A DNA stretch of 64,000 nt from Skeletonema tropicum (Eukaryota; Bacillariophyta; Thalassiosirophyceae; Thalassiosirales; Thalassiosiraceae). The first letter of the stretch is position 1. The number at the start of each line of letters is the position of its first letter. The DNA lies in assembly GCA_037178625.1 (NCBI GenBank), contig CM074146.1:372001-436000 (forward strand), in the 5' to 3' direction. Shown here piece after piece: positions 1-64,000 of this stretch. The position numbers and the translations under genes were made by a program. The notes under the pieces are model-generated. The model searched no databases, was not told where the DNA came from, and was given only the letters and a program-made list of their open reading frames with translations.

Positions 1-830
1 GGGTCAAATACAGTTGTGAATAGCTCATCATATGTATATCTTCCGTTAGTCTCCATGCAGGGAACAGATGCAATGAAGTACCCACCTGGCTTTAGCTCTG
101 CATGTCTTGATTGACAAATGTTCCTCCAGTCATTTGCAGCATGTTGATGCCATGCAGCTGCTATCGCTGGATCGGTGCTATTATTATGGAACGTAAATCT
201 TCCCGGGAGTGGTAGATTAGTAGTCGGAGAGGAGAGCCAATGGTATGCCATGCTTGATATGGCTATATCGACGGAATGATCTGGAAGTAGTTGTTTGGTG
301 AAAGAGCCTGGGTTGGCAAAGAGTTCAATCATGTTGTGCTTGCGGTCCTCCTCGCGAGTATCTTGACATGCATCACTGTTTGGACAGTTCTTCAGCTTGC
401 CTATTGGAGATAAGTTGTGTGCACATGAGTCCCAGTCATTGGTGTCCTGATCATTCACCATCACGTCAATCTTCACATTATTATTATTTGGTATGTTGTC
501 GGTGATATGTTCAAGTAAATGTCTAGTAGTGAGACCATCGGCGGCGCCGTAGTCCGCAAGAGTTATCGATGATGCAGTTTGATTATTATTAGCAGATGAT
601 GATAAGATGGTTTGAACTGCTTGGATAATATCAGGAAAGAGCCGACGAGAGGATTCCTGTTGAGAGCTCGACGCAGCAGCATAATTGCCGCCGCCTTCCA
701 TGGTTGTGATAGATACCTTCTTGCTCTTGCTCCTCTTGTTGGCCAAGCAGTCATCACTGGTTGTGAAGAATGCGTATGCGGTTGATGTCAACATCATAGC
801 GAGAAGGATAACGGATGTTGTCTTCATCAT
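1..830 (-). CDS. SABATH-family SAM-dependent carboxyl methyltransferase, 3' part outside window
   Basis: Open reading frame on the minus strand from the ATG at 830-828 to the left edge, about 276 codons with no stop. An in-frame stop at 864-866 lies just upstream, so the start is well bounded. Residues 1-21 form a hydrophobic signal peptide ending in AYA followed by FF, the A-x-A|F pattern of diatom plastid bipartite presequences. Then come LADYGAADG (SAM-binding motif I), an acidic strand with VNDQDTND, a segment resembling the substrate loop, SSMAYHWLS (the SS-x-HWLS motif of salicylate/jasmonate-type methyltransferases, Pfam Methyltransf_7) and LKPGGYFIASVPC (post-motif III). The family methylates carboxyl groups of small acids or xanthine nitrogens; the substrate here is unknown. 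Plastid location is an inference from the leader. Confidence 0.82.
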   Translation of the reverse strand, partial: MMKTTSVILLAMMLTSTAYAFFTTSDDCLANKRSKSKKVSITTMEGGGNYAAASSSQQESSRRLFPDIIQAVQTILSSSANNNQTASSITLADYGAADGLTTRHLLEHITDNIPNNNNVKIDVMVNDQDTNDWDSCAHNLSPIGKLKNCPNSDACQDTREEDRKHNMIELFANPGSFTKQLLPDHSVDIAISSMAYHWLSSPTTNLPLPGRFTFHNNSTDPAIAAAWHQHAANDWRNICQSRHAELKPGGYFIASVPCMETNGRYTYDELFTTVFD

Positions 831-1382
831 TCTTATTGTTCGTATGGTGGTTGTTTCTTTCAATTATTTTTTAGCACAGCCCATCTACGACGTATCGTAC
901 ATTGTAGAGTAGGTATTAGAGTGAGCGGGTGTCATCAGGCTGAATTGAAGAATATTATGAAAATCCACGATTACATCAGCGGGATCGTATGTTTTAGGGT
1001 ATGCTACGAAGTTGTTTGCCTGCTTGCCACTGAAGTAACTTTGGGTTCTCAAAAGCACTCTAGATAAAAAATGCACGACTTAGGCAAGTATCCATCGTAC
1101 CCCATTTAGTTATCTTCTCTCTACTGAAAATGTCTGAGATTGCATCCGCCAGCTGCTTTGCCATCTGCTCTGGAGTTCAAGGTTCAGCTGACTACTTCTA
1201 GCGATGTAAAAGCGACCCGAGCAGCGCCACTCTAGCTTGGCCCTGGATTTACCCTACATTTCAACAGTCTGCTTTACTTTAGGCTCTCTACCATTACTAC
1301 TACTACCTATGATACTACTACTTAGCAAATTATATTATGAAATAAGGACACTTGCCGCGGTCCCACTTGTATACCAAAATCC
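831..1382. other. intergenic, nothing recognised
   Basis: Upstream region of the SABATH gene and downstream region of the small gene that follows. No convincing coding frame, RNA or repeat was seen. Confidence 0.5.
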
Positions 1383-1871
1383 CTATGACAATATCTTCAA
1401 GTAACCAGCTGCAAGCTTCTGTGCTCTCTCCCTTGACTGTGATGATTGCCTCGCCGCATATGCCGCCAGCTGCTCTTCACTCAGGCAATACTGCATCTCC
1501 ACTATCGAGCGGGCGTGACTTCGTCTCTTTTCCTTCAAGAATCTCGCGACTTTGCTTGACACGAGAGATTCCAGTCCAACACAGTCATAGAGAGCCTCCT
1601 TTTCGATACCTTCCATCGGTGTGATAGACAGTAGACAACGGATGCTTTGGACGTCGCGTACTAGTTCTTGTTTGAAGAAGTCCTTGTCTCTCTTGGAGTT
1701 CCAGCGCTTTGAGACGGCTTCGCTTGACGGATATTGAACGCAATGTACAATGATGTCTTCAGAGAAGCTCACTTGCTCATCAGCATTAGTCTTAGTCGGT
1801 GACCTCCGATGGCCGAAGTCGACTATCAGATCGTTGCCGCTGCCGTGGTTGGCTCCAACAACTTTTGTCAT
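1383..1871 (-). CDS. Small hypothetical protein of a diatom-type family
   Basis: 162-residue frame with ATG at 1871-1869. No signal peptide or membrane helix. The C-terminal half has an arrangement I associate with a very common uncharacterised diatom family: a G-L-E sequence (CVGLESLVS), then a basic helix (RFLKEKRRSHARSIVEMQ), then a helix around SRERAQKLA. Function is unknown. Composition is balanced, without the low-complexity runs seen in neighbouring spurious frames, which supports real coding. No introns are needed. It could be one of many lineage-specific paralogs; I know of no domain name for it. Confidence 0.6.
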   Translation of the reverse strand: MTKVVGANHGSGNDLIVDFGHRRSPTKTNADEQVSFSEDIIVHCVQYPSSEAVSKRWNSKRDKDFFKQELVRDVQSIRCLLSITPMEGIEKEALYDCVGLESLVSSKVARFLKEKRRSHARSIVEMQYCLSEEQLAAYAARQSSQSRERAQKLAAGYLKILS

Positions 1872-2978
1872 TATACTTCGATTGGAGATGTAATTTCTAA
1901 GCCAAACCTAGTCTTTATGGCAGCAACGATGATCAAGTTGTGGCAGGTAGAAATGTCAACGGAATGTCAAGAGTTGCACTTTGTCTTGAAGTTTGTCTTT
2001 AAGTTTCGCTTCAAGTTTGTATTAAAGTGTGATTAGAATACGATTACACTCTTGCATAAACCGAGGCCTCTCGCTCTTTTATTTCATTGTGTCATCTTTG
2101 GATGCCTTGGCTTGGCTGAAAGCTAAGATCAAGAGGCATTTGCGAGTTAGTAAATAGATACATACTAGGGTGCACCGTGTGCGAGTAAAAGAGGAGAGAT
2201 AAAGCAGTACTCTAGGCGCATGCACATAGCTGAGGTTGAACTTGAACAATGAGCGGCAACCTCAGGTATCTTGATTTTCGAACGCTGACCCCATGCCTGC
2301 GAGAGGCAGGCGATGGGGTAAGCGGCAGATTCTTCTAACTACTCACTAAATTGAGATATGAAATAAAATCCTTTTTCCTAGCATTGCCTAGCCGTATCAT
2401 AGCTTATGCGGGCAGCATTACTACTTATTCGATCGTAAACCAAACGATAACATGCCAAAAGAATCGCTGTAACATTTGTGTGACGATTCGAACTTTGGGG
2501 TAACAAAATGTAACAAAGACTAACCCTAACAAAATTCCTTCCCGCAATAAATAAGGATTTCTACACTTAAGGATTTCGCGCAATTTTACCCAGATCATGC
2601 GGTTCGACAGATAGATTTCGATTTCAGCGCTTCATGGGTCCCTCCCCACTCCGCGAATATTGAGATGCCTTTGCAATGCATTTTGGGAATGGTGTGGCAT
2701 TCTAACTAGACAAGAGAGGCCCAATACAATGCCGAACCTGCTGATACATAAATATATAGAAATTTTAGTGTTGCCTAGCATGTCGCAACGAAAAGATTCC
2801 TATCTTTCTTTGCCTACTTACCACCCTTAAGTCCGGAGCAAGCAATAGGCAGGATGAATAACTAAGTGAATCAAAGAGCAAGTGTTTACATCATCACATC
2901 ATGTACTTCCTCACTGTCGAGATCCACACTCTACTGGATTGGGCAAGCAGAATGTTGTTCTCAGCTTGTTTGTAGCAG
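1872..2978. other. intergenic with one short hairpin
   Basis: No gene recognised. Around 2288-2317 the strand reads CCCCATGCCTGC, GAGA, then GGCAGGCGATGGGG: a near-perfect stem of about 12-13 pairs with one bulged base and a tight loop. There is no other sign of an RNA gene. Confidence 0.4.
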
Positions 2979-3806
2979 TTGCAGGCGGTACAAAATCTGA
3001 ATGACGAAAATGGAGCGTCGACACTACACATCATCATGTTGCATGATGTGCTTCTTGCGACATCACAAAAGCTGAAATCTACCGATACCACTACCACACC
3101 TCGGAATGGTGCGCGTATGGATCGCTGGTGGGGAATCGGGGGTACAAGAGTCAGTGATCTCACTGCGAATAAACGATACATTTCCTCTCCCGATGACACT
3201 TGGATGTTGGATACATCTCTTGAAGTTCCAAGTTCGTGGTATCACTACGGCCAGCGATTGCAAACATTCATCAAACCACTAGTAACTTGTGAGTGGAACT
3301 TGTACATTGCTTCGGACGATGATTCTGTGTTGAACCTGAGCACTGACGCAGATCCCGCCAATAAGCAAACAATTGCATCTGTGGGTGGGTGGACTAACAA
3401 GAGGGAATGGACGAAATTTGCATCACAAAAGGGAACCGTTTCTCTTGAAGGAGGGCAACGTTATTATCTGGAAGCCATTCACAAGGAAGGAGGAGGTGGT
3501 GATCACCTTGCTGTTAGATTGGAATGTGTCGAACATGGTATTGCGCTGAATGTTATTGGTGCAGAATACATACACGGAATTGCCCCGGAGTTCAGGCGAG
3601 TAGATTCCTCGAAATATGGGGATGGGGAATCAAGATGTGACCAGAAGTCTGGTGCACGAAATATATGGATTATGAAATCTTGCTGGAGTAAGTATACAGA
3701 TACAGATGTTGGTAGAAGGTACCATAATTATTCGGTTTTAAATGTAAACAAGATCTTTCACTACCATCCATACATGTGCATGTTCATTTCGTGCCCTGTT
3801 AGATAG
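2979..3806 (+). CDS. PA14-domain protein (fragment or middle exon)
   Basis: Frame of 275 codons. Roughly residues 45-195 match a PA14-type beta-barrel carbohydrate-binding domain: MDRWWGIGGTRVSDL at the start, YGQRLQTFIKPLVTCEW, then IASDDDSVLNLSTDADPANK with the acidic DDD calcium/sugar loop, GGWTNKREWTKFASQKG, and RYYLEAIHKEGGGGDHLAV. PA14 domains usually sit in secreted or cell-surface lectin-like or glycosidase proteins. No signal peptide precedes it. A TTGCAG acceptor-like site lies just before 2979, and GTAAGT at 3688 is a good donor, so the real exon may end at 3687 and the last 40 codons may be intronic. Other domains of the gene were not found nearby. It may be an exon fragment or a gene relic. 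Confidence 0.6.
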   Translation: MQAVQNLNDENGASTLHIIMLHDVLLATSQKLKSTDTTTTPRNGARMDRWWGIGGTRVSDLTANKRYISSPDDTWMLDTSLEVPSSWYHYGQRLQTFIKPLVTCEWNLYIASDDDSVLNLSTDADPANKQTIASVGGWTNKREWTKFASQKGTVSLEGGQRYYLEAIHKEGGGGDHLAVRLECVEHGIALNVIGAEYIHGIAPEFRRVDSSKYGDGESRCDQKSGARNIWIMKSCWSKYTDTDVGRRYHNYSVLNVNKIFHYHPYMCMFISCPVR

Positions 3807-4645
3807 ATTAGATTTATAGTGTTCTTCCTTCTGTCATCATGAAACCATAGCAGCTCTCACCGGTGTTGCAGTAGTTATCACAATCTTATGATTGAGGGAT
3901 AAAGCGACGCCTGAGAGGCGGTGAAAGAACGGAGATAATTTCACATCCATATTATATAGTCCTCGCTCCACTAAAGAATATTTCCAACGCGCTGAGGCTG
4001 AGGCAGGCATTGCAAAGTCAGAGTGCAAGTGCAAGTGCAAGTGACCTTGGTCTTGGACTTGGGACGGAAGTAGTTTAGAAACGAAGGCCGTGACGACGCG
4101 AGTACAGCTACAGCCCACAGCGCCTCGATGGCACATTTGCTACTCTCTACTCTTGCTCTTGGTGCTTTTGAGCTCCCTTCCGAGTTAGAGTTGTCGGTAT
4201 CGGTATATGGTCTCTCCTCTTACTCTTACTCTTACTCTTACTACCAAATCCAAATGAGGAAAAGTGCTATGATACGTTCAGGTAGAAACAACTCGTCTAC
4301 TGTGTCAAGAAGAGAAGGACTCGCTCTTTTCTAGCATGTCCGATGTGGTGTGCTTCTACGCGGATTGTGCTACCACGAGGTGTGAGCAAGTTGACTTTTC
4401 GGTTTCGTTATACAATATCTGCTACTGTTATACCTATACTATCTGCTTTTCCTGGGGCCAGGGGTAGCATCCCACCACTCGACCATCTCCATCTGCTGAG
4501 AGTGAGATCTGCTGCTGCTGAATACTCTACTTTCATAGTTGCTACGCTCTCACCACCCAATTTGCAGCAGCTTCTGTGAGCAACACCACCCCCCCATCGG
4601 ATTAATTTACTTTTCAGATCCAAACGCCGAGAGCAAACCACAGAT

Positions 4646-4710
4646 GAGACGCTTCCATAGTTTGGACGACTTTTACTTTTTGGTCGGGCTGGGTGTTGTT
4701 TCGGTTTCGG
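4646..4710 (-). pseudogene. relic similar to the KLWKRL segment of the gene at 6647-8831
   Basis: On the minus strand this segment reads ETTPSP, then KSSKLWKRL, against TTTTPSPTTKKSSKLWKRL at 8755-8823. The DNA is also similar (ACGCTTCCATAGTTTGGA is shared exactly). The relic carries an in-frame stop between the two halves and no open frame around it. It looks like a duplicated and decayed exon start. Confidence 0.5.
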
Positions 4711-5067
4711 CATGCTCTGACTAATGATGACCTCCAGCGGCGGCGGCGGGATCCTCATGGTCAAAGGTGGCGGTGTCATGGTGGTTGTCATCGTGGCAGA
4801 CGGTGGCCACAGCGCAGAAGAGGGCGTACTTGGGCCGCACATCACCATCGTCATGATGATGTTGTGAGATGATTACGTATGAGATGATACTACTTATAAA
4901 GTTGAGAGTTTGAGCGTTGGCAGACAATTTAAGATGGTCATCTGGATACTGTGACACGATTTTCGAGGTATCCGGCATCTACTTTCTCCTCCGACATCAC
5001 ATCACCTCTCAGCTCACAATGAGACAAATAACGGCCAGATCTTCGCTACATACTACACTGCCAATGA

Positions 5068-5119
5068 CGGCGATAAGTAGCGTTTTGGAAAGCTCTCATC
5101 GAGATCTATCGATTGGACC
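5068..5119 (-). repeat. dispersed element of about 55 bp, copy 1
   Basis: The minus strand carries ATCGATAGATCTCG, GAGAGCTTTCCAAAACG, then CTTATCG, closely matching copies at 6231-6288 and 34708-34765. A shorter, weaker copy lies at 5264-5298. Confidence 0.6.
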
Positions 5120-6230
5120 TGATTTCAGCCTGATTAAACGACTTTTCATCAATCGATCCGGTCAAAAACGGGGTTAAAAAGACGCCAGCCAGCAGCTGGA
5201 AATCCGGTGCCGCAGCCAGAATTTCACATTCGAATTCAATTTTGACCGAAATATTATGACCAACCATTCGAAAGCTCTTTGAAAGCTCAATCGATATATA
5301 TACGATTAATACGCAACAAAAATCAAAATTGACAATCACACAGCTCGTTCTCCCTGTGGTTGAACTCGCAAGAAAAAACGTCTTTTTAGAGAGGAATATA
5401 AGATCCATCTAAAAAAGATATCACTAAAAAATCAAAAAAGAACAACAACCATGAACGCTTCGCTAAAGTCAGAAGCGTCGATCATGATGCAAAATCCATT
5501 CACTGGCCTCTAGGCAAGATATGGCAATCAACCATCATTCCACCGCCGCCGCCACCGCAATACACAACAAGTGAGCCGCAAGGCGAATTATTGAGCCTAT
5601 TTTTTGCGGCAGTGGTGATGATGGTTGATTATTGTGGCAGCGACGCGGCGGTGGTGAGCCAATATGAATGATAATTAAGAGATGATGAAACCAGTATTGT
5701 TTGAGAGAGCGAGTGAGCCGCTTTGGTGGAGGAGCCGTCTCCACAACAATACAACATCTTTTTCCACCACCGCCGCTATAATATACATCAGATTTATTTG
5801 ACGGCGGTGGTTGGAAGGAGCTGAATGAAGATATTCTTGACAAATTTATTATTGCGAGTAAGCCGTTAGGCGAAGGAGCTTTGTTGCTCGTTATAATGTT
5901 GATCATGTTGATGATTGGCGGTGGTGTGGAGGTCATTATTGTTGTTTCTTTTTATTCATTTTGTTGAGGAAATGGAAATTTTGGGGCGACTTTGGCGATA
6001 TGGACGTTTCTCTAGGGGTCGCTTTAGTTGAGTCGATTGACAAAGGGTTGATATTTTGCCTTGATTATAGTACCAATCGATAGGGCTTGATTAGAGGATT
6101 CGAATGGTGGTGGAATCGCCCTCATACGACCTCTTGAAGGAAAGTTATTGAGGGAAAAGGTGGATTTGGATGCTTTGGAGTAGTGGGAGTGGAGTTGTAG
6201 GGTGCGCTATATTTGACTTCGCAACTACAA

Positions 6231-6288
6231 TCAATCGATAGAGCGCAATGAGAGCTTTCTAAAACGACACTCATCGCCTTCATTCATA
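6231..6288 (+). repeat. dispersed element of about 55 bp, copy 2
   Basis: Shares AATCGATAGAGC, GAGAGCTTTC, AAAACG and CTCATCGCC with the other copies, in the same order and spacing. Confidence 0.6.
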
Positions 6289-6646
6289 CGATCAATACAT
6301 CGGAAGATGTGAGGAAATTCTCTTTCAGAACGAATACTACTAAGTTACGTTAAGTCTCGCATTAAAATTGCTGCTGCTTCCTACGTTTCAATTCTCACTG
6401 AGGCACGCTTGTCTATTATCAAAACTTGGGGTTACTTTAAGATGTAACCACACATCATTGTATTCATTTCTCTCTCATTTCACGGCTCACTTCTTCTTCT
6501 TTACAGAATGACATTCAAATGGACAAAAAAGAAAGTTCCTCACTCTCTCAATACATCCTCTACAATACGTTCCACTCACTCACTCACTCACTCACTCACC
6601 ACATTTTCATGATGTGTTCACTCTTTACACACACACACACTCTCTC

Positions 6647-8831
6647 TTAATCAAACAAGCCAGGCTCCTTTAACGGTGTAGAAAACATGGGAGTTTGATT
6701 CATCTTTCTCACCACAGCCGCTGCACTAGTAGTAGTCGACGTAGCCGCCGTCTTACTACCATCACCACGAACACCACGTTCCGATTCCTCCTTTGAAAAT
6801 GGTTCAAAACACCGACAGGTATGTTTCGATACACTACTCCACAAATGATTGACTTTGGACTTCCATTGCTGTATGGGTATAGCAGAAGAAGAAGCAGTGG
6901 CACTACCACCTTTTCGACTAGACCACCCATGAAAATGATGATAATGATTTGAACCAAACACATTCGTTTCCGATTTTCTCTTGGGGGAGACACCCAATGG
7001 TGACAATGGTGCCTCGACATTGGCATCATAATCAAAGTAATTGTATTCGTTTTCACCAGCAGCAGCAGCATTGTTGGGTCCATTCTCATCCAGATACGTC
7101 TTTTCATGCCCCACTGGAGTCACTGGCCGCATATTCTCTCGCTGATTATTAGTAGTAGTGGCAGCATGATGCATCATTGTACTACCAAACATGGAAGACC
7201 GACCCGATAAGGAAGAGACAGCCGTCATGGCAAGACTTGGATTGGTATTGGAACTAAGTGTTGATCGATCTCGTGGTATCATACCACCACTGGGTGGTGG
7301 ATGGTTGTTTTTCTTGTTGCTACTTTTTGGTTGTTTTGTTCGAATGTAAATTTCTGCATACATGTTGTGTCCTTCTTGAGATGAGGAGGTGGTGGACTTG
7401 GACATGCCAATGGATGGTGAATTATTATTCATGTGGTAGTGATGATTGTGATTGATTGTGTCCCTCATGCTCCTCGTAGTATGCGTAGTCAAACTGACAT
7501 TGTACGTGGTCGAGGTATCAAGTCTCTTTCGTTCCTTGTTGTTGTTGTTATTGCTGTTGTGATTGTTGGTAGTATTGTTCTTGTTATTGGACCCTGAACC
7601 TAGAAAGAATTCTGGTGTGAGGGTCTTTCGTTGTGTGCTGGGTGGATCTGCGAGAGGTGAGGAGATGATGTCATTGTCATCATCATCATTGTAGATGATG
7701 TTGTTTGCATCGTTTTGATAGTTGTCGTCAACTTCATCATCAACTTCTTTAAAGAGCGATTCATCATCTTCGTCTTCATCAATATTAGTTGCACGAGATG
7801 AAGGCTGAGGCTGCTGTGGAGGCTTTTTTTGTTGCTCAGAGATAGTTTTTGCTACAGCAGGTCTGTATGAGATGATTCAAGTGATGACATACAAGACAAG
7901 ACAAGCAGGCAGCAAGGCAAAGGATAAGAGCAAGTTAGAAACACACGATGTATTGTAAAAACATTACAAATGATATAGTGTAAGTATTCACGCATGTTCA
8001 ATCAACATAATGTATGAAAAAGACTTGTGCAAAACAATACCATCAAACTCACCCAACATCAAGAGTAACATTGTTCTTGTCCTCCTGAGCACTCCTCTCT
8101 ACCACCATCTCCACCATGACATCATCATTGATATCCTCTTCATCATTATCCGTTCCAAACGGAGTCCACTTTTCCTCAATAATCTCCTCCTGACCAACAT
8201 TAAGTGTAGTCTGTTGCTCTTCTGACGAAGGCCCCTTCTGAAACCTGTCAGCAGTAGTAGGCCGCATCACTTCTTGAATCACCAGCCCACCATTATTTTT
8301 ATTATTATTATTGTTACCCTCGTAAGATGATCCCTCTTCTGAAAATGAAAGTCGATGTCCCGAAATGAAGCTGTTAAAGTAGCTTGCCGCCGTGCTGCTG
8401 CTACTATTGTTATTGTTGGTGGTAGTAGTGGCGCTATTATTCGTAGTAGTATTGGCGGCCGCGGCGGCTGATGCTATTGGCGGAAAGGCATGATCTTGCA
8501 TTGTATACGTTTTACAAGTCGTCACCAGTGGTGGACTACTACTAGTAGTAGTACCATTCGTTTCCATTATCAGCGGCGTGGCGGGCGGCGACTTGTCGAC
8601 TGTAGTATTTTCGTTAGTACCAACAACATCTGGCGCAACAACGGCACAAGTGGTCACTCCATTCACCGTAATGGCCACCATGGGCATGGCTGTCACCGTG
8701 GTGGGCGATGCAGATGATGAAGTGTGATTATTAGTGGACGACTTGCCGCCTTTGCTGAGACGCTTCCATAGTTTGGATGACTTTTTGGTGGTCGGGCTGG
8801 GTGTTGTCGTTGTTTCGGCTTTTGGGGCCAT
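6647..8831 (-). CDS. Two-exon low-complexity hypothetical protein
   Basis: Exon 1 is 8831-8053 and exon 2 is 7862-6647. The intron (8052-7863, 190 nt) starts GTGAG and ends CATACAG. The joined frame is a whole number of codons (664 residues). An alternative start at 9011 adds 60 residues, but the 8829-8831 ATG gives MAPKAETTTTPSP. The N-terminal KKSSKLWKRLSKGGKSS is basic. The rest is dominated by runs of Asn, Thr and Ser, plus short ordered pieces such as FNSFISGHRLSFSEEG, a strongly acidic stretch at the start of exon 2, and a C-terminus ending EPGLFD. No domain is recognised. It is probably cytosolic or nuclear and largely disordered. Confidence 0.65.
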
Positions 8832-9927
8832 TGCTGTTGTTGTTGTTGTTGGCTGGCTGTTGGATGAAATAATCGGTTGAAGTATATGCAGAAGTGCCCC
8901 CCCCTCGTTTGACCTTGCCGTATTGGAAGTGCACACAAGATTGTATTTCTGCAATTCTATATTGACCTCCTGCTGACAATTATCTCCTACCGAAATCTCC
9001 AACAGCTGCAACTAACAATATAAAAAATAATGAAAGCAAAAAAAATGCACTTGCTTCTTTTTCCGTTTTATCCCAACGTCGGTGCGAATGCGAGCCGAGT
9101 GCAACGATATTGTGCAGTTGTTCATGAACGGCTCTCTCCAATATATACAGCAGAGATAGAGGCGCAACGCAAGCGTTTAAATTCAAATAAGAAGCAATAT
9201 GTATCCCCGTCTCTTTCCTTGGCGGCATAAAATGGCACAGTTTCTTCAATTTGGTTTATAGTTTCCTTCTGAGGGCATTTTGAAAATATAGAACAGCAGA
9301 GGAATTAGTATAAATTCAGCTTTTGATGCGAATAAGACCGCCTTTCGTTACCGGAAAATGGCCGAACCATTGGCCGAAAATTGGGTTCGTTTCTTGTGAG
9401 CGCGGTGGTGTCGCTTGGATAGACTTGAGTGCCGTATGGGACATACACGGGGGAGTGACAAATTCTTTCTCTGGATACACCTAAGTACCGCCTTTTGTAC
9501 AGGTAATTAATCCTAAAAGTACGAATTGGAGATACGTATGCGAGCTAGCATATTGGCACCCAGAGGGGAAAATTTTGGTAGCCAAAGATTTAGGGGGTAA
9601 ATACAAATGTGTTAGTTATGTAATACATTATTATTGTAAGGAGGGAGTATGTGTTTTTGGCGGAAGTGGTTGGTGGATTGTTGTCGAGGGGTTCAACTTG
9701 ATTGTAGTGCAAAGATATCTTCGTTCATGCAAATGTCTCAAAAAAAATCTTCTGCCCACCACGCTACCACCTACACAATGATCAATAGGAGAAGGAGAAT
9801 CAATAATTGATCTGAACTCCCTCTAACCATAATAAAAGATAGCAGCTCTAATCTTCGATTTTAGAGACAGCAACCACAACGAAGAACTTTCAGTAGTAAT
9901 AAACAATACGATACATCAACAACCATC
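8832..9927. other. intergenic, nothing firm
   Basis: Divergent upstream region between the low-complexity gene and the membrane protein. No repeat or RNA recognised. Confidence 0.45.
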
Positions 9928-10740
9928 ATGGCAACGCACTTTGATAACAACGTGCAAATGTCAGGAGCAGCACTAAACGCCCACGTCAACAATCTCCGAT
10001 CCTCCATCCCCCCACCATTTCAATCAATTTGCTTCCCCGAGTCACTCTCCACATTCCTCCGCAACACCATCCTCGCCATCGCTGTGCTGGACATCCTCCT
10101 ATTCCTCGCCGCCTTCTTCACATGGAGCTCACGATATCTCGGCAGCACCACCATGATGGTCTCATTCGTCTCGTTACTTCACATTGCCTACATTGCTATA
10201 CTATTGGGCAATCACCTCGTACAGGGCATCCCACAACATCACATCGAACCCAACGGCGTATTAGATCAACTACAACAATTATCCCAACGGACCACTTCGG
10301 TATTCGCCCACGGGACAGCGTTTGGTTCCACGGCATTAATGGCATTGCTCATGCATGTCGTGTGGGCGTATTATGCACGAGTGAATGATTGTGTCGTTAA
10401 TCTTGATACACGTCTCGAGCATGCCTATAATATTACGAAGCGTCATCATCCGTATCAGCACACGCCGTCGTATGCGGCGATTGATAATGTCAATCATTTG
10501 ATATGTGGGGCATATGGTCCAGTGGGAGTTGTGTCGTTTTTATCGGGATTGCTGTATTGGTTGAATTTGTCATTGGCGATTGCACTGTATGTCAAGCGGA
10601 CGGAATTGTCGGGGGCTGGTGGTGGACACGTTCCCTTGCATAGTGAGTATGAAGAGATTCACAATGATTTGAATTTGAGGGAGGAGGAGGTTCATGGGAA
10701 TGGTGGGATGATCGGGAGCGCGAGAGTTTTGCAGGTGTAG
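9928..10740 (+). CDS. Four-helix membrane protein of unknown function
   Basis: 270-residue uninterrupted frame. Four hydrophobic segments are visible: about residues 47-66 (TILAIAVLDILLFLAAFF), 75-95 (MMVSFVSLLHIAYIAILLG), 131-150 (TAFGSTALMALLMHVVWAYY) and 200-223 (GVVSFLSGLLYWLNLSLAIAL). The N-terminus is soluble and the C-terminal tail is charged (YEEIHNDLNLREEEV). The topology resembles tetraspan/MARVEL-type proteins, but no signature motif was seen. The start is preceded by AACCATC. Codon use and absence of low-complexity runs argue for a real gene. Function unknown. Confidence 0.7.
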   Translation: MATHFDNNVQMSGAALNAHVNNLRSSIPPPFQSICFPESLSTFLRNTILAIAVLDILLFLAAFFTWSSRYLGSTTMMVSFVSLLHIAYIAILLGNHLVQGIPQHHIEPNGVLDQLQQLSQRTTSVFAHGTAFGSTALMALLMHVVWAYYARVNDCVVNLDTRLEHAYNITKRHHPYQHTPSYAAIDNVNHLICGAYGPVGVVSFLSGLLYWLNLSLAIALYVKRTELSGAGGGHVPLHSEYEEIHNDLNLREEEVHGNGGMIGSARVLQV

Positions 10741-10940
10741 AGAATGTTAATATGATGCAGGTGTAGAGAATGGTTGGATGGCAATATTGATTTATAGTAT
10801 TGGGCACTACATACAATACCAATACAACGACACGAGTTTCTGTTTCTCTTTCAATTTAACAAAATGATTTTAACAAAAACTAGATTTTGATTGATGAAAA
10901 CTTACGAGTGAACAAAACACTAAGTAGACATTTCTACTTC

Positions 10941-12455
10941 TTACGCACCGTCGGGGCTAGAAATGACAAGAGTGGACTCATAAAAGACTGGAACAGGTGG
11001 CTTGGACCAAAGAGGAGCAGCAGCAGGAGGTTGTTTTTTCTGTTCTTGCGGTTGTTGCTTTTCTTCCTTTTTCTCTCCATGTGCCTCCTTGAATGCATTG
11101 CCATTTCTCCAATTCTCAAATGACTGTCTATCCTTCCAAATAGTTGTACTAACATACGTTGGCTCTTCTTCTCCCATTGGTTTGATACCATGTCCCTTGG
11201 CCTTGACATCCCTCCGTAACATACTAAAACTCACAAAGCCCTCACACTCCTTCAATTTACTGGTACGATTGGCCCATCGTTGTTCAAACGCCACTGCATT
11301 GGAGGGTGGTACAAAGAATTGATTGCATGCAATGAATGCTTCGGCATCCAACAAGTTCTTCCCATCAGCTTCGACACGGCGCCATCCATTGACAGTTTCC
11401 GGTACTTGTGTCGGAATCGTACTCAGTTGCAACAATCCATCATAAAAGGCAGGCTTGGGTGCTCCCGTAAGGACCATGGCACTACTCACCATGGTAGATA
11501 CAAATGCAAACAATGATGTTCCGCCGTGAGCCTCCTTGAATGCTTCTCCACCACGCCAGGAGTTGAAATGTTTCTTTTCATTCCAGATTGTGAAACTGAC
11601 GTAGTTGCCGAATGGATCGGTGGAGGCTTGTGGATCGATGCCACTGTTGGGTTCGTCGTCGAGAGAGACTCGTCGCATAAGTTGAAAGTATTTGAAGCCT
11701 TCTAGTTCGGCTAATCGGGAGGAGCGGTCGGCTGAATATATATGGTATGTATGTTGTATGTGAAGTGAATTGCAGAACAGAAAACGTTGTGCGTGAAGAG
11801 AAAAGTGAACGTGAGCAAGAGAGTCGATTTTCACAGGTTGAAAGAAAGGGCAATCACTTGAAATAAAGAATATGTAGACTATACTGCTGGATTTGGTCTC
11901 TATCAGCTCGCTCATCTTTCAAAGTGTAATAAATAATGTAATGGCGCTGGTCGATGAATTGCTGTACAACATCAGCTCATCCAATTTGATAACCACACAC
12001 AAGACATCAAGACTTGAGAAAACCGAATGGAGAACTGTTGCCACTCAATCCTCCAATTAGAACAGCAGCAACTGCGGCTGCTGACCACAAGATGATGATG
12101 ATGGCATTACTATTCTTCTTACTTCAATACTGCACTGCTTTTTCACCACCAGACAAACAAACATGACCAGCAGAAAAAAACGGTAATGCACAACATGAAG
12201 TGTTTATATTAAAGACTCACCCCATCGTTTCTCAAATTTGGCAGCACGTCCAGGCCTTACTGTAAAACGATTGGTTGCCACATATCGATCTCTCTTGAGA
12301 AGATCGTTCTTCGGTACAGCAGCAGCTGTTTCTTCTTCATTGGCCACGGCGGAGAATAGTGGTCCAATACTGGTGCGGGTAGAGAGAGTACCGCCTGTTT
12401 GAAAGGCGTTTGTGGTGAAGAGGGCTGCGAGGAGTAGAACGAGTGTTTCCTTCAT
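10941..12455 (-). CDS. Tandem ABM-domain (IsdG-like) protein with plastid-type leader
   Basis: Exon 1 is 12455-12221 and exon 2 is 11731-10941. The intron (12220-11732, 489 nt) starts GTGAGT and ends TATTCAG. The joined CDS is 1026 nt, 341 residues. The ATG at 12455 starts KETLVLLLAALFTTNAF, a signal peptide followed by F as in diatom plastid presequences; an upstream ATG at 12485 adds MYQTTTTTTT. Two antibiotic-biosynthesis-monooxygenase folds follow. The first runs from ATNRFTVRPGRAAKFEKRW across the splice to YVSFTIWNEKKHFNSWRGGEAFKEAHGG. The second runs from IACNQFFVPPSNAVAFEQRW to YVSTTIWKDRQSFENWRNGNAFKEAHGEK. IsdG-type members degrade heme, and an algal IsdG-like plastid enzyme (LFO1 of Chlamydomonas) is known; heme as substrate here is an inference. 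Confidence 0.8.
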
Positions 12456-12798
12456 CGTTGTTGTTGTTGTTGTTGTTTGGTACAATTGGCAGCACTAAGT
12501 ACTTCTATCTTTGCCCTGTATTGTAGTGGAAGTGTAGCCAGCTCATCAGATTGGAGATGCGGCGGCGCCAGCTTGCAGCTTGGTTTTTGGCTTCTGTGAT
12601 TATTGCGGAAATATCCAATGTTGAACCCTTCGTCACCCCCACCAATCGACGCCCTCAAAACTTTACCCCTATTGAGCATTAGGTAATAAATAGTTGATAA
12701 TTCACCCCCTAAAATAGAGGCTAACAAAATTTATTTCCCGGGTGTATATTCAAGGGATTCAATTGTGGCCGCGTCGCGTGTCCAACGAGCCAGAACGC
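12456..12798. other. intergenic
   Basis: Upstream region of the ABM gene, up to the left end of a MITE. Nothing recognised. Confidence 0.4.
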
Positions 12799-13295
12799 TA
12801 CTGGCGGGAAAAAAGTGGCACCAGTGCCAATCTCAAATCTCACACAAAACACTAACAAAATGAACAAAGTCATAAATATGTCCATCATACTCGACAAAAA
12901 TACATAGAACAGCCTCAAGATACCATACCAATCAATATATATACATTATCTGCTTCAGAAGAAACTATAGTTCATCCATATAGAGCAACTATCTACAATT
13001 TTGGCACAGATAACTGCTATTTTGATCTAGGATGACGCATGCCTACGGCATCTTTGCATGCGTGTGCTGCTGCTGCTATGCGAATATACTACATATAACG
13101 TTGACCAGTGGTTCTATCGAAAGCTATTAGTCTCTTCTATCATATTATGGACGGAGATGGGGTCGGGAGGGCGATATTGACGCGCAGAACCACCATAGTA
13201 GGGGTTTAAAATCGATGGTTGTGTTTTGTTAGTGTTTTGTGTGAGATTCTAGTTGGTGCCACTTTTTTCCCGGTGAAACTTTTTTCCCGCCAGTA
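12799..13295. mobile_element. MITE, 497 bp, with 6-bp target duplication
   Basis: The left end starts TACTGGCGGGAAAAAAGT and the right end is its reverse complement (ends CCCGCCAGTA at 13295). The inverted match continues inward for about 60-75 bp (shared GGCACCA, then TCTCACACAAAACACTAAC), with a 17-nt insertion in the right arm that re-duplicates GGGAAAAAAGT. Both flanks carry GAACGC (12793-12798 and 13296-13301), a clean 6-bp target-site duplication. No transposase frame is inside, so the element is non-autonomous. Confidence 0.8.
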
Positions 13296-13383
13296 GAACG
13301 CAGAAGATAGAGCAAATACCACAAAGGGCATCGGAGCATGAAATACCGTGCACAAATATCTCGCTGTTGCTGTTCCATCATCA

Positions 13384-14250
13384 TGGCAGCCGAGGGCGGC
13401 AATAATGATATCGGTTAGGGTCGTCTATCTACAGTGGAGGAGGACAAGACGAGTTGGAATTCGATATCGATCCTTTTTTTACTCATGTCACCGTCCATCA
13501 AGACGTCACAGTTGTCGTTGAACAAACTTTCTCGGGGTCTAATTTATTACTTGAATTCATTTGTCATGATAAAGTCGAAGAGATTGAAGAGTACGCATTC
13601 GTACAGTGTTCCTCCTTGCGACGAGTGATCATGCCGGGCGTTAAAATTCTAGGGTTCGGTGCATTCGAAGATTGTCAAGCCCTGAGGGATATCGAATGCG
13701 GCAAGCTGAAGATGGGGCATTCTATCACTGCTTATCTTTGAAGAGTATAAATCTGCCATCCGCAGAAATCGTTGAGTTGTGGGCATTCGGTGAAGTGTGA
13801 AGATCTGACGGACGTCATATTCGGTAGCAAGTTGGAAAGAATTGACAGGGCGGCATTCGTTCTCTGCGTCTCGCTTGAGGGATCACCATTCCTTTGAAAG
13901 ATGGCTTTCCAGGCGTGCCACTCTATGCAGCGCATTGATCTTGTTGAGGGAACAATACATGAAACTATCGTTAACAATTGGAGGACTGGAGAAATGATAT
14001 GACCGAAGAAGATGCTGGTCAAACAATATGGAATGGGGATGTGGGCGAAAAGGCACAGGCGACACGAACGTGGATGAGATCAGTTCTCCACAAAATAATT
14101 CACTATCAAGCAGAGCATCAACACTTATTGGACGAGGAGGTTACCACTATGCTCCGGCCTTTTTTGCCTCACGATATTGCTACAAATCATGTGCTACCTT
14201 TTCTCGAGCTTCCCGAGCACGCATTTGAAGTGGTGGAGATCGAAGATTGA
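13384..14250 (+). pseudogene. BspA-type leucine-rich repeat protein, frameshifted
   Basis: Coding pieces in different frames together follow a typical diatom BspA-like LRR_5 protein. MAAEGG at 13384 stops after 11 codons. Then FFTHVTVHQDVTVVVEQTF and the LRR pieces VEEIEEYAFVQCSSLRRV and LGFGAFEDCQALRDIECGKL follow (to 13741), then INLPSAEIVELWAFGE, EDLTDVIFGSKLERID and ITIPLK in shifting frames. The terminal piece 13978-14250 has WRNDMTEE, WMRSVLHKIIHYQAEHQHLL, LRPFLPHDIATNHVLPFLELPEHAFEV, the hallmark C-terminus of these diatom proteins. At least three frame changes, around 13430, 13795 and 13890. Such proteins are thought to mediate protein-protein contacts. No sign of introns that would repair the breaks. 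Confidence 0.75.
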
Positions 14251-15838
14251 TGGAGAAAATAGAAGCGATTATGATGAAGAGGTATGGATGGAAATGATGA
14301 ATAGGAGCGGGAATGAGTATGGATGAGAAAGGCAACTTTCTCTCTTCCAAGTCAAAGCACGTCAACGACAACTTTACCACCGAAGATCAGGAATAGCATA
14401 TGGAAGTGGTGAGACGCCAAAAAAGAAAATAAGCTAAGTATTTAGAGAAGTGATTTAGATGAGTAGCTTTTCAGCTTGTTTACACGAACTCTTCGAAGTG
14501 CAAATGTGCTTTTGCTATAATATCGCCGCCTAGTAATGGGCCACTAGAGGAACTCATGCGCATATTCACAACGAGAGATATGATCAGAGGTATGTAAATT
14601 CACTTCTTTACTTTTTCCGAACAAACATTTCTCTTGTAGCTTCTTATTGAGTGTGATTTGTAACATAAAGCTTCGAAAACATAGAAGATCAAAGCTTCAA
14701 GTTCAAAAGTGAACTCTCCTTTGTGGTATAATTGAGATGCAACATGAGCGGCGAGCCTTCCGAAGTCAAAAGAGCTCAAGCTTGCAGAGAGGGAGCTTGT
14801 GAGCTGGAGCTTGTTATTTTATATGATGCTACGAGTAACGATACAACATAAGTCCATAACATACAACTTGACTGTTACAGATAAACCGTCCATCTCCATC
14901 ATCGGAGATGCAATTCCAAAGGAAGGAACTTTATCAAGCATAAATTCTTGAGGAGTGCCTACGACGATAATCCACTGTCATCCAATGCGCTCTTCCCCTG
15001 TGATAGTGTCGTGGCTGTCAAGACAACCCAACCCTAATCCGATTGTTTATTGAGACTCAACGATAGATAGCGATACCATCGGAATCGGCCGAGGTGTTAC
15101 AAACTCGGTTTGGAACCGGTCAGGACCCGAGTTCATGGATAAAGACGAGCAGCTCGTCACCATAGGCATGGGAAGCTCATCGCTTGGTGGGAAGCTGTGT
15201 GTGGGCGGAAAAGATAAAAAACAGAGTCAGAGAGAGATTGGCCGATGAGCAATGTAAATCAAAATAACGCTGTGAACTCAACTCACCAGAATCCCCCAAT
15301 AGCGATGACTCGGCTGGGGTCGCTCTTTTGCTGGACGGGGCGGCCTCATCTCGCTTTGTTTTTGCTCAAAGCGGAGAATGGAGTGGCCGATACCTATGCT
15401 TTTGATGAAGATCTTATCTTCGTTTTATGAAAGATTGAGAGTGAGTGAGTGAGTGAGTGAGTGAGTGATAAAAGATCTTTCGTCTTTGCTGGGTGCACGG
15501 CTCCTCTTTTTTGATGTACGTGGTCGCTCGGTTTGCGAATCTTCGGACAGCTGACAGCTGACATTTTGACGTGTCTGTCAACTCCAACTGTCTCATGCGA
15601 CAAGGGGATCTTTTCTCTTCTCTTGCTCTGTCTTCTCTTTTTCTTCTTTGACTTTCCTCGTACTATTCATCACTTTTTGTGTCTTGGCTTGCTTATCGCA
15701 GCGCACAAAGCAATTACCTAAAGCCCCACACAAAGCGACGGCGTCGACAACAACAACCAACTCTCCCAATCAATCCAACCGATAAATAATTCGAGCACAC
15801 TCCTAATTCCCTCCTATCCATTCTACTCGACCCCAATC
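14251..15838. other. intergenic with short repeats
   Basis: No gene recognised. It holds a 32-nt exact repeat at 14780-14811 (also at 34082-34113) and a GTGA/GAGT microsatellite near 15437-15468. 15720-15838 is the presumed leader of the Fanzor gene. Confidence 0.45.
14780..14811 (+). repeat. 32-nt exact repeat, copy 1
   Basis: Starts GCTTGCAGAGAGGGAGC and ends GAGCTGGAGCT. An identical copy lies at 34082-34113 in the same orientation. The surrounding bases differ. Confidence 0.7.
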
Positions 15839-16314
15839 ATGCCTCCAAGAAGAAAGCGATTTCGCCAAAAATTCACCCAGGGAGGAAAGAAATCAAATAA
15901 GACTTCCGTTGTCGTATCGCGAAAAGTTCCAACGAGTATGATATTGAAAGGCAGTCAACGAAATCAAGATGCAATAACACATCAAATGGCTGCTGATAGT
16001 CACTATTGCACCATGACATCCCAATATGCAAGCCTCTCTCTTCACACACTATTATGCTTTTTCCGGGACAATATCAATATTCGCCAGCAACACAGAGATG
16101 ACGTCATCGACGAAGGTGATAATCTCCCAAATATGACTGATCAAACAATATGGGAGCACCTCGTCAAAAGAGATCTCTCAAGATGTCGAAATATATCCAT
16201 CCCATGATTCAACGTGTAAAGAGGTATATGGTTGAGAACTTCTTACATCATTTTCGTATTGAAGATGGAGAGAGCTCCAATAGCTCCGGACAAGATTAAT
16301 ACACCGCTAGACGT
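15839..16314 (+). CDS. Probable 5' coding part of the Fanzor gene (frame unresolved)
   Basis: From the ATG at 15839 a basic N-terminus (PPRRKRFRQKFTQGGKKSNK, a likely nuclear-localisation stretch) leads into a structured segment ending IWEHLVKRDLS. That frame stops at 16205-16207. A second frame continues the helix in register (KMSKYIHPMIQRVKRYMVENF), as if one base were missing near 16180. The second frame hits TAA at 16297-16299, but a plausible 87-nt intron (16224-16310, GTATATGG to GATTAATACACCGCTAG) removes that stop and joins R to RMMTNYLNF in the frame of the downstream core. So the gene may be intact except for one frameshift or a misread intron. Confidence 0.55.
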
Positions 16315-18762
16315 ATGATGACTAACTATCTGAATTTTATGAACAATATCCCAACCTACATCAAATGGGTCTGCACCGACTTTATCAAAATGAATTACTC
16401 AAACATCACAGGGAAACTCCTGAAAAGTATCGCCGAAGTGATGTCATTCGAGGTCCTCAATATTCCGCACAGACGTCAATTCGATATATTGGCAGATGCT
16501 GATGGGGATGCAAGGCTGCTCATTGATGAGATGAGAGAGGTGTTAGGACTTGAAGATGGCGTTACCACACCACGGATTGATGAAAAATGGATCGAAAATG
16601 ATTTGAAAGATGGTACTAACAATGCCGTCAAACTTCTATTCTTTCTTTCCGAGAGACAGATAGTTCGATCATCTCAAACTCATCAGTGTAGGAGAATCCC
16701 GATCTGTCCCATTTCAAGTAAGCGAGCACAATATCCAACATACGCTACTTTAGAAGCGACATTTTTGCTTCAAAAGGTTGGCTTGTGGCCAGCACGACAT
16801 CGTGGTAAGAAAGATCGGAATAACAAAGACATCGTTCATCGAATCCTTTCCCAACATATTGATATCCGGACGTTTGACAAATCCAATGAGAAAATCACTC
16901 AAACATACCGAAGCTTCAAGGGAAATGGAATTCAAATTATTGTGATCCTCGACAAGACGAAGAAGTCAACTCCAATTCCTGTTCGTGATGAAGTGGGGGA
17001 TCCTGAAAACACTATCACATATGAATTCAAGGATAACAGCAAAGATAACAGCAGCAGCGAGACAGTGTTTGGCCGTGGCTCCCAAGAAGAATTGCGTCTT
17101 CGATGTCTTAATGGCAACATCTACACAGGAAGTGAATTAGTGGAATCGCAGAACATTGACATCTTCGCATTTGATCCCGGCGTTATTCAAAACACGATCG
17201 TGAGATTACAGCCAAATCAAGATGGCACAGTGGAAGTAACCGAGACACATATTCTGACCACCAGAAAGATTTACGAAGAAAGCATGGCCAGGAAGAGTAC
17301 ACGAACTGGCGGGCGGGTGTTCAAGAGTCATCTTCAGATCTATGAAGATGATCTATCTCGGCGAGGGTCCTTGAAGAGTCCTTTTATTCAAGACAATTCA
17401 AATTGTCTCCAAATCATGAGACAATCTACATGGCTGAGATGTCTTCTACGATCGCTGATCCCCTCTTCAGTCGCTACCGATTTGATTGAAGAATTTTTGG
17501 GCGACACACGCCTTGACCTTCACATTCATGTTGATATGGAAACAAGCGAGGATCGCAAGAACCTTCATCTTACTACCTTCCTCCTACGACGTCAAATACT
17601 CGACAGATTTTTTTCCTTCTTTAAGAAGACACCGAAGCAAGCATTAGTGATAATTGAATCGGGTAAATTCTCACCGACTGCTGGTGGTAACGAAGCCGTG
17701 CCAATGAATGACATCATGCACGCGATCGTAGTGGCTACATGCGGCAATGTTGCCTTTGCTCCTTGCTGGCGCACTTCATCCTATTGTCCAGCCTGTGGCA
17801 AAGCTGTATTCTCAGTAACGAAAGGTACAAAGGTCCAAAGAGGTCTCAAATACTGTAAACACTGTAAGAGGCTTTTCGATAGAGATGTTCTTGGGGCCAC
17901 AAATGCTGGGATATGTGCTATCTTCTATCCAGATAGATTCGATCGGAGCTCAACAATAGGCCAGGAGGAATTGCCCACGGAATCGCTCATCGTCCCCTGT
18001 CAGCTACCTACTTGTGAGAGAACAAGAGAAGCGCAGTTCCAACAAGTGCGAGCAATGATTTCAATCTTACAGACAGAAGAGGGGAGATCCAAATTTTTTG
18101 AAATCACAGATCATTCCATTATCTACAAATGGCTGAGTGGAAGAATGAACTTTCCGTGTTGGTTGAATAATCTCTTTCGAGTGTTTATTTACCTCAAGGA
18201 TGTAACTCTCATCGATCACTGGCTGTCCAAAGCAAGTAAACATAGCTTCTTGGAATTAAAGACGCTCGAAGAGAATTTCTTCCGTGGATACCCCCCTTTC
18301 TTTGGAGTGCAAAATTCGACTAGTCGAAGCAATGAAGTATATACTGCATTGATTTCCCATCTCATCAATTTGATCAACCTCAAAAGTCATCTACAATCAA
18401 GAGGCAATGAGACTCCAGATGATGAAAATTATTTTACCCCTGATGAACAATTGAATGTTCTGTTTCGCTTCCGCAAAAATACACTTGACCTACGACGTCA
18501 AGAACCTTCTCTGTCTAAGTGGCAAAATGTGGTAATTTCAAGCACAAAGCGATCTGTCGCTGGGTATGAAAAGGTCATAAAGAGTATTGAGAAGGTATCT
18601 TCGCCAAACAAACTGTCCGAGAATGCTGTGCAAAGACAAACAGACCCTATGGATATGCCTATGTACGAGCCAATGGTTGAGGTTGAGTCTTTGGATGAGT
18701 CTATGCATAGCCAGCCAGCCGTCATCATTGGCTACAATTCCAGAGGATACAGAAGCGCCTGA
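16315..18762 (+). CDS. Fanzor: eukaryotic TnpB-like RuvC endonuclease
   Basis: 815-codon uninterrupted frame (first Met; true translation probably begins upstream). The C-terminal half is a complete RuvC/zinc-finger module of the TnpB/Fanzor/Cas12 kind. RuvC-I is FAFDPGVIQN (D287). RuvC-II is VIIESGKFSP (E448). Then SSYCPACGK (C491, C494), YCKHCKRLFDRDVLGATNAG (C514, C517 and RuvC-III D524; N530 matches the N of DRD-x-NAA-x-N). Spacing and order match TnpB. Residues before 287 would form the REC/WED-like part and are not recognisable. TnpB and Fanzor proteins are RNA-guided DNA nucleases encoded in transposons; their guide RNA usually overlaps or follows the gene's 3' end. Here the 3' end runs into a minisatellite. 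No terminal inverted repeats were found around it. Catalytic residues are intact; expression and activity are untested. Confidence 0.85.
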   Translation: MMTNYLNFMNNIPTYIKWVCTDFIKMNYSNITGKLLKSIAEVMSFEVLNIPHRRQFDILADADGDARLLIDEMREVLGLEDGVTTPRIDEKWIENDLKDGTNNAVKLLFFLSERQIVRSSQTHQCRRIPICPISSKRAQYPTYATLEATFLLQKVGLWPARHRGKKDRNNKDIVHRILSQHIDIRTFDKSNEKITQTYRSFKGNGIQIIVILDKTKKSTPIPVRDEVGDPENTITYEFKDNSKDNSSSETVFGRGSQEELRLRCLNGNIYTGSELVESQNIDIFAFDPGVIQNTIVRLQPNQDGTVEVTETHILTTRKIYEESMARKSTRTGGRVFKSHLQIYEDDLSRRGSLKSPFIQDNSNCLQIMRQSTWLRCLLRSLIPSSVATDLIEEFLGDTRLDLHIHVDMETSEDRKNLHLTTFLLRRQILDRFFSFFKKTPKQALVIIESGKFSPTAGGNEAVPMNDIMHAIVVATCGNVAFAPCWRTSSYCPACGKAVFSVTKGTKVQRGLKYCKHCKRLFDRDVLGATNAGICAIFYPDRFDRSSTIGQEELPTESLIVPCQLPTCERTREAQFQQVRAMISILQTEEGRSKFFEITDHSIIYKWLSGRMNFPCWLNNLFRVFIYLKDVTLIDHWLSKASKHSFLELKTLEENFFRGYPPFFGVQNSTSRSNEVYTALISHLINLINLKSHLQSRGNETPDDENYFTPDEQLNVLFRFRKNTLDLRRQEPSLSKWQNVVISSTKRSVAGYEKVIKSIEKVSSPNKLSENAVQRQTDPMDMPMYEPMVEVESLDESMHSQPAVIIGYNSRGYRSA

Positions 18763-19231
18763 AGTTGAACTCCCTCCTGCGGTTACCAGCGTTACCAGCC
18801 GCGTCAACAATGAGCGACCCATTCGCAACATCCATATCAGCCAGCCGTCATCATTGGCTACAATTTCCAGAGGATACAGAAGCGCCTGAAGTTGAACTCC
18901 CTCCTGCGGTTACCAGCGTTACCAGCCGCGTCAACAATGAGCGACCCATTCGCAACATCCATATCAGCCAGCCGTCATCATTGGCTACAATTCCAGAGGA
19001 TACAGAAGCGCCTGAAGTTGAACTCCCTCCTGCGCTGGTTACCAGCGTTACCAGCCGCGTCAACGATGAGCGACCCATTCGCAACATCCATATCAGCCAG
19101 CCGTCATCATTGGCTACAATTCCAGAGGATACAGAAGCGCCTGAAGTTGAACTCCCTCCTGCGGTACCAGCGTTACCAGCCTCGTCGAACGATGATGTTA
19201 TCAACAATGAGCGACCCATTCGCAACATCAC
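18711..19231 (+). repeat. minisatellite, four units of 126-129 bp, at the Fanzor 3' end
   Basis: The sequence GTCATCATTGGCTACAATT recurs at 18721, 18847, 18974 and 19103 (spacings 126, 127 and 129), with near-identical units, and a fifth partial copy starts at 19322. Each unit can encode about 42 residues containing SSLATIPEDTEAPEVELPPA and TSVTSRVNNERPIRNIH. The Fanzor frame enters the first unit out of register by one base and stops at 18760-18762. A one-base insertion (TTT for TT) in unit 2 shifts the frame again. Confidence 0.85.
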
Positions 19232-19481
19232 GACGCAACACTATTATGTTGTGGGTCCTGGGGGCTCTATTGTGCTCATGACCCGCGACAGTATTCTAGA
19301 ATCAACAACATCCAATAGAACGTCATCATTGGCTACAATTCCAGAGGATGAAGCACTTAGTGATCTTGAAATGGAAGTACCTCCGACGGCTACCAGTACC
19401 AGCCTCGTCATCGCGCCACGATCCTGCAAGTATTATGGTGCAGCTTGGTTAGATAATCAATATTTTCACTTCTTCCATTGA
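18765..19481 (+). CDS. Repeat-encoded Pro/Glu-rich polypeptide, possible lost Fanzor C-terminus
   Basis: 238-codon frame covering the minisatellite and 250 bp beyond. After the frame correction in unit 2 it encodes copies of the 42-43 residue acidic repeat, then a unique tail (YYVVGPGGSIVLMTRDS, VPPTATSTS, ending NQYFHFFH). The Fanzor frame just upstream reads DESMHSQPA, the same as the H-x-SQP that opens each repeat, so this region was probably its C-terminal extension before two single-base changes. It is not likely to be an independent gene. Confidence 0.4.
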   Translation: MNSLLRLPALPAASTMSDPFATSISASRHHWLQFPEDTEAPEVELPPAVTSVTSRVNNERPIRNIHISQPSSLATIPEDTEAPEVELPPALVTSVTSRVNDERPIRNIHISQPSSLATIPEDTEAPEVELPPAVPALPASSNDDVINNERPIRNITTQHYYVVGPGGSIVLMTRDSILESTTSNRTSSLATIPEDEALSDLEMEVPPTATSTSLVIAPRSCKYYGAAWLDNQYFHFFH

Positions 19482-19563
19482 TCGATTCTTGTTTGAGTTA
19501 AGGTTGTCCATGTCGATGTCGGTGCAATTTCCACCAGAGTATTCGTCTAACAGCCGATTGAAT

Positions 19564-20493
19564 TCAGAGTGATGCGATCCTTATCTCTCCAGTATCAGAC
19601 TGAAACTGTTCTTGTTCATGCATGTGATCGATCATCTCTTTCATCTTTGTCGACTCTAAATGTAAAACTCTTACTTTACTATTGTTACCATTGACATCAT
19701 CCATATCAGAATAAACTATTGCGTACTTATTATCTGGTGTAATTGTTTCAGGGGAAACGGGTACAGTGGTTGTTCCATTACTGCAAAACACTTGCGTCAC
19801 TTCCTTTGGTTTGACGCTTGGGTCGGTATCATGCACAACGGAGGGTGGATGACTGTTCGTGTAAGGAGGTACTTTGATAAGTACCTTGTCTGATTCTTGT
19901 CGAGCACTAACTTGAGAATGATTTATACGGTGAGGACCATAGATGGAGCATTCCAACTTGCCATCAGAAGGACACTTGCTGTCTTCAGTAATCAAATTGT
20001 AGGTATCTGCAGGAGAAAGTGCACTATTCATCGTCGGGGCAAGAACTGGTCTGATAGGTAGAAGAGTAGTGATCAATATAGAGAAGATCTTCATTTAGTA
20101 TTACTTTTCCATCCTTAGATATATCTGCTTTTGCTATGATCATATTCGTTGGGTAGAGAGAAAAGGCAACACCAAGGATCCAAGAATCATTCTCTAAACT
20201 GAAAGCAATAAGCGGAAAGTATTCTCTTCCATTGCTAATCACAATTCCGTCGCTGTGCTTTCTCTTTTGATGCTGATTATGACTTGGTCTGCTGGCTTGT
20301 GAGTGGTAGATAAACAGACTATCGTTGCGTCTCTCCTTGAAAATGAATACCTAAGATTGGAGCAGTCAATGAAAGAGATTGTTCCTTCGTAGTCATTGTA
20401 TGTTGTGCCCCTGGATTTTAGTATTTTCTTTTGCAAAGCCCCAACGCCGATCCCAACCTTTCCCTCCAAGCAAAAAATATGCGCAGCTTCCAT
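19564..20493 (-). pseudogene. Unidentified gene in three overlapping frames
   Basis: Three minus-strand pieces of protein-like quality follow one another: 20493-20239 (MEAAHIFCLEGKVGIGVGA, then YEGTISFIDCSNLRYSFSRRDATIVCL), 20242-20024 (ISNGREYFPLIAFSLENDSW, AKADISKDGKVILNEDLL) and 20094-19564. The last begins with a good signal peptide (MKIFSILITTLLPIRPVLA) and continues with CPSDGKLECSIYGPHRINHS and YAIVYSDMDDVNGNNSKVRVLHLE. They may be one decayed gene, or a small secreted protein (176 residues, the last piece) beside a decayed one. No family recognised. Confidence 0.35.
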
Positions 20494-21997
20494 ACTCCTT
20501 TTCTGTCATCTCTGGTACCGTGGTGTAACCTTTGGTGAATTGCACTAGCGTGCAACTGAACCCAGATCAGACTCCCGACGTAATTATTAGTTGATGTGTG
20601 ATGTGTCAGCCGTGAAGGTTGTCAGTGTAGTGTGAAGCTCGATAGGCTATGCAATGATTCAGTGAAGTGAGCAAATGTTGGCGTTGGCTAAGGACGCTGT
20701 TGTTGTTGCCGCTACTATGCAGTAACTGATGATGATGCCAGTAAAGCTGCGATGTGGCTCTTTAAATGTCTGGGAGATGCTGTGGGTAAGATTATGCACT
20801 CTATGGGCTGTGAGTCTATTAAGCGATTGTCACGACAGAATAAGCCGGCAGAATCAAGGTCAAAGTGACGAATGACTGGCGCAGGGTAGTCAACTCGATG
20901 TACTGATTCAGTCGTGACGGTTGTCGACAGCAGGATCAATTTCGTAACTGTCGTTGAAAGGAACGGGAAATAATCCTTTTGTTTGTGATGTATATTATCA
21001 CTTTCCCTCCGAATCAAGTGTATATTTCACTCTATTTCACTCTCCCCCCGCATCCAGTGTATATTGTTGCGTTGGGGCAATGCTTAGAAACCACTAATAT
21101 CCAGAGACTACTACTATGTACTAGAAAGATGATGATAATAAGAGTTGTGTTGTTGTGCTTTTGTCATGCCATGGTTTCACTCGACGGCCATAACTTTGAT
21201 GATTCTTTGATGGACCGGTTGACATGGTGGTTTGATGTTTGATGCAAAATGAAATAAATCTTCTGTGAATTGTTACGTTCGTAATAGATCGGTGGTGGTG
21301 GTCATTGAGGGTAGAATTATATAATTTCTAGATGTCTGGAGAAAGGTTGCCGAGACTTTATTTGAAAACAAACACAGCCAAAGCCATTAAATAAACCTCG
21401 ATTTATGAGGTGGTAGACGCAAGGATTAACCAAGCATCTAAGGCCCAGTCGCTGCTTGTTGTTTTGGCAAATTGATCTCTTTCACCTCACTCACAACCGC
21501 TGGACCGAAAAGACAAGGGACACTATCAACAGCAGAAAAAGTAGAATAATCCATAGGATGTCATGTTGAATGTGCCAGCCAAGTTGTTGATGGGCCGGTG
21601 CGTGTTGGTGGTTGGTGATGCATCTCCTTCGAGGGGTGACCGCAACCCGCAACCTGTCCGTGAAAATGTTACTTACGTAACATCCTGATCTCTTCCGCCG
21701 CCTGTAGGAATTGAATTCCTACGTGAGTCCTGGTATGTCAATGTTTGTCCAAAGTTACGTACCAAATCTACGGACATTTTCTCAGATGGAAGAAAGCTGG
21801 ATAGATTTGAATTTGGTCGGGTACCTATGATGGTGAGGATCTGGGGAAGTGTCCGTGAAAATGTTACCTACGTAACACCTCGAGAATGAACGCCGCCTAC
21901 TTATGATAACTTCACGGACAGTTGCTTGCGTAACTGAAATTTGAATCGCCGCCGTTTTGGGTTACTTATGGGAATTAGTATGGTTCTACTTACGAGG
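20494..21997. other. intergenic with short dispersed motifs
   Basis: No gene recognised. Between 21655 and 21930 the motif TCCGTGAAAATGTTAC(T/C)TACGTAAC occurs twice (near 21657 and 21850), and a reversed variant (TTCACGGACAGTTGCTTGCG) lies near 21912. The motif core GTTAC-TACGTAAC is nearly palindromic and resembles the CGTAAGTAAG motif inside the MITE at 22579-22929. Confidence 0.45.
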
Positions 21998-22273
21998 TCA
22001 CCCCTCCTCGTGTCGAGACGATGAAAATGGAAAATGGCACATGTCAAAATCCAGCGGCGCTGATTGTCCCTCTGACTGGGAAAGGGCCTGTTCCAACACC
22101 TCATAAACATTGCCATCAAAGCCGCCACGGGCTGCTGGTGGTGGATTGGCTGGACCCATATTAATATTACTAGCTGTGGCGGTGCTGGTGTCATTATGAT
22201 TTCTGGCTCCTATCGTTGGCTCAGTATTATCGACCGCCATTGTCTGCATTGCCTCAGTATCATCGGCTGCCAT
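21998..22273 (-). CDS. Short hypothetical protein, uncertain
   Basis: 91-codon frame: MAADDTEAMQTM, then a middle segment GGFDGNVYEVLEQALSQSEG with helix character, ending SSSRHEEG. A GTAAGT donor lies at about 21995-21990, directly after CGAGGAGGGGTGACCTC, so it could be a first exon with the rest unseen. No family recognised. Confidence 0.3.
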   Translation of the reverse strand: MAADDTEAMQTMAVDNTEPTIGARNHNDTSTATASNINMGPANPPPAARGGFDGNVYEVLEQALSQSEGQSAPLDFDMCHFPFSSSRHEEG

Positions 22274-22386
22274 TCTGCCTTGGAATAATTATTTATGAGT
22301 AACAATGACACAAGATAGAAGTCGGTGGTGGTGGTGGGTGGCGGTCTGGGTGAGTTTCCTCTGAAAGATTGAAGTTTTATTTATTA

Positions 22387-23340
22387 GTAGTCTCAGGTAC
22401 TGTGGGAATACGTGGCAATGATACCACGCTTTCAGAAAAGAGAATGCGGTAAGTGCCACCGTTTCCTGTCTCGGTTACGCGATAAGTTCCATTTGGACGC
22501 ATTCCCATCTACCAAACGGTGCCGATAGACCTTATTAACGGGGGCACGCCCGGATGACAGCCAGCACTCGTGTCTAATAGAGCGTCCTTAACAGTCTGAC
22601 TTACGCAAAAAATTGAACGAAATGACGTCAGTTGTGAGTTGTGGAATTTTTTGATGACGTTTTGCTTAAGTAAGATAAAAGAAATTGCAAACTTACTTAC
22701 GCAAAATCGAACTTTTGCGTAAGTAAGTAAGACAACTCTTTGGCGTAGGAACTAATATCCCTGTTTTTTTACGCAAATAAAGAGGGGGGCGCCGGGGGTG
22801 CTCCCTGAATTAGGTTTCCCTTCGGGCGGTGGGCCGGTGGGCGGTACGGTACTGCGCTCCTCAAGTCACAAAAGCGTAACAAATCTTGCGAACCCAACTT
22901 TGCGTAAGTAAGACTGTTAAGGACGCTCTAATAAAACCACTGCCTTCAAGATCCTCTTCCTCTTCTTCACGAAGTGGTAGATCCAAATCTTCTTCGTCCA
23001 CCATATCAAATACTTAATCATTTTTGTTGGCATCGCCCTCTTTCGCTGCTGTAGCATCTGCTTCTCGTTCTTGCAGCCCTTCCTCATTATCTTCATTTTC
23101 TGCCATTGCAGTTCCATGCTCTTCATTGCTGCTACAATCATCATCATTATCTTCCTCATCATTATTCTCCTCATTGTCATCACCACCACCACTGTTAGAA
23201 AGATGCAACAAATCCTCCTCCTCAAGATCATTATCACTATCATCTCATCATCGATTTCCGCTGCCGCTGCCGCTGCCGCTGCCGCTGCTGCTACTCAGAC
23301 GCGCAATGCAGCGATTGTTCCCGGGGAAGATTTGTAGTAG
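22387..23340 (-). pseudogene. Acidic protein gene, decayed and split by a MITE
   Basis: On the minus strand a very acidic coding stretch (EEEDLLHLSNSGGGDDNEENN, EEGLQEREADATAAKEGDANKND) is followed by one TAA stop and then VFDMVDEEDLDLPLREEEE, LEGSGFI. Here a 351-bp MITE interrupts it. Removing the MITE and one AAT copy joins GFI directly to RHECWLSSGRAPVNKVYRHRLVDG with no frame loss. One extra G then shifts the frame before GMRPNGTYRVTETGNGGTYR and ILFSESVVSLPRIPTVPETTNK, which ends at a stop near 22387. At least one nonsense codon, one frameshift near 22500 and one near 23240 show it is dead. Family unknown. Confidence 0.6.
22579..22929. mobile_element. MITE, 351 bp, inserted in a coding region
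   Basis: Ends are inverted repeats of 31 bp with a single mismatch, starting AGAGCGTCCTTAACAGTCT. They are flanked by AAT on both sides (22576-22578 and 22930-22932), a 3-bp target duplication. Inside, a 16-bp perfect hairpin (22691-22706 against 22713-22728) uses the same ACTTACTTACGCAAAA motif as the termini. There is no coding capacity. Confidence 0.82.
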
Positions 23341-23368
23341 TTCCTAAGTACTTCTCTTACGTAGAAAG

Positions 23369-24628
23369 GTGCTTCTCCTCCATCTTTCATCTTCCAGCCA
23401 TCAGCGGTTCCCAGTTCCCTGCATTAGCAGAAAAAAAACCACATCAACATCAACCCACTATCATCTAAGCATGGCGTCCGCTCTGCTCCCGCCTCCTGAT
23501 ATAAACAGCTTTGAAATCAATCTATGCCCGGCGAAGGCACGGGGGTTGAGTGAAACAAATCAAAAAATGGGCCACCCAAGAAGAGAAGCAAAAGGCGAGA
23601 ACAGCAGGGGGCAGGGGACGCCGAATGGAGCATTTACTCTGTGGCCGATGAGGAAGCTTCGCTGATGCAGAAACCTATTAAACTCTCTGCTCTCTGCAGC
23701 TGAGAAGGAGGCACTGACAATTGCCCCTCGAGAGCTGGAGAATGAAAGGATATTCTTATCACGGTCCATGGAATTTGCCAACACTTACGTCATGGATTTC
23801 TTCTGTCAGCGCATGTGCAGCATTCTAGTCGGAGAAGCTACTTCAAGAGAGCAGCGCTCCAAGTTTCGGATATCCATTGCAACGCAACAAGTTCTGAGAA
23901 AGCCGATGAACACAACCAGAGGAAAAGTATATCCTGCTCTTACTGCGATAACAGTGTGAAAAGTCATTAATGTGGTAATTGGCACAGGGTCGATGCCTAT
24001 CACGCCGATCACACAACGAAAAAAAAGGAATTTGGTGGACAGTCTGAACACTTCTTTGAGTCGAGCAATTCGTACACCTAGTGAGCAATTGGTGACACGT
24101 AGCCCTGCCCTTGTGGCATCTTCGCGACCCGCAACGAGATCTCGTATTATTTCTCTTCTCTATGTAGAAAACAACAACTTGCAGTACGTAAGAGAGAGTC
24201 AATTACTTGTGACCTCTCTAAAGAAACAGAAGACTACCTTCCGAAGCTGCGTGAGAAGTATCAGCGTGAGAAGTATCACGCACGGTAAGTCTGTAGTTTC
24301 ATCTAGAGCACTTCTTGAAAACAACGACTGGCAGTGCTATATGTGAGAAAGTCCGTTGAGTTTCTTCTGAAAAGATCTTCATTGCATGTTTACTTGCAGT
24401 GCATACATCCAGAGAAGAGAAGGAAAGATAGGAGACAAAGAGTCATGTATATTGCAATCTAATTACGTTATGATTCAATGTTTTCAGTACACTTGTCGCG
24501 CGTCGGCCAAATGCATTCGCTCACTATCACCTGCCTACATATTACTACACGGCGAACATCTTCCCGCTTTGGAATCTCATGTTACAGTGATCACAAGAAG
24601 AGTGTTTGAGCTGTTAGGGAGTATGTGA
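23369..24628 (+). other. Long plus-strand frame interrupted only by TGA codons
   Basis: One frame runs for 420 codons. Its only stops are TGA, at 23663, 23957, 24344, 24374 and the end at 24626; no TAA or TAG occurs. The stretch 23666-23956 reads like protein (LLSAAEKEALTIAPRELENERIFLS, FANTYVMDFFCQRMCSILVG), as does 23972-24340 (KKRNLVDSLNTSLSRAIRTPSEQLV). GTAAGAG after 24187 and an acceptor TTTACTTGCAG near 24397 could splice out two of the stops. It could be a decayed gene, a multi-exon gene or a readthrough/selenoprotein frame. No family was recognised. Confidence 0.35.
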
Positions 24629-24649
24629 AAACAAACCTTTGATGCCATT

Positions 24650-26158
24650 CTATACACCTTGACTCGGCAGTAGCGATGATTCCTCCGAGACAACTTCTGA
24701 TCCTTGACCTTGAGCATTAGCTACCTTAGACAACCCCTTCTGAATCAAAGGCAAAGGCAGTTTAGGCCCTAATGCCTTTGCTATTGCACAAAAAGTTGCA
24801 TCGGTGTTTTTGTCAAAATAACGTGAGTGCAATACCAATCCGCCACAGATGATCCCTCCCCTATTGACTTTAAGATCAATATTGGATTGAGGGCGACCAC
24901 AGTTGAATGAACTAGTTTGGGGATCACCTTGACCTTGATTGGCTGGAGTCTGAGTACCAACACATATATCTGGAGAACCAAAAGGATCACCTTTAATGTA
25001 CATGTTTGTCCAGTGAAGCTTAAGACTTTGGGCAACTTCACGGCCTGGGTAGTATGAAACATATGCACGCATGATATCGAATGGACAGCCTATTGTGACA
25101 AGATTCTTCACACTGAGAAACGGATTGGGATTGGGTTCGTGGTTGGACAGAAACCATTCAACTTGATCTTCGAAAGGAAATATTGCATCAATTGATAGGA
25201 TAGTTCCCATACTGTATGACACAAAAGAGACACAACCGTAATCGCGTTTGTCTTTGTCTTTGATTTGTTCAAGGAAGCGTTTGAGTCGACCGTAGATTGC
25301 TCTGTTGTAACCATCCAAGCAGCTTGACTTTCGACTTGTTGCGTAAATTGAAAGGCCATTGATAAGTTGTGCCATGCCTTGAACTTTCCTTTCATGCTCA
25401 CCCCAGTTACATGCATTCTTTAAGAACAAAATAACTGTGCAAAGTATCGCACCAAGAGACAAACACCTGCTGAATGTTTGGTTGTCGCACCAGGTATTTA
25501 CGCCTTGTACCTTGTTTTCTCCTGAACATAAGTTGGGGTTCTCTCGTACCAGCTCAATTACACCCAAAAAGAACGGTGCTGCTGATATAAATAGATATAA
25601 TAGAGCAGCTGTGAACGTCAGGAAGCTGAAAGACTGCCCCATGCAGGCAGTGGAAATTTTAAGGAAGACATTCCCGCACAGGATTTTCTCGTACATGATC
25701 CGTGGAATAACATAAAAGAGGCTCAGGAGGATGCCTACCAAGCTGCATAAGGCAAGGATGACCAAATCAAATAGAGATGACGACATGCAACCTAGGGCGC
25801 CTTTCATCGCAGCTTTGCAGTCGAAAAAATAAACATCAACATCGGCAAATTCTTGCGGGAGGTTATCGTTCTTGAGCTGATAGATGGTGTGTGCTGGCGC
25901 TTCATGCTCTAGATTTTCGCCGTACTTCAGTGGTTTATTAACCTTACAGAAAATACACTGCTCTTTTGTTTCTGTAAACCCCTGCAGAGTGCTACAAAAT
26001 CTTCTGGCGAAGTCTTTTTCTTGTGGCCCGGGCGATGCGCTTGAGAGATAAACAACTGCATGCGGTTTTGTTTCCGCAGACGCAGACGAAGGCGTAGATG
26101 AAAACATGATGCTTTGTCGACAATGGGAGGATAGACGAGGTAGGGCAGAGAGGGGCAA
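24650..26158 (-). CDS. Membrane alpha/beta-hydrolase-like protein
   Basis: 502-residue uninterrupted frame. The first ATG is at 26158; a second at residue 18 (26107) is also possible. Residues about 125-155, 172-200 and 235-255 are hydrophobic helices (LFDLVILALCSLVGILLSLFY, FLTFTAALLYLFISAAPFFL, LGAILCTVILFL). The C-terminal part has a lipase-like layout: CVSFVSYSMGTILSID with the nucleophile-elbow pattern S-Y-S-M-G (S316; G-x-S-x-G with the first G replaced), then NLVTIGCPFDIMRAY, then HWTNMYIKGDPFGSP, as after the elbow in DUF676/lipase-type folds. A candidate His lies in the C-terminal LVLHSRYF. It is likely a membrane-bound lipase or esterase relative. Substrate unknown. Confidence 0.6.
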   Translation of the reverse strand: MPLSALPRLSSHCRQSIMFSSTPSSASAETKPHAVVYLSSASPGPQEKDFARRFCSTLQGFTETKEQCIFCKVNKPLKYGENLEHEAPAHTIYQLKNDNLPQEFADVDVYFFDCKAAMKGALGCMSSSLFDLVILALCSLVGILLSLFYVIPRIMYEKILCGNVFLKISTACMGQSFSFLTFTAALLYLFISAAPFFLGVIELVRENPNLCSGENKVQGVNTWCDNQTFSRCLSLGAILCTVILFLKNACNWGEHERKVQGMAQLINGLSIYATSRKSSCLDGYNRAIYGRLKRFLEQIKDKDKRDYGCVSFVSYSMGTILSIDAIFPFEDQVEWFLSNHEPNPNPFLSVKNLVTIGCPFDIMRAYVSYYPGREVAQSLKLHWTNMYIKGDPFGSPDICVGTQTPANQGQGDPQTSSFNCGRPQSNIDLKVNRGGIICGGLVLHSRYFDKNTDATFCAIAKALGPKLPLPLIQKGLSKVANAQGQGSEVVSEESSLLPSQGV

Positions 26159-27306
26159 GCGAATTGGAACTGTGATTAGACTGTATGTATAAGTTCAAGG
26201 GCAAGAAATTTAAGGAAAGGATGTTTTTATTTGCTTACTTTTGCTTTTGTTTTATGATTACAAGCTTTGAACGGCTATCAAAAGAAGCTACTTGTATGTA
26301 CTTGTATTCCATTCATGGATAGGTTGCAAGCTGAAAAGAGTTGGGGTTCGGGTTTCGGGTGAGAAGCAATGGACAAATCCTTGTGATGTATCAGCTTCCA
26401 GATTGTCTGAGGATACGTTGCGAAAAGCTCACACCTGGACCTGGGCCCCTGCAGGAAGCAACTACGGATACTGTACGGCTGGGTTCAAATGAGCACTTTG
26501 AACTGGGGGACCACTATTCTTTCGCGTCATAACTAGTACTATGCCCTAGAAACTTAAAAAGTACAATTTTATATGATTTTGAATGAGCTGAGTGGTCCCC
26601 CAATAATATTGATACATTTGGTAGAAATCTCTTTTTAAGAAATTGTATGGACATATCGAGTGCCGGTCCAAAATCATATTAATTCCCACGTACATATGAG
26701 TTTTACGAGACAATCATCACTCAGAAGAGCTAAACCATGGCGAAATAGCCTCTCCTACGGCCACCAATAACACCACAACTACTGGACTTACGGGCCCAGA
26801 CAAAACAGAAATCTCATCCTGTGGTCCATAGGATCTCATTGATACCTCATTCGTTGTCTAACTCTTAATCTAGAGTTCAAAGTGCTCATTTGAACCCAGC
26901 CGTACAGTATGTTGGAATTTCGCGAAGATAACAGCAAAATCTATATGAGAATCTGGAGGATCCTACCATATGCAAAACTCACGAAGAAGAAGAAGGTACA
27001 ATAGCGAGACTGACTGGTAACAGGAGGAAACTGTCAGTTCCACAAAGAGAAGAATGGACTGCGAGCAGTCTCTTCATCAGATGTTAACAGGAAGACTGAC
27101 AATCCCACAAGATCAGTTGAATAAAAGAAAAAGAGAGTCGCATGTCATATCCGCTTTTTATCAACGTAAGAATGCCTCACCTTCATTGTTCATAGTATGG
27201 TTTGCAATTAGAATTTTCTCTCCAGTTCATGATAGACTGAGCTAGATCCTATCGCTTTGTTTCTTCTTGGGAGTGAGTTTCTTAAATAAATACAAAGTTA
27301 ATCAGT
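26159..27306. other. intergenic holding one MITE
   Basis: Apart from the element at 26471-26908, nothing recognised. Around 27010-27150 a short protein-like piece (GRLTIPQDQLNKRKRESHV) is visible without a usable start. Confidence 0.4.
26471..26908. mobile_element. mariner-type MITE, 438 bp, TA target duplication
   Basis: Perfect inverted repeats, starting CTGTACGGCTGGGTTCAAAT at 26471 and ending with the complement at 26908. TA lies on both sides (26469-26470 and 26909-26910), so the whole match including TA and one more base is 37 bp. TA duplication with short perfect TIRs is the Tc1/mariner pattern. A second inverted pair inside (GGGGGACCACT near 26505 and AGTGGTCCCCC near 26592) forms a sub-hairpin. 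No transposase. Confidence 0.82.
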
Positions 27307-27485
27307 GAGTTTACTAGTGTTATAATAGACTACATCACCACCATCTAAACTAACACTGAACTTAGAAGTCATCACACAATAAGACCAGAATCATGCGACT
27401 AGACAACTAAATCCCCCCATTCCACTAAATCCCCCCCATGAGGTATAAACGAAGTGAGTCTGTACGAAGAGCACTTCTGAACGAA
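27307..27485 (+). repeat. left arm of a perfect 179-bp inverted repeat
   Basis: Starts GAGTTTACTAGTGTTATAAT and ends CACTTCTGAACGAA. It is identical base for base to the reverse complement of 29903-30081 as far as I can read. Sequences diverge abruptly at both ends. Confidence 0.92.
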
Positions 27486-28043
27486 GTGAATTCGTTTGGT
27501 CAATACAGTAAACTTGATTGGCACTTTAGTATTCGAATCAAAGACTTGGATCGAAAACTAGCACTCCGGAGAGCCTGCCCCCAGCCAGTACTGGAAAACA
27601 GGGATCAGTGAGTTTCTTCATGTGGTAAGAAGATGGATCTGCCGAGTTACATTCCTTGTCTGAAAAGTGTTTGTGCTATCTAAATTCACCTGGGATATAT
27701 CTAAGCATTCCATTTCATTCCACCTGCAACTTGCTACTCTTTTCAGCTGCACAGCACAGTCAAATCATTTTGTATCCACGCAGTCCGAATTCTTAGTAGT
27801 ACATTTCATACTCTGCGCGAAATACTTCAAACGTGTTCAAGCGAGTCACTTGCCATTTGACATGCGTGGATGTCTTCAAGTCTTCAAGCATAACTCGAGA
27901 GGTTCTTAGCTAGCATTACTTACTCTCACGTTAAACAAATACGATTTTGAAACTCTTGAATACTTTGATTTCTTTTCTCCTACCCTACCTCTACCTATTA
28001 CACTACAACACATCGATTCAGCCAGCCATCAGCAACTCCTACT

Positions 28044-29535
28044 CTAAGGATCCTTCAAGTAAATCGTTTGCTCAATTCCGTCCTTCAAATTGTTCGAATA
28101 CTCCAGATTCATCTCATCCAGCCTCGTTTCAACAATACCCTTCGCCTGCAACTGTTCCATGTGATATCTGTACGCATCCAACTTATTAAACACGACATTG
28201 TCCGCCGAGACGTGGCTACCAGCCTTCAATAATCCACTTGCTTCAAGATCGTTCAAATCCGATAGGTAGAGATTCTTGGCATGGTCAAAGAGGAGGAAAT
28301 CAATCCCCATGACATCATTTTGTCTCATAGCAGCAGATAGACTCTCTTTTCCATCTGCCTTCATCAGAATAGGTGTTATATATTGTTCCATTTTTGCCAT
28401 ACGGAAGACACTCTGAGCGACATTGATTAGTTTCGAAGACACTTCTGTGGTGTAAACGTGAAATTCGAATGGTTCTTCTGTTTCATCTTCGGATATGGAG
28501 TGTTGTAACTCGGTGGCAATTGTACGAAGTGTTGATGCCAGAACGAGACTTGAGTAGCCGCAGTATGTTCCGCAATCGAGGCAAATGAATTTCTGTTCGT
28601 GGAATGAATGAATGCAATGCAGTGAGATTGGATTAGTGTGCGCATCGAAACAATACAAAAACACAAATACTTATATACAGCAGGCACACACCTTTCCCCT
28701 ACTCTTGTTGTTCTTGCGCCACCTCTCTACACCACTCCTCAAAAACCGTGAAATAGCCTTGCCCTTCTCACTCCCAATATGATACATCCACTGCTTCCCA
28801 TAACAATAATCATCGACACTCTTTAAAATAATCTTGGTCGAGTCGACATCACTCAATGCCAGACTGTTGAGCGATGACTTACTGCTTTTCGAGGGTCGTT
28901 TGGCATCGAGGTCTTTTTGAATTTGCAATAACAGATCGTATTCGGCGTGAACTTGGAAGGTGAATGCTCCGTTGCGTGGATCACGTGTGATTTTGTCGTT
29001 ATTGTTGGACGACGCGCTGTCACAGTTGCTGTCGTGGTTGGAAGAGGCTTCCATTGCCTTGTAGCCACCGATGCTACTACTTCTATTACGGCCGGCAGAA
29101 GAAGATGTACTACTACCCGATGCGGCAGCGGCGGCGGCTAAATCGTTGAAGGAATTTTGTTTGGCCAATTCTTGAAAGGCTGATTCAAAGGTGCAGGGTG
29201 TTGGGGTGGGTGCAGTGGTTTCTGGAACCTTCATGGATGTTGTTTGACACATATTAAAATTATAAGCAGTGAGAAAAAGAGCAGAAAAAGGCGCAGAGCA
29301 CATCATTTGAATATGAAAGCGTCCAAATCTTGAAACTTACCAATTTATCATCACCGCCATTACCAGATACGGATATAGCGCTGCTCTCCACCGATGCGCC
29401 AGTAACGCCGGCGGTAGCCCCGTCATTATAATCGAAACAATACAAATTGGAGTAAGAAAACTCTTCCCTCGAGAGGTCAGGTTTGGGCATTACAATTGCA
29501 ATGTCAGCCGAGGAATTGTCGAGTATCATTACCAT
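28044..29535 (-). CDS. COMT-like O-methyltransferase, three exons
   Basis: Exons 29535-29341, 29228-28692 and 28592-28044; introns of 112 nt (GTAAGT..GAAG) and 99 nt (GTGTGT..CAACAG), both phase 0, giving 426 residues. The N-terminal about 170 residues are low-complexity with Ser/Ala runs. The catechol-O-methyltransferase fold then begins at QWMYHIGSEKGKAI. Motif I is ICLDCGTYCGYSSLVLA (compare the E-L-G-AYCGYS of COMT). VYTTEVSSKLINVAQSVF follows, then IDFLLFDHAKNLYLSDLNDL with the metal-site Asp followed by H-x-K, LLKAGSHVSADNV (DN metal ligands), and a C-terminus LEYSNNLKDGIEQTIYLKDP, as in rat COMT order. It would methylate a catechol-like hydroxyl using SAM and Mg2+. The whole gene sits between the arms of a perfect inverted repeat. 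Confidence 0.8.
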
Positions 29536-29902
29536 GGTTACTGTAAGCTGTTCTAAAAATAGAGACGAAACCTTTTCTTTGGTTCAGTCGATAGGAGTGA
29601 CGTTGTAGGCTGTAGCCGATACAATAGACGAGTGCATTGGAAGTGGAAGCTAAAAGGTGTCAAGTTTGCCGGCCACAGAAAAATCATTTTCTTCAAGTTC
29701 CAGCGCTTCCAGCGGGCGGAAGGGAGGATGTCTCGACTGACAGACCCAAGGGAGAAAAGGTACACCGTTTTCGCAGAGGGCGATATCTTTTATCCCTTTC
29801 TTTCTCAGGAACGCGATTATTGGCGAGAAACGACACAGTAGGAGTAAGTATTCAAGTCGACGTGAAGATGCCCATTTTCCGTCGCGTCGAGAAACGCTCG
29901 AA

Positions 29903-30081
29903 TTCGTTCAGAAGTGCTCTTCGTACAGACTCACTTCGTTTATACCTCATGGGGGGGATTTAGTGGAATGGGGGGATTTAGTTGTCTAGTCGCATGATTC
30001 TGGTCTTATTGTGTGATGACTTCTAAGTTCAGTGTTAGTTTAGATGGTGGTGATGTAGTCTATTATAACACTAGTAAACTC
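29903..30081 (-). repeat. right arm of the perfect 179-bp inverted repeat
   Basis: Reverse complement of 27307-27485. Together the arms bound 2775 bp containing the COMT-like gene. I see no matching target-site duplication outside the arms. Confidence 0.92.
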
Positions 30082-30210
30082 TCGTTTCTCTTTCGTAATA
30101 AATAATTGCATTATCGATCAACAAAGGCGTCAAACTGGTAGTGTAGTGAACAAGATGAATGAAGGCGCTACATACATATCTTTGTTATTTCAAACGAAGC
30201 ATAATTCTCT

Positions 30211-31200
30211 TCAAATTCCCAAGAATACTTCCATAATTTCTTTTGCTCCTTCTTTCGCAACTAATTTTGCTCCATCTTTCGCGATTGCTTTTGCCCCTTC
30301 TTTTGCGATTGCTTTTGCCCTATTAGTCTCGTCCGTGCTTTCAGTAAAGCTCTTCTGAGGTGAAGGTGGTCCAGTAAACCCAAACACTTTCATCTCCTCT
30401 TTATACATAAAATTGGCCATTTTTTCTTCGCCTGCTTTCATGGCCCAACGGAGCGGCGTATCTCCACCATTATTCTTGACATCGACATCTGCTCCCTTTT
30501 CAATGAGAACTTTGGCCACATCAACTTGTCCACGACCGCAAGCAAGATGGAGTGGCGTATCTCCATCATTATCCTTAGGATTGACGTCTGCTCCCTTTTC
30601 AATGAGAAGCTTTACCGCATCAACATGTCCATGACCGCAAGCAAGATGGAGCGGCGTATCTCCATAATTATTCTTGTCGTCGACTTTTGCCCCGTTATCA
30701 ATTAAGAGATTGATCGCATCAATCCGACCATTAGCGCAAGCCCAATGAAGCGGCGTGATAGTGTTAAGATCATCCAGTTCACTATCGAGATCTATCCCGT
30801 TCAAAATGACATGCAAAGACTGGTCTTCAGATCCAGGATTGTCTGGATTGTCGAGTCTTACTTGAATTGTATGGCCATTTCTGTATAGGATATCTGCCTT
30901 ATCGGAGGTAGGATTCCCAAACCACTCTCTGAGGGGTTCGGAGTTCAAATCCGCATATGAATTTGGACTAGCCCAGACTTGAGTCTTTTCACGGACTGGA
31001 GACCTTTCCTTATTATTTTGAATAACGTATCGAACAGCGATACTTCCTGGATCTCCATTTTCTAATACACTTCCTGTTTGGTCTCCACTCAACACCCAAT
31101 GCCCGAAGAGGAACCTTTCCTTCCCATTCTCTTGCCATGATTTCGGACTGTTCCGGAACTCTTCGCCTTCGTAAGAGTATACTATTGAAGATGCTCCCAT
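30211..31200 (-). CDS. Ankyrin-repeat protein, left arm of the inverted duplication
   Basis: 329-residue frame. Starts MGASSIVYSYEGEE (the paralog at 54342 starts MGATSSVYSYKD). Residues about 20-140 are a non-repeat domain of unknown type (FGHWVLSGDQTGSVLENGD, VRYVIQNN). About 145-260 hold three to four ankyrin units with the TPLHLACGxGxVDxxKLLIEKGADV consensus. The C-terminus has an eight-residue periodic tail (AKAIAKEGAKAIAKDGAK) made by a 24-nt tandem repeat near 30240-30320. Ankyrins bind partner proteins; there is no catalytic domain. It is intact, unlike the neighbouring BTB copy of this arm. Confidence 0.8.
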   Translation of the reverse strand: MGASSIVYSYEGEEFRNSPKSWQENGKERFLFGHWVLSGDQTGSVLENGDPGSIAVRYVIQNNKERSPVREKTQVWASPNSYADLNSEPLREWFGNPTSDKADILYRNGHTIQVRLDNPDNPGSEDQSLHVILNGIDLDSELDDLNTITPLHWACANGRIDAINLLIDNGAKVDDKNNYGDTPLHLACGHGHVDAVKLLIEKGADVNPKDNDGDTPLHLACGRGQVDVAKVLIEKGADVDVKNNGGDTPLRWAMKAGEEKMANFMYKEEMKVFGFTGPPSPQKSFTESTDETNRAKAIAKEGAKAIAKDGAKLVAKEGAKEIMEVFLGI

Positions 31201-32942
31201 GTGAATGTAATAACGTCAGAGTTGAGGAAATCCGTACAATATAGCTTGTTTAAACAGTGCTAACGGTAACTTGAGTTAGCTTCATCGATGTAATTGAATG
31301 TTATCTTATTTGAGTGAACTATGTATAAGTGTTGCCTTCAGCTTGAGAACAAGAGCTCCCACAAGTGCAATCGAGAACCCGAAGACTGATGCTGAATGAG
31401 GATGGGATTGAGCACGACAGAATATGTAGATACTTCTCTTTTCTCGTGAACCACGAGAACATCTGAATATCGTAAAATATTCAATCATTCTCTGAATATC
31501 CCACCTGTAGCATCCGCCCCTTCAATAATCTATACATCTATCTATCCGTCCTTTCCATTATGGGAACCCTCTCATGAAAGACCATGGGAGCAATCATTTG
31601 CTGGCTGCATCATCGAGGTCTCTTGTGCGGCGGTTTCTTCGGCTTCGGCTTCGGCTTCGGCTTCGGCTTCTTTGTTGTTATGTTGGCTGTGCATACGTTT
31701 CCTACCATTTACGGCTGGGATGGACTTGATTAAAGCATCAACTTCATTAAAAGCATCTAAGGAAGAATCTGAATTTTGCTTATCTTTGTCAGAAGCGACT
31801 TGGTGGCCTTGATCTTGATTCTTTGAGTGTGGTCTTCTGCCAATTTTTTCGTCGTTTGAGTGTGAGAACGCTCGTTGATAAAGTATATATTTTCATACAT
31901 AACTCATAATCGCATGATCAATCTAGGAGGTGATAGCTGTGCCGTACTCTCTCGTGTCTAACTCAAGTGAAAATATGCCAAGGCGCATGCTCGATAACAT
32001 TATTTTTTCTCGTTTCTCGTGAATAATGAGAATAGCTGAATGACGTAAAATACAATCATTCTCTGAGTCTCAGTATCCCACCAGTAAGTAGCATCCGTCC
32101 CCATCATAAGTAGGAACCTTTCCATGAAAGAAAATAGAATCATTCTCTGAATATCTTACCTGTAGCATCCTTCCCTACCTTCCATCAAAGAGGCTATTCA
32201 TTTTGGGAGTTGGATCTTCTGTGCCTGCGGCCAACCTACCCCGCTCTAGTGAGGGGGGGGGGGGGGAGGTTGTAATCGCAATGACCACTTTATCTGTAAA
32301 GAAGAAAAAAAGAGAAAACATTCGCTTTAACACTAATACGCAATTATGTGGTTTCAACCACCAAGAGGATTTCAACTGCCTGGTAGTAAAACTTTTTCAA
32401 GATGAAGAATGCTCCTTTAAATCCATCGATTCGAAGCCCTTGCCATTCAGCTTGTCTTTAAGACTTACTAAGATAGTTATCCAAAACCAATACCAAAACA
32501 CCTGCTTATGACCACTTCAAGCCGAGATGAAAAGGGAAATATGAGTATATGCGTATGCGATGCTGTAGTGGTATTGCATCTTCCTACCTCTTGATTGACT
32601 GGCTATGGTAGCCAACAGTGGCTCTATCTACTCTTGTATTTCAAGACATGATTGCACACTTTTATATTCTCTTCCATGCGCTCTCTTGCAACAACATTTC
32701 TGATCAATGTTCATACATGCTTCAATAACTTAGATTTAGACTTAGATATGTAAGAGCGCTACTTGATATCGGTTCCTCTCCCTCTCTCTTGCATTATTTA
32801 CCATAGCAGTAGTCAAGATGAAAAGGAAAAGTTAAATTATTCGACTTCATTCGTACTCTCAAGCCTCCTCCTCCTCATCATCATCAATCTCTCACCCATT
32901 CTTCATACATCTCATCTCATCAACATCAATGCATTCACTCAC
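31201..32942. other. spacer blocks shared with 52446-54341 in inverted orientation
   Basis: Blocks near 31320-31590, 31590-31880, 31880-32010, 32190-32560 and 32570-32760 all recur on the opposite strand in the right arm, but in a different order. A phrase of about 35 bp (TGAATATC, CACCTGTAGCATCC) repeats three times inside this arm. It includes a G run of about 14 at 32258-32271. Confidence 0.75.
31572..31880 (-). CDS. Short conserved frame, possible exon
   Basis: An open minus-strand frame of about 100 codons without an early ATG: SNDEKIGRRPHSKNQDQGH, QNSDSSLDAFNEVDALIKS, KRMHSQHNNKEAEAEAEAE, ending NDCSHGLS. The right-arm counterpart (52860-53137) keeps most of the sequence but is shifted by one base. 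The Ala-Glu run is a 6-nt microsatellite. The lack of a start suggests an exon or a former gene. Confidence 0.35.
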   Translation of the reverse strand, partial: YQRAFSHSNDEKIGRRPHSKNQDQGHQVASDKDKQNSDSSLDAFNEVDALIKSIPAVNGRKRMHSQHNNKEAEAEAEAEAEETAAQETSMMQPANDCSHGLS

Positions 32943-33989
32943 TCAATCACTCCCCATACCCATACCAGACTTGTCCACAGTACTACTCTTCGTCTTCTTC
33001 TTCTTTCTCTTCCTTCTCTTATTCCCCCTCTCAAACGCTGCAAAGCTCATTTCCGCCAGTCGATCCTCCTCCTCCTGTGATTTCATTTGTTTCCGTTCCT
33101 CGACAGTCATATCGGCATCCATGGCCTTGATGGCAATCCCAGCAATATGAGGTTGCAATACCATGTCGACATTGTCATATCCCACTTCTTCAAAGAGTGG
33201 TGGTGGTGGTGGAATATCTTCTTCTGATTCCTCGTCGTCTTGTGTCTCACTACTACTACGGTCATTGTTGGTTCGTACCACCAACTCAGTCTCACTATAC
33301 TCCTCTCCCATCCCCCCACTCACCAATCCACTCATTCCCATAATATACTCCAAATAACTTTCCCCACCCACCTCGGCACTCTCGACAAACAAGAATCGTC
33401 CACCAGGCTTGAGGACACGTCCCGCCTCCACAATACTCTGTTTAAAATCCAATCCATTCTCATACATACGCTGTGCTGCCTGAAAGGACAATACCACATC
33501 CACCGATGCATCGGGCGTATCGTATAAATTGTCCGCGGGCTGATTGGAATATTGGATTGTGGCGGTATTGCGTCGTTCGGACTGTTGTTTGAGTTGTCGT
33601 TCACAGCTGACTGTGAGTGGTCGTTCACTACTATCACCATTAGCGGTAGTAGTAGTAGTATCTATGGGCTCGGCCGAGGAAGTGATAATCTTACGAATCG
33701 TACGTGGGACAAAGTTGACAATACGACCATCCTCACTCCCCAGTTGGAGGGCAATGTCGGCCGAACGGGGTGTTTGATTGGTCGCGAGTGCGGCGGAGAT
33801 CCATTCGGTTCGGAGGTAGGTTACTGGATCGAGTGCGTGGAGGGCTGACGAAGAGGTGGTGGTGGATTTCGGTGGTGCTGTGACGATGACGGAAGATGAG
33901 GATGGTGAAGTGATGAAGGCCTCCGTCGTTGTTGATGATGATGATAGTGCCGCCGCGGCAAGGAGGATTGCTGTGGTTGTATATCTCAT
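32943..33989 (-). CDS. Plastid-type SAM-dependent methyltransferase
   Basis: 348 residues from the ATG at 33989; an upstream ATG at 34028 would put 13 extra residues before the signal peptide. MRYTTTAILLAAAALSSS, TTTEAFITS is a signal peptide with EAF at the cleavage, typical of diatom plastid import. The core has a class I methyltransferase region, partly degenerate at motif I (LQLGSEDGRIVNFVP), followed by LYDTPDASVDVVLSFQAAQRM, IVEAGRVLKPGGRFLFVESAE (strong post-I motif), and YLEYIMGMSGLVSGGM. The C-terminus is a charged basic tail (RGNKRRKRKKKKTK). The family match is to Methyltransf_11 type. Substrate unknown. Confidence 0.72.
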   Translation of the reverse strand: MRYTTTAILLAAAALSSSSTTTEAFITSPSSSSVIVTAPPKSTTTSSSALHALDPVTYLRTEWISAALATNQTPRSADIALQLGSEDGRIVNFVPRTIRKIITSSAEPIDTTTTTANGDSSERPLTVSCERQLKQQSERRNTATIQYSNQPADNLYDTPDASVDVVLSFQAAQRMYENGLDFKQSIVEAGRVLKPGGRFLFVESAEVGGESYLEYIMGMSGLVSGGMGEEYSETELVVRTNNDRSSSETQDDEESEEDIPPPPPLFEEVGYDNVDMVLQPHIAGIAIKAMDADMTVEERKQMKSQEEEDRLAEMSFAAFERGNKRRKRKKKKTKSSTVDKSGMGMGSD

Positions 33990-34924
33990 CTTTGCCGTTT
34001 CCGTCCTGTTGTATTGCAATGTTAACACTTACTGCTACCTACTAGAAGTACTAGGCCGTTATTTCGGCTTGGTTTGGATCGGCTTGCAGAGAGGGAGCTT
34101 GTGAGCTGGAGCTGCAACTAAAACTTTTGGCGCGAGAGGAGGGAGAAAGCAAAAAGCCGTTATTTGGCCGGTATGGTATGCAGGAATACAGTATGGTACT
34201 TGATTTGCTGAATGAGACGACTGATAGACTGACCGCTACTAATACAATGAGGTGTTCATTCTCTCCTTCTTCCAATAAGTGGTCGTTCTTCAGCGAAGCG
34301 TTCTTATCTTAGGCGAGTGCGACCGCAGGGAGGTAGGACGAGCTGTGTGATTATTGTCATGTTATCGCATCATTCATTCAGTAGTCGCTTTTTTTGAGAT
34401 TTTCGACGTTCTGCCAACTTTCTGGATGAGGCTGATCGATAGTACTTCTGTCTTTCGCGAGGCCTCGCTCGGCCGAGCAGTGGTTGTTATTTTTGATAGG
34501 TAATGATGGTGTACTAATCGATGCAGCTTGAAAAGAGAGCTTTCTAGTAATGGTGGTCATATTGTATTTTGGTCAAATTTTTTGACTCTTTTGGTGAAAA
34601 TCTGAATGTCAAGCCGGATTCCGAGATTGCTGGTCAAGTTCTTGACCCGTTTTTCTTAGCCTGATCGATTGGAGAAAAGTCGTCCAATTGAGTTGAATAT
34701 TCGGCCGAATCGATAGAGCTCAAAGAGAGCTTTCCAAAAACGCCGCTTATCGTCTTGATTGGAGCATTATTAAAGGAGATAGGGCGGATTTGAATTTGGC
34801 TGTATCACTGTCATATATATTATATGGTGGATTTATTTGCAAGGGCGAAGCCTAACTACAATACACAACACGGGGAAACGGGATTGCGCCCACGCGGGCG
34901 AATGAGGCCAACAAATTACAGTTG
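33990..34924. other. intergenic with dispersed repeats
   Basis: Holds copy 2 of the 32-nt repeat (34082-34113) and two copies of the dispersed element of about 55 bp (34515-34550 weak, 34708-34765 strong). No gene. Confidence 0.5.
34708..34765 (+). repeat. dispersed element of about 55 bp, copy 3
   Basis: Contains AATCGATAGAGCTCAAAG, AGAGCTTTCCAAAAACG and GCTTATCGTC, aligned with the copies at 5068-5119 and 6231-6288. Confidence 0.6.
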
Positions 34925-36232
34925 CAACTTGTTCAAGATCCAGAATGCTCCCTTCAAACTAGCAATGAGTGCTTCTCTTGATCCATCAATGTCGAGAGGC
35001 CCTTGTCATACAGCTTTTCTCTCGAAGATCCCGAATCCTCATTTTGTTGTACGTCTTCTCGACGTCCGTTTCATCATCATCATCATCATTAGTGGAAGAG
35101 TCTTTCTCTCTTCATGTCTCGACACTGCAACCAAGAGATCTTTGCATACCTCTCCAGGAACGTCATGAAAAATGATACTCGTTCTATTACTTTCTCCTTG
35201 TTCTCAACAATAAAATCCATCACACGGACTCTTTCAACAGAGCGCAGTTCATAGCATCTGCATATGTAAAAGATTGTCGATCACATTGTCAATTGTAATG
35301 TCTGTGTTATTCACATACCTCACCTCAGCTTTGAGTTTCAGATTTGTCGTACTTGTCTGCGGCGTTGATAAAAAGTCTTTTTCATTACCAACAAATTCTT
35401 CATTGCTGATCTCTCCTCCGTAAACATAGTAGAGTAAAAGACGACAGACTTCAGGTTTGATATCAGTAATAATGATAGGAGTCATTCCATCTGATGTAGC
35501 GCAGAGAGCGGAAAGCTCTGGAGAATAGTGTTGCAGAATGAGACGATGTGCATTATGTATGTAGTTTTTCTGAGGATATCTTTGCACTTTTTCTATCACT
35601 TTCGCTATATCGGATTTTTGTTGCTCACAGATCTCAAAACACAACATCTGCTGACTTTTCGTCGTCAAAGAGCTTGAGCATGATTGATGAGGCTGGTTTC
35701 TTAGGAATGAATTCATCAACCTGCATGCTCACGTGTATTGTTACAATAGCGCTCCCTTCAATAGATAACCATCACGGTCTTCACTTCCGATTATTTTTTC
35801 GTTGCGTAAACAAAAATCACCATAATCCCAGATATTAATTTCAGCGTCGAAAATGTCTCTGGATTGTCGGACTGATTCGATCCTCTTCTGTGCGATGATC
35901 CCTATCGAATATTTAACTGTAAGGTCTCTGCCCTCAGAGCACCTCTCAAGAAAAAATACTGCTACCATTCCATCCGACAATGAGTTTTTTTGTGACCACC
36001 GGGACAAAAATTCCTATTTGCCAATAATTCCCAAAGCAATAGAATTCATTGGAAACGGCATATATTCTCCCTCTTCGGATGGCAAGTACTTCAAAATCGT
36101 TGAATATTATGCTGAATATAGCTTCTCTTTTGGATTATCCGACTACTGCAAAAGTACAATTTTCGTGTCCTTGTGTAAGTTCTATATTGTCCTCCGCAGC
36201 GGCTGCCTCTCGTCATTATTATTATCTGCCAT
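34925..36232 (-). pseudogene. MATH-BTB-SAP protein, dead copy of the gene at 51211
   Basis: Minus-strand pieces match the right-arm gene in order. MADNNND at 36232, then fragments with stops. MATH-domain remnant 36007-35741 (SLSDGMVAVFFLERC, VKYSIGIIAQ, EKIIGSED). BTB remnant 35719-35249 (HNAHRLILQHYSPELSALCATSDG, LLYYVYGGEISNEEFVGNEKDF, NNTDITIDNVIDNLL). A SAP remnant down to about 34925 carries extra bases. Several frameshifts and stops, including a roughly 50-bp insertion in the leader relative to the right copy. BTB proteins often act as cullin-3 adaptors; this copy cannot make a full protein. Confidence 0.8.
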
Positions 36233-36796
36233 CTTGCACAGAGCACAATCTGCTCTGCCTGCTTATGGTTTTAACATTTACGCTGCCTGCTTGGTAAGTT
36301 TTGCTCCCATCAGCAGCTTCATAGTAGAGCCAATCTCATGGCAGAGCTATTTTTTGGAGTGCTGCTTTTTGCTTTTCTTCACTCTTTCTCTCCTCGGCGG
36401 AAGTGGGGCTGGCCCTCTTCGGGCTAACGCGGGGGGGCCCACCCAGTAGGCCAAAAAATAATATCTATTGATGCGCCTTAAAATTTATATAGGACCAAGA
36501 GAATCTCCTGTCAAATGATGTGATCGCCCACCGCACACGCCCTCTTTGAATCCCTCTCTATCTTCCTTCCTCCCTCATTTCTTACCTACAGTAGGAATTG
36601 ATACAATTTTGACCGCGACAGCTGAAATCATCGACACGTTTTGATATCTTTGACACCCCTTCCATGGTGACACGAGATATGCACCAGCGCTCTGGTCGTG
36701 ACCAAAGAAGACTGGTGCCAAAAACCGTCATGCAGCAGCCCCAGCCAGCCAAGACGACGACGACGACATTGTTGTTGTAGCTCATAAATTATTAAG
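36233..36796. other. intergenic
   Basis: Upstream region of the gene at 36797 and former leader of the BTB copy. It has a GGGGGGGCCC-rich spot near 36431. Nothing else was seen. Confidence 0.4.
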
Positions 36797-38061
36797 ATGA
36801 ACCATCCAAAAAAGCTCCGTTTTCACTTTGCAGCCACAACAACAACATTGCTGTTCTTCTTGTTGTGTTCCTCTTGTCAGGGCTTTTCCTACAGCAAGAG
36901 AAAACAACAGCAACTATCCACTTTCTCACTGCACTACACCAACAATCCCTCCACCACTTCCACCACTACCAAACCACAATCCAAACCACAATGGGTCCCA
37001 ATGGAAATAATCGAACTAGCCGCATCGGACTTACACATTCCACCCTCACAATTCATCCAATACTATTCCGACATTGAAGCCTATACCTCCTGTGATGATG
37101 ATTCCGATTCGTTACATGAATGTGATTTCTTTGGACAATATTTAGGACCAACCAAGTGGGTACATTTGACACCATTGGCACTAGGAGTAGAGGGTGATAA
37201 TGGTGAAGTTGTAAATCGATTGCATTTTGAAATTTGGAGGGATGTTTGGGAACGGCCTCATGGGAGTGTGGAGGTTGCGGATATGGTTAGTAAGGAGACG
37301 CTACGGTGAGAGTTATGTATGTTTGTTTTTATGAATTGAGTTCCTCATATTATGACGCCAAGAGTATATTTACTGAAATTTATGATACGTTCTCTCTTTG
37401 TCTCAATGTTCTATACATCATCATCTCATATTATGTCAACTTCTTCTTCTTTTTCAGGTACTACAATGAGTTCATGCTAGAAGAACCACGATCATCATCA
37501 TCATCATCATCATCATCCACCATGGAAGAATGTACCACGACGACAACAAGACCCCTAGTTAGAGTCAAGGTTGTACCAGCCTCATTCGGCCTGGAAGGAT
37601 TCGAAGATGCCGTATGGGAGGCATATGAAGAAGAAATGAATCAGAGTAGCGAATTAGGAGAAAGCTCTACTCGTTGCAATGATGAGGATTCTACTACCTC
37701 CTCCAACAAGTGTTGTCGATCAGTCACATTTGTAGTAGCTGCACCAGATTTAACAGATCCCATTCTAATGGAGGGTTCTCATGTATCACCTCAAGTCGAG
37801 TTTGAGCCGGATAGATTCCAATCCTTTGCCTCCTCACTTACAGAAAAGTTACGAGAATTTGAAGAAATTGAAAATGTGCCGTCTTTGACGGAGAATGTTG
37901 TGTTGACATCGTTCCATCCACTTTGGACGAATAATAGTGATGATGATGAGTGTGGTATAGGTACGATGATTGATGGGAGTAGTAGTAGTAGTAGTAGTCA
38001 GGGTTGTAGGTATTTTCCGTATCCGTCTGTGGCTGTTTCGACGAATGTTAATGTTGTCTAG
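36797..38061 (+). CDS. Secreted or plastid protein of unknown family, two exons
   Basis: Exons 36797-37305 and 37458-38061 with a 152-nt intron (GTGAGA..TTTTTCAG). The joined frame gives 370 residues. The N-terminus has a hydrophobic signal (TTLLFFLLCSSCQGF) with G|F at the likely cleavage, so plastid import is possible. Ordered pieces are WVPMEIIELAASDLHIPPSQFIQYYSDIEAY, WVHLTPLALGVEG, LHFEIWRDVWERPHGSVEVAD, VKVVPASFGLEGFEDAVWEAYEEE and VVLTSFHPLW followed by YFPYPSVAV. The SFHP and PYP elements recall DUF1415 proteins, but I would not assign it. A Ser run from an ATC/TCA microsatellite follows the splice. Confidence 0.65.
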
Positions 38062-38207
38062 ATGATGAAAGGAAGATGGAGGAAAGAGAGCTTGGTTGTG
38101 CTGCGCCTGCCTCTCTCTTGTTGTGTATATAGCAGTGTGTACAAAAGATAAATATTAGTGTAGGACTTCTTTGACTTATATATATAGTAAGACTGAACTA
38201 TTATTTA

Positions 38208-40755
38208 TCAAGTAGAAAACAATCCAAAGAACTCGTCCTCCTTATCTAATTCAAATACCGACAAGTCACTACTTTCGGCAATAACACGTCGTCGTCGTGT
38301 TTCTTCTTCCACACGAGTAGTCTCTTCTACTACTTGCGCATTATAATACTCTCGTTCCGTCAGGCTACACCCACGTTCCCTACAGCTATTCACCAATGCC
38401 GCCCAATGCCGACAAGACTTGAGTACAGTGGAATCTCCCACCACAATCAGTCCACGTTTGGCACGTGTAATTGCGACATTTAATCGTCGTGCATCACGTA
38501 AGAATCCAAGCTCATTAAGTAGATTGGAACGGACTGCCGAAAATAGTACCAACTCTTTCTCTTGGCCCTGAAAGGAGTCAACACTTCCAACTTGTATATC
38601 GGATAATAATCCCAGTCCATGATGTACAATACTGGCATTAGTCAATTCGGCACGAATTAGTTGGACCTGTTTGCTATAGGGTGTAATGATGGCTATATTC
38701 TTCGCTTGGACATCTCCGGCAGAAAGGAATTTCAGAACAATCTCAAGGATTAAAGCGGCTTCTTTGGGATTGGACCGTCCACCAAAGTTGTGACTTACTT
38801 CACTATCATTTCCTATTTCAAGGAATGCCAGTGGTTCAGATGGATTGGGCCAAGGAAATCCCTTTGGATTGGGCTTTTCTTTATTGTTGTTTGACTCGTT
38901 CGCACACTTGACCATGGAATCGTAAAAGTGTTCATTTGGATGTTTCAATAACGCAGCTGGCATTCTATATTGTTCTTTTAGGACAAACTCTTCTGCTCCA
39001 TTGTTCATTAATCGTTCCATTGGACTCATTCCTATACTCTTGCGAAGTTCCACATTTTGACTTGTGACAGTGGGTGGTAATTGCTTGGTATCACCAACCA
39101 TAATGAGCTGATCCGCCCCCGCAGCGGTTAGTGCACACATTAATGCAGGTTCCGTAGTTTGAGCAGCCTCATCCAAGACGACAATTGGAAATACGACACT
39201 TTCGTCCGATAACAGCTGTTGGGCACCAATACAAGATGTAACAACGACTGGAGCTGTCCTCAGAATCATGGTTTGTACGTCATTGGTATATTGTTTGATA
39301 TCATACGATGCAGATTGTCGATCTTGGAGATCACCCTTTGGATCATTGGCAATTTGTCGTAATCGGATAACTTCTGGCATTCGATCCGATAATGCAACAA
39401 TTGTACGATGTTGGACTGATGGTGAGACTGATGCCGGTCGTCCGTGCCGTACGGCTGGTACGCCCATGTCAAGTAGTGCTTGGAGCAAGACATCGGCTGC
39501 TCCGTTGGAATGTGTCACGGCCAATACTCTTGGATGTTCTGATTGTTGTTGATGATGTTCTGATTGTTGTTGTTGCTGTTGTTGTTGTTGTTGTTGTTCA
39601 CTAGCATTATCACCTTCTATGTACTATGATCTGAGGAGGCGTATCTTTTCTATTCACCTTCATCTTCAACGCAGTAGAAATCAACAAACTTGCAACGCGT
39701 GTCTTACCCGTCCCCGGAGGTCCTCTTATAAGTCCAATACTTCTACTTAGTGCAAACAAGACAGCTCTTCGTTGTGAGTCATTGGGTTGAAATGTAGTCG
39801 ATTCTACTGCCTCTTTCATTGCACTTAATATGTGTTGTTGTAATTCATCTTCATGTCCATCAAAATGAGGTGGAATGTCGGAAAAACAACATGTCGTCTT
39901 TTTTGTTGCAGCAGTAGCAGTTGTATAATGAAAAAATGAATCCACCAAGGTAACAGCTGCACTACCAACCACACTCCGTCCCTCTCGTAACTTATCCAAT
40001 GCCAAACGTTGTGCCTTCAACGGTGCATTTGGCGCACTCCTATCAACTCGAACCATATACCGTCCAGTATGCTTGCGCATTTCAAACAATCCCACTGGAT
40101 ACGAAGCACCCACTCCTACAGAAATGTAATTGGATCCTACATCGGTAACGAGACCTTCTTTTGGATAGGGTTCTTTGCCACGAAAGGATTCTTGTGGTGT
40201 AATGATGAGTACATCTCCTCGATTGAACTTTTCTCTCCAATTCTTCTTCTTCTTCGTTTTGTTTATTGTTTTTCTTCGCTTCTTGTTGTTGCTACTGCTT
40301 TTGGATGATGAATCTGTTGTTATCATCGCCTCTTGTCCTCCTCGATCACTACTGTGATGGTAGAATAACCGTATAATCTTTTCACCGTACATTTCACCAT
40401 CCGGCTCGGCACACACATTGAATAACGAAATCCCCGCCGATTCTAATCGAGATGTCGACCAAGTCGATCGTTTGTGTTTTAATTCGTCGACTTGTTCTTT
40501 GTGTTCGATTTGGAGGAGTTGTGTCCAGTGTGATGCGTAGTTTATTAGGCGGTGATAGGATGAGGATGGTTGTGGTGCTTGTTGCAAGTCAGAAGAGCTG
40601 CTTGGATGATGCTTATTGGATGATGATGTCGATGCTACAGCAATGCATGATGATGATGATTTGTTCTGTCGGAGGTGATTCGTTCTTGGAAGGTGGAGAG
40701 AATGAACGCAGCAACATGATAGATAGATTGCCAAGGAGAGAAAAACGACAATCAT
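38208..40755 (-). CDS. SF1 helicase of the UPF1/SMUBP2/DNA2 group
   Basis: Exons 40755-39625 and 39575-38208 if a 49-nt intron (GTACAT..CAACAG) is removed, giving 832 residues in frame; otherwise a one-base shift in the CAA run is needed. The start is the ATG at 40755 (MIVVFLSLAIYLSCCCVHSL, a signal-type segment); an ATG at 40803 is also possible. An SMUBP2-like OB/stalk region precedes Walker A GPPGTGKT (motif I). Then RVLAVTHSNGAADVLL (Ia), VVLDEAAQTTEP (II, DEAA), MVGDTKQLPP (III), LKEQYRMP (IV), IAIITPYSKQVQLI, VDSFQGQEKELVLFSAVRS (V) and LNVAITRAKRGLIVVGD (VI). Motifs are complete. These helicases unwind RNA or DNA 5'-3'. The N-terminal signal suggests an organelle form; that is inference. 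Confidence 0.85.
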
Positions 40756-40971
40756 TGTGGGAGCCTCCCGTTGTTGTCGTTTATTTTCGAACAGCAGCTG
40801 CATTAATTGTATACGAGATACTGTACAACACTTTGATCGTATTCACAGGTTGTAAGCAGATGTAATCATTGTCTGTGGCTATGGTGGCATCGTGAAGTAC
40901 TATGTATGCTGCTGGCCGGCAAGAAGCAAGCCAAAAAGGCAAGCTACATGTACGTCAGCAGGAAGGGTGGT

Positions 40972-41032
40972 TGGCGGACAATTTAAGACGGTCATCTTGA
41001 TACTTACCTTATCGAGGCATCCGGTATTCACT
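40972..41032 (+). repeat. repeat shared with 4915-4980
   Basis: Shares GGACAATTTAAGA-GGTCATCT, GGATACTG/TGATACTT and GAGG-ATCCGG with 4915-4980, about 75-80 percent identical over 60 bp, same orientation. It lies about 220 bp upstream of the helicase start. Confidence 0.55.
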
Positions 41033-41340
41033 ATTCCCCATGCTATTTAATTAGAGGATCCTCCCGTGATTTTGGTCTAAATCTAGCCGAAGTCGGGCTA
41101 AAAAGGACCTTTTGCAGCTCAATTTAGACGATTTGCCTCCTGAGAGCAACCCCGATTTCAGGGGGCGCCCCCGGCTCCCCCTTATCGAAAGCCTAATTGT
41201 AGTTCGACCGGTCATACTAAGGGAAGAGCTAAAGTATATAAGGACAAGTAACAAGTAACAGACTACTAATGTACATATGTACATGTAGGTAAGTTATACT
41301 TACTTAGTATGGCTAGAGCTACTCAGAAAAACAGAATGCA

Positions 41341-41417
41341 GAATATTGATTTTTTAGAATACATTGATTTTTCGTTTTAAAAATAAAAGAATATTGATTT
41401 TTCGTTTTAAAAATAAA
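41341..41417 (+). repeat. AT-rich tandem repeat
   Basis: GAATATTGATTTTTCGTTTT followed by AAAAATAAA occurs about two and a half times. Confidence 0.75.
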
Positions 41418-41569
41418 TGACCTTAAAAGGGACAGAAGGATGAAAGGGCACAGGAAGGGGGGGTTCCACCCCCCCTTAAACCCCCCCAGAAGAACCCTAA
41501 AGTCAGAGAGAAGCTCAAATCACAGCACAGACGGGAAAATGGAGAAAAGGCATACTCCTAAAGTTACTT

Positions 41570-41875
41570 GTTTCAGATGGTACTTTGTAAAGGTACCTAA
41601 AACAACTAAAATGTAGAATGGGTTACGGTTTTCTCAGTTGAAGTATTCTCAAATATTGTTTAGATTGTACTTTGGAAAGGTACTTCAAACAACTAAAACG
41701 TAGAATAGGTTACGGTTGTAATTATATTATATATATAAGGTTGTATATATATATTATAAATTATATTATATATATCTCAGTTGACGTATTCTCAAATATT
41801 GTTTCAGATTGTACTTTGGAAAGGTACTTAAAACAACTAAAACGTAGAATAGGTTACGGTTTTCTCCCTATCTCA
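41570..41875 (+). repeat. three tandem units, one expanded by TA-rich insert
   Basis: Units begin with GGTACTTTGTAAAGGTACC (41578) and TTGTACTTTGGAAAGGTACT (41667 and 41811) and share AACAACTAAAA, GGGTTACGG/AGGTTACGG, CTCAGTTGA and TATTCTCAAATATTG. The middle copy is lengthened by about 55 bp of TA-rich sequence (41716-41777). Confidence 0.8.
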
Positions 41876-41999
41876 TGTACTTACTTACTTCTTCGTAAAA
41901 AGTCACAAACATTGTCTTTCCCAGATAATATATCTTATGTACTTCTTTTGAGTAAGGTGCACTAGATTCCAACAATGGCTCTCATATCTGGATGCAAGT

Positions 42000-43929
42000 G
42001 TGTCCATAAAATCATTTCATGAAAAATTCTCTCATGGTGCTTGTGGTTGCTATTTCAGTTTCAGCATTCAGCATACTATTATGACAAGATTAAATCTTTT
42101 GTTGCTAGCCATACTCTGTTTCGTGTGTCCATTTCCGTTTGATACCAACGACACTCGCATCCGCGTCAAAGTAGAGACATTGAACACAGACAGAAATGTG
42201 GCTAATACACCTTCTGATACAATGTGCTCTGTCATCAATTCAGGGTTCTGCAGTGACAGTGAGCCCTTGTCTGCTGATCTTACTCTTCCTTTTTGCCCCA
42301 AGCCAAAGGAGGAAATGAGTTACAAGATTGGTGCCAAGAAAAGAGATGCCAGAAGCAACTCATCCTTGGTGGTATTCAAAAGACTGCTCTATGAAATTGT
42401 GGCTGCTGCAGTTTCACGCCATGCAACAACAATGCTCCCCAAAAGTGCTACGTCCCATAAGCAGCGTCCACCGAAGCGCATCAAAAAGCGCTGTCCTGGG
42501 CTGAAACGAAACAGGTGGAGAGCCATGTCACGAACTTTCTCCAAGAATGCTTTGTTGCATATTTTCTACGGATCCAATCGGAACAGCTACTCCATCGCCG
42601 ATTTCCTTGGATTGATTGGTTGCGCTCTAAGGGACGCTGCAGTTTGTTACGTGGCAAACGCCATCATCCTCACGAGGTATAGTTTTGCACTATCTGTTTT
42701 CTGGATGCGATACACTGTTATCAGCACAAGATATCATTTCCACTGTTTCTGGTGCAACAAGATCATACAGTTCGGACGCATGCAATTGCAATGGCGCCTT
42801 TTCCTCCTCCTCGCAAGAACTATCTCTATCTCTTTCGCAATACAAGTCATATTCGATGTGAGATCTGAAACTGAAAGCAGCCGCAGCAGAAATCATAGAA
42901 CTCGATCAAGGAATCCATCCAAGACCCCCTGGAAAAGGATTCTTTGTTTATTGATCCTTTTGAGCCATCCCCTCTACGTCGCAGAGCCAAATGATCGATC
43001 TGTACCTTGCGGCGAATCGTCGGTGATAAATATCGCCACAAGTTGCATCAAATATGTTATCACATCGAGAATAGGTGCCATCATTGCTGCTATTTCTGCT
43101 AGTTGTTGCATATATTGGCAGATTCCTTCTTTGAAACAAGCACAAGCAAACCTCAAGGACATCTGCATTGATGGTGCAAAACATAAACACTCATCGCCAT
43201 CATCAAGATTTCGCCCAAAGAATTCAAGAGGCATGTCATCGAGGCTTCTTCAAATGTTAATCATCCTGAGTCTCCCTACGCTCGTCACTGCGCCGAATAA
43301 TAATTCCGCAGCAGCAGCAGCGAGTTCTTTTCGAGCACCCGCCACAGTCGCTGTTGTTGGATTAGGTGCCGCAGCTGCTGCTTCTCGTGTTTATTACCCT
43401 CATCGTACTCGCAAATGGACCGAGAAGGAGAGTGAATTGAAGACGCTATGCATCTCGTGTGGTGTAGAATATTTAACACCCCACATGAATGAAACTAAGC
43501 AGCAACAGGCCAGAAGACGGAAGAGCATGGCTGAAGAGTGTGGGAGGATAAAAAAAAATCGACGACGAGTTGAAGCCGAGGAGGAGCTGAAGAAGCTTTG
43601 TTGTGAGAAAGGTGTCACATATATACCACCTCCTCCTGATGAATCCGCAAATCAACAGCGGAATAGGCGTCGGAACCTCAGTAGAGCATGCGATGAAGCA
43701 CTGAGGATTAACATGGCAACTGATAAGAAAAAGCGGCGGAATGCAGGGACACCCCAGCAACGAGCAGCTCGCCTCCACGAAGATGCAGAGCGAAAAAAGA
43801 GGGCCAGGAAAGCAGGAACTCCCCAGCAACAAGCAGCTCGACTCCACGAAGATGCTGCACGAAAACGCAGGGAGCTGAAGAATGAGACTCCCCAGCAGAA
43901 GAAACGGCGGCGGCAGCACAACAATAATG

Positions 43930-43961
<32 letters not shown>

Positions 43962-44078
43962 ATGAAGGGCAAAAGAGGAGGAACGAAGCAAACGAAGCCA
44001 ACAAGGAGATCGAAAATTATGCCTATTGCGCGGATGACGACATCTTCATCAATGGTGAAGTGCCTTACATCGAAGTGA
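42000..44078 (+). CDS. Helitron protein, N-terminal part up to the A-run frameshift
   Basis: 692-codon frame. The functional start may be the ATG at 42081 (MTRLNLLLLAILCFVCPFPF). Three similar hydrophobic stretches recur: LLLLAILCFVCPFPFD, KRILCLLILLSHPLYVAEPN and RLLQMLIILSLPTLVTAPN, followed by more hydrophobic pieces, suggesting internal duplication. From about 43400 the protein becomes charged, with two CISCGVEYLTP / CCEKGVTYIPP units and then 20-22 residue repeats of NAGTPQQRAARLHEDAERKK. At 43930-43959 a run of about 30 A shifts the frame. Reading on in the other frame gives NEGQKRRNEANEANKEIENY and EVPYIEVSLDGAKNAREL, clearly the continuation. Membrane-like segments at the N-terminus of a Helitron protein are odd. 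Confidence 0.6.
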
Positions 44079-47000
44079 GCTTGGATGGGGCAAAGAATGC
44101 ACGAGAGCTACTGTTACGTACAAATGCAGATGGTGACAGCTGCAATTGCAATGGCTGCCACCGAGCCATTGGGTGCACCGTGTGTGATCAATTCATTATT
44201 GGGACGGAGGAGCTGTGTTGGATAACGAAGAAAGAACTTCTAGAGCACAAAGACCGGCTTGGAGTGGAGGCATACCAAGAATATTATCACGGAGGGCAAG
44301 AAATTGACCAAGAGCTCAAACAACAGTACGAAATTAGTGGTATGGAAGGCATGCTCCTCTCAAGGCGCTTCGGTAAAGATGATGCTAGTGAATTCATGAT
44401 CTGTTCAAGCTGTAAAGCCTCTCTAAGGACCAAGAGCGAATCCCCTCCAAAATACTCGATTGCCAATGGCTTCTTGATCGAAACCATCCCTACAACCATC
44501 GCATTTGAACAAGATGGAGAGATGAAAAGCTTGAAGACAATAAAAGAGGTCCACGACGAGCACGGAAAGCCCATTCCTAATCAGACGGTGAGCTTAGTGA
44601 CGAGTGTTATGGCTGCTGCCATTTCTCCCACTCGTCCTTACGCTTATATATTCTCTTACCGAGGAGGCAGGCATCAGAGCCTTATCGGAAATTTTCAGTT
44701 CTTTGAGACGGATCAGGCGAAGATTGCGGGTGCATTAAAATGCCTACACCAATCAGGCGTTGCTTCAAATATTTATGTGGTTTTGAATGGAAGGATGACA
44801 CCAACCCAAAAAGATATTGTTCGCAAAAAGGCGGAGCTGGACACGGATCTTTACTTCGGTTTGCTTCACTGGTTCAAGGAACACCACCCCGCATTTAGGG
44901 ACTTGGTAATCGAGGATGAAAGTTCAGCTGTAAAGATTGAGTTGGTAGAAGATCCAGATTCCGATTCAAACACAGATATATCTGGGGACCCTACAAAAGA
45001 GAATAAGGAAGACGGTGCTACATTTTACTTTTCTGGTGGAGGGGAACCAACAACAGACACAAGTGTGTACAAAACGAGTAGGGAACTTGTGATGGCCATT
45101 CTGAAAGATCACTCGGCGCCAACGCTTGCTATACACGGGGGCAATTATGCGAGTCATTTGGATGTAATGAAGTTGGAAAGTGTGTTTCCTACTGTATTCC
45201 CATTTGGAAGTGGAGGGCCGACTCTAGAACGCCGCAATAAGATATCTGATGAGGAAATAATTCGGCATTATCTAAGGTTGCCCCTGCCTCAGTTCATGGA
45301 AAGTGAATTTGTGCTTGTCGCAAACTTTTTACTTGGGAGGATATTATCATTTAAGAGCGCCGTGATGAAATGTAGGCCACTGGTTAATGAACATGGTGAA
45401 GCAGTTGGTGATGAAATCGGCAAAATGACCATCGAGGAAATTGAAGAAGCAATCAACGAGGAGCAAACCAACAAGAATAGTACTAGTACAGCCAGCAAGT
45501 TTCTCAAGGCCGTGAGCGCATCTTGCCGGCATTTGGGCGTGAATGAAGAAGCTGCAAAGAGCGCTAGGCGGAAGTGCTTTGCCCTTCAGGACTTCTTCGG
45601 AATGCACTCTCTCTTTGTAACAATAACGATCGACGACGAGTGTAGCTTCAGAGTGCGACTATACCCATATGCGGATGCCAATGGCGAAGGAGTAAGTCTG
45701 CTTTGTAATGTAACTCGTAGTGGCAGATTGATGTTATTAGGGCAAACACTCATCTTTTATTTTTTTCGTTGGGCGTGTTTCCAACATAGACGTCACTGCC
45801 TCCACTGGACTCGTCCGATGCGGAATGCTTAGCTGATCTGACGTTACGGCGAAGAATCCGACGGAAATATCCCGGAGCCTGTTCTCTAGAGTTTCAGGGT
45901 GCGATGCAGATAGCTTTAGAGTGCTTGTTTGGTTGGGAACCGAAGAAGCAGAGGGGGGAAAGGATGTTGTTTGGAATAATGGAGGCTTATTGCAGAGCTG
46001 ACGAGGAGCAAGGAAGAGGGTCACTCCATTCCCACTGGCTTGTGTGGATAAAGCACTTTGGTCAATTGAGACGCCTGCTGTTTGCCAAAGATGAGCAGAC
46101 AAGAGAACTTGCAAGAGCCAGCTATATTGCATACGTGAACAAGATAATGTGCGCTCGTCAATGTGATTTTGAAGTCGAGGTTACGCATACATGTTGTGTT
46201 TGTGGAACAGATAAGAAGGGATCCACAAATGAACTACTCCAGAATCGCAGCCCCAACATATTCAGAGAAGCCAGGCACGAGGAAGGATGCCAGGCAGTTA
46301 AAGGACAAGTGATGTCATGGATACCGTGTGGATGTGTGACGCCCAAAGCCTCCAACTTTGAGGATGTGGCAATAGATGAGGAAGTGGCGTCCACCATCGA
46401 TGTTACCACAGAGGTGCTGAAGAACCTTCAACAAGGATCCTCCACAAACTCATTAAATTATCCGCTTTCCAAGGAAAGGCTGGACATCGCCGCTTATCGT
46501 ACCATGTATGATGTACCAGATGTTAACGGCTCAGATCCTGATTCAATATCGAGGTACATCCTTTCGAATGAACGATTTAATCAGCATGCAACGTTACATG
46601 CTTCTTCTTGTTTTAAGAAAGGGTGTGAATGCCGTTTCCTGTTTCCCTTTCTGGCGACTTCTGGAAGTAGACTTGATATTTTTGTAGCTGACTTGATGAA
46701 AGATCTGCTTCTTTTATGGCGAAAGAAGGAGCAACACTGTCAGTCAGAAGGAGAAGGAAATTGCCAATGGTCAGAAGAGGACATTGACGAAAGAATAAAC
46801 AGTTTGATTGAACGCCTGTCCGAGGCCAATTCTAGCGATTCTGGCGATGTCGAGAATCTTATCCAGGAAGTTGCTGCCGTGGCTAAATCGATCGAGGATG
46901 CAGCTGATAAGACTAACACGGCTACCATGAAGGACTTGTCCAAGGATGCTGCTGCCGTGAATAACCTGGCCAAGGAAGTGGCAAAGAACAAAGGGACACG

Positions 47001-50000
47001 GGTGTATGATGGGAATACACCGATTGAGGTAATGCGGCACACATTGGATGGTAGTACTTGCAGAGAGAACAGGTTCGTTGTCGAAATTCAGCGCCCTCAG
47101 GGGTGCCAATTTATGAACGTTTACAATCGAGTGTTGTCCCATATATTCACTTGCAACACAAACGTTGCAGTCGGTGATTCGGGGCAAACTTGGTACCAGA
47201 CACTTTACAACTGCAAAAATACACAGTCTGACGACAGAGAACCGAGGGATGTTGTTGCTAAGAGTGTCATCAGGCGATTGTTCAGGGCACAACGTGAGAA
47301 GGAAGAACGCGAACAGTCAGGGGAGGGGACCAAAGAAGAAGAAAGAGAAATAAATACCTGGGTTGAGGGCCTGTCTCGAGTTCTATCGGGAATCAACGCG
47401 GCGACATCTCGGAATGTAATTAGTGCTCCGATGAGCCACAACCTTGCGTCTAATAAAGGATCGAGGTTTCATTTCTCTCATGACTTTGCGGAGTTGCTCG
47501 TGGGTCAGTTAGCAGAAGTTTTGGAGAATGGGAGCGATGAGGTATGCTCCATAGTTCGGATATGCAAGGAGGGTGGCAAGAAGATGACGCAATGGAAGGA
47601 CGTATCTGCCAACGATTACATTTATCGGCCCAAAGACTTGGAAGCTCTCTGCTTTTACCAGCAATCAATGTATTACACAAAGGGGTACAAGAAGGATGGT
47701 CTGTCCAATGATGCCGAAACGAAACAAATGGCATTTGAAAAGGGTCACCCTGGAGTGGACTTCGCGTATCTGAGCAAGCTCAATCGTGTCAGAATCCCAA
47801 ACGTGTCACTGCCCGATGGCAGCCTCTGCCGCATCGAAGAACTTCGCATCAACGACGATGCACCCAGCGAAGACGTGAAAAAGAAACGAGAGAATTATGC
47901 AAAGATGGCTCTATTGATGTTCTGTCCCTTTCATGGGGAAAATGGATTAGAAGTTTTGAAGGGGGGACGGACCGAAGGGGATGGTTACTGGAACAGATTC
48001 AATGCGTTCCGTATTGAGTACTATAGACAGATGGAGCATCTTTCATATAAAGAAAAATGTGAGACGGAGTTCCTGCTGCCGCCGAGTGCTATTGACATCA
48101 AGGACGACAAAAGCTTGTTATCGAAACAGTATTTGGATTTGAATAAGGGCAGAGGAGAAAAGGACAATGAACCTGGAGCCACTTTCTGGATAAAGGGATT
48201 TGATATTTTACAGAATAATGAGGACAGAATGAGTATGGAACAATGTCAAGGCCGCGCTACGGACGTAATTTCAGACCTTGCACCTTTCCCAGAGAAATAC
48301 GCTGAAAGGGATGCACGAGAGGACTCGGAAAAGCAGGATGACAATCTAGCAAAAGATATCGCCTTTTACTGTGCACAATATGAAGATGAGGAGGAGGGGG
48401 AAGAAGACAAGAATTTTGCCCGCGCCTACACTCACAAGAGGCTCCTCGATCCGACCAACATTACCCATACCCGTATCGTGGAAGCCCGTCTTGCATCGTC
48501 ATCGTCGGATGAATCAATCATCTCCAGCTCGACCAATAATACTGCTATCTCTGGAAATGATAGTGATAGTGGTGCATCTACCACTACCACCACCGCTACC
48601 ACAGCATCAAATGACCGAAAGTCCGAGGAGATAGAGAGGGGATCATACCCCACTATCATACAGCTTATCAAGGGTTCACTCCTGGGTGGAGGGAATTACG
48701 ATGATGTTTACTCCACAGATGAATGCGACTGCAACATGGTCATTCCTGTTCCGGATTCGCCGCATAAGCAAGGATGTGCTGGGGAGGACAAACCTCAACA
48801 GGTTTCAGTTCCTACACTCGAAGGTGTTGCTCGTGCTGTCCTGCGGGAGGAAAAGAAACGCCTCGACGAGAAACAATACATCATGTACGAAGTGATCGCC
48901 TGTTCATTCTTGCTTGGTTTATTGACGCAAGACGAAGAGGGCGCAACGTTACTAGAGGGACTGAGGACTGCAATCGGGCAAGATACCATGAACGATATCG
49001 AGGCCTTGAAGCAGGAATTGCGAGAGAGGGGAGGAAGAGAGCAGCTGCTCATGTTTGTGACGGGATTTGCCGGAGCAGGTAAAAGCACCGCGATCAAGAT
49101 TGCACAGAAGTTTTGCTACGAATTTTGCAAGGCGACTTCTATCATGTGGGCGGATAATACATTTCTGTTTACTGCCTACACTGGATCAGCTGCTGCTGCA
49201 TTTGGGGGACTCACCACAGTGAAAGCGACCTACATCGGCAAAAAGGGCAGCACTCCACACTTGAGCGTTGATGAGGAGAAGGCGTTTGAGGGTGTCCGCA
49301 TCCTCATAATCGACGAGGTGTCGTTCCTGAAAGATAACGAGCTTTTGAAACTTGATAGGACTTTGCAGAGGATTGGTAATAATCGCCAGCCGTTTGGGGG
49401 GTATAGCATCATATTTGCTGGAGACTTTCAACAAAACGAGCCTATTCGGATGAAAGCATCGCAAAAGTTATGGCACCACACATCCTCGAGACATTTTGAG
49501 AACAACATCAACTGTGCCATCATCCTGGATGGTATCCACCGATTTAAAGACGATGAAAGATATGGGCACATTCTTCAGAGATTGTGCAGAGGAGAAATGA
49601 CACAGGAGGACGTGGATGAACTCAACAAGAGATACGTTGGTGATAATGGTATACAATTACCCAAGAAATTCGATGGAGATACTTGCTACGCTTGTGAGAC
49701 CAATAAACAAAGGAATGCAATCACAGCGGCCATATTTCAAGAGCATCTCAGGCAAACACACCCACAAGCTGGTGACGCCAACGATCCCCCCAAGCATACT
49801 ATTATTATAAAAGGCCTAATAGAGTCAGTAACTTCATCGGATGCAAAAGTTGGTACGCTGCGCCAGAGGATAATTGAACTCGGAGATACTGACGTGAGAC
49901 ATGGAACAAAATTGATAAGTCCACATCTTTGTTGCTATATTGGCGCGTATTTCATGTGCAATTCAAACGATAATCTGAAGGAACAGGGAACGGGTAACGG

Positions 50001-50541
50001 GACTCAGGCTCGACTAGTTCGGGTGAAATTGAGAGACAACCCAATTAGCTATGGGTGCGAAGTGTGGGACGGAAGAAAGGTCTGGACTGTCTGCGCATCG
50101 GATGTGGAATTTGCTGAGTTCGAACACTATCCCAGAAAAGGAGATTCGCCAAGGTATTTCAAACTCAAGCCCAAAAAGGTCACTGCCATAGCGGAGGTAA
50201 CACCACACGACATGACGAAAGAGACAGTACCGATGGCGTGCAGCGTAACTCAACTTCCGGTGAATGCAAGCGACGCCATTACAGGACACAAACTACAAGG
50301 TTTGACGAAAGACAATGTCATTGTATGCTCCTGGCAGAGGTCTACTAACTGGATATACGTTGTTCTTTCGCGGGTTCGGACCCTGGCAGGCCTCTATTTG
50401 TTCCGAAGACTTAAGCTCAGCGATATCAAACCACCATCACGAGACTACATGGCCTTCCTTGACCGAATGAGAGATCTTCAACAAATTGATTTGGACAGGA
50501 CGAGGAGACGAGGACGTCGTGAAGATGTAAATGTAGCGTAG
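44060..50541 (+). CDS. Helitron Rep-helicase protein, main part
   Basis: Exons to 45691 and from 45790 (98-nt intron, GTAAGT..ACATAG, phase 0) give one frame to the stop at 50539-50541. Order: a Cys-rich start (CNCNGCHRAIGCTVC), a DUF6570-like region (YAYIFSYRGGRHQSLIGNFQ, VLNGRMTPTQKDIVRKKA), Helitron_like_N (FFGMHSLFVTITIDDECSFRV, then LRRRIRRKYPGACSLEFQGA), the HUH motif RGSLHSHWLVW (His codons 46027 and 46033), HASSCFKKGCECRF, and the two-tyrosine motif WYQTLYNCKNTQ (Tyr codons 47194 and 47206). The PIF1-like helicase has Walker A GFAGAGKST (49063-49089), ILIIDEVSF, FAGDFQQNEP, and C-terminal DAITGHKLQGLT and YVVLSRVRTLAGLYLF. All catalytic motifs are present. The protein would nick DNA and drive rolling-circle transposition. 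Confidence 0.88.
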
Positions 50542-51210
50542 CCAATGTGTGTTGCACTCTTAATGATTCTGATAAGTATGTAGGTACATATCGTTGATTT
50601 GAGCAGTCATTCAATTATTTTTTCTCGACCGGGTCAAAAGAAAGACGTGCGGCACCCAAGACCCAAGTCCGTCCCTTTTTGTCCGGTCGAGCTGCTGCGT
50701 ACTAATATGTAGAAAATAGAGAGTGGAAGAAAAGAGGCAGTGTATCAGCTATCAGTAATGTGTAATCTAAATAATGAGAGGAGCTAAGTCGTTCGTTCTG
50801 TCGTTCTGTCGTTCTGTCGGTCGGTCGGTCGGTCGGTCGTTCTGTCGTTCTGTCGTTCTGTCGTTCTGTCGTTCTGTCCGGGCCCTTTGGCGTGTCCTTT
50901 GGCCTTCACGGGCATTTTCGATCGACTCTTTCTTTGATTGGCTTGACTAATTTTTGCTGATGGAGGTGTCCACAAGCTCGCCCGGGGCGTTTCGAAAAAG
51001 CCCGCTTCGCGGTTTTTTCTCACGGGGTAAGAGAGGTAAATAAAAGTGTAGGCAACTAGAGTTTTGTACGTCTTTCTCCTCTATTTTGGTGCTTTAACCC
51101 GCGCAGCGGGCTAGCACGAGCGCCAGCGAGGCTAGTGGAATAAATAGGAGTAAGAAGTAGAATGAATCATGTGAATGAAATATCTAACGGGAGCAAAATT
51201 ACTAAGCAAG
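50542..51210. other. intergenic with microsatellite
   Basis: Includes the inverted pair at 50629/50687 noted for the Helitron and a GTCGTTCT/GTCGGTCG microsatellite at about 50789-50878. 51040-51210 is the leader of the MATH-BTB gene. Confidence 0.5.
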
Positions 51211-52445
51211 ATGGCAGATAATAATAATAATAATAATAATGACGAGGCAGCCGCTGCGGAGGACGATAGAGTTACTTTCGTTGAGACGAAAAATGAGCGC
51301 CTGAAGTCTGCTAATCCAGAAGAGAATCTATTCAGCATAACATTTGACAAGTTTGAAGACTTGCCGTCTGAAAAGGGACAATTTGTGAATTCTTCTCAGT
51401 TCTCTTGCTTCGGGGCTGAATGGCGAGTGAGTATTTGTCCCGGTGGTCACATAGAATCATTGGATGGAATGGTAGCAGTGTATCTTGAGAGGTTCACTGA
51501 GGGAAAACTGACAATTAAATATTCGATTGGGATCATCGACGGAGATGATCGAATAACTCGTCAATCCAAAAAAATGTTTGATTTTGAAGGTAATGATTGG
51601 GGCTGGGATAATTTTTGCTCACGCGAGGAAATAATCGGAAGTGAAGACGATGGTACTGATGTGGACGGAGCACTCACGTTTCGCATAAGCATGCAGCGAG
51701 ACGAATTTATTCCAAAAAATCCAGCCTCATCAATCATGCTCAAGCTGTTTGACGATGAAAATTCGGCAGATATAGTGTTTGAGATCTGTGATCGGCAAAA
51801 ATCCGACAGCGAAAGTGATAGAAAGAGGGCAAAGACATCGTCAGATTACCTATATCACGCACATCGCTTTATTCTGAAACACTATTCTCCAGAGCTCTCC
51901 TCTCTCTGCGCTACATCAGATGGAATGACTCATATCATTATCACCGTTGTCAAACCTGATGTCTTTCGTCATTTACTCTACTACGTTTACGGCGGAGAGA
52001 TCAGCAACGAGGAATTTGTGGGCAATGAAAAAGACTTTATCAACGCCGCAGACAAATCACTCTGAAACTCGAAGCTGAGGTGGAGTATGTGAATAATACA
52101 GACATTACAATTGACAATGTCATCGACAATCTTTTATATGCAGATGCCATGAATTGCGCTCTTTTGAAAGAGTCCGTGATGGATTTTATTGTGGAGAACA
52201 AAGAGAAAGTAATAGAACGAGTATCATTTCATGACGTTCCTGGATACGTATGCAAAGATCTCTTGGTTGCAGTGTCGAGAAATGAAGAGAAAGACTCTTC
52301 GACTAATGATGACGATGAAACGGGCGCTGAGAAGACGTACAGCGAAATGAGAATCCGGGATCTTAGAGAAAAGATGAATGACAAGGGCCTCGACATTGAT
52401 GGATCAAGAGAAGCACTGATTGCTAGTTTGAAGGAGCATTCTTGA
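51211..52445 (+). CDS. MATH-BTB-SAP protein, one frameshift
   Basis: The start at 51211 (MADNNNN) is favoured because the left-arm copy is conserved from there; an ATG at 51175 is in frame. A MATH-like fold occupies about residues 40-165 (FDKFEDLPSEKGQFVNSSQF, AVYLERFTEGKLTIKYSIGI, WGWDNFCSREEIIGSED). The BTB domain follows (SSIMLKLFDDENSADIVFEI, HAHRFILKHYSPELSSLCAT, LLYYVYGGEISNEEF). The frame stops at 52065 after NAADKSL. The next frame (52062-52445) continues LKLEAEVEYVNNTDITIDNV, NLLYADAMNCALLKESVMDF and a SAP-type end (MRIRDLREKMNDKGLDIDGS). A single base is missing near 52055. Probable role is a substrate adaptor or DNA-associated protein. The break could be real or a sequence error. 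Confidence 0.75.
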
Positions 52446-54341
52446 TCTTGAAAACGTTGTGTTGCCAGTTGAAATTATAATTGCTCATTATTTAGTGTCT
52501 CTTTCTTACCTGTCTGTACAGTATTCTGAAGAAATTAACTTCATTTTGAAGTCATATTTCCACACCTACTACAGATCAATTGATTCGGCCATTCACATCA
52601 TCTTTTCCCTTTTCATCTGTCGATTTCAAATTCTGAAATAGATTCAAGTACGCCATGATGCTAAAAAATAATGTTATCGAGCGTGCGCCTTGGCATATTT
52701 TCACTTGCGTTAGACACGAGAGAGTACGTCACAACTATCACCTCCTAGAATAATATAACAGAAATTTTAAAGTACGTCTATCACCTCCTAGATTGATCAT
52801 GCGATTATGAGTTATATATGAAAATATATATATACTTGAGATAAACGAGCGTTCTCACACTCAAACGACGAAAAAATTGGCAGAAGACCACACTCAAAGA
52901 ATCAAGATCAAGGCCACCAAGTCGCTTCTGACAAAGATGGGCAAAACTCAGATTCTTCCTCAGATGCTTCTAATGAAGCTGATGCTTTTAATCAATTCCA
53001 TCTCAGCCGTAAATGGTAGTAAACGTATGCACAGCCAACATAACAACAAAGAAGCCCAAGCCGAAGCCGAAGAAACCGCCGCACAAGAGACCTCGATGAT
53101 GCAGCCAGCAAATGATTGCTCCCATGGTCTTTCATGAGAGGGTTCCCATCATGGACAGGACGGATAGATAGATGTATAGATTATTGAAGGGGGCGGATGC
53201 TACTTACAGGTGGGATATTCAGAGAATGATTGAATATTTTACGATATTCAGATGTTCTCGTGGTTCACAAGAAACGAGACTATTACATATGCAAGTCTAA
53301 ATCTAAATTATTGAAGCATGAACATTGATCAGAAATGTTGTTGCAAGAGAGCACATGGAAGAGAATACTTATAAAAGTGTGCAATCATGTCTTGAACTAC
53401 AAGAGTAGATAGAGCCACTGTTGGCTACCATAGCCAGTCAATTGAGAGAGGTAGGAAGATGCGCACTACCAGTACAGCATCGCAAACGCATACACTCCAT
53501 AGTTCCCTTTTTCATCTCGGCTTGAAGTGGTCATAAGCAGGTGTTTTGGTATTGGTTTTGGATAACTATCTTAGTAAGTCTTAAAGACAAGCTGAATGGC
53601 AAGGGCTTCGAATCGATGGATTTTTAAAGGAGCATTCTTCATCTTGAAAAAGTTTTACTACCAGTACAGTTGAAATCCTCTTGGTGGTTGAAACCACATA
53701 ATTGCGTATTATTGTTAAAGCGAATGTTTTCTCTTTTTTCTTCTTTACAGATAAAGTGGTCATTGTTATCACAACCTCCGCCCCCTCACTCTAGAGCGAG
53801 GTTAAGGGTAGGTTGGGCACCTGCACGGCAGAAGATCCATCCTAATGAATAGCCTCTTTGATGGAAGGTAGGGAAGGATGCTACAGGTACTTTGTATTTA
53901 TTTAAGGATGCTACAGGTAAGATATTCAGAGAATGATTCTATTTTCTTTCATGGAAGGGTTCCTACTGAGCACACCCAACACTAACCTTCGTCTTTGTGG
54001 TTCTTTCATGGAAGGGTTCCTACTGGGTTCCTACTTATGATGGGTACGGATGCTATTGGGCTGGTGGGATACTCAGACTCAGAGAATGATTGAATATTTT
54101 ACGATATTCAGATGTTCTCGTGGTTCACAAGAAACTTGTTCAGCATCAGTCTTCGGGTTCTTGATTGCACTTGGTGGGGGCTCTTTCAACCAACTCTTTC
54201 AAGCTGAAAGTAACACTCATAAATAGTTCACTCAAATGAGATAACATTCAATTACATTAATGAAGCTAACTCAAGTTACTGTTAGCACCGTTTAAACAAG
54301 CTATAATACGAATTAATACCTCAGCTCTAGACTACATTCAC
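52446..54341. other. spacer blocks, inverted copy of 31201-32760
   Basis: Contains, in order, blocks matching (reverse complement) 31880-32010, 31590-31880, 31430-31590, 32570-32750, 32190-32560 and 31320-31450. The A-B-C group has moved relative to the left arm. The frame at 52877-53137 is a shifted copy of the 31572-31880 frame. No intact gene. Confidence 0.75.
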
Positions 54342-55019
54342 ATGGGAGCAACTTCATCAGTCTACTCTTACAAAGACGTCGACGCCAAGGGTGATAAGGG
54401 GTTTACGCAGCTCCATCTCGCTTGTAGTGCGGGACAAGTTGATATGGCCAAGCTTCTCATTGAAAAGGGAGCTGACGTCAATGCCAAGGATGATGATGAT
54501 GATACGCCGCTCCATTATGCTTGCCTTGAGGGACAAGTTGATGTGATCAAGCTTCTCATTGAAAAGGGAGCAAATGTCAATGCCAAGAATAATGATGAAG
54601 GCACACCGCTCCATTATGCTTGCGATGAGAGGTATGTTGATGTGGCCGAGCTTCTCATTGATAACGGGGCAGAAGTCGACGACAAGGATATTTACGAGAC
54701 TACGCCGCTCCATGAAGCTTGCAGAAAGGGACATGTTGATGTGGCCAAGCTTCTCATTGAAAAGAGAGCAGATGTCAATGCCAAGGGTATGTGTGGGGCT
54801 ACGCCGCTCCATGTTGCTTGCAATATGGGACAAGTTGATGCGGCCAAACTTCTCATTGAAATGGGAGCAGATGTCAATGCAACCGATAATGATGGAGATA
54901 CGCCGCTCCGTTGGGCCGTGAAGGAAGGCCAAGAAGAAATGGTCAATTTTATGGCTAAAGCGGAGATGAAAGTGAAAGTGTTAGAGACCACCTTCACCTC
55001 AGAAGAGATAGGGACGTGA
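54342..55019 (+). CDS. Ankyrin-repeat protein, right arm
   Basis: 225-residue frame starting MGATSSVYSYKDVDAKGDKG. It lacks the non-repeat domain of about 120 residues found in the left-arm paralog and goes straight into six ankyrin units: FTQLHLACSAGQVDMAKLLI, TPLHYACLEGQVDVIKLLI, TPLHYACDERYVDVAELLI, TPLHEACRKGHVDVAKLLI, TPLHVACNMGQVDAAKLLI, and TPLRWAVKEGQEEMVNFMAK. It ends soon after (TTFTSEEIGT), where the left copy has the AKAIAKEG tail. The DNA repeat units are highly alike. Role is protein binding; partner unknown. Confidence 0.8.
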   Translation: MGATSSVYSYKDVDAKGDKGFTQLHLACSAGQVDMAKLLIEKGADVNAKDDDDDTPLHYACLEGQVDVIKLLIEKGANVNAKNNDEGTPLHYACDERYVDVAELLIDNGAEVDDKDIYETTPLHEACRKGHVDVAKLLIEKRADVNAKGMCGATPLHVACNMGQVDAAKLLIEMGADVNATDNDGDTPLRWAVKEGQEEMVNFMAKAEMKVKVLETTFTSEEIGT

Positions 55020-55430
55020 AAGAATAGAGGCAAAAGCAATCGCGAAAGCCTTCATTCATCTGAGCTTTGAAGTCTGTGTTGATAGATCATGCAATTATGT
55101 AACATAGAGAAGATCAATCAAAGACAAAATAGTCCAATCCATGGGCTACTTGCCTAGCTAGCCTTGGCATACGACGCTTTCCACTTAGTTTTCACGCGAG
55201 GTATGGCGCAACGATCATCTTTCATGACAGATCATGCAATTATGTATTATGAAATCACCAGAGAGAAACGAGTGTTTCTGAACACGACGGAAAATGGGCA
55301 TCTTCACTTTGACTTGTGACTATACGCCCCCTCGATTACATCCTACCATCCATCCATGCTCATAGTCATAGTACCCCCTCCCGAAGTATACCTGTCACCA
55401 ACAAATCAAGTCACTTCTATCTGTTACCTT
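55020..55430. other. intergenic
   Basis: Includes remnants like the left-arm C-terminal tail (AAGCAATCGCGAAAGCC near 55032). Nothing else was seen. Confidence 0.4.
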
Positions 55431-56258
55431 TTACGACCCTTCTTCATCCAGTTTTTGCTTCTTGGTCGCTGCTCCATCCTCATTGTTTTCTTCTTCTCTT
55501 GGATGTTTTTCAGCAGTAGCAACATCCTTCATGGAGATTGATGATGATGCATCCGCAGCTCCTATTTGAGAATCGGCAGTCTTGACAGCAGTACTTGTTG
55601 TTGCTGACGCTACATTTCCATCAGCAGTATTCTCCACAGCACCACCACTCTTATCATTCACCACCTCCACCTCCTCCTTTCCACCACTAACAAACTTGCC
55701 CTCCTTATCCCTCTTCTCACTCACACTATTCTTCATCCGTTCCTTCTCCTCCTTCTTATTCCGCTCCTCCCTCCGATGGCCCTCCAAAAACCGTTCCATC
55801 GCCGGAACGAACTCTTCAAAGTCCAATTCTTTCAATGCACCAATGACATCCTTGGCGACGATTGTGGTTCGTCGTCCTTCGCGGGCGACGTCATTGGCAC
55901 AGGCGGTGAGGTACAGTATGAAGATACCGGAGGCACGGGAGAGGGCGGACAGAGAGTCTTTGGAGATGTTGGTGGACTTTGGGAGGGTTTGTTTGAGGAG
56001 GCGGCGGATGCAGGCTGCGGGGGGTTCAAAGTCGGATGACGAAGAGGAGGTGGTGGAATTGTTGGTTGTGGATGATGTGGATTTCGATTTTGGTTTCTCA
56101 GCAGCGGTTGCAGTTGTTGATGATGTGGATTGTTCCGCTGCTGGTGCCGTCGGTGCAGTTGTAGATGGATCGGCTGCTGCTGCTGGCGGATCTTCCATGG
56201 CAGTAGCGGCTGCCACAACGGTGGTTGTCGCTGGATTTTCTGTCGAACTTTCGGCCAT
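55431..56258 (-). CDS. POLE3: DNA polymerase epsilon subunit 3 / Dpb4-like histone-fold protein
   Basis: 275-residue uninterrupted frame. Residues about 1-75 and 175-275 are low-complexity (Ala/Thr, then charged). The middle is an NF-YB/H2B-type histone fold: AACIRRLLKQTLPKSTNISK, DSLSALSRASGIFILYLTAC, ANDVAREGRRTTIVAKDVIG, ALKELDFEEFVPAMERFLEG. The LPKSTNISKD entry and RRTTIVAKDVIGAL-DFEEF exit are characteristic of POLE3 (CHRAC17/Dpb4) rather than NF-YB. In other eukaryotes it pairs with POLE4 in the polymerase epsilon holoenzyme and with chromatin remodellers. The acidic tail and C-terminal KKQKLDEEGS fit a nuclear protein. The gene symbol is by domain similarity. Confidence 0.85.
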   Translation of the reverse strand: MAESSTENPATTTVVAAATAMEDPPAAAADPSTTAPTAPAAEQSTSSTTATAAEKPKSKSTSSTTNNSTTSSSSSDFEPPAACIRRLLKQTLPKSTNISKDSLSALSRASGIFILYLTACANDVAREGRRTTIVAKDVIGALKELDFEEFVPAMERFLEGHRREERNKKEEKERMKNSVSEKRDKEGKFVSGGKEEVEVVNDKSGGAVENTADGNVASATTSTAVKTADSQIGAADASSSISMKDVATAEKHPREEENNEDGAATKKQKLDEEGS

Positions 56259-57387
56259 GATGATGATGATGAATAATTTTATGCGCTGTCGTTTCTATAT
56301 TTCTGTAATATAAATTAAATACATGCAAAGTGATAGTATTGACGATGAGTCAAAATACAGTTCGAAAGCAAGCAAAGACGTACTTATATAATGCTGTTCA
56401 TTGATTCATGATATCAACACGACGTTCATTCAACTAGGTGGCCTGTCAGCAACATTTTTTTATGCGACACTGAAAAAGGGCATGAAATCGGTCCGTCAAA
56501 TTATTGACGTCATTTCAGAGAAGCACGTCAAAAAGTTATTCGAAACTGACCGCCTCTGACATTGAAATACTCGCGTTGCCAACGAAATGATAGTTTGATT
56601 CACTGCAATGACTTTAATTTCATCAGCAAGAGGGTCGTTCACAAGACGTGTCATTGTCATATACTATCCTCTATCGTGTTGTGTAGGGCATTTTTTGCAG
56701 CGGCCGGGTCAGCCCTCCTCAGCCCTCCTCATTCAGTGCCCGTGTGACCGCACGTTGTTTTATACACCTGCTGCTACGCAACTATGCTCACCTATGTTTG
56801 GCTCTTTGCCGCGGATAATATCTTGCTTTTGGAATGAGCTTTGGGCTGGGTTGTTTTGAAGTTGAGCTAGGCTAGAGAGAGAGCAAGCTCAATTCAAGCA
56901 TTATTTTGCCCCTTTTCGGGCGCAGAAAAGGGGTCAATCTGACTTTCAGGAATCTCAAATATGTCTAAATCGAGTATTTATGACAAAAATATGAACACCA
57001 GAGCTGTCTCTGGTATCCAACTTGTACTTGTCTTGGGGCAAGAGGGCACCATTGCCCCCTTCGGCTCTTGTAAAAAAGATTCAGAGAATGGTTCGTGGCA
57101 AGGAAGTACCGGATTCACCTGTATTATGTAGATAGAGATACTAGGAATCAGAGATGTTTCTGGGAGAAGCATTCTTATTCTAGACATGTTCATATGTAGG
57201 AACTGCTACCAAAGTGGCGCCAAAGGCTCTTGTAAAAACATTTTGAAAGCTCTCTCTAAGTATAGAGAGAGATATGTAAGTAGATAAGATAGAGAGTCGT
57301 GGCTTCATGCTTTTTGTGTTTTGTGCAATCGTCCATCCTCCCATAGAGGTACTCGACACGGCAATAAAAGAGCATTAAGTATACCTC
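56259..57387. other. intergenic
   Basis: Divergent upstream region between POLE3 and the fusion gene. Nothing recognised beyond simple GAGA runs near 57250. Confidence 0.4.
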
Positions 57388-60000
57388 TTGTGCAACGAAC
57401 CTCGACACGGCACATGCCTCACCATGACCACGAGCAACCTGCCCTCAACAGGAATGAGGCTCAGGCGGCCTCCTATTGGCGCCGCCGCAACCAACAAAAG
57501 ATGCCCCACGCGCACCGATGACGATAAACGTTATCGGAAGAAAGATTTGGCGCTCTTTGTGTTTTTCTGCTGTGTGTTTGCCGTCCCGCTGAAGCCTTTG
57601 ACGGACTGGATTGTGTCACAAACTTTTTCTCCGGCGACAATGGAGGTTAAACAGCATAGTCTCGCCGAAGAAGAGTTGATAGAAAATGATGATCCAAAGT
57701 GCATCAAGGTGGCGGCTGGAATGAATTTCAAGGCGTGGGCTGGTGGAAGGAAGAAAGAGAACGTACAGCAGTTAGGCCCCTGCGCCTATATTTTCGAAAA
57801 AATTCAAACTCCGCCGAAGGGCTGGCTACATGACATTGACTACTACTTCCACAGGCCGGGGCAGCAATTGGAAGAAAGAGAGAAATGCTATCTGGCCTGC
57901 TTACGAGGGCTTCCCGAGGATGAAATAACACCTTCCTTGTTGATTCTTGCGGCGCAAATGAAGCTACCAAAGGTCGTACAACTGCTCATGGATGGCTACG
58001 ATATGGATCCGCTCTATAAGGTCAAGTCAACGGATGGGATTCCCCGTTTGAATGCCGTTCAAGCGGCAATTCACGGTGGCGATCCTGATATTTTGAATGC
58101 TTTGACGAGAGGAAATATCAAATTGGTGATAGATGAGTATGGCAGAACAGCTGAGGACTACATAACCATGAGAGCATCTCCCATCCGACCCTTTCATGCA
58201 CTCGAATACTTTGGAATCAAAGTGCCAGAGAACAGACGCAGCCCCTTACTTGCATTCAATTATAGTGAATTCAAGAAGCTTGAGAAACGTCTAGGGTGGA
58301 GTTCAAAAACCACTTATCAAGATGAATACGATAACACTTGCGACTTTGATGTTGTCAACCAGCTTTCCAGGGAAGAGTTTTATCGAGATTACTTGCTACC
58401 AGGACGACCTGTTCTAATCCGTGACCAAGCATCAGACGCCGAATTGGAGGCTTTTTCAAAAAAGTATTGGCAGACTACCACTGACTTTCACCCCACTAGT
58501 AAACACAAGGTCGGTCCGACTGCCTATCCACATTTGACTGATCAAAAAAATTGTGAAACCAAGTTATCTATCTCTGAGATGGAAAATGCAACAGAATGTC
58601 CGACCATGCCAGGAATTCCCATGGTACACGCCAGGCACCCACGTGAGAGTGATCTCGAGGTGTTGTATCCTGCAACGAATGGAGAAGTAATCAATCCCAC
58701 ACACAGCTTTGGCAAGCTGACTGAATTCTTTCACACCCAAAGAGGGCAAATGCAATTGTTTTGGGGAGGCGAAAGAAGCGGTGCAACATATCATTGGCAT
58801 CGCTCTGCTTTTAACATATTATATGCCGGACTGAAGGAATGGAGCCTCGCCCCGCCCCTTTACCGCGGGTGGACGGGGATGCCTGCCTCGGAAGTCCAGT
58901 TGGATGCAAATTTTTCGTTAAAGTGTACTCAGAAACCTGGGGATTTGATTTGGTTCCCTGACTACTGGGGCCACATGACGCTGAATCGTCGATTTAGCAT
59001 CGGCGCCGCTGTGATCTATGGGAAATATCAAATGTTGAATGTTGATCCGGAGTTCAGTGCCAGGGATGATGAACTTGAGAACACTGTGTCTGAAAGTGAA
59101 AACGAGGAAGCTGATACTCTTAAACCAAGAAATGAGGATCAAGCCCCGGCAACAACTGAAGCGCCTGACTTTTTCTTCGTTCATATTAACAAATGCGGTG
59201 GAAGCAGCATGATTAGTATGTTTAACAAGCACTGTCGCGGACAATGGAAGAACGAGAAGTGGTCCTCTCCAGCTGCGCTGCGCACCTTTCATTGCACGGC
59301 TCAATGCTGGATTGATCATTATGGAGAAAACGCTTGGAATGAGAAGTACAGTTTCGCAATTGTCCGTCATCCACTTGCGAGAGCTATATCTAACTTTTTC
59401 TTCTTGATCGGCCAATGCACAGAAAAGAGAAGTAAAATATGCGAAGAAAGGGCAATCGACACCCACTACAATGGCACAAATATCAATCATTTGGATGACG
59501 ACGAGCTAAAGATCAAGCTGTTTCATAGTTGGGTCGAGAAAGCATACAAATTGTTCCCGCCGGGGTCTCACAATCATCATTTATTTGGCTCTCATGCTCA
59601 TAACAATGATGTTTACTCTACGTTTAATGCCACGATGTCAAGTTGGATGGTCAATGCAGATGGTGAAATAGCTGTGGATGAAGTTTATCGTCTAGAAGAG
59701 ATGGCTTCTGGAGGTATGGATAAGCTGAGCACAAAAATCCCTTGCCTCAAGAACGCTGCAACCGCAGAACGCTTTTTGGCAGAACAGCAACTAGGAGAAG
59801 AAAACATGGATCTGCAGAAAAAGCAGCGTGTGCAGTTGCCTACAAAGAATAGGTCTTTTCCCTATCCTGACTACAAAAGATTTGCAGGGAATAGTCGGCC
59901 AAAGGAAATTTTTCTAGAAGTGTATGCTTCGGATTTTCATAACTTTGGCTACAAATGGCCTGAGCCTTTCCTTGATCGTTCTCCTTCTTCAGGCGAGTAA
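57388..60000 (+). CDS. Membrane JmjC-like (cupin) hydroxylase fused to a sulfotransferase
   Basis: 870-residue uninterrupted frame. Start at 57388; an ATG at 57424 is also possible. One N-terminal membrane helix (about residues 54-70, LALFVFFCCVFAVPL) after basic residues suggests a type II Golgi/ER protein. Residues about 160-270 look like a degenerate ankyrin segment (LILAAQMKLPKVVQLLMDGYD, NAVQAAIHGGDPDILNAL). About 320-555 is a cupin_8/JmjC-like domain: FYRDYLLPGRPVLIRD, TYHWHRSAFNILYAGLKEW (metal-site H469, then H471 where the family usually has D/E) and GDLIWFPDYWGHMTLN (distal H529). About 590-860 is a Sulfotransfer_2-type domain: FFFVHINKCGGSSM (PAPS 5'-phosphosulfate loop, K602) and FAIVRHPLARAISNFFF (3'-phosphate motif, R660). 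It would act on secreted proteins or glycans. Confidence 0.82.
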   Translation: MCNEPRHGTCLTMTTSNLPSTGMRLRRPPIGAAATNKRCPTRTDDDKRYRKKDLALFVFFCCVFAVPLKPLTDWIVSQTFSPATMEVKQHSLAEEELIENDDPKCIKVAAGMNFKAWAGGRKKENVQQLGPCAYIFEKIQTPPKGWLHDIDYYFHRPGQQLEEREKCYLACLRGLPEDEITPSLLILAAQMKLPKVVQLLMDGYDMDPLYKVKSTDGIPRLNAVQAAIHGGDPDILNALTRGNIKLVIDEYGRTAEDYITMRASPIRPFHALEYFGIKVPENRRSPLLAFNYSEFKKLEKRLGWSSKTTYQDEYDNTCDFDVVNQLSREEFYRDYLLPGRPVLIRDQASDAELEAFSKKYWQTTTDFHPTSKHKVGPTAYPHLTDQKNCETKLSISEMENATECPTMPGIPMVHARHPRESDLEVLYPATNGEVINPTHSFGKLTEFFHTQRGQMQLFWGGERSGATYHWHRSAFNILYAGLKEWSLAPPLYRGWTGMPASEVQLDANFSLKCTQKPGDLIWFPDYWGHMTLNRRFSIGAAVIYGKYQMLNVDPEFSARDDELENTVSESENEEADTLKPRNEDQAPATTEAPDFFFVHINKCGGSSMISMFNKHCRGQWKNEKWSSPAALRTFHCTAQCWIDHYGENAWNEKYSFAIVRHPLARAISNFFFLIGQCTEKRSKICEERAIDTHYNGTNINHLDDDELKIKLFHSWVEKAYKLFPPGSHNHHLFGSHAHNNDVYSTFNATMSSWMVNADGEIAVDEVYRLEEMASGGMDKLSTKIPCLKNAATAERFLAEQQLGEENMDLQKKQRVQLPTKNRSFPYPDYKRFAGNSRPKEIFLEVYASDFHNFGYKWPEPFLDRSPSSGE

Positions 60001-60440
60001 ATAAAGTAAATACAGAAGTAATATCCCAATACACAGTCCGAGCTGATAGAAAATGCTCATTGTTGGGAATATGACCGAAGCTTTCTTCCATATTTAAATC
60101 AAAGAGTAAAGGGTATGTAATCTGAGCAAGGATCTCTTACTCTTACACATTGCACAGAGGTAATAGTAATAAGAATAAGAGTAATCTTGTGCTTGAGGAG
60201 GAAGGAAAAGGAAATATTAGACAAATGACATATAAGTATAAGATGATAACGTGTTGGTGTTATTCAGCATCATGTGTATGACACGTTAACTATTTTCTAC
60301 ACACCAACACCTCCAACATAAAATGAAACTCACAGTAAACACAGGTAGGAGGACGCAAGGTTGTTACACCTCCTAGACTTTGACATCAGTCAACACAGGT
60401 CACTACATATCGTGCAACCATCTCCGTTCACGCACCATCC
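60001..60440. other. intergenic or unrecognised 5' exon
   Basis: An ATG at 60323 (MKLTVNTG) followed by GTAGGAGG may be a first exon of the next gene. Otherwise empty. Confidence 0.35.
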
Positions 60441-61998
60441 TTGCTGGAGGCATCAGATATGCAGGAAGTTCATCTACTTCGAAGTCCGGGTCAAGTCAAG
60501 TGTATTACAACCATCATAGTCGTAGTCAACCCTAACTTGGATCTATGGTATGAAGACCTTCGTGATGCACGGTATCAAGACTTTCGTCGTGCATTCGATT
60601 CGGGGAACTATGAGGACATTAATACAATGATCGTGGCTGAGAATTATCACCCTTTTGCAATCGGTCACTTGGTAGCTCTCGAGGTCGAGTCATTATCAAA
60701 GAATAACAATGATGGCTGGAATAGAGATAGGTCTCACACATATGGCTACAATGAGGAAGATGATACATGGGGAGCAATCCCCTGTTCGACAAATTGTGCA
60801 CTGTTCAGTGATACCACGGGATATAAACCTATTGGTGCCACCAACGTTCAGGGAGATACGGATAAGTACAGTGTTACTGGCTTGGCTCAACGTTGTGGCA
60901 ACCCCTTTTCGAGAACACAAAGGAGTTGGTGTTGGCAGCTACGTCCATCAGGTTCGTATTACTCCGCATATTGGGTTCACTGCCAAGCCCAAGCTTCGTC
61001 CTCTTATTGAAACGGAGGCTCCTACATATACAGATTATCGTGAAGAAGCCTTGTCTGTGGTGGAACAATTGCGTCTCACCGCAGGAAATGAAACACGCAA
61101 GGCTATGTTCGAGTTCTACGATAACAAGGCACAGGTTAGAAGTTCAGTGATTAGTTCAATTACAAGTCTTGATGGCTTTGATGGCTCGTTGGAAGATACT
61201 CTTCTTCTCAATCATGGATTTGATCTTGTTGAGCATAACGCTCTACTTTGTGCATGGCGTGGAAAGGTGACGTATGATCTAGTCCGACCTACGACTGTCA
61301 TTCGTCAATGGGGCAACGACGAAATCGATACGTTCGGCGGTGACTTCTCTGGAACTGAGTCGAAAGTTATCAAGGCCAAAGACTTTGAAGCGGTAAGTGT
61401 TGTACTTTTATACATATACATTATGTACAACTCATTCATATCTTTTCATTCTATGCTCATATATGTGTCCATTTTTACTTGCAAACTATCCAGGTTATCA
61501 GAGTGATGCCTCGTAGTGAGTACCCGAGTGGCTCGGCTTCAATCTGCAAGGCTTATGCAGACTTTGCAAGAGCATATACAGAAGGGGTTGGTTTAGGCGA
61601 ACCAGTTGTCAAGAAACGTTGGGACATTCCTGACATGGAAGCAATCGGGCTTCAATGTGGAGAGTCTCGTCTTTGGGGTGGTATGCAATTTTCGGCCTCT
61701 ATTCCTGCTGGGTATATAAGATTGTGTGGAAGGCACGGGCAAGCTAGGATATGATCGTATCAAGGAAATTCGTAATGGATCAAACTTTACATCTAAATGG
61801 CAGAAAGTAACTGGAGGTCGCCGTCCAAAGAACTCATTATGCGGACATCGTGCTGATTCAAATAATGCTGTGATAGAGGAGAAAGCACGAGCTGTATCTG
61901 TATCCGCAGAAGCAGAAGTGTCGAGCAGTGGTCAAATATACTTGAGGAGTTCTTTGCAAGTGTACCTTATGTCAGCTTTGGTGTGGTTTTGGTTTTAG
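60441..61998 (+). pseudogene. Haloperoxidase-like PAP2-superfamily protein, frameshifted
   Basis: Ordered pieces follow vanadium-haloperoxidase-like algal proteins: VVVNPNLDLWYEDLRDARYQ, YHPFAIGHLVALEVESLSKN and TWGAIPCSTNCALFSDTTGY (frame 1). Near 60895 a two-base insertion separates GLAQR from WQPLFENT. Then HKGVGVGSYVHQVRITPHIG follows in another frame, with RKAMFEFYDNKAQVRSSVIS and WRGKVTYDLVRPTTVIRQW. A clean 101-nt intron (61393-61493, GTAAGT..TATCCAG) joins KDFEA to VIRVMPRSEYPSGSASICKA, the PAP2-type active-site region (EYPSGSA), followed by CGESRLWGGMQFSASIPAGY. Small insertions near 61715-61735 shift into GTGKLGYDRIKEIRNGS. At least three frame breaks. It is either a recent pseudogene or an error-laden region. 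Intact relatives bind vanadate and oxidise halides or remove phosphates. Confidence 0.65.
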
Positions 61999-62188
61999 AA
62001 GGTTATTTGTATGTTGTGTCAAGCTAAAGATGATGAGTGATTAGTAATTGTCAAGTGGAAGTATCGAATTCACAGGGATGCATCCGTACTTTTCATGATG
62101 AAATCTATCTAAGTACTTATAGTATGTAGAGAGAGGCAAGCAATGATTAGTAGTAGATTTCTGTCTACATGTAATATTTTGTCTTTCT

Positions 62189-64000
62189 CTAGAGAGTGTA
62201 GGCCCACAGAGCACAGAGACAGAAGAGATTAGGGAAGACCCATAAATATCTCTCAGTCGTCCACTGGCAGCACCCAGAAATGAGAGTATCGTATTCATTG
62301 GAAGAACCAGAAGCGCCCGCTTCCAACGTGATAGAGCCGCCAAGCGTGTCACTGGACCCTACCGTGAGAGCAATGTCTCCTGCAGATGCAGACGTGGAAA
62401 GTCCAGTAGCGATTGGTATGTCACCTGAGTTTGCTGTGGATGCGCTTCCAGCTACGCCGCCCTGTTCGTCTCCTGCTTCTATGGTCATGCTACCGCCATC
62501 TGATGATTGAGAGTCACCGGCCACAAAGGTTGCAGAACCAGCATTGGCAGAACCAGAAGAGCCCGCTTCCAACGTGATGGAGCCGCCGAGTGTGTCACTG
62601 GACCCTAATCTGCACTCATCATACAAAGGTGCAACTGTTAATGCTTCCCTCCCATCAGTTTTGTTTAAATGACACTTCATAAAGGCCGAGTAGGTAGAAA
62701 TCTTGTCAGGTTGTTCAGCTGCAACGTTCACAGCTTCAGGGCTGCTCCTTGAGGGATTAGCATCAATGTATAAACCTGTATCATCACAGAGATCAAAAAG
62801 CGCTTCGGTTTGGTCAGCTTCAAAGCCTGACCAGCCGTACAAAACTGCGTCATTGAGCTCAGGAGAGTCTGAACTCAGGAGCATGTACTTATCACATCCG
62901 CATCTTAAAGCTCTATCATCATCATTCTCAAAGAACAAGCAACGATCACTCCACGCTCCAGGCGTATCAACTGCATCCCACCAACTCTTGCCATCCATTT
63001 CATATAAAGAATCTGGATCAATTGGATCATTGAGGATACCAGCAATGTCCAACATACTTGGTCCAATATCTACGGTTGACACTAATCCATCGAATGTATC
63101 CGGCAAGTTGCCATTCGGATAGTGTATGAATTGAGGGATGCGAATACCACCTTCCCACAGCGTGGACTTCTCAGCTTTGCCATGATCTAACTGAAAGAGG
63201 ATGACAGTGTCTTCAAGCTGATTAGTTCGGTTGAGTGCCTTGTAGATTGCCCCAACAGAATCATCTACCCCTACCAACATCAGTAGTATACATGAATATG
63301 AATGAAAGAAAAGAGTTAGGGACATATTATAGACATAGACATGAACATATATGGTATGCATTCATTTCACACAGACCAACTTACAAATACTACCAAGGTC
63401 TGCACTGTGGTCCTTTCCTTTTCCTGTCAGACTTCCATCACCCGCCCTTTCTTTCACAGTATTCCGATATGCAACACAATCATCTCCAAACTCCTTCGTC
63501 ATACCCTCGATACTCCATCCTGTAGGCATGTAGTCTATAGTACCCTTGAGACTATAATCACCATCTATAGTAACACGACAATCTACTTCAATTGCTCTAG
63601 CAACATCAGATGATGGATGTGGCACAGTAGGGTTGACATATAAGAACCAATCATCATCTTTGTCTGCGTGGTCTTGAATAAATTCAATGGCTTTGTAGGT
63701 AACATATTCCATATTATGTTCAATCCCATCCCATTGCCTGGCCATGTTCTCTGGCCACATACTGGCAGATGTAGATGTAGATGTAGACAGACGAAAACAT
63801 GATAGTTGATAGGTGAGTATGCCATCACAATCACACATGATACATGCACACAATTTTATTCTACTTACGCCTCAACTTTATCAAATCCACAGGATATAAT
63901 CTTCCTCCTAATTTTCTCGATGCCGCCACGACGACCCAGTGTATCAGTTAAATGCCATTTACCCACCATACCTGTCGTATATCCATTCTTTCGAAATACC
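62189..64000 (-). CDS. Sulfatase with repetitive C-terminus, 5' part outside window
   Basis: Exon A (to the right edge) ends at 63869, exon B is 63761-63385 and exon C starts near 63270 or 63264 (boundary uncertain) and ends at 62189. Introns start GTAAGT and end CTGCCAG and GGTAG. Exon A contains GYTTGMVGKWHL, the second sulfatase signature. Then ENMARQWDGIEHNMEYVTYKA, DDDWFLYVNPTVPHPSSD, VDDSVGAIYKALNRTNQLED, VILFQLDHGKAEKSTLWEGG and IRIPQFIHYPNG, as in arylsulfatases. The catalytic C-x-P-S-R lies beyond the window. After about 62610 comes a Gly/Ser/Ala-rich repetitive tail (SSDTLGGSITLEAG twice, GGSMTIEAGDEQG), then a hydrophobic C-terminus (WVFPNLFCLCALWAYTL) that could be an anchor. It would hydrolyse sulfate esters on extracellular or lysosomal substrates. 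Confidence 0.8.

Follow-up and report, generated by a model that had tools for sequence, protein, structure and literature searches.

Does the long open frame in this 64,000-nucleotide stretch of Skeletonema tropicum contig CM074146.1 (the window) encode a Fanzor nuclease, and does its active site follow the Fanzor or the TnpB arrangement? Fanzors are the RNA-guided DNA nucleases of eukaryotes, and the locus is predicted to hold a very diverged relative of them, one that is either rewired or in decay. The frame has 820 stop-free codons (815 amino acids counted from the ATG at 16315), and it cannot be attributed to chance because the longest stop-free run in 300 simulated 7-kb stretches of local first-order composition was 257 codons. 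A preliminary description had assigned D287, E448, D524, a C4 finger and the motif DRDVLGATNAG to this frame, and all of them occur at those residues (Table 1). The superfamily motif D-X(125,275)-[TS]-[TS]-X-X-C4 finger-X(5,50)-RD (Bao and Jurka 2013, PMC3627910) is also present, as D287, T487 S488, C491/C494/C514/C517 and R523 D524.

Table 1. Positions of features at the locus, numbered within the window.
Positions	Strand	Feature	Basis
15839..16207	+	Open stretch, separate and not in the nuclease frame, ended by TGA 16205; link to gene unsupported	
16297..16299	+	TAA closing the nuclease frame upstream of ATG 16315	
16300..18759	+	Predicted nuclease frame, Fanzor1 lineage	Open frame, simulations, PF07282 match
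17173..17175	+	D287 codon, RuvC-I, in FDPG	DPG motif
17656..17658	+	E448 codon, in LVIIESG; glutamate at canonical (TnpB) RuvC-II position	Alignments
17764..17766	+	C484 codon; position of Fanzor (alternative) glutamate	Alignments
17785..17865	+	C4 zinc finger, C491-C517, TNB domain (C491/C494/C514/C517)	Pfam, residues
17884..17886	+	D524 codon, RuvC-III, in DRDVLGATNAG	
17947..18711	+	C-terminal extension past nuclease core	Pfam and genome searches
18711..19478	+	256-codon open stretch, repeat-peptide frame (units 3-5), stop 19479-19481	
18712..19195	+	Array of near-identical 126-129-bp units, 3.8 copies, 42-codon peptide repeat	
19313..19384	+	Fifth unit, degenerate, SSLATIPED peptide retained	61% to first unit

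The profile search that had been proposed as a check supports membership in the TnpB/Fanzor superfamily through PF07282 (TNB), which exceeds its 26.3-bit cut-off in the six-frame search only (27.6 bits) and falls below it in hmmscan (23.2 bits, E = 8e-5). Three TNB loci were found in the 78-Mb genome, this one included; the remaining two belong to a Fanzor1 family that is ordinary and has relatives in diatoms, and no second copy of the window nuclease was found. A profile built from the window protein and two paralogues matches Guillardia theta Fanzor1 (E = 5.7e-5). Against the PDB, the whole frame alone retrieved no Fanzor and the core gave only unrelated matches (E of at least 1.4). Matches in NCBIfam, PADLOC and PHROGs are weak, and those to TnpB, Cas12 and transposases all lie around the finger. 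The N-terminal WED/REC part has a candidate match to Fanzor1 over residues 60-168, partly acidic, in hhalign (E = 7.6e-6); this match beats 200 of 200 shuffles, but that of hmmsearch does not rise above its own. The protein retains every TnpB/Fanzor motif at 17-21% identity to its relatives. No orthologue was found in the searched databases: the whole frame has no protein-database match at E <= 1e-3 among 7,996 scored candidates, and residues 425-545 have none at E <= 1 among 57. No homologue was detected in viral contigs with either the protein or alignment A2 as query, or in phage records, and the other Fanzor1 family, used as query against viral sequences, likewise gave no match.

Three trees, in which only five Fanzor1s are included, join the window protein to Fanzor1, and with both glutamate positions masked this grouping has support of 100/97 and 100/98. 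The best trees place it outside the canonical TnpBs, and the AU test against a grouping with them gives p = 0.009 in one alignment and p = 0.059 in a narrower one. The window branch is very long (3.7-4.8 changes per site), so the placement is unsure.

The active site is where the protein departs from its apparent relatives. According to PMC10711439, the Fanzor fingerprint combines DPG with a glutamate seven residues before the first finger cysteine. We compared the window with diatom Fanzor1s (family L014, P0001-P0005), the solved G. theta GtFz1 (9cer) and S. punctatus SpuFz1 (8gkh), and a sample of 62 TnpBs, 46 of them canonical. The window protein has DPG at RuvC-I and lacks the alternative glutamate, which is present in all five diatom Fanzor1s, GtFz1 and SpuFz1; C484 stands in its place. 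E448 lies 36 residues upstream of C484, at the canonical TnpB place, which in Fanzor1 holds a conserved glycine. The E448 column holds E in 46/46 canonical TnpBs and G in 16/16 alternative TnpBs and 5/5 Fanzor1s, and the C484 column holds P or A in the 46 canonical TnpBs and E in the other 21 (16 alternative TnpBs and five Fanzor1s). These two states are never mixed among the 62 sampled TnpBs and five diatom Fanzor1s. The preliminary description called the residue set a hallmark of Fanzor; superfamily membership and kinship with Fanzor1 (by trees and profile) are supported, and DPG is present, but the D-E-D set itself is not the Fanzor arrangement.

All 16 alignment runs put E448 in the column of the TnpB glutamate, and 12 of the 16 also put it in that of the Fanzor1 glycine; BLASTP and hhalign give the same pairing. 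In alignments that take in RuvC-I, the TnpB site is occupied not by E448 but by E392, E393, E409 or K438, and in all eight such runs containing both families even the known Fanzor1 glycine is parted from the TnpB site. The gap between the two glutamate positions is 36 residues in the window, SpuFz1, GtFz1 and three of the five diatom Fanzor1s (35 and 30 in the others), and the RuvC-I to finger spacing of 204 is nearer to Fanzor1 (184-193) than to TnpB (132-159). Structure prediction, another check proposed earlier, yields a core model with a RuvC-type fold in which E448 occupies a low-confidence loop. GtFz1 is active with N as its third catalytic residue, according to PMC11423790, and Fanzor sites can thus vary.

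The frame begins about 140 residues inside four of five relatives, and upstream frames are closed at 16205 and 16297. Coding status is unsupported for the open stretch farther upstream because runs of at least 161 open codons arise in 42/300 simulations. Its match to a frame on C14 is weak (E = 0.34); that frame resembles an RNA methyltransferase. If an intron spanned the break, two GT-AG pairs of at most 300 bp would pass, both ending at 16411, but their donors look poor and both excise sequence that aligns to the relatives. A 98-bp pair picked out by eye (16213-16310) is compatible with the frame, yet TGA 16205 would stay within the exon. The frames could not be told apart by codon bias, which is too weak.

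At the 3' end, the four near-identical units noted previously belong to a real array (period 127, 96% matches), although the fourth is partial and there is a degenerate fifth besides. The units begin at 18712, 18838, 18965 and 19094, the first three measuring 126, 127 and 129 bp. The array starts within the final 48 bases of the 815-codon frame, and its peptide does not share the reading frame of the nuclease (the frame goes from 1 to 2 to 0). Frame breaks lie at about 18711 and about 18866. The proposal that this array is a guide (omega) RNA or guide array is hardly credible; it has in its favor only the location at the 3' end of the gene. The units are near-identical and lack variable spacers, and the 42-codon peptide frame is kept, its peptide surviving even in the degenerate unit. 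Folding within the units is unremarkable: of 25 + strand segments over 18500-20060, one has z < -2 (-2.81 at 19220, beyond the near-identical units), and an Rfam search of the window gave no match. We read the array instead as an expanded coding tail, either present or former. In the C-terminal extension that precedes it, no Pfam family scores above cut-off, and the genome search found no other copy of this extension.

No element ends emerged from the inverted and direct repeats (the best 25 of 29 and 20 of 21 listed), in agreement with the earlier failure to see terminal repeats at the locus. A comparison with other genomic copies had been suggested for defining the ends; no second copy was found for it, and a lone copy cannot define them. 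Among the matches listed, the sole segments with further genomic copies are 14500-14587 and 14683-14728, each of which lies upstream. No link was found to the Helitron that had been mentioned.

The reading that we prefer, to which we give about an even chance, is a nuclease of the Fanzor1 lineage, present in a single copy, in which the catalytic glutamate has reverted to the TnpB position, with predicted RNA-guided DNA cutting. The encoded protein would be very diverged, and this glutamate most likely moved from the Fanzor place, now C484, back to E448. D287, E448 and D524 would then form one metal-binding site, the protein would be made and active with a guide RNA (neither such an RNA nor a transcript was found), and the chromosomal locus would be immobile, probably no longer transposing. 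That this is a true eukaryotic Fanzor1 with the glutamate swapped back is a claim whose odds we place somewhat short of even. It implies that the "extremely conserved" Fanzor1 glycine and the alternative glutamate became glutamate and cysteine; among the matches listed, the open-access literature on Fanzor and TnpB contains no report of a canonical-glutamate Fanzor1.

The main rival, a serious if doubtful one, is a decaying Fanzor1 relic, its ends disrupted by stop codons and frame slips, that lost its glutamate (E to C), carries a coincidental one at 448 and cuts nothing. The upstream stops without a clean intron, the out-of-frame repeat peptide, the lack of any detected second copy or element ends and the loss of the residue that Fanzor1 uses all fit decay. 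Yet the 820 codons are open after so many changes per site, both aspartates, the four cysteines and the TS..C motif are retained, and a glutamate exactly at the canonical column is improbable by chance (about one residue in 16 by our estimate). The retained D287 and D524 and the possible canonical glutamate also argue against a host gene derived from Fanzor1 that binds nucleic acid without cutting and has made the C-terminal extension and repeat tail into a new working part. This is improbable, even though only one copy was found and the five diatom Fanzor1s lack both the tail and the extension of about 250 residues. A canonical TnpB of bacterial origin is more improbable still. It would account for the glutamate position and is compatible with the AU result in the narrower alignment, but DPG occurs in none of 34 TnpB fragments listed, the RuvC-I to finger spacing is Fanzor1-like, the three trees point to Fanzor1, and the locus lies on a 1.95-Mb contig of the 78-Mb assembly.

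In PMC10711439 the repositioned glutamate is part of the Fanzor fingerprint, and it is suggested that eukaryotes may have tolerated this clade alone on account of it, since it may lower genome-damaging single-strand trans-cleavage. This idea would become directly testable with a eukaryotic protein of the Fanzor1 lineage that has the canonical arrangement: is E448 catalytic, and is trans-cleavage back? If the glutamate did swap back, the published rule of the alternative site in Fanzors is broken, the site can move both ways, and the lone chromosomal gene may be a captured RNA-guided nuclease. If the gene is a relic, it still cautions that a correctly ordered D-E-D set is insufficient alone as a Fanzor hallmark.

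Compared with known systems, the window protein resembles Fanzor1 in DPG at RuvC-I, the TSS..C4 finger, RD, a similar RuvC-I to finger spacing and its tree position. It differs in its canonical site, which holds E where Fanzor1 has G, in its alternative site, which holds C where Fanzor1 has E, and in its very long branch, long C-terminal extension, repeat tail and lack of a detected second copy. With canonical TnpB it shares a glutamate in the canonical RuvC-II column and a non-glutamate in the alternative one. Unlike canonical TnpB, it has DPG instead of D(L/F/I/R/V/M/K)G, 43 rather than 47-71 residues from E to the first cysteine, a Fanzor1-like insert between RuvC-I and RuvC-II, and a eukaryotic contig. 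Canonical-glutamate "Fanzor2" sequences, which PMC10711439 judges to be mislabelled prokaryotic TnpBs, many on contigs <10 kb, also present a canonical glutamate in eukaryotic data; the window protein, in contrast to those sequences, is encoded on a 1.95-Mb contig and groups with Fanzor1.

The nuclease frame (16300-18759, forward strand) runs for 820 codons without a stop, while each of the remaining five frames holds 28-61 stops. Its GC content is 43% and that of the window (C20:372001-436000, in a 78.4-Mb assembly of 125 contigs) is 44%. At 1.95 Mb, the host contig is too long to be a small bacterial one binned in error. The frame translation places D287, E448, D524 and the finger cysteines exactly where the preliminary description had named them. 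A PF07282 search of the whole genome (E <= 1) finds three loci, namely the window, C2:2043403 and C10:1783416. The window protein is 17-21% identical to five diatom Fanzor1 proteins (P0001-P0005) in a whole-length alignment, BLASTP aligns its residues 384-530 with P0001 (E = 7e-5), and hhalign aligns its residues 370-545 with all five (E = 2.5e-7). Searched alone against the PDB it matched no Fanzor; a profile that adds both paralogues matches the G. theta Fanzor1, GtFz1 (E = 5.7e-5), as its sole match below E 0.001.

The position of the predicted second catalytic residue is unusual for this family. Yoon et al. 2023 (PMC10711439) describe two RuvC-II states, with a canonical glutamate about 50 residues before the finger or an alternative one six residues upstream of it; they give DPG plus the alternative glutamate as the Fanzor fingerprint and regard reported canonical-glutamate Fanzors as prokaryotic TnpBs that were wrongly labelled. 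Bao and Jurka 2013 (PMC3627910) list G500 and E536 of SPu-1-1p, 36 residues apart, as extremely conserved in Fanzor1, and their window counterparts are E448 and C484, likewise 36 apart. We scanned prokaryote genomes for YTSQTCSxCG, which gave at least 118 stretches and, among the matches listed, 62 usable TnpB frames, sorted by whether the alternative position holds glutamate (16 do, 46 do not). When the stretch surrounding the finger is aligned with L-INS-i, the E448 column holds glutamate in 46/46 TnpBs that lack the alternative glutamate and glycine in 16/16 that have it, as well as in 5/5 Fanzor1s; the C484 column is P or A in all 46 of the former. The two-state rule has zero exceptions among the sampled TnpBs and five Fanzor1s. 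The window is in the canonical state, with a cysteine replacing the usual P or A. The "hallmarks of Fanzor" originally ascribed to the frame therefore extend to the DPG at RuvC-I but not to the glutamate, which is at the canonical place with C484 at the alternative one.

The column assignment of E448 was challenged with four lengths and four MAFFT modes (16 runs, 45/46 canonical rows scorable). All runs place E448 in the TnpB column, and 12 also put it in the column of the Fanzor1 glycine, the misses being the four E-INS-i runs; BLASTP and hhalign also pair it with that glycine. A second set of 20 runs took in RuvC-I and the inserts after it. With Fanzor1 alone the glycine meets E448 in three of four runs and G477 in the other. 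The joint runs with Fanzor1 and TnpB fail their own control, because the known Fanzor1 glycine and TnpB site separate in 8/8; here the TnpB site is opposite K438 (three), E392 (one) or E393 (four), and the glycine is opposite E448 in one run only. With TnpBs alone the site is opposite E393 (four), E392 (two) or E409 (two). E392 and E393 are disfavored as the TnpB-site glutamate by BLASTP, which pairs them with the P0001 segment LLSEKHLKTTKL, a segment that precedes the Fanzor1 glycine by about 73 residues. A second AlphaFold2 model cannot arbitrate, since it was built on a RuvC-I-type alignment.

A canonical glutamate in this setting might mark a TnpB acquired from bacteria or a Fanzor1 descendant whose glutamate has reverted. 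With both glutamate positions masked, the window groups with the five Fanzor1s (support 100/97 with 216 columns, 100/98 with 143), as it does unmasked (100/98), and the alternative-glutamate TnpBs lie on the same side as the window (98/92 and 93/94). Forcing the window to join the canonical TnpBs costs 19 log units in both alignments (AU p = 0.009 and 0.059), and forcing it to join the alternative ones gives p = 0.03 in the 216-column alignment, which takes in RuvC-I, a region hard to align. At 3.7-4.8 changes per site, the branch leading to the window is long enough for the trees to be open to long-branch effects. The spacing from D287 to C491 (204 residues) is nearer that of Fanzor1 (184-193) than that of TnpB (132-159). 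These sequence comparisons make descent from Fanzor1 with reversion of the glutamate likelier than acquisition from bacteria.

Whether this Fanzor1-like frame is a working gene or a relic can be argued both ways. The motifs are kept in a long open frame despite great divergence, which speaks for a working gene. Against it, four of the five relatives extend about 140 residues beyond the start of the frame (P0002 by only about 30), and stops at 16205 and 16297 end the frames upstream. An intron search across this 5' break found no clean intron joining them to the nuclease frame. The upstream open stretch may be no exon, since a run as long arose in 42/300 simulations. At the 3' end, three of the four near-identical units reported earlier measure 126, 127 and 129 bp, whereas the fourth is partial. 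Their translated repeat, QPSSLATIPEDTEAPEVELPP, is kept in the same frame in a degenerate fifth copy. Unit 1 has this repeat in frame 2 and all later units have it in frame 0, unit 2 carrying one extra T; the nuclease uses frame 1. Across the array the sequence stays open for 256 codons (18711-19478), a length equaled in 1/300 simulations, a comparison softened by the near-identical repeats. The array looks like an expanded protein tail. Its DNA and its peptide both lack a counterpart at any other place in the genome, and a guide RNA for the window gene was not found.

Elsewhere in the window, 14500-14587 has 74-84% identical copies at many genome places among the matches listed, often about 184 bp apart as in repeat genes or arrays, and 14683-14728 recurs on contig C11, again among the matches listed. 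A frame in the window also carries a helicase domain of the kind expected of the Helitron gene noted previously.

Features of the window and of the other Fanzor1 family of the genome
Feature	Location	Remark
1545-codon frame, PIF1-like helicase domain	45904-50541	PF05970, E 4.8e-14
Coding-length 99-bp tandem repeats	30450-30756 and 54431-54909	on both sides of the window; presumably ankyrin repeats
Intact Fanzor1 frame, 799 aa	L014:2951-5350 (G000:C2:2038500-2048400)	DPG and alternative glutamate
Second copy of this Fanzor1, split by an insert	L015 (G000:C10:1778600-1788500)	

The other Fanzor1 family is represented by an intact copy on C2 (region L014) and a split one on C10 (region L015). Residues 596-735 of the L014 protein retrieve five proteins, P0001 at 99% identity and four others at 50-63%; two of the five carry an organism name, Skeletonema menzelii. 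The five-protein profile matches GtFz1 (E = 5e-4) and SpuFz1 of S. punctatus (E = 0.027) and nothing further in the PDB at E <= 10, which identifies an ordinary Fanzor1 family. The L015 insert (about 2.2 kb, L015:2228-4392) ends in 567-bp inverted repeats that are 99.6% identical, and a frame within it (L015:3285-3752, reverse strand) has the appearance of a putative transposase. Just 3' of the L014 Fanzor1 stop, L014:5377-5640 recurs at 88-91% DNA identity at L014:337-680, which lies upstream of the gene by about 5 kb, and at L015:5234-5520, with a partial fourth place at 78%; the window's contig holds none of the four. Between the two loci, a wider stretch that takes in the 3' portion of the gene has 70% identity. 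The recurring stretch is a candidate omega (guide) RNA or element end, and stays a candidate because a frame on the opposite strand overlaps it. A frame at L014:5415-6137 (reverse strand) is convergent with the Fanzor1 and has a weak Ulp1 protease match (PF02902, E = 0.011; score 16 bits, cut-off 20.7).

By analogy with characterized Fanzors (PMC10432273, PMC11423790), the window protein, if active, would bind a guide RNA supplied either by its own 3' region or by another source, would open target DNA beside a short motif, and would cut it with the predicted D287-E448-D524 site. GtFz1 is described as working with N as its third catalytic residue (PMC11423790), which suggests that Fanzor active sites are not rigid. 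E448 is 43 residues from the first finger cysteine, as in Fanzor1 (36 + 7), whereas a motif search places the canonical glutamate of TnpB 47-71 residues before this cysteine, so that of the window is nearer the finger.
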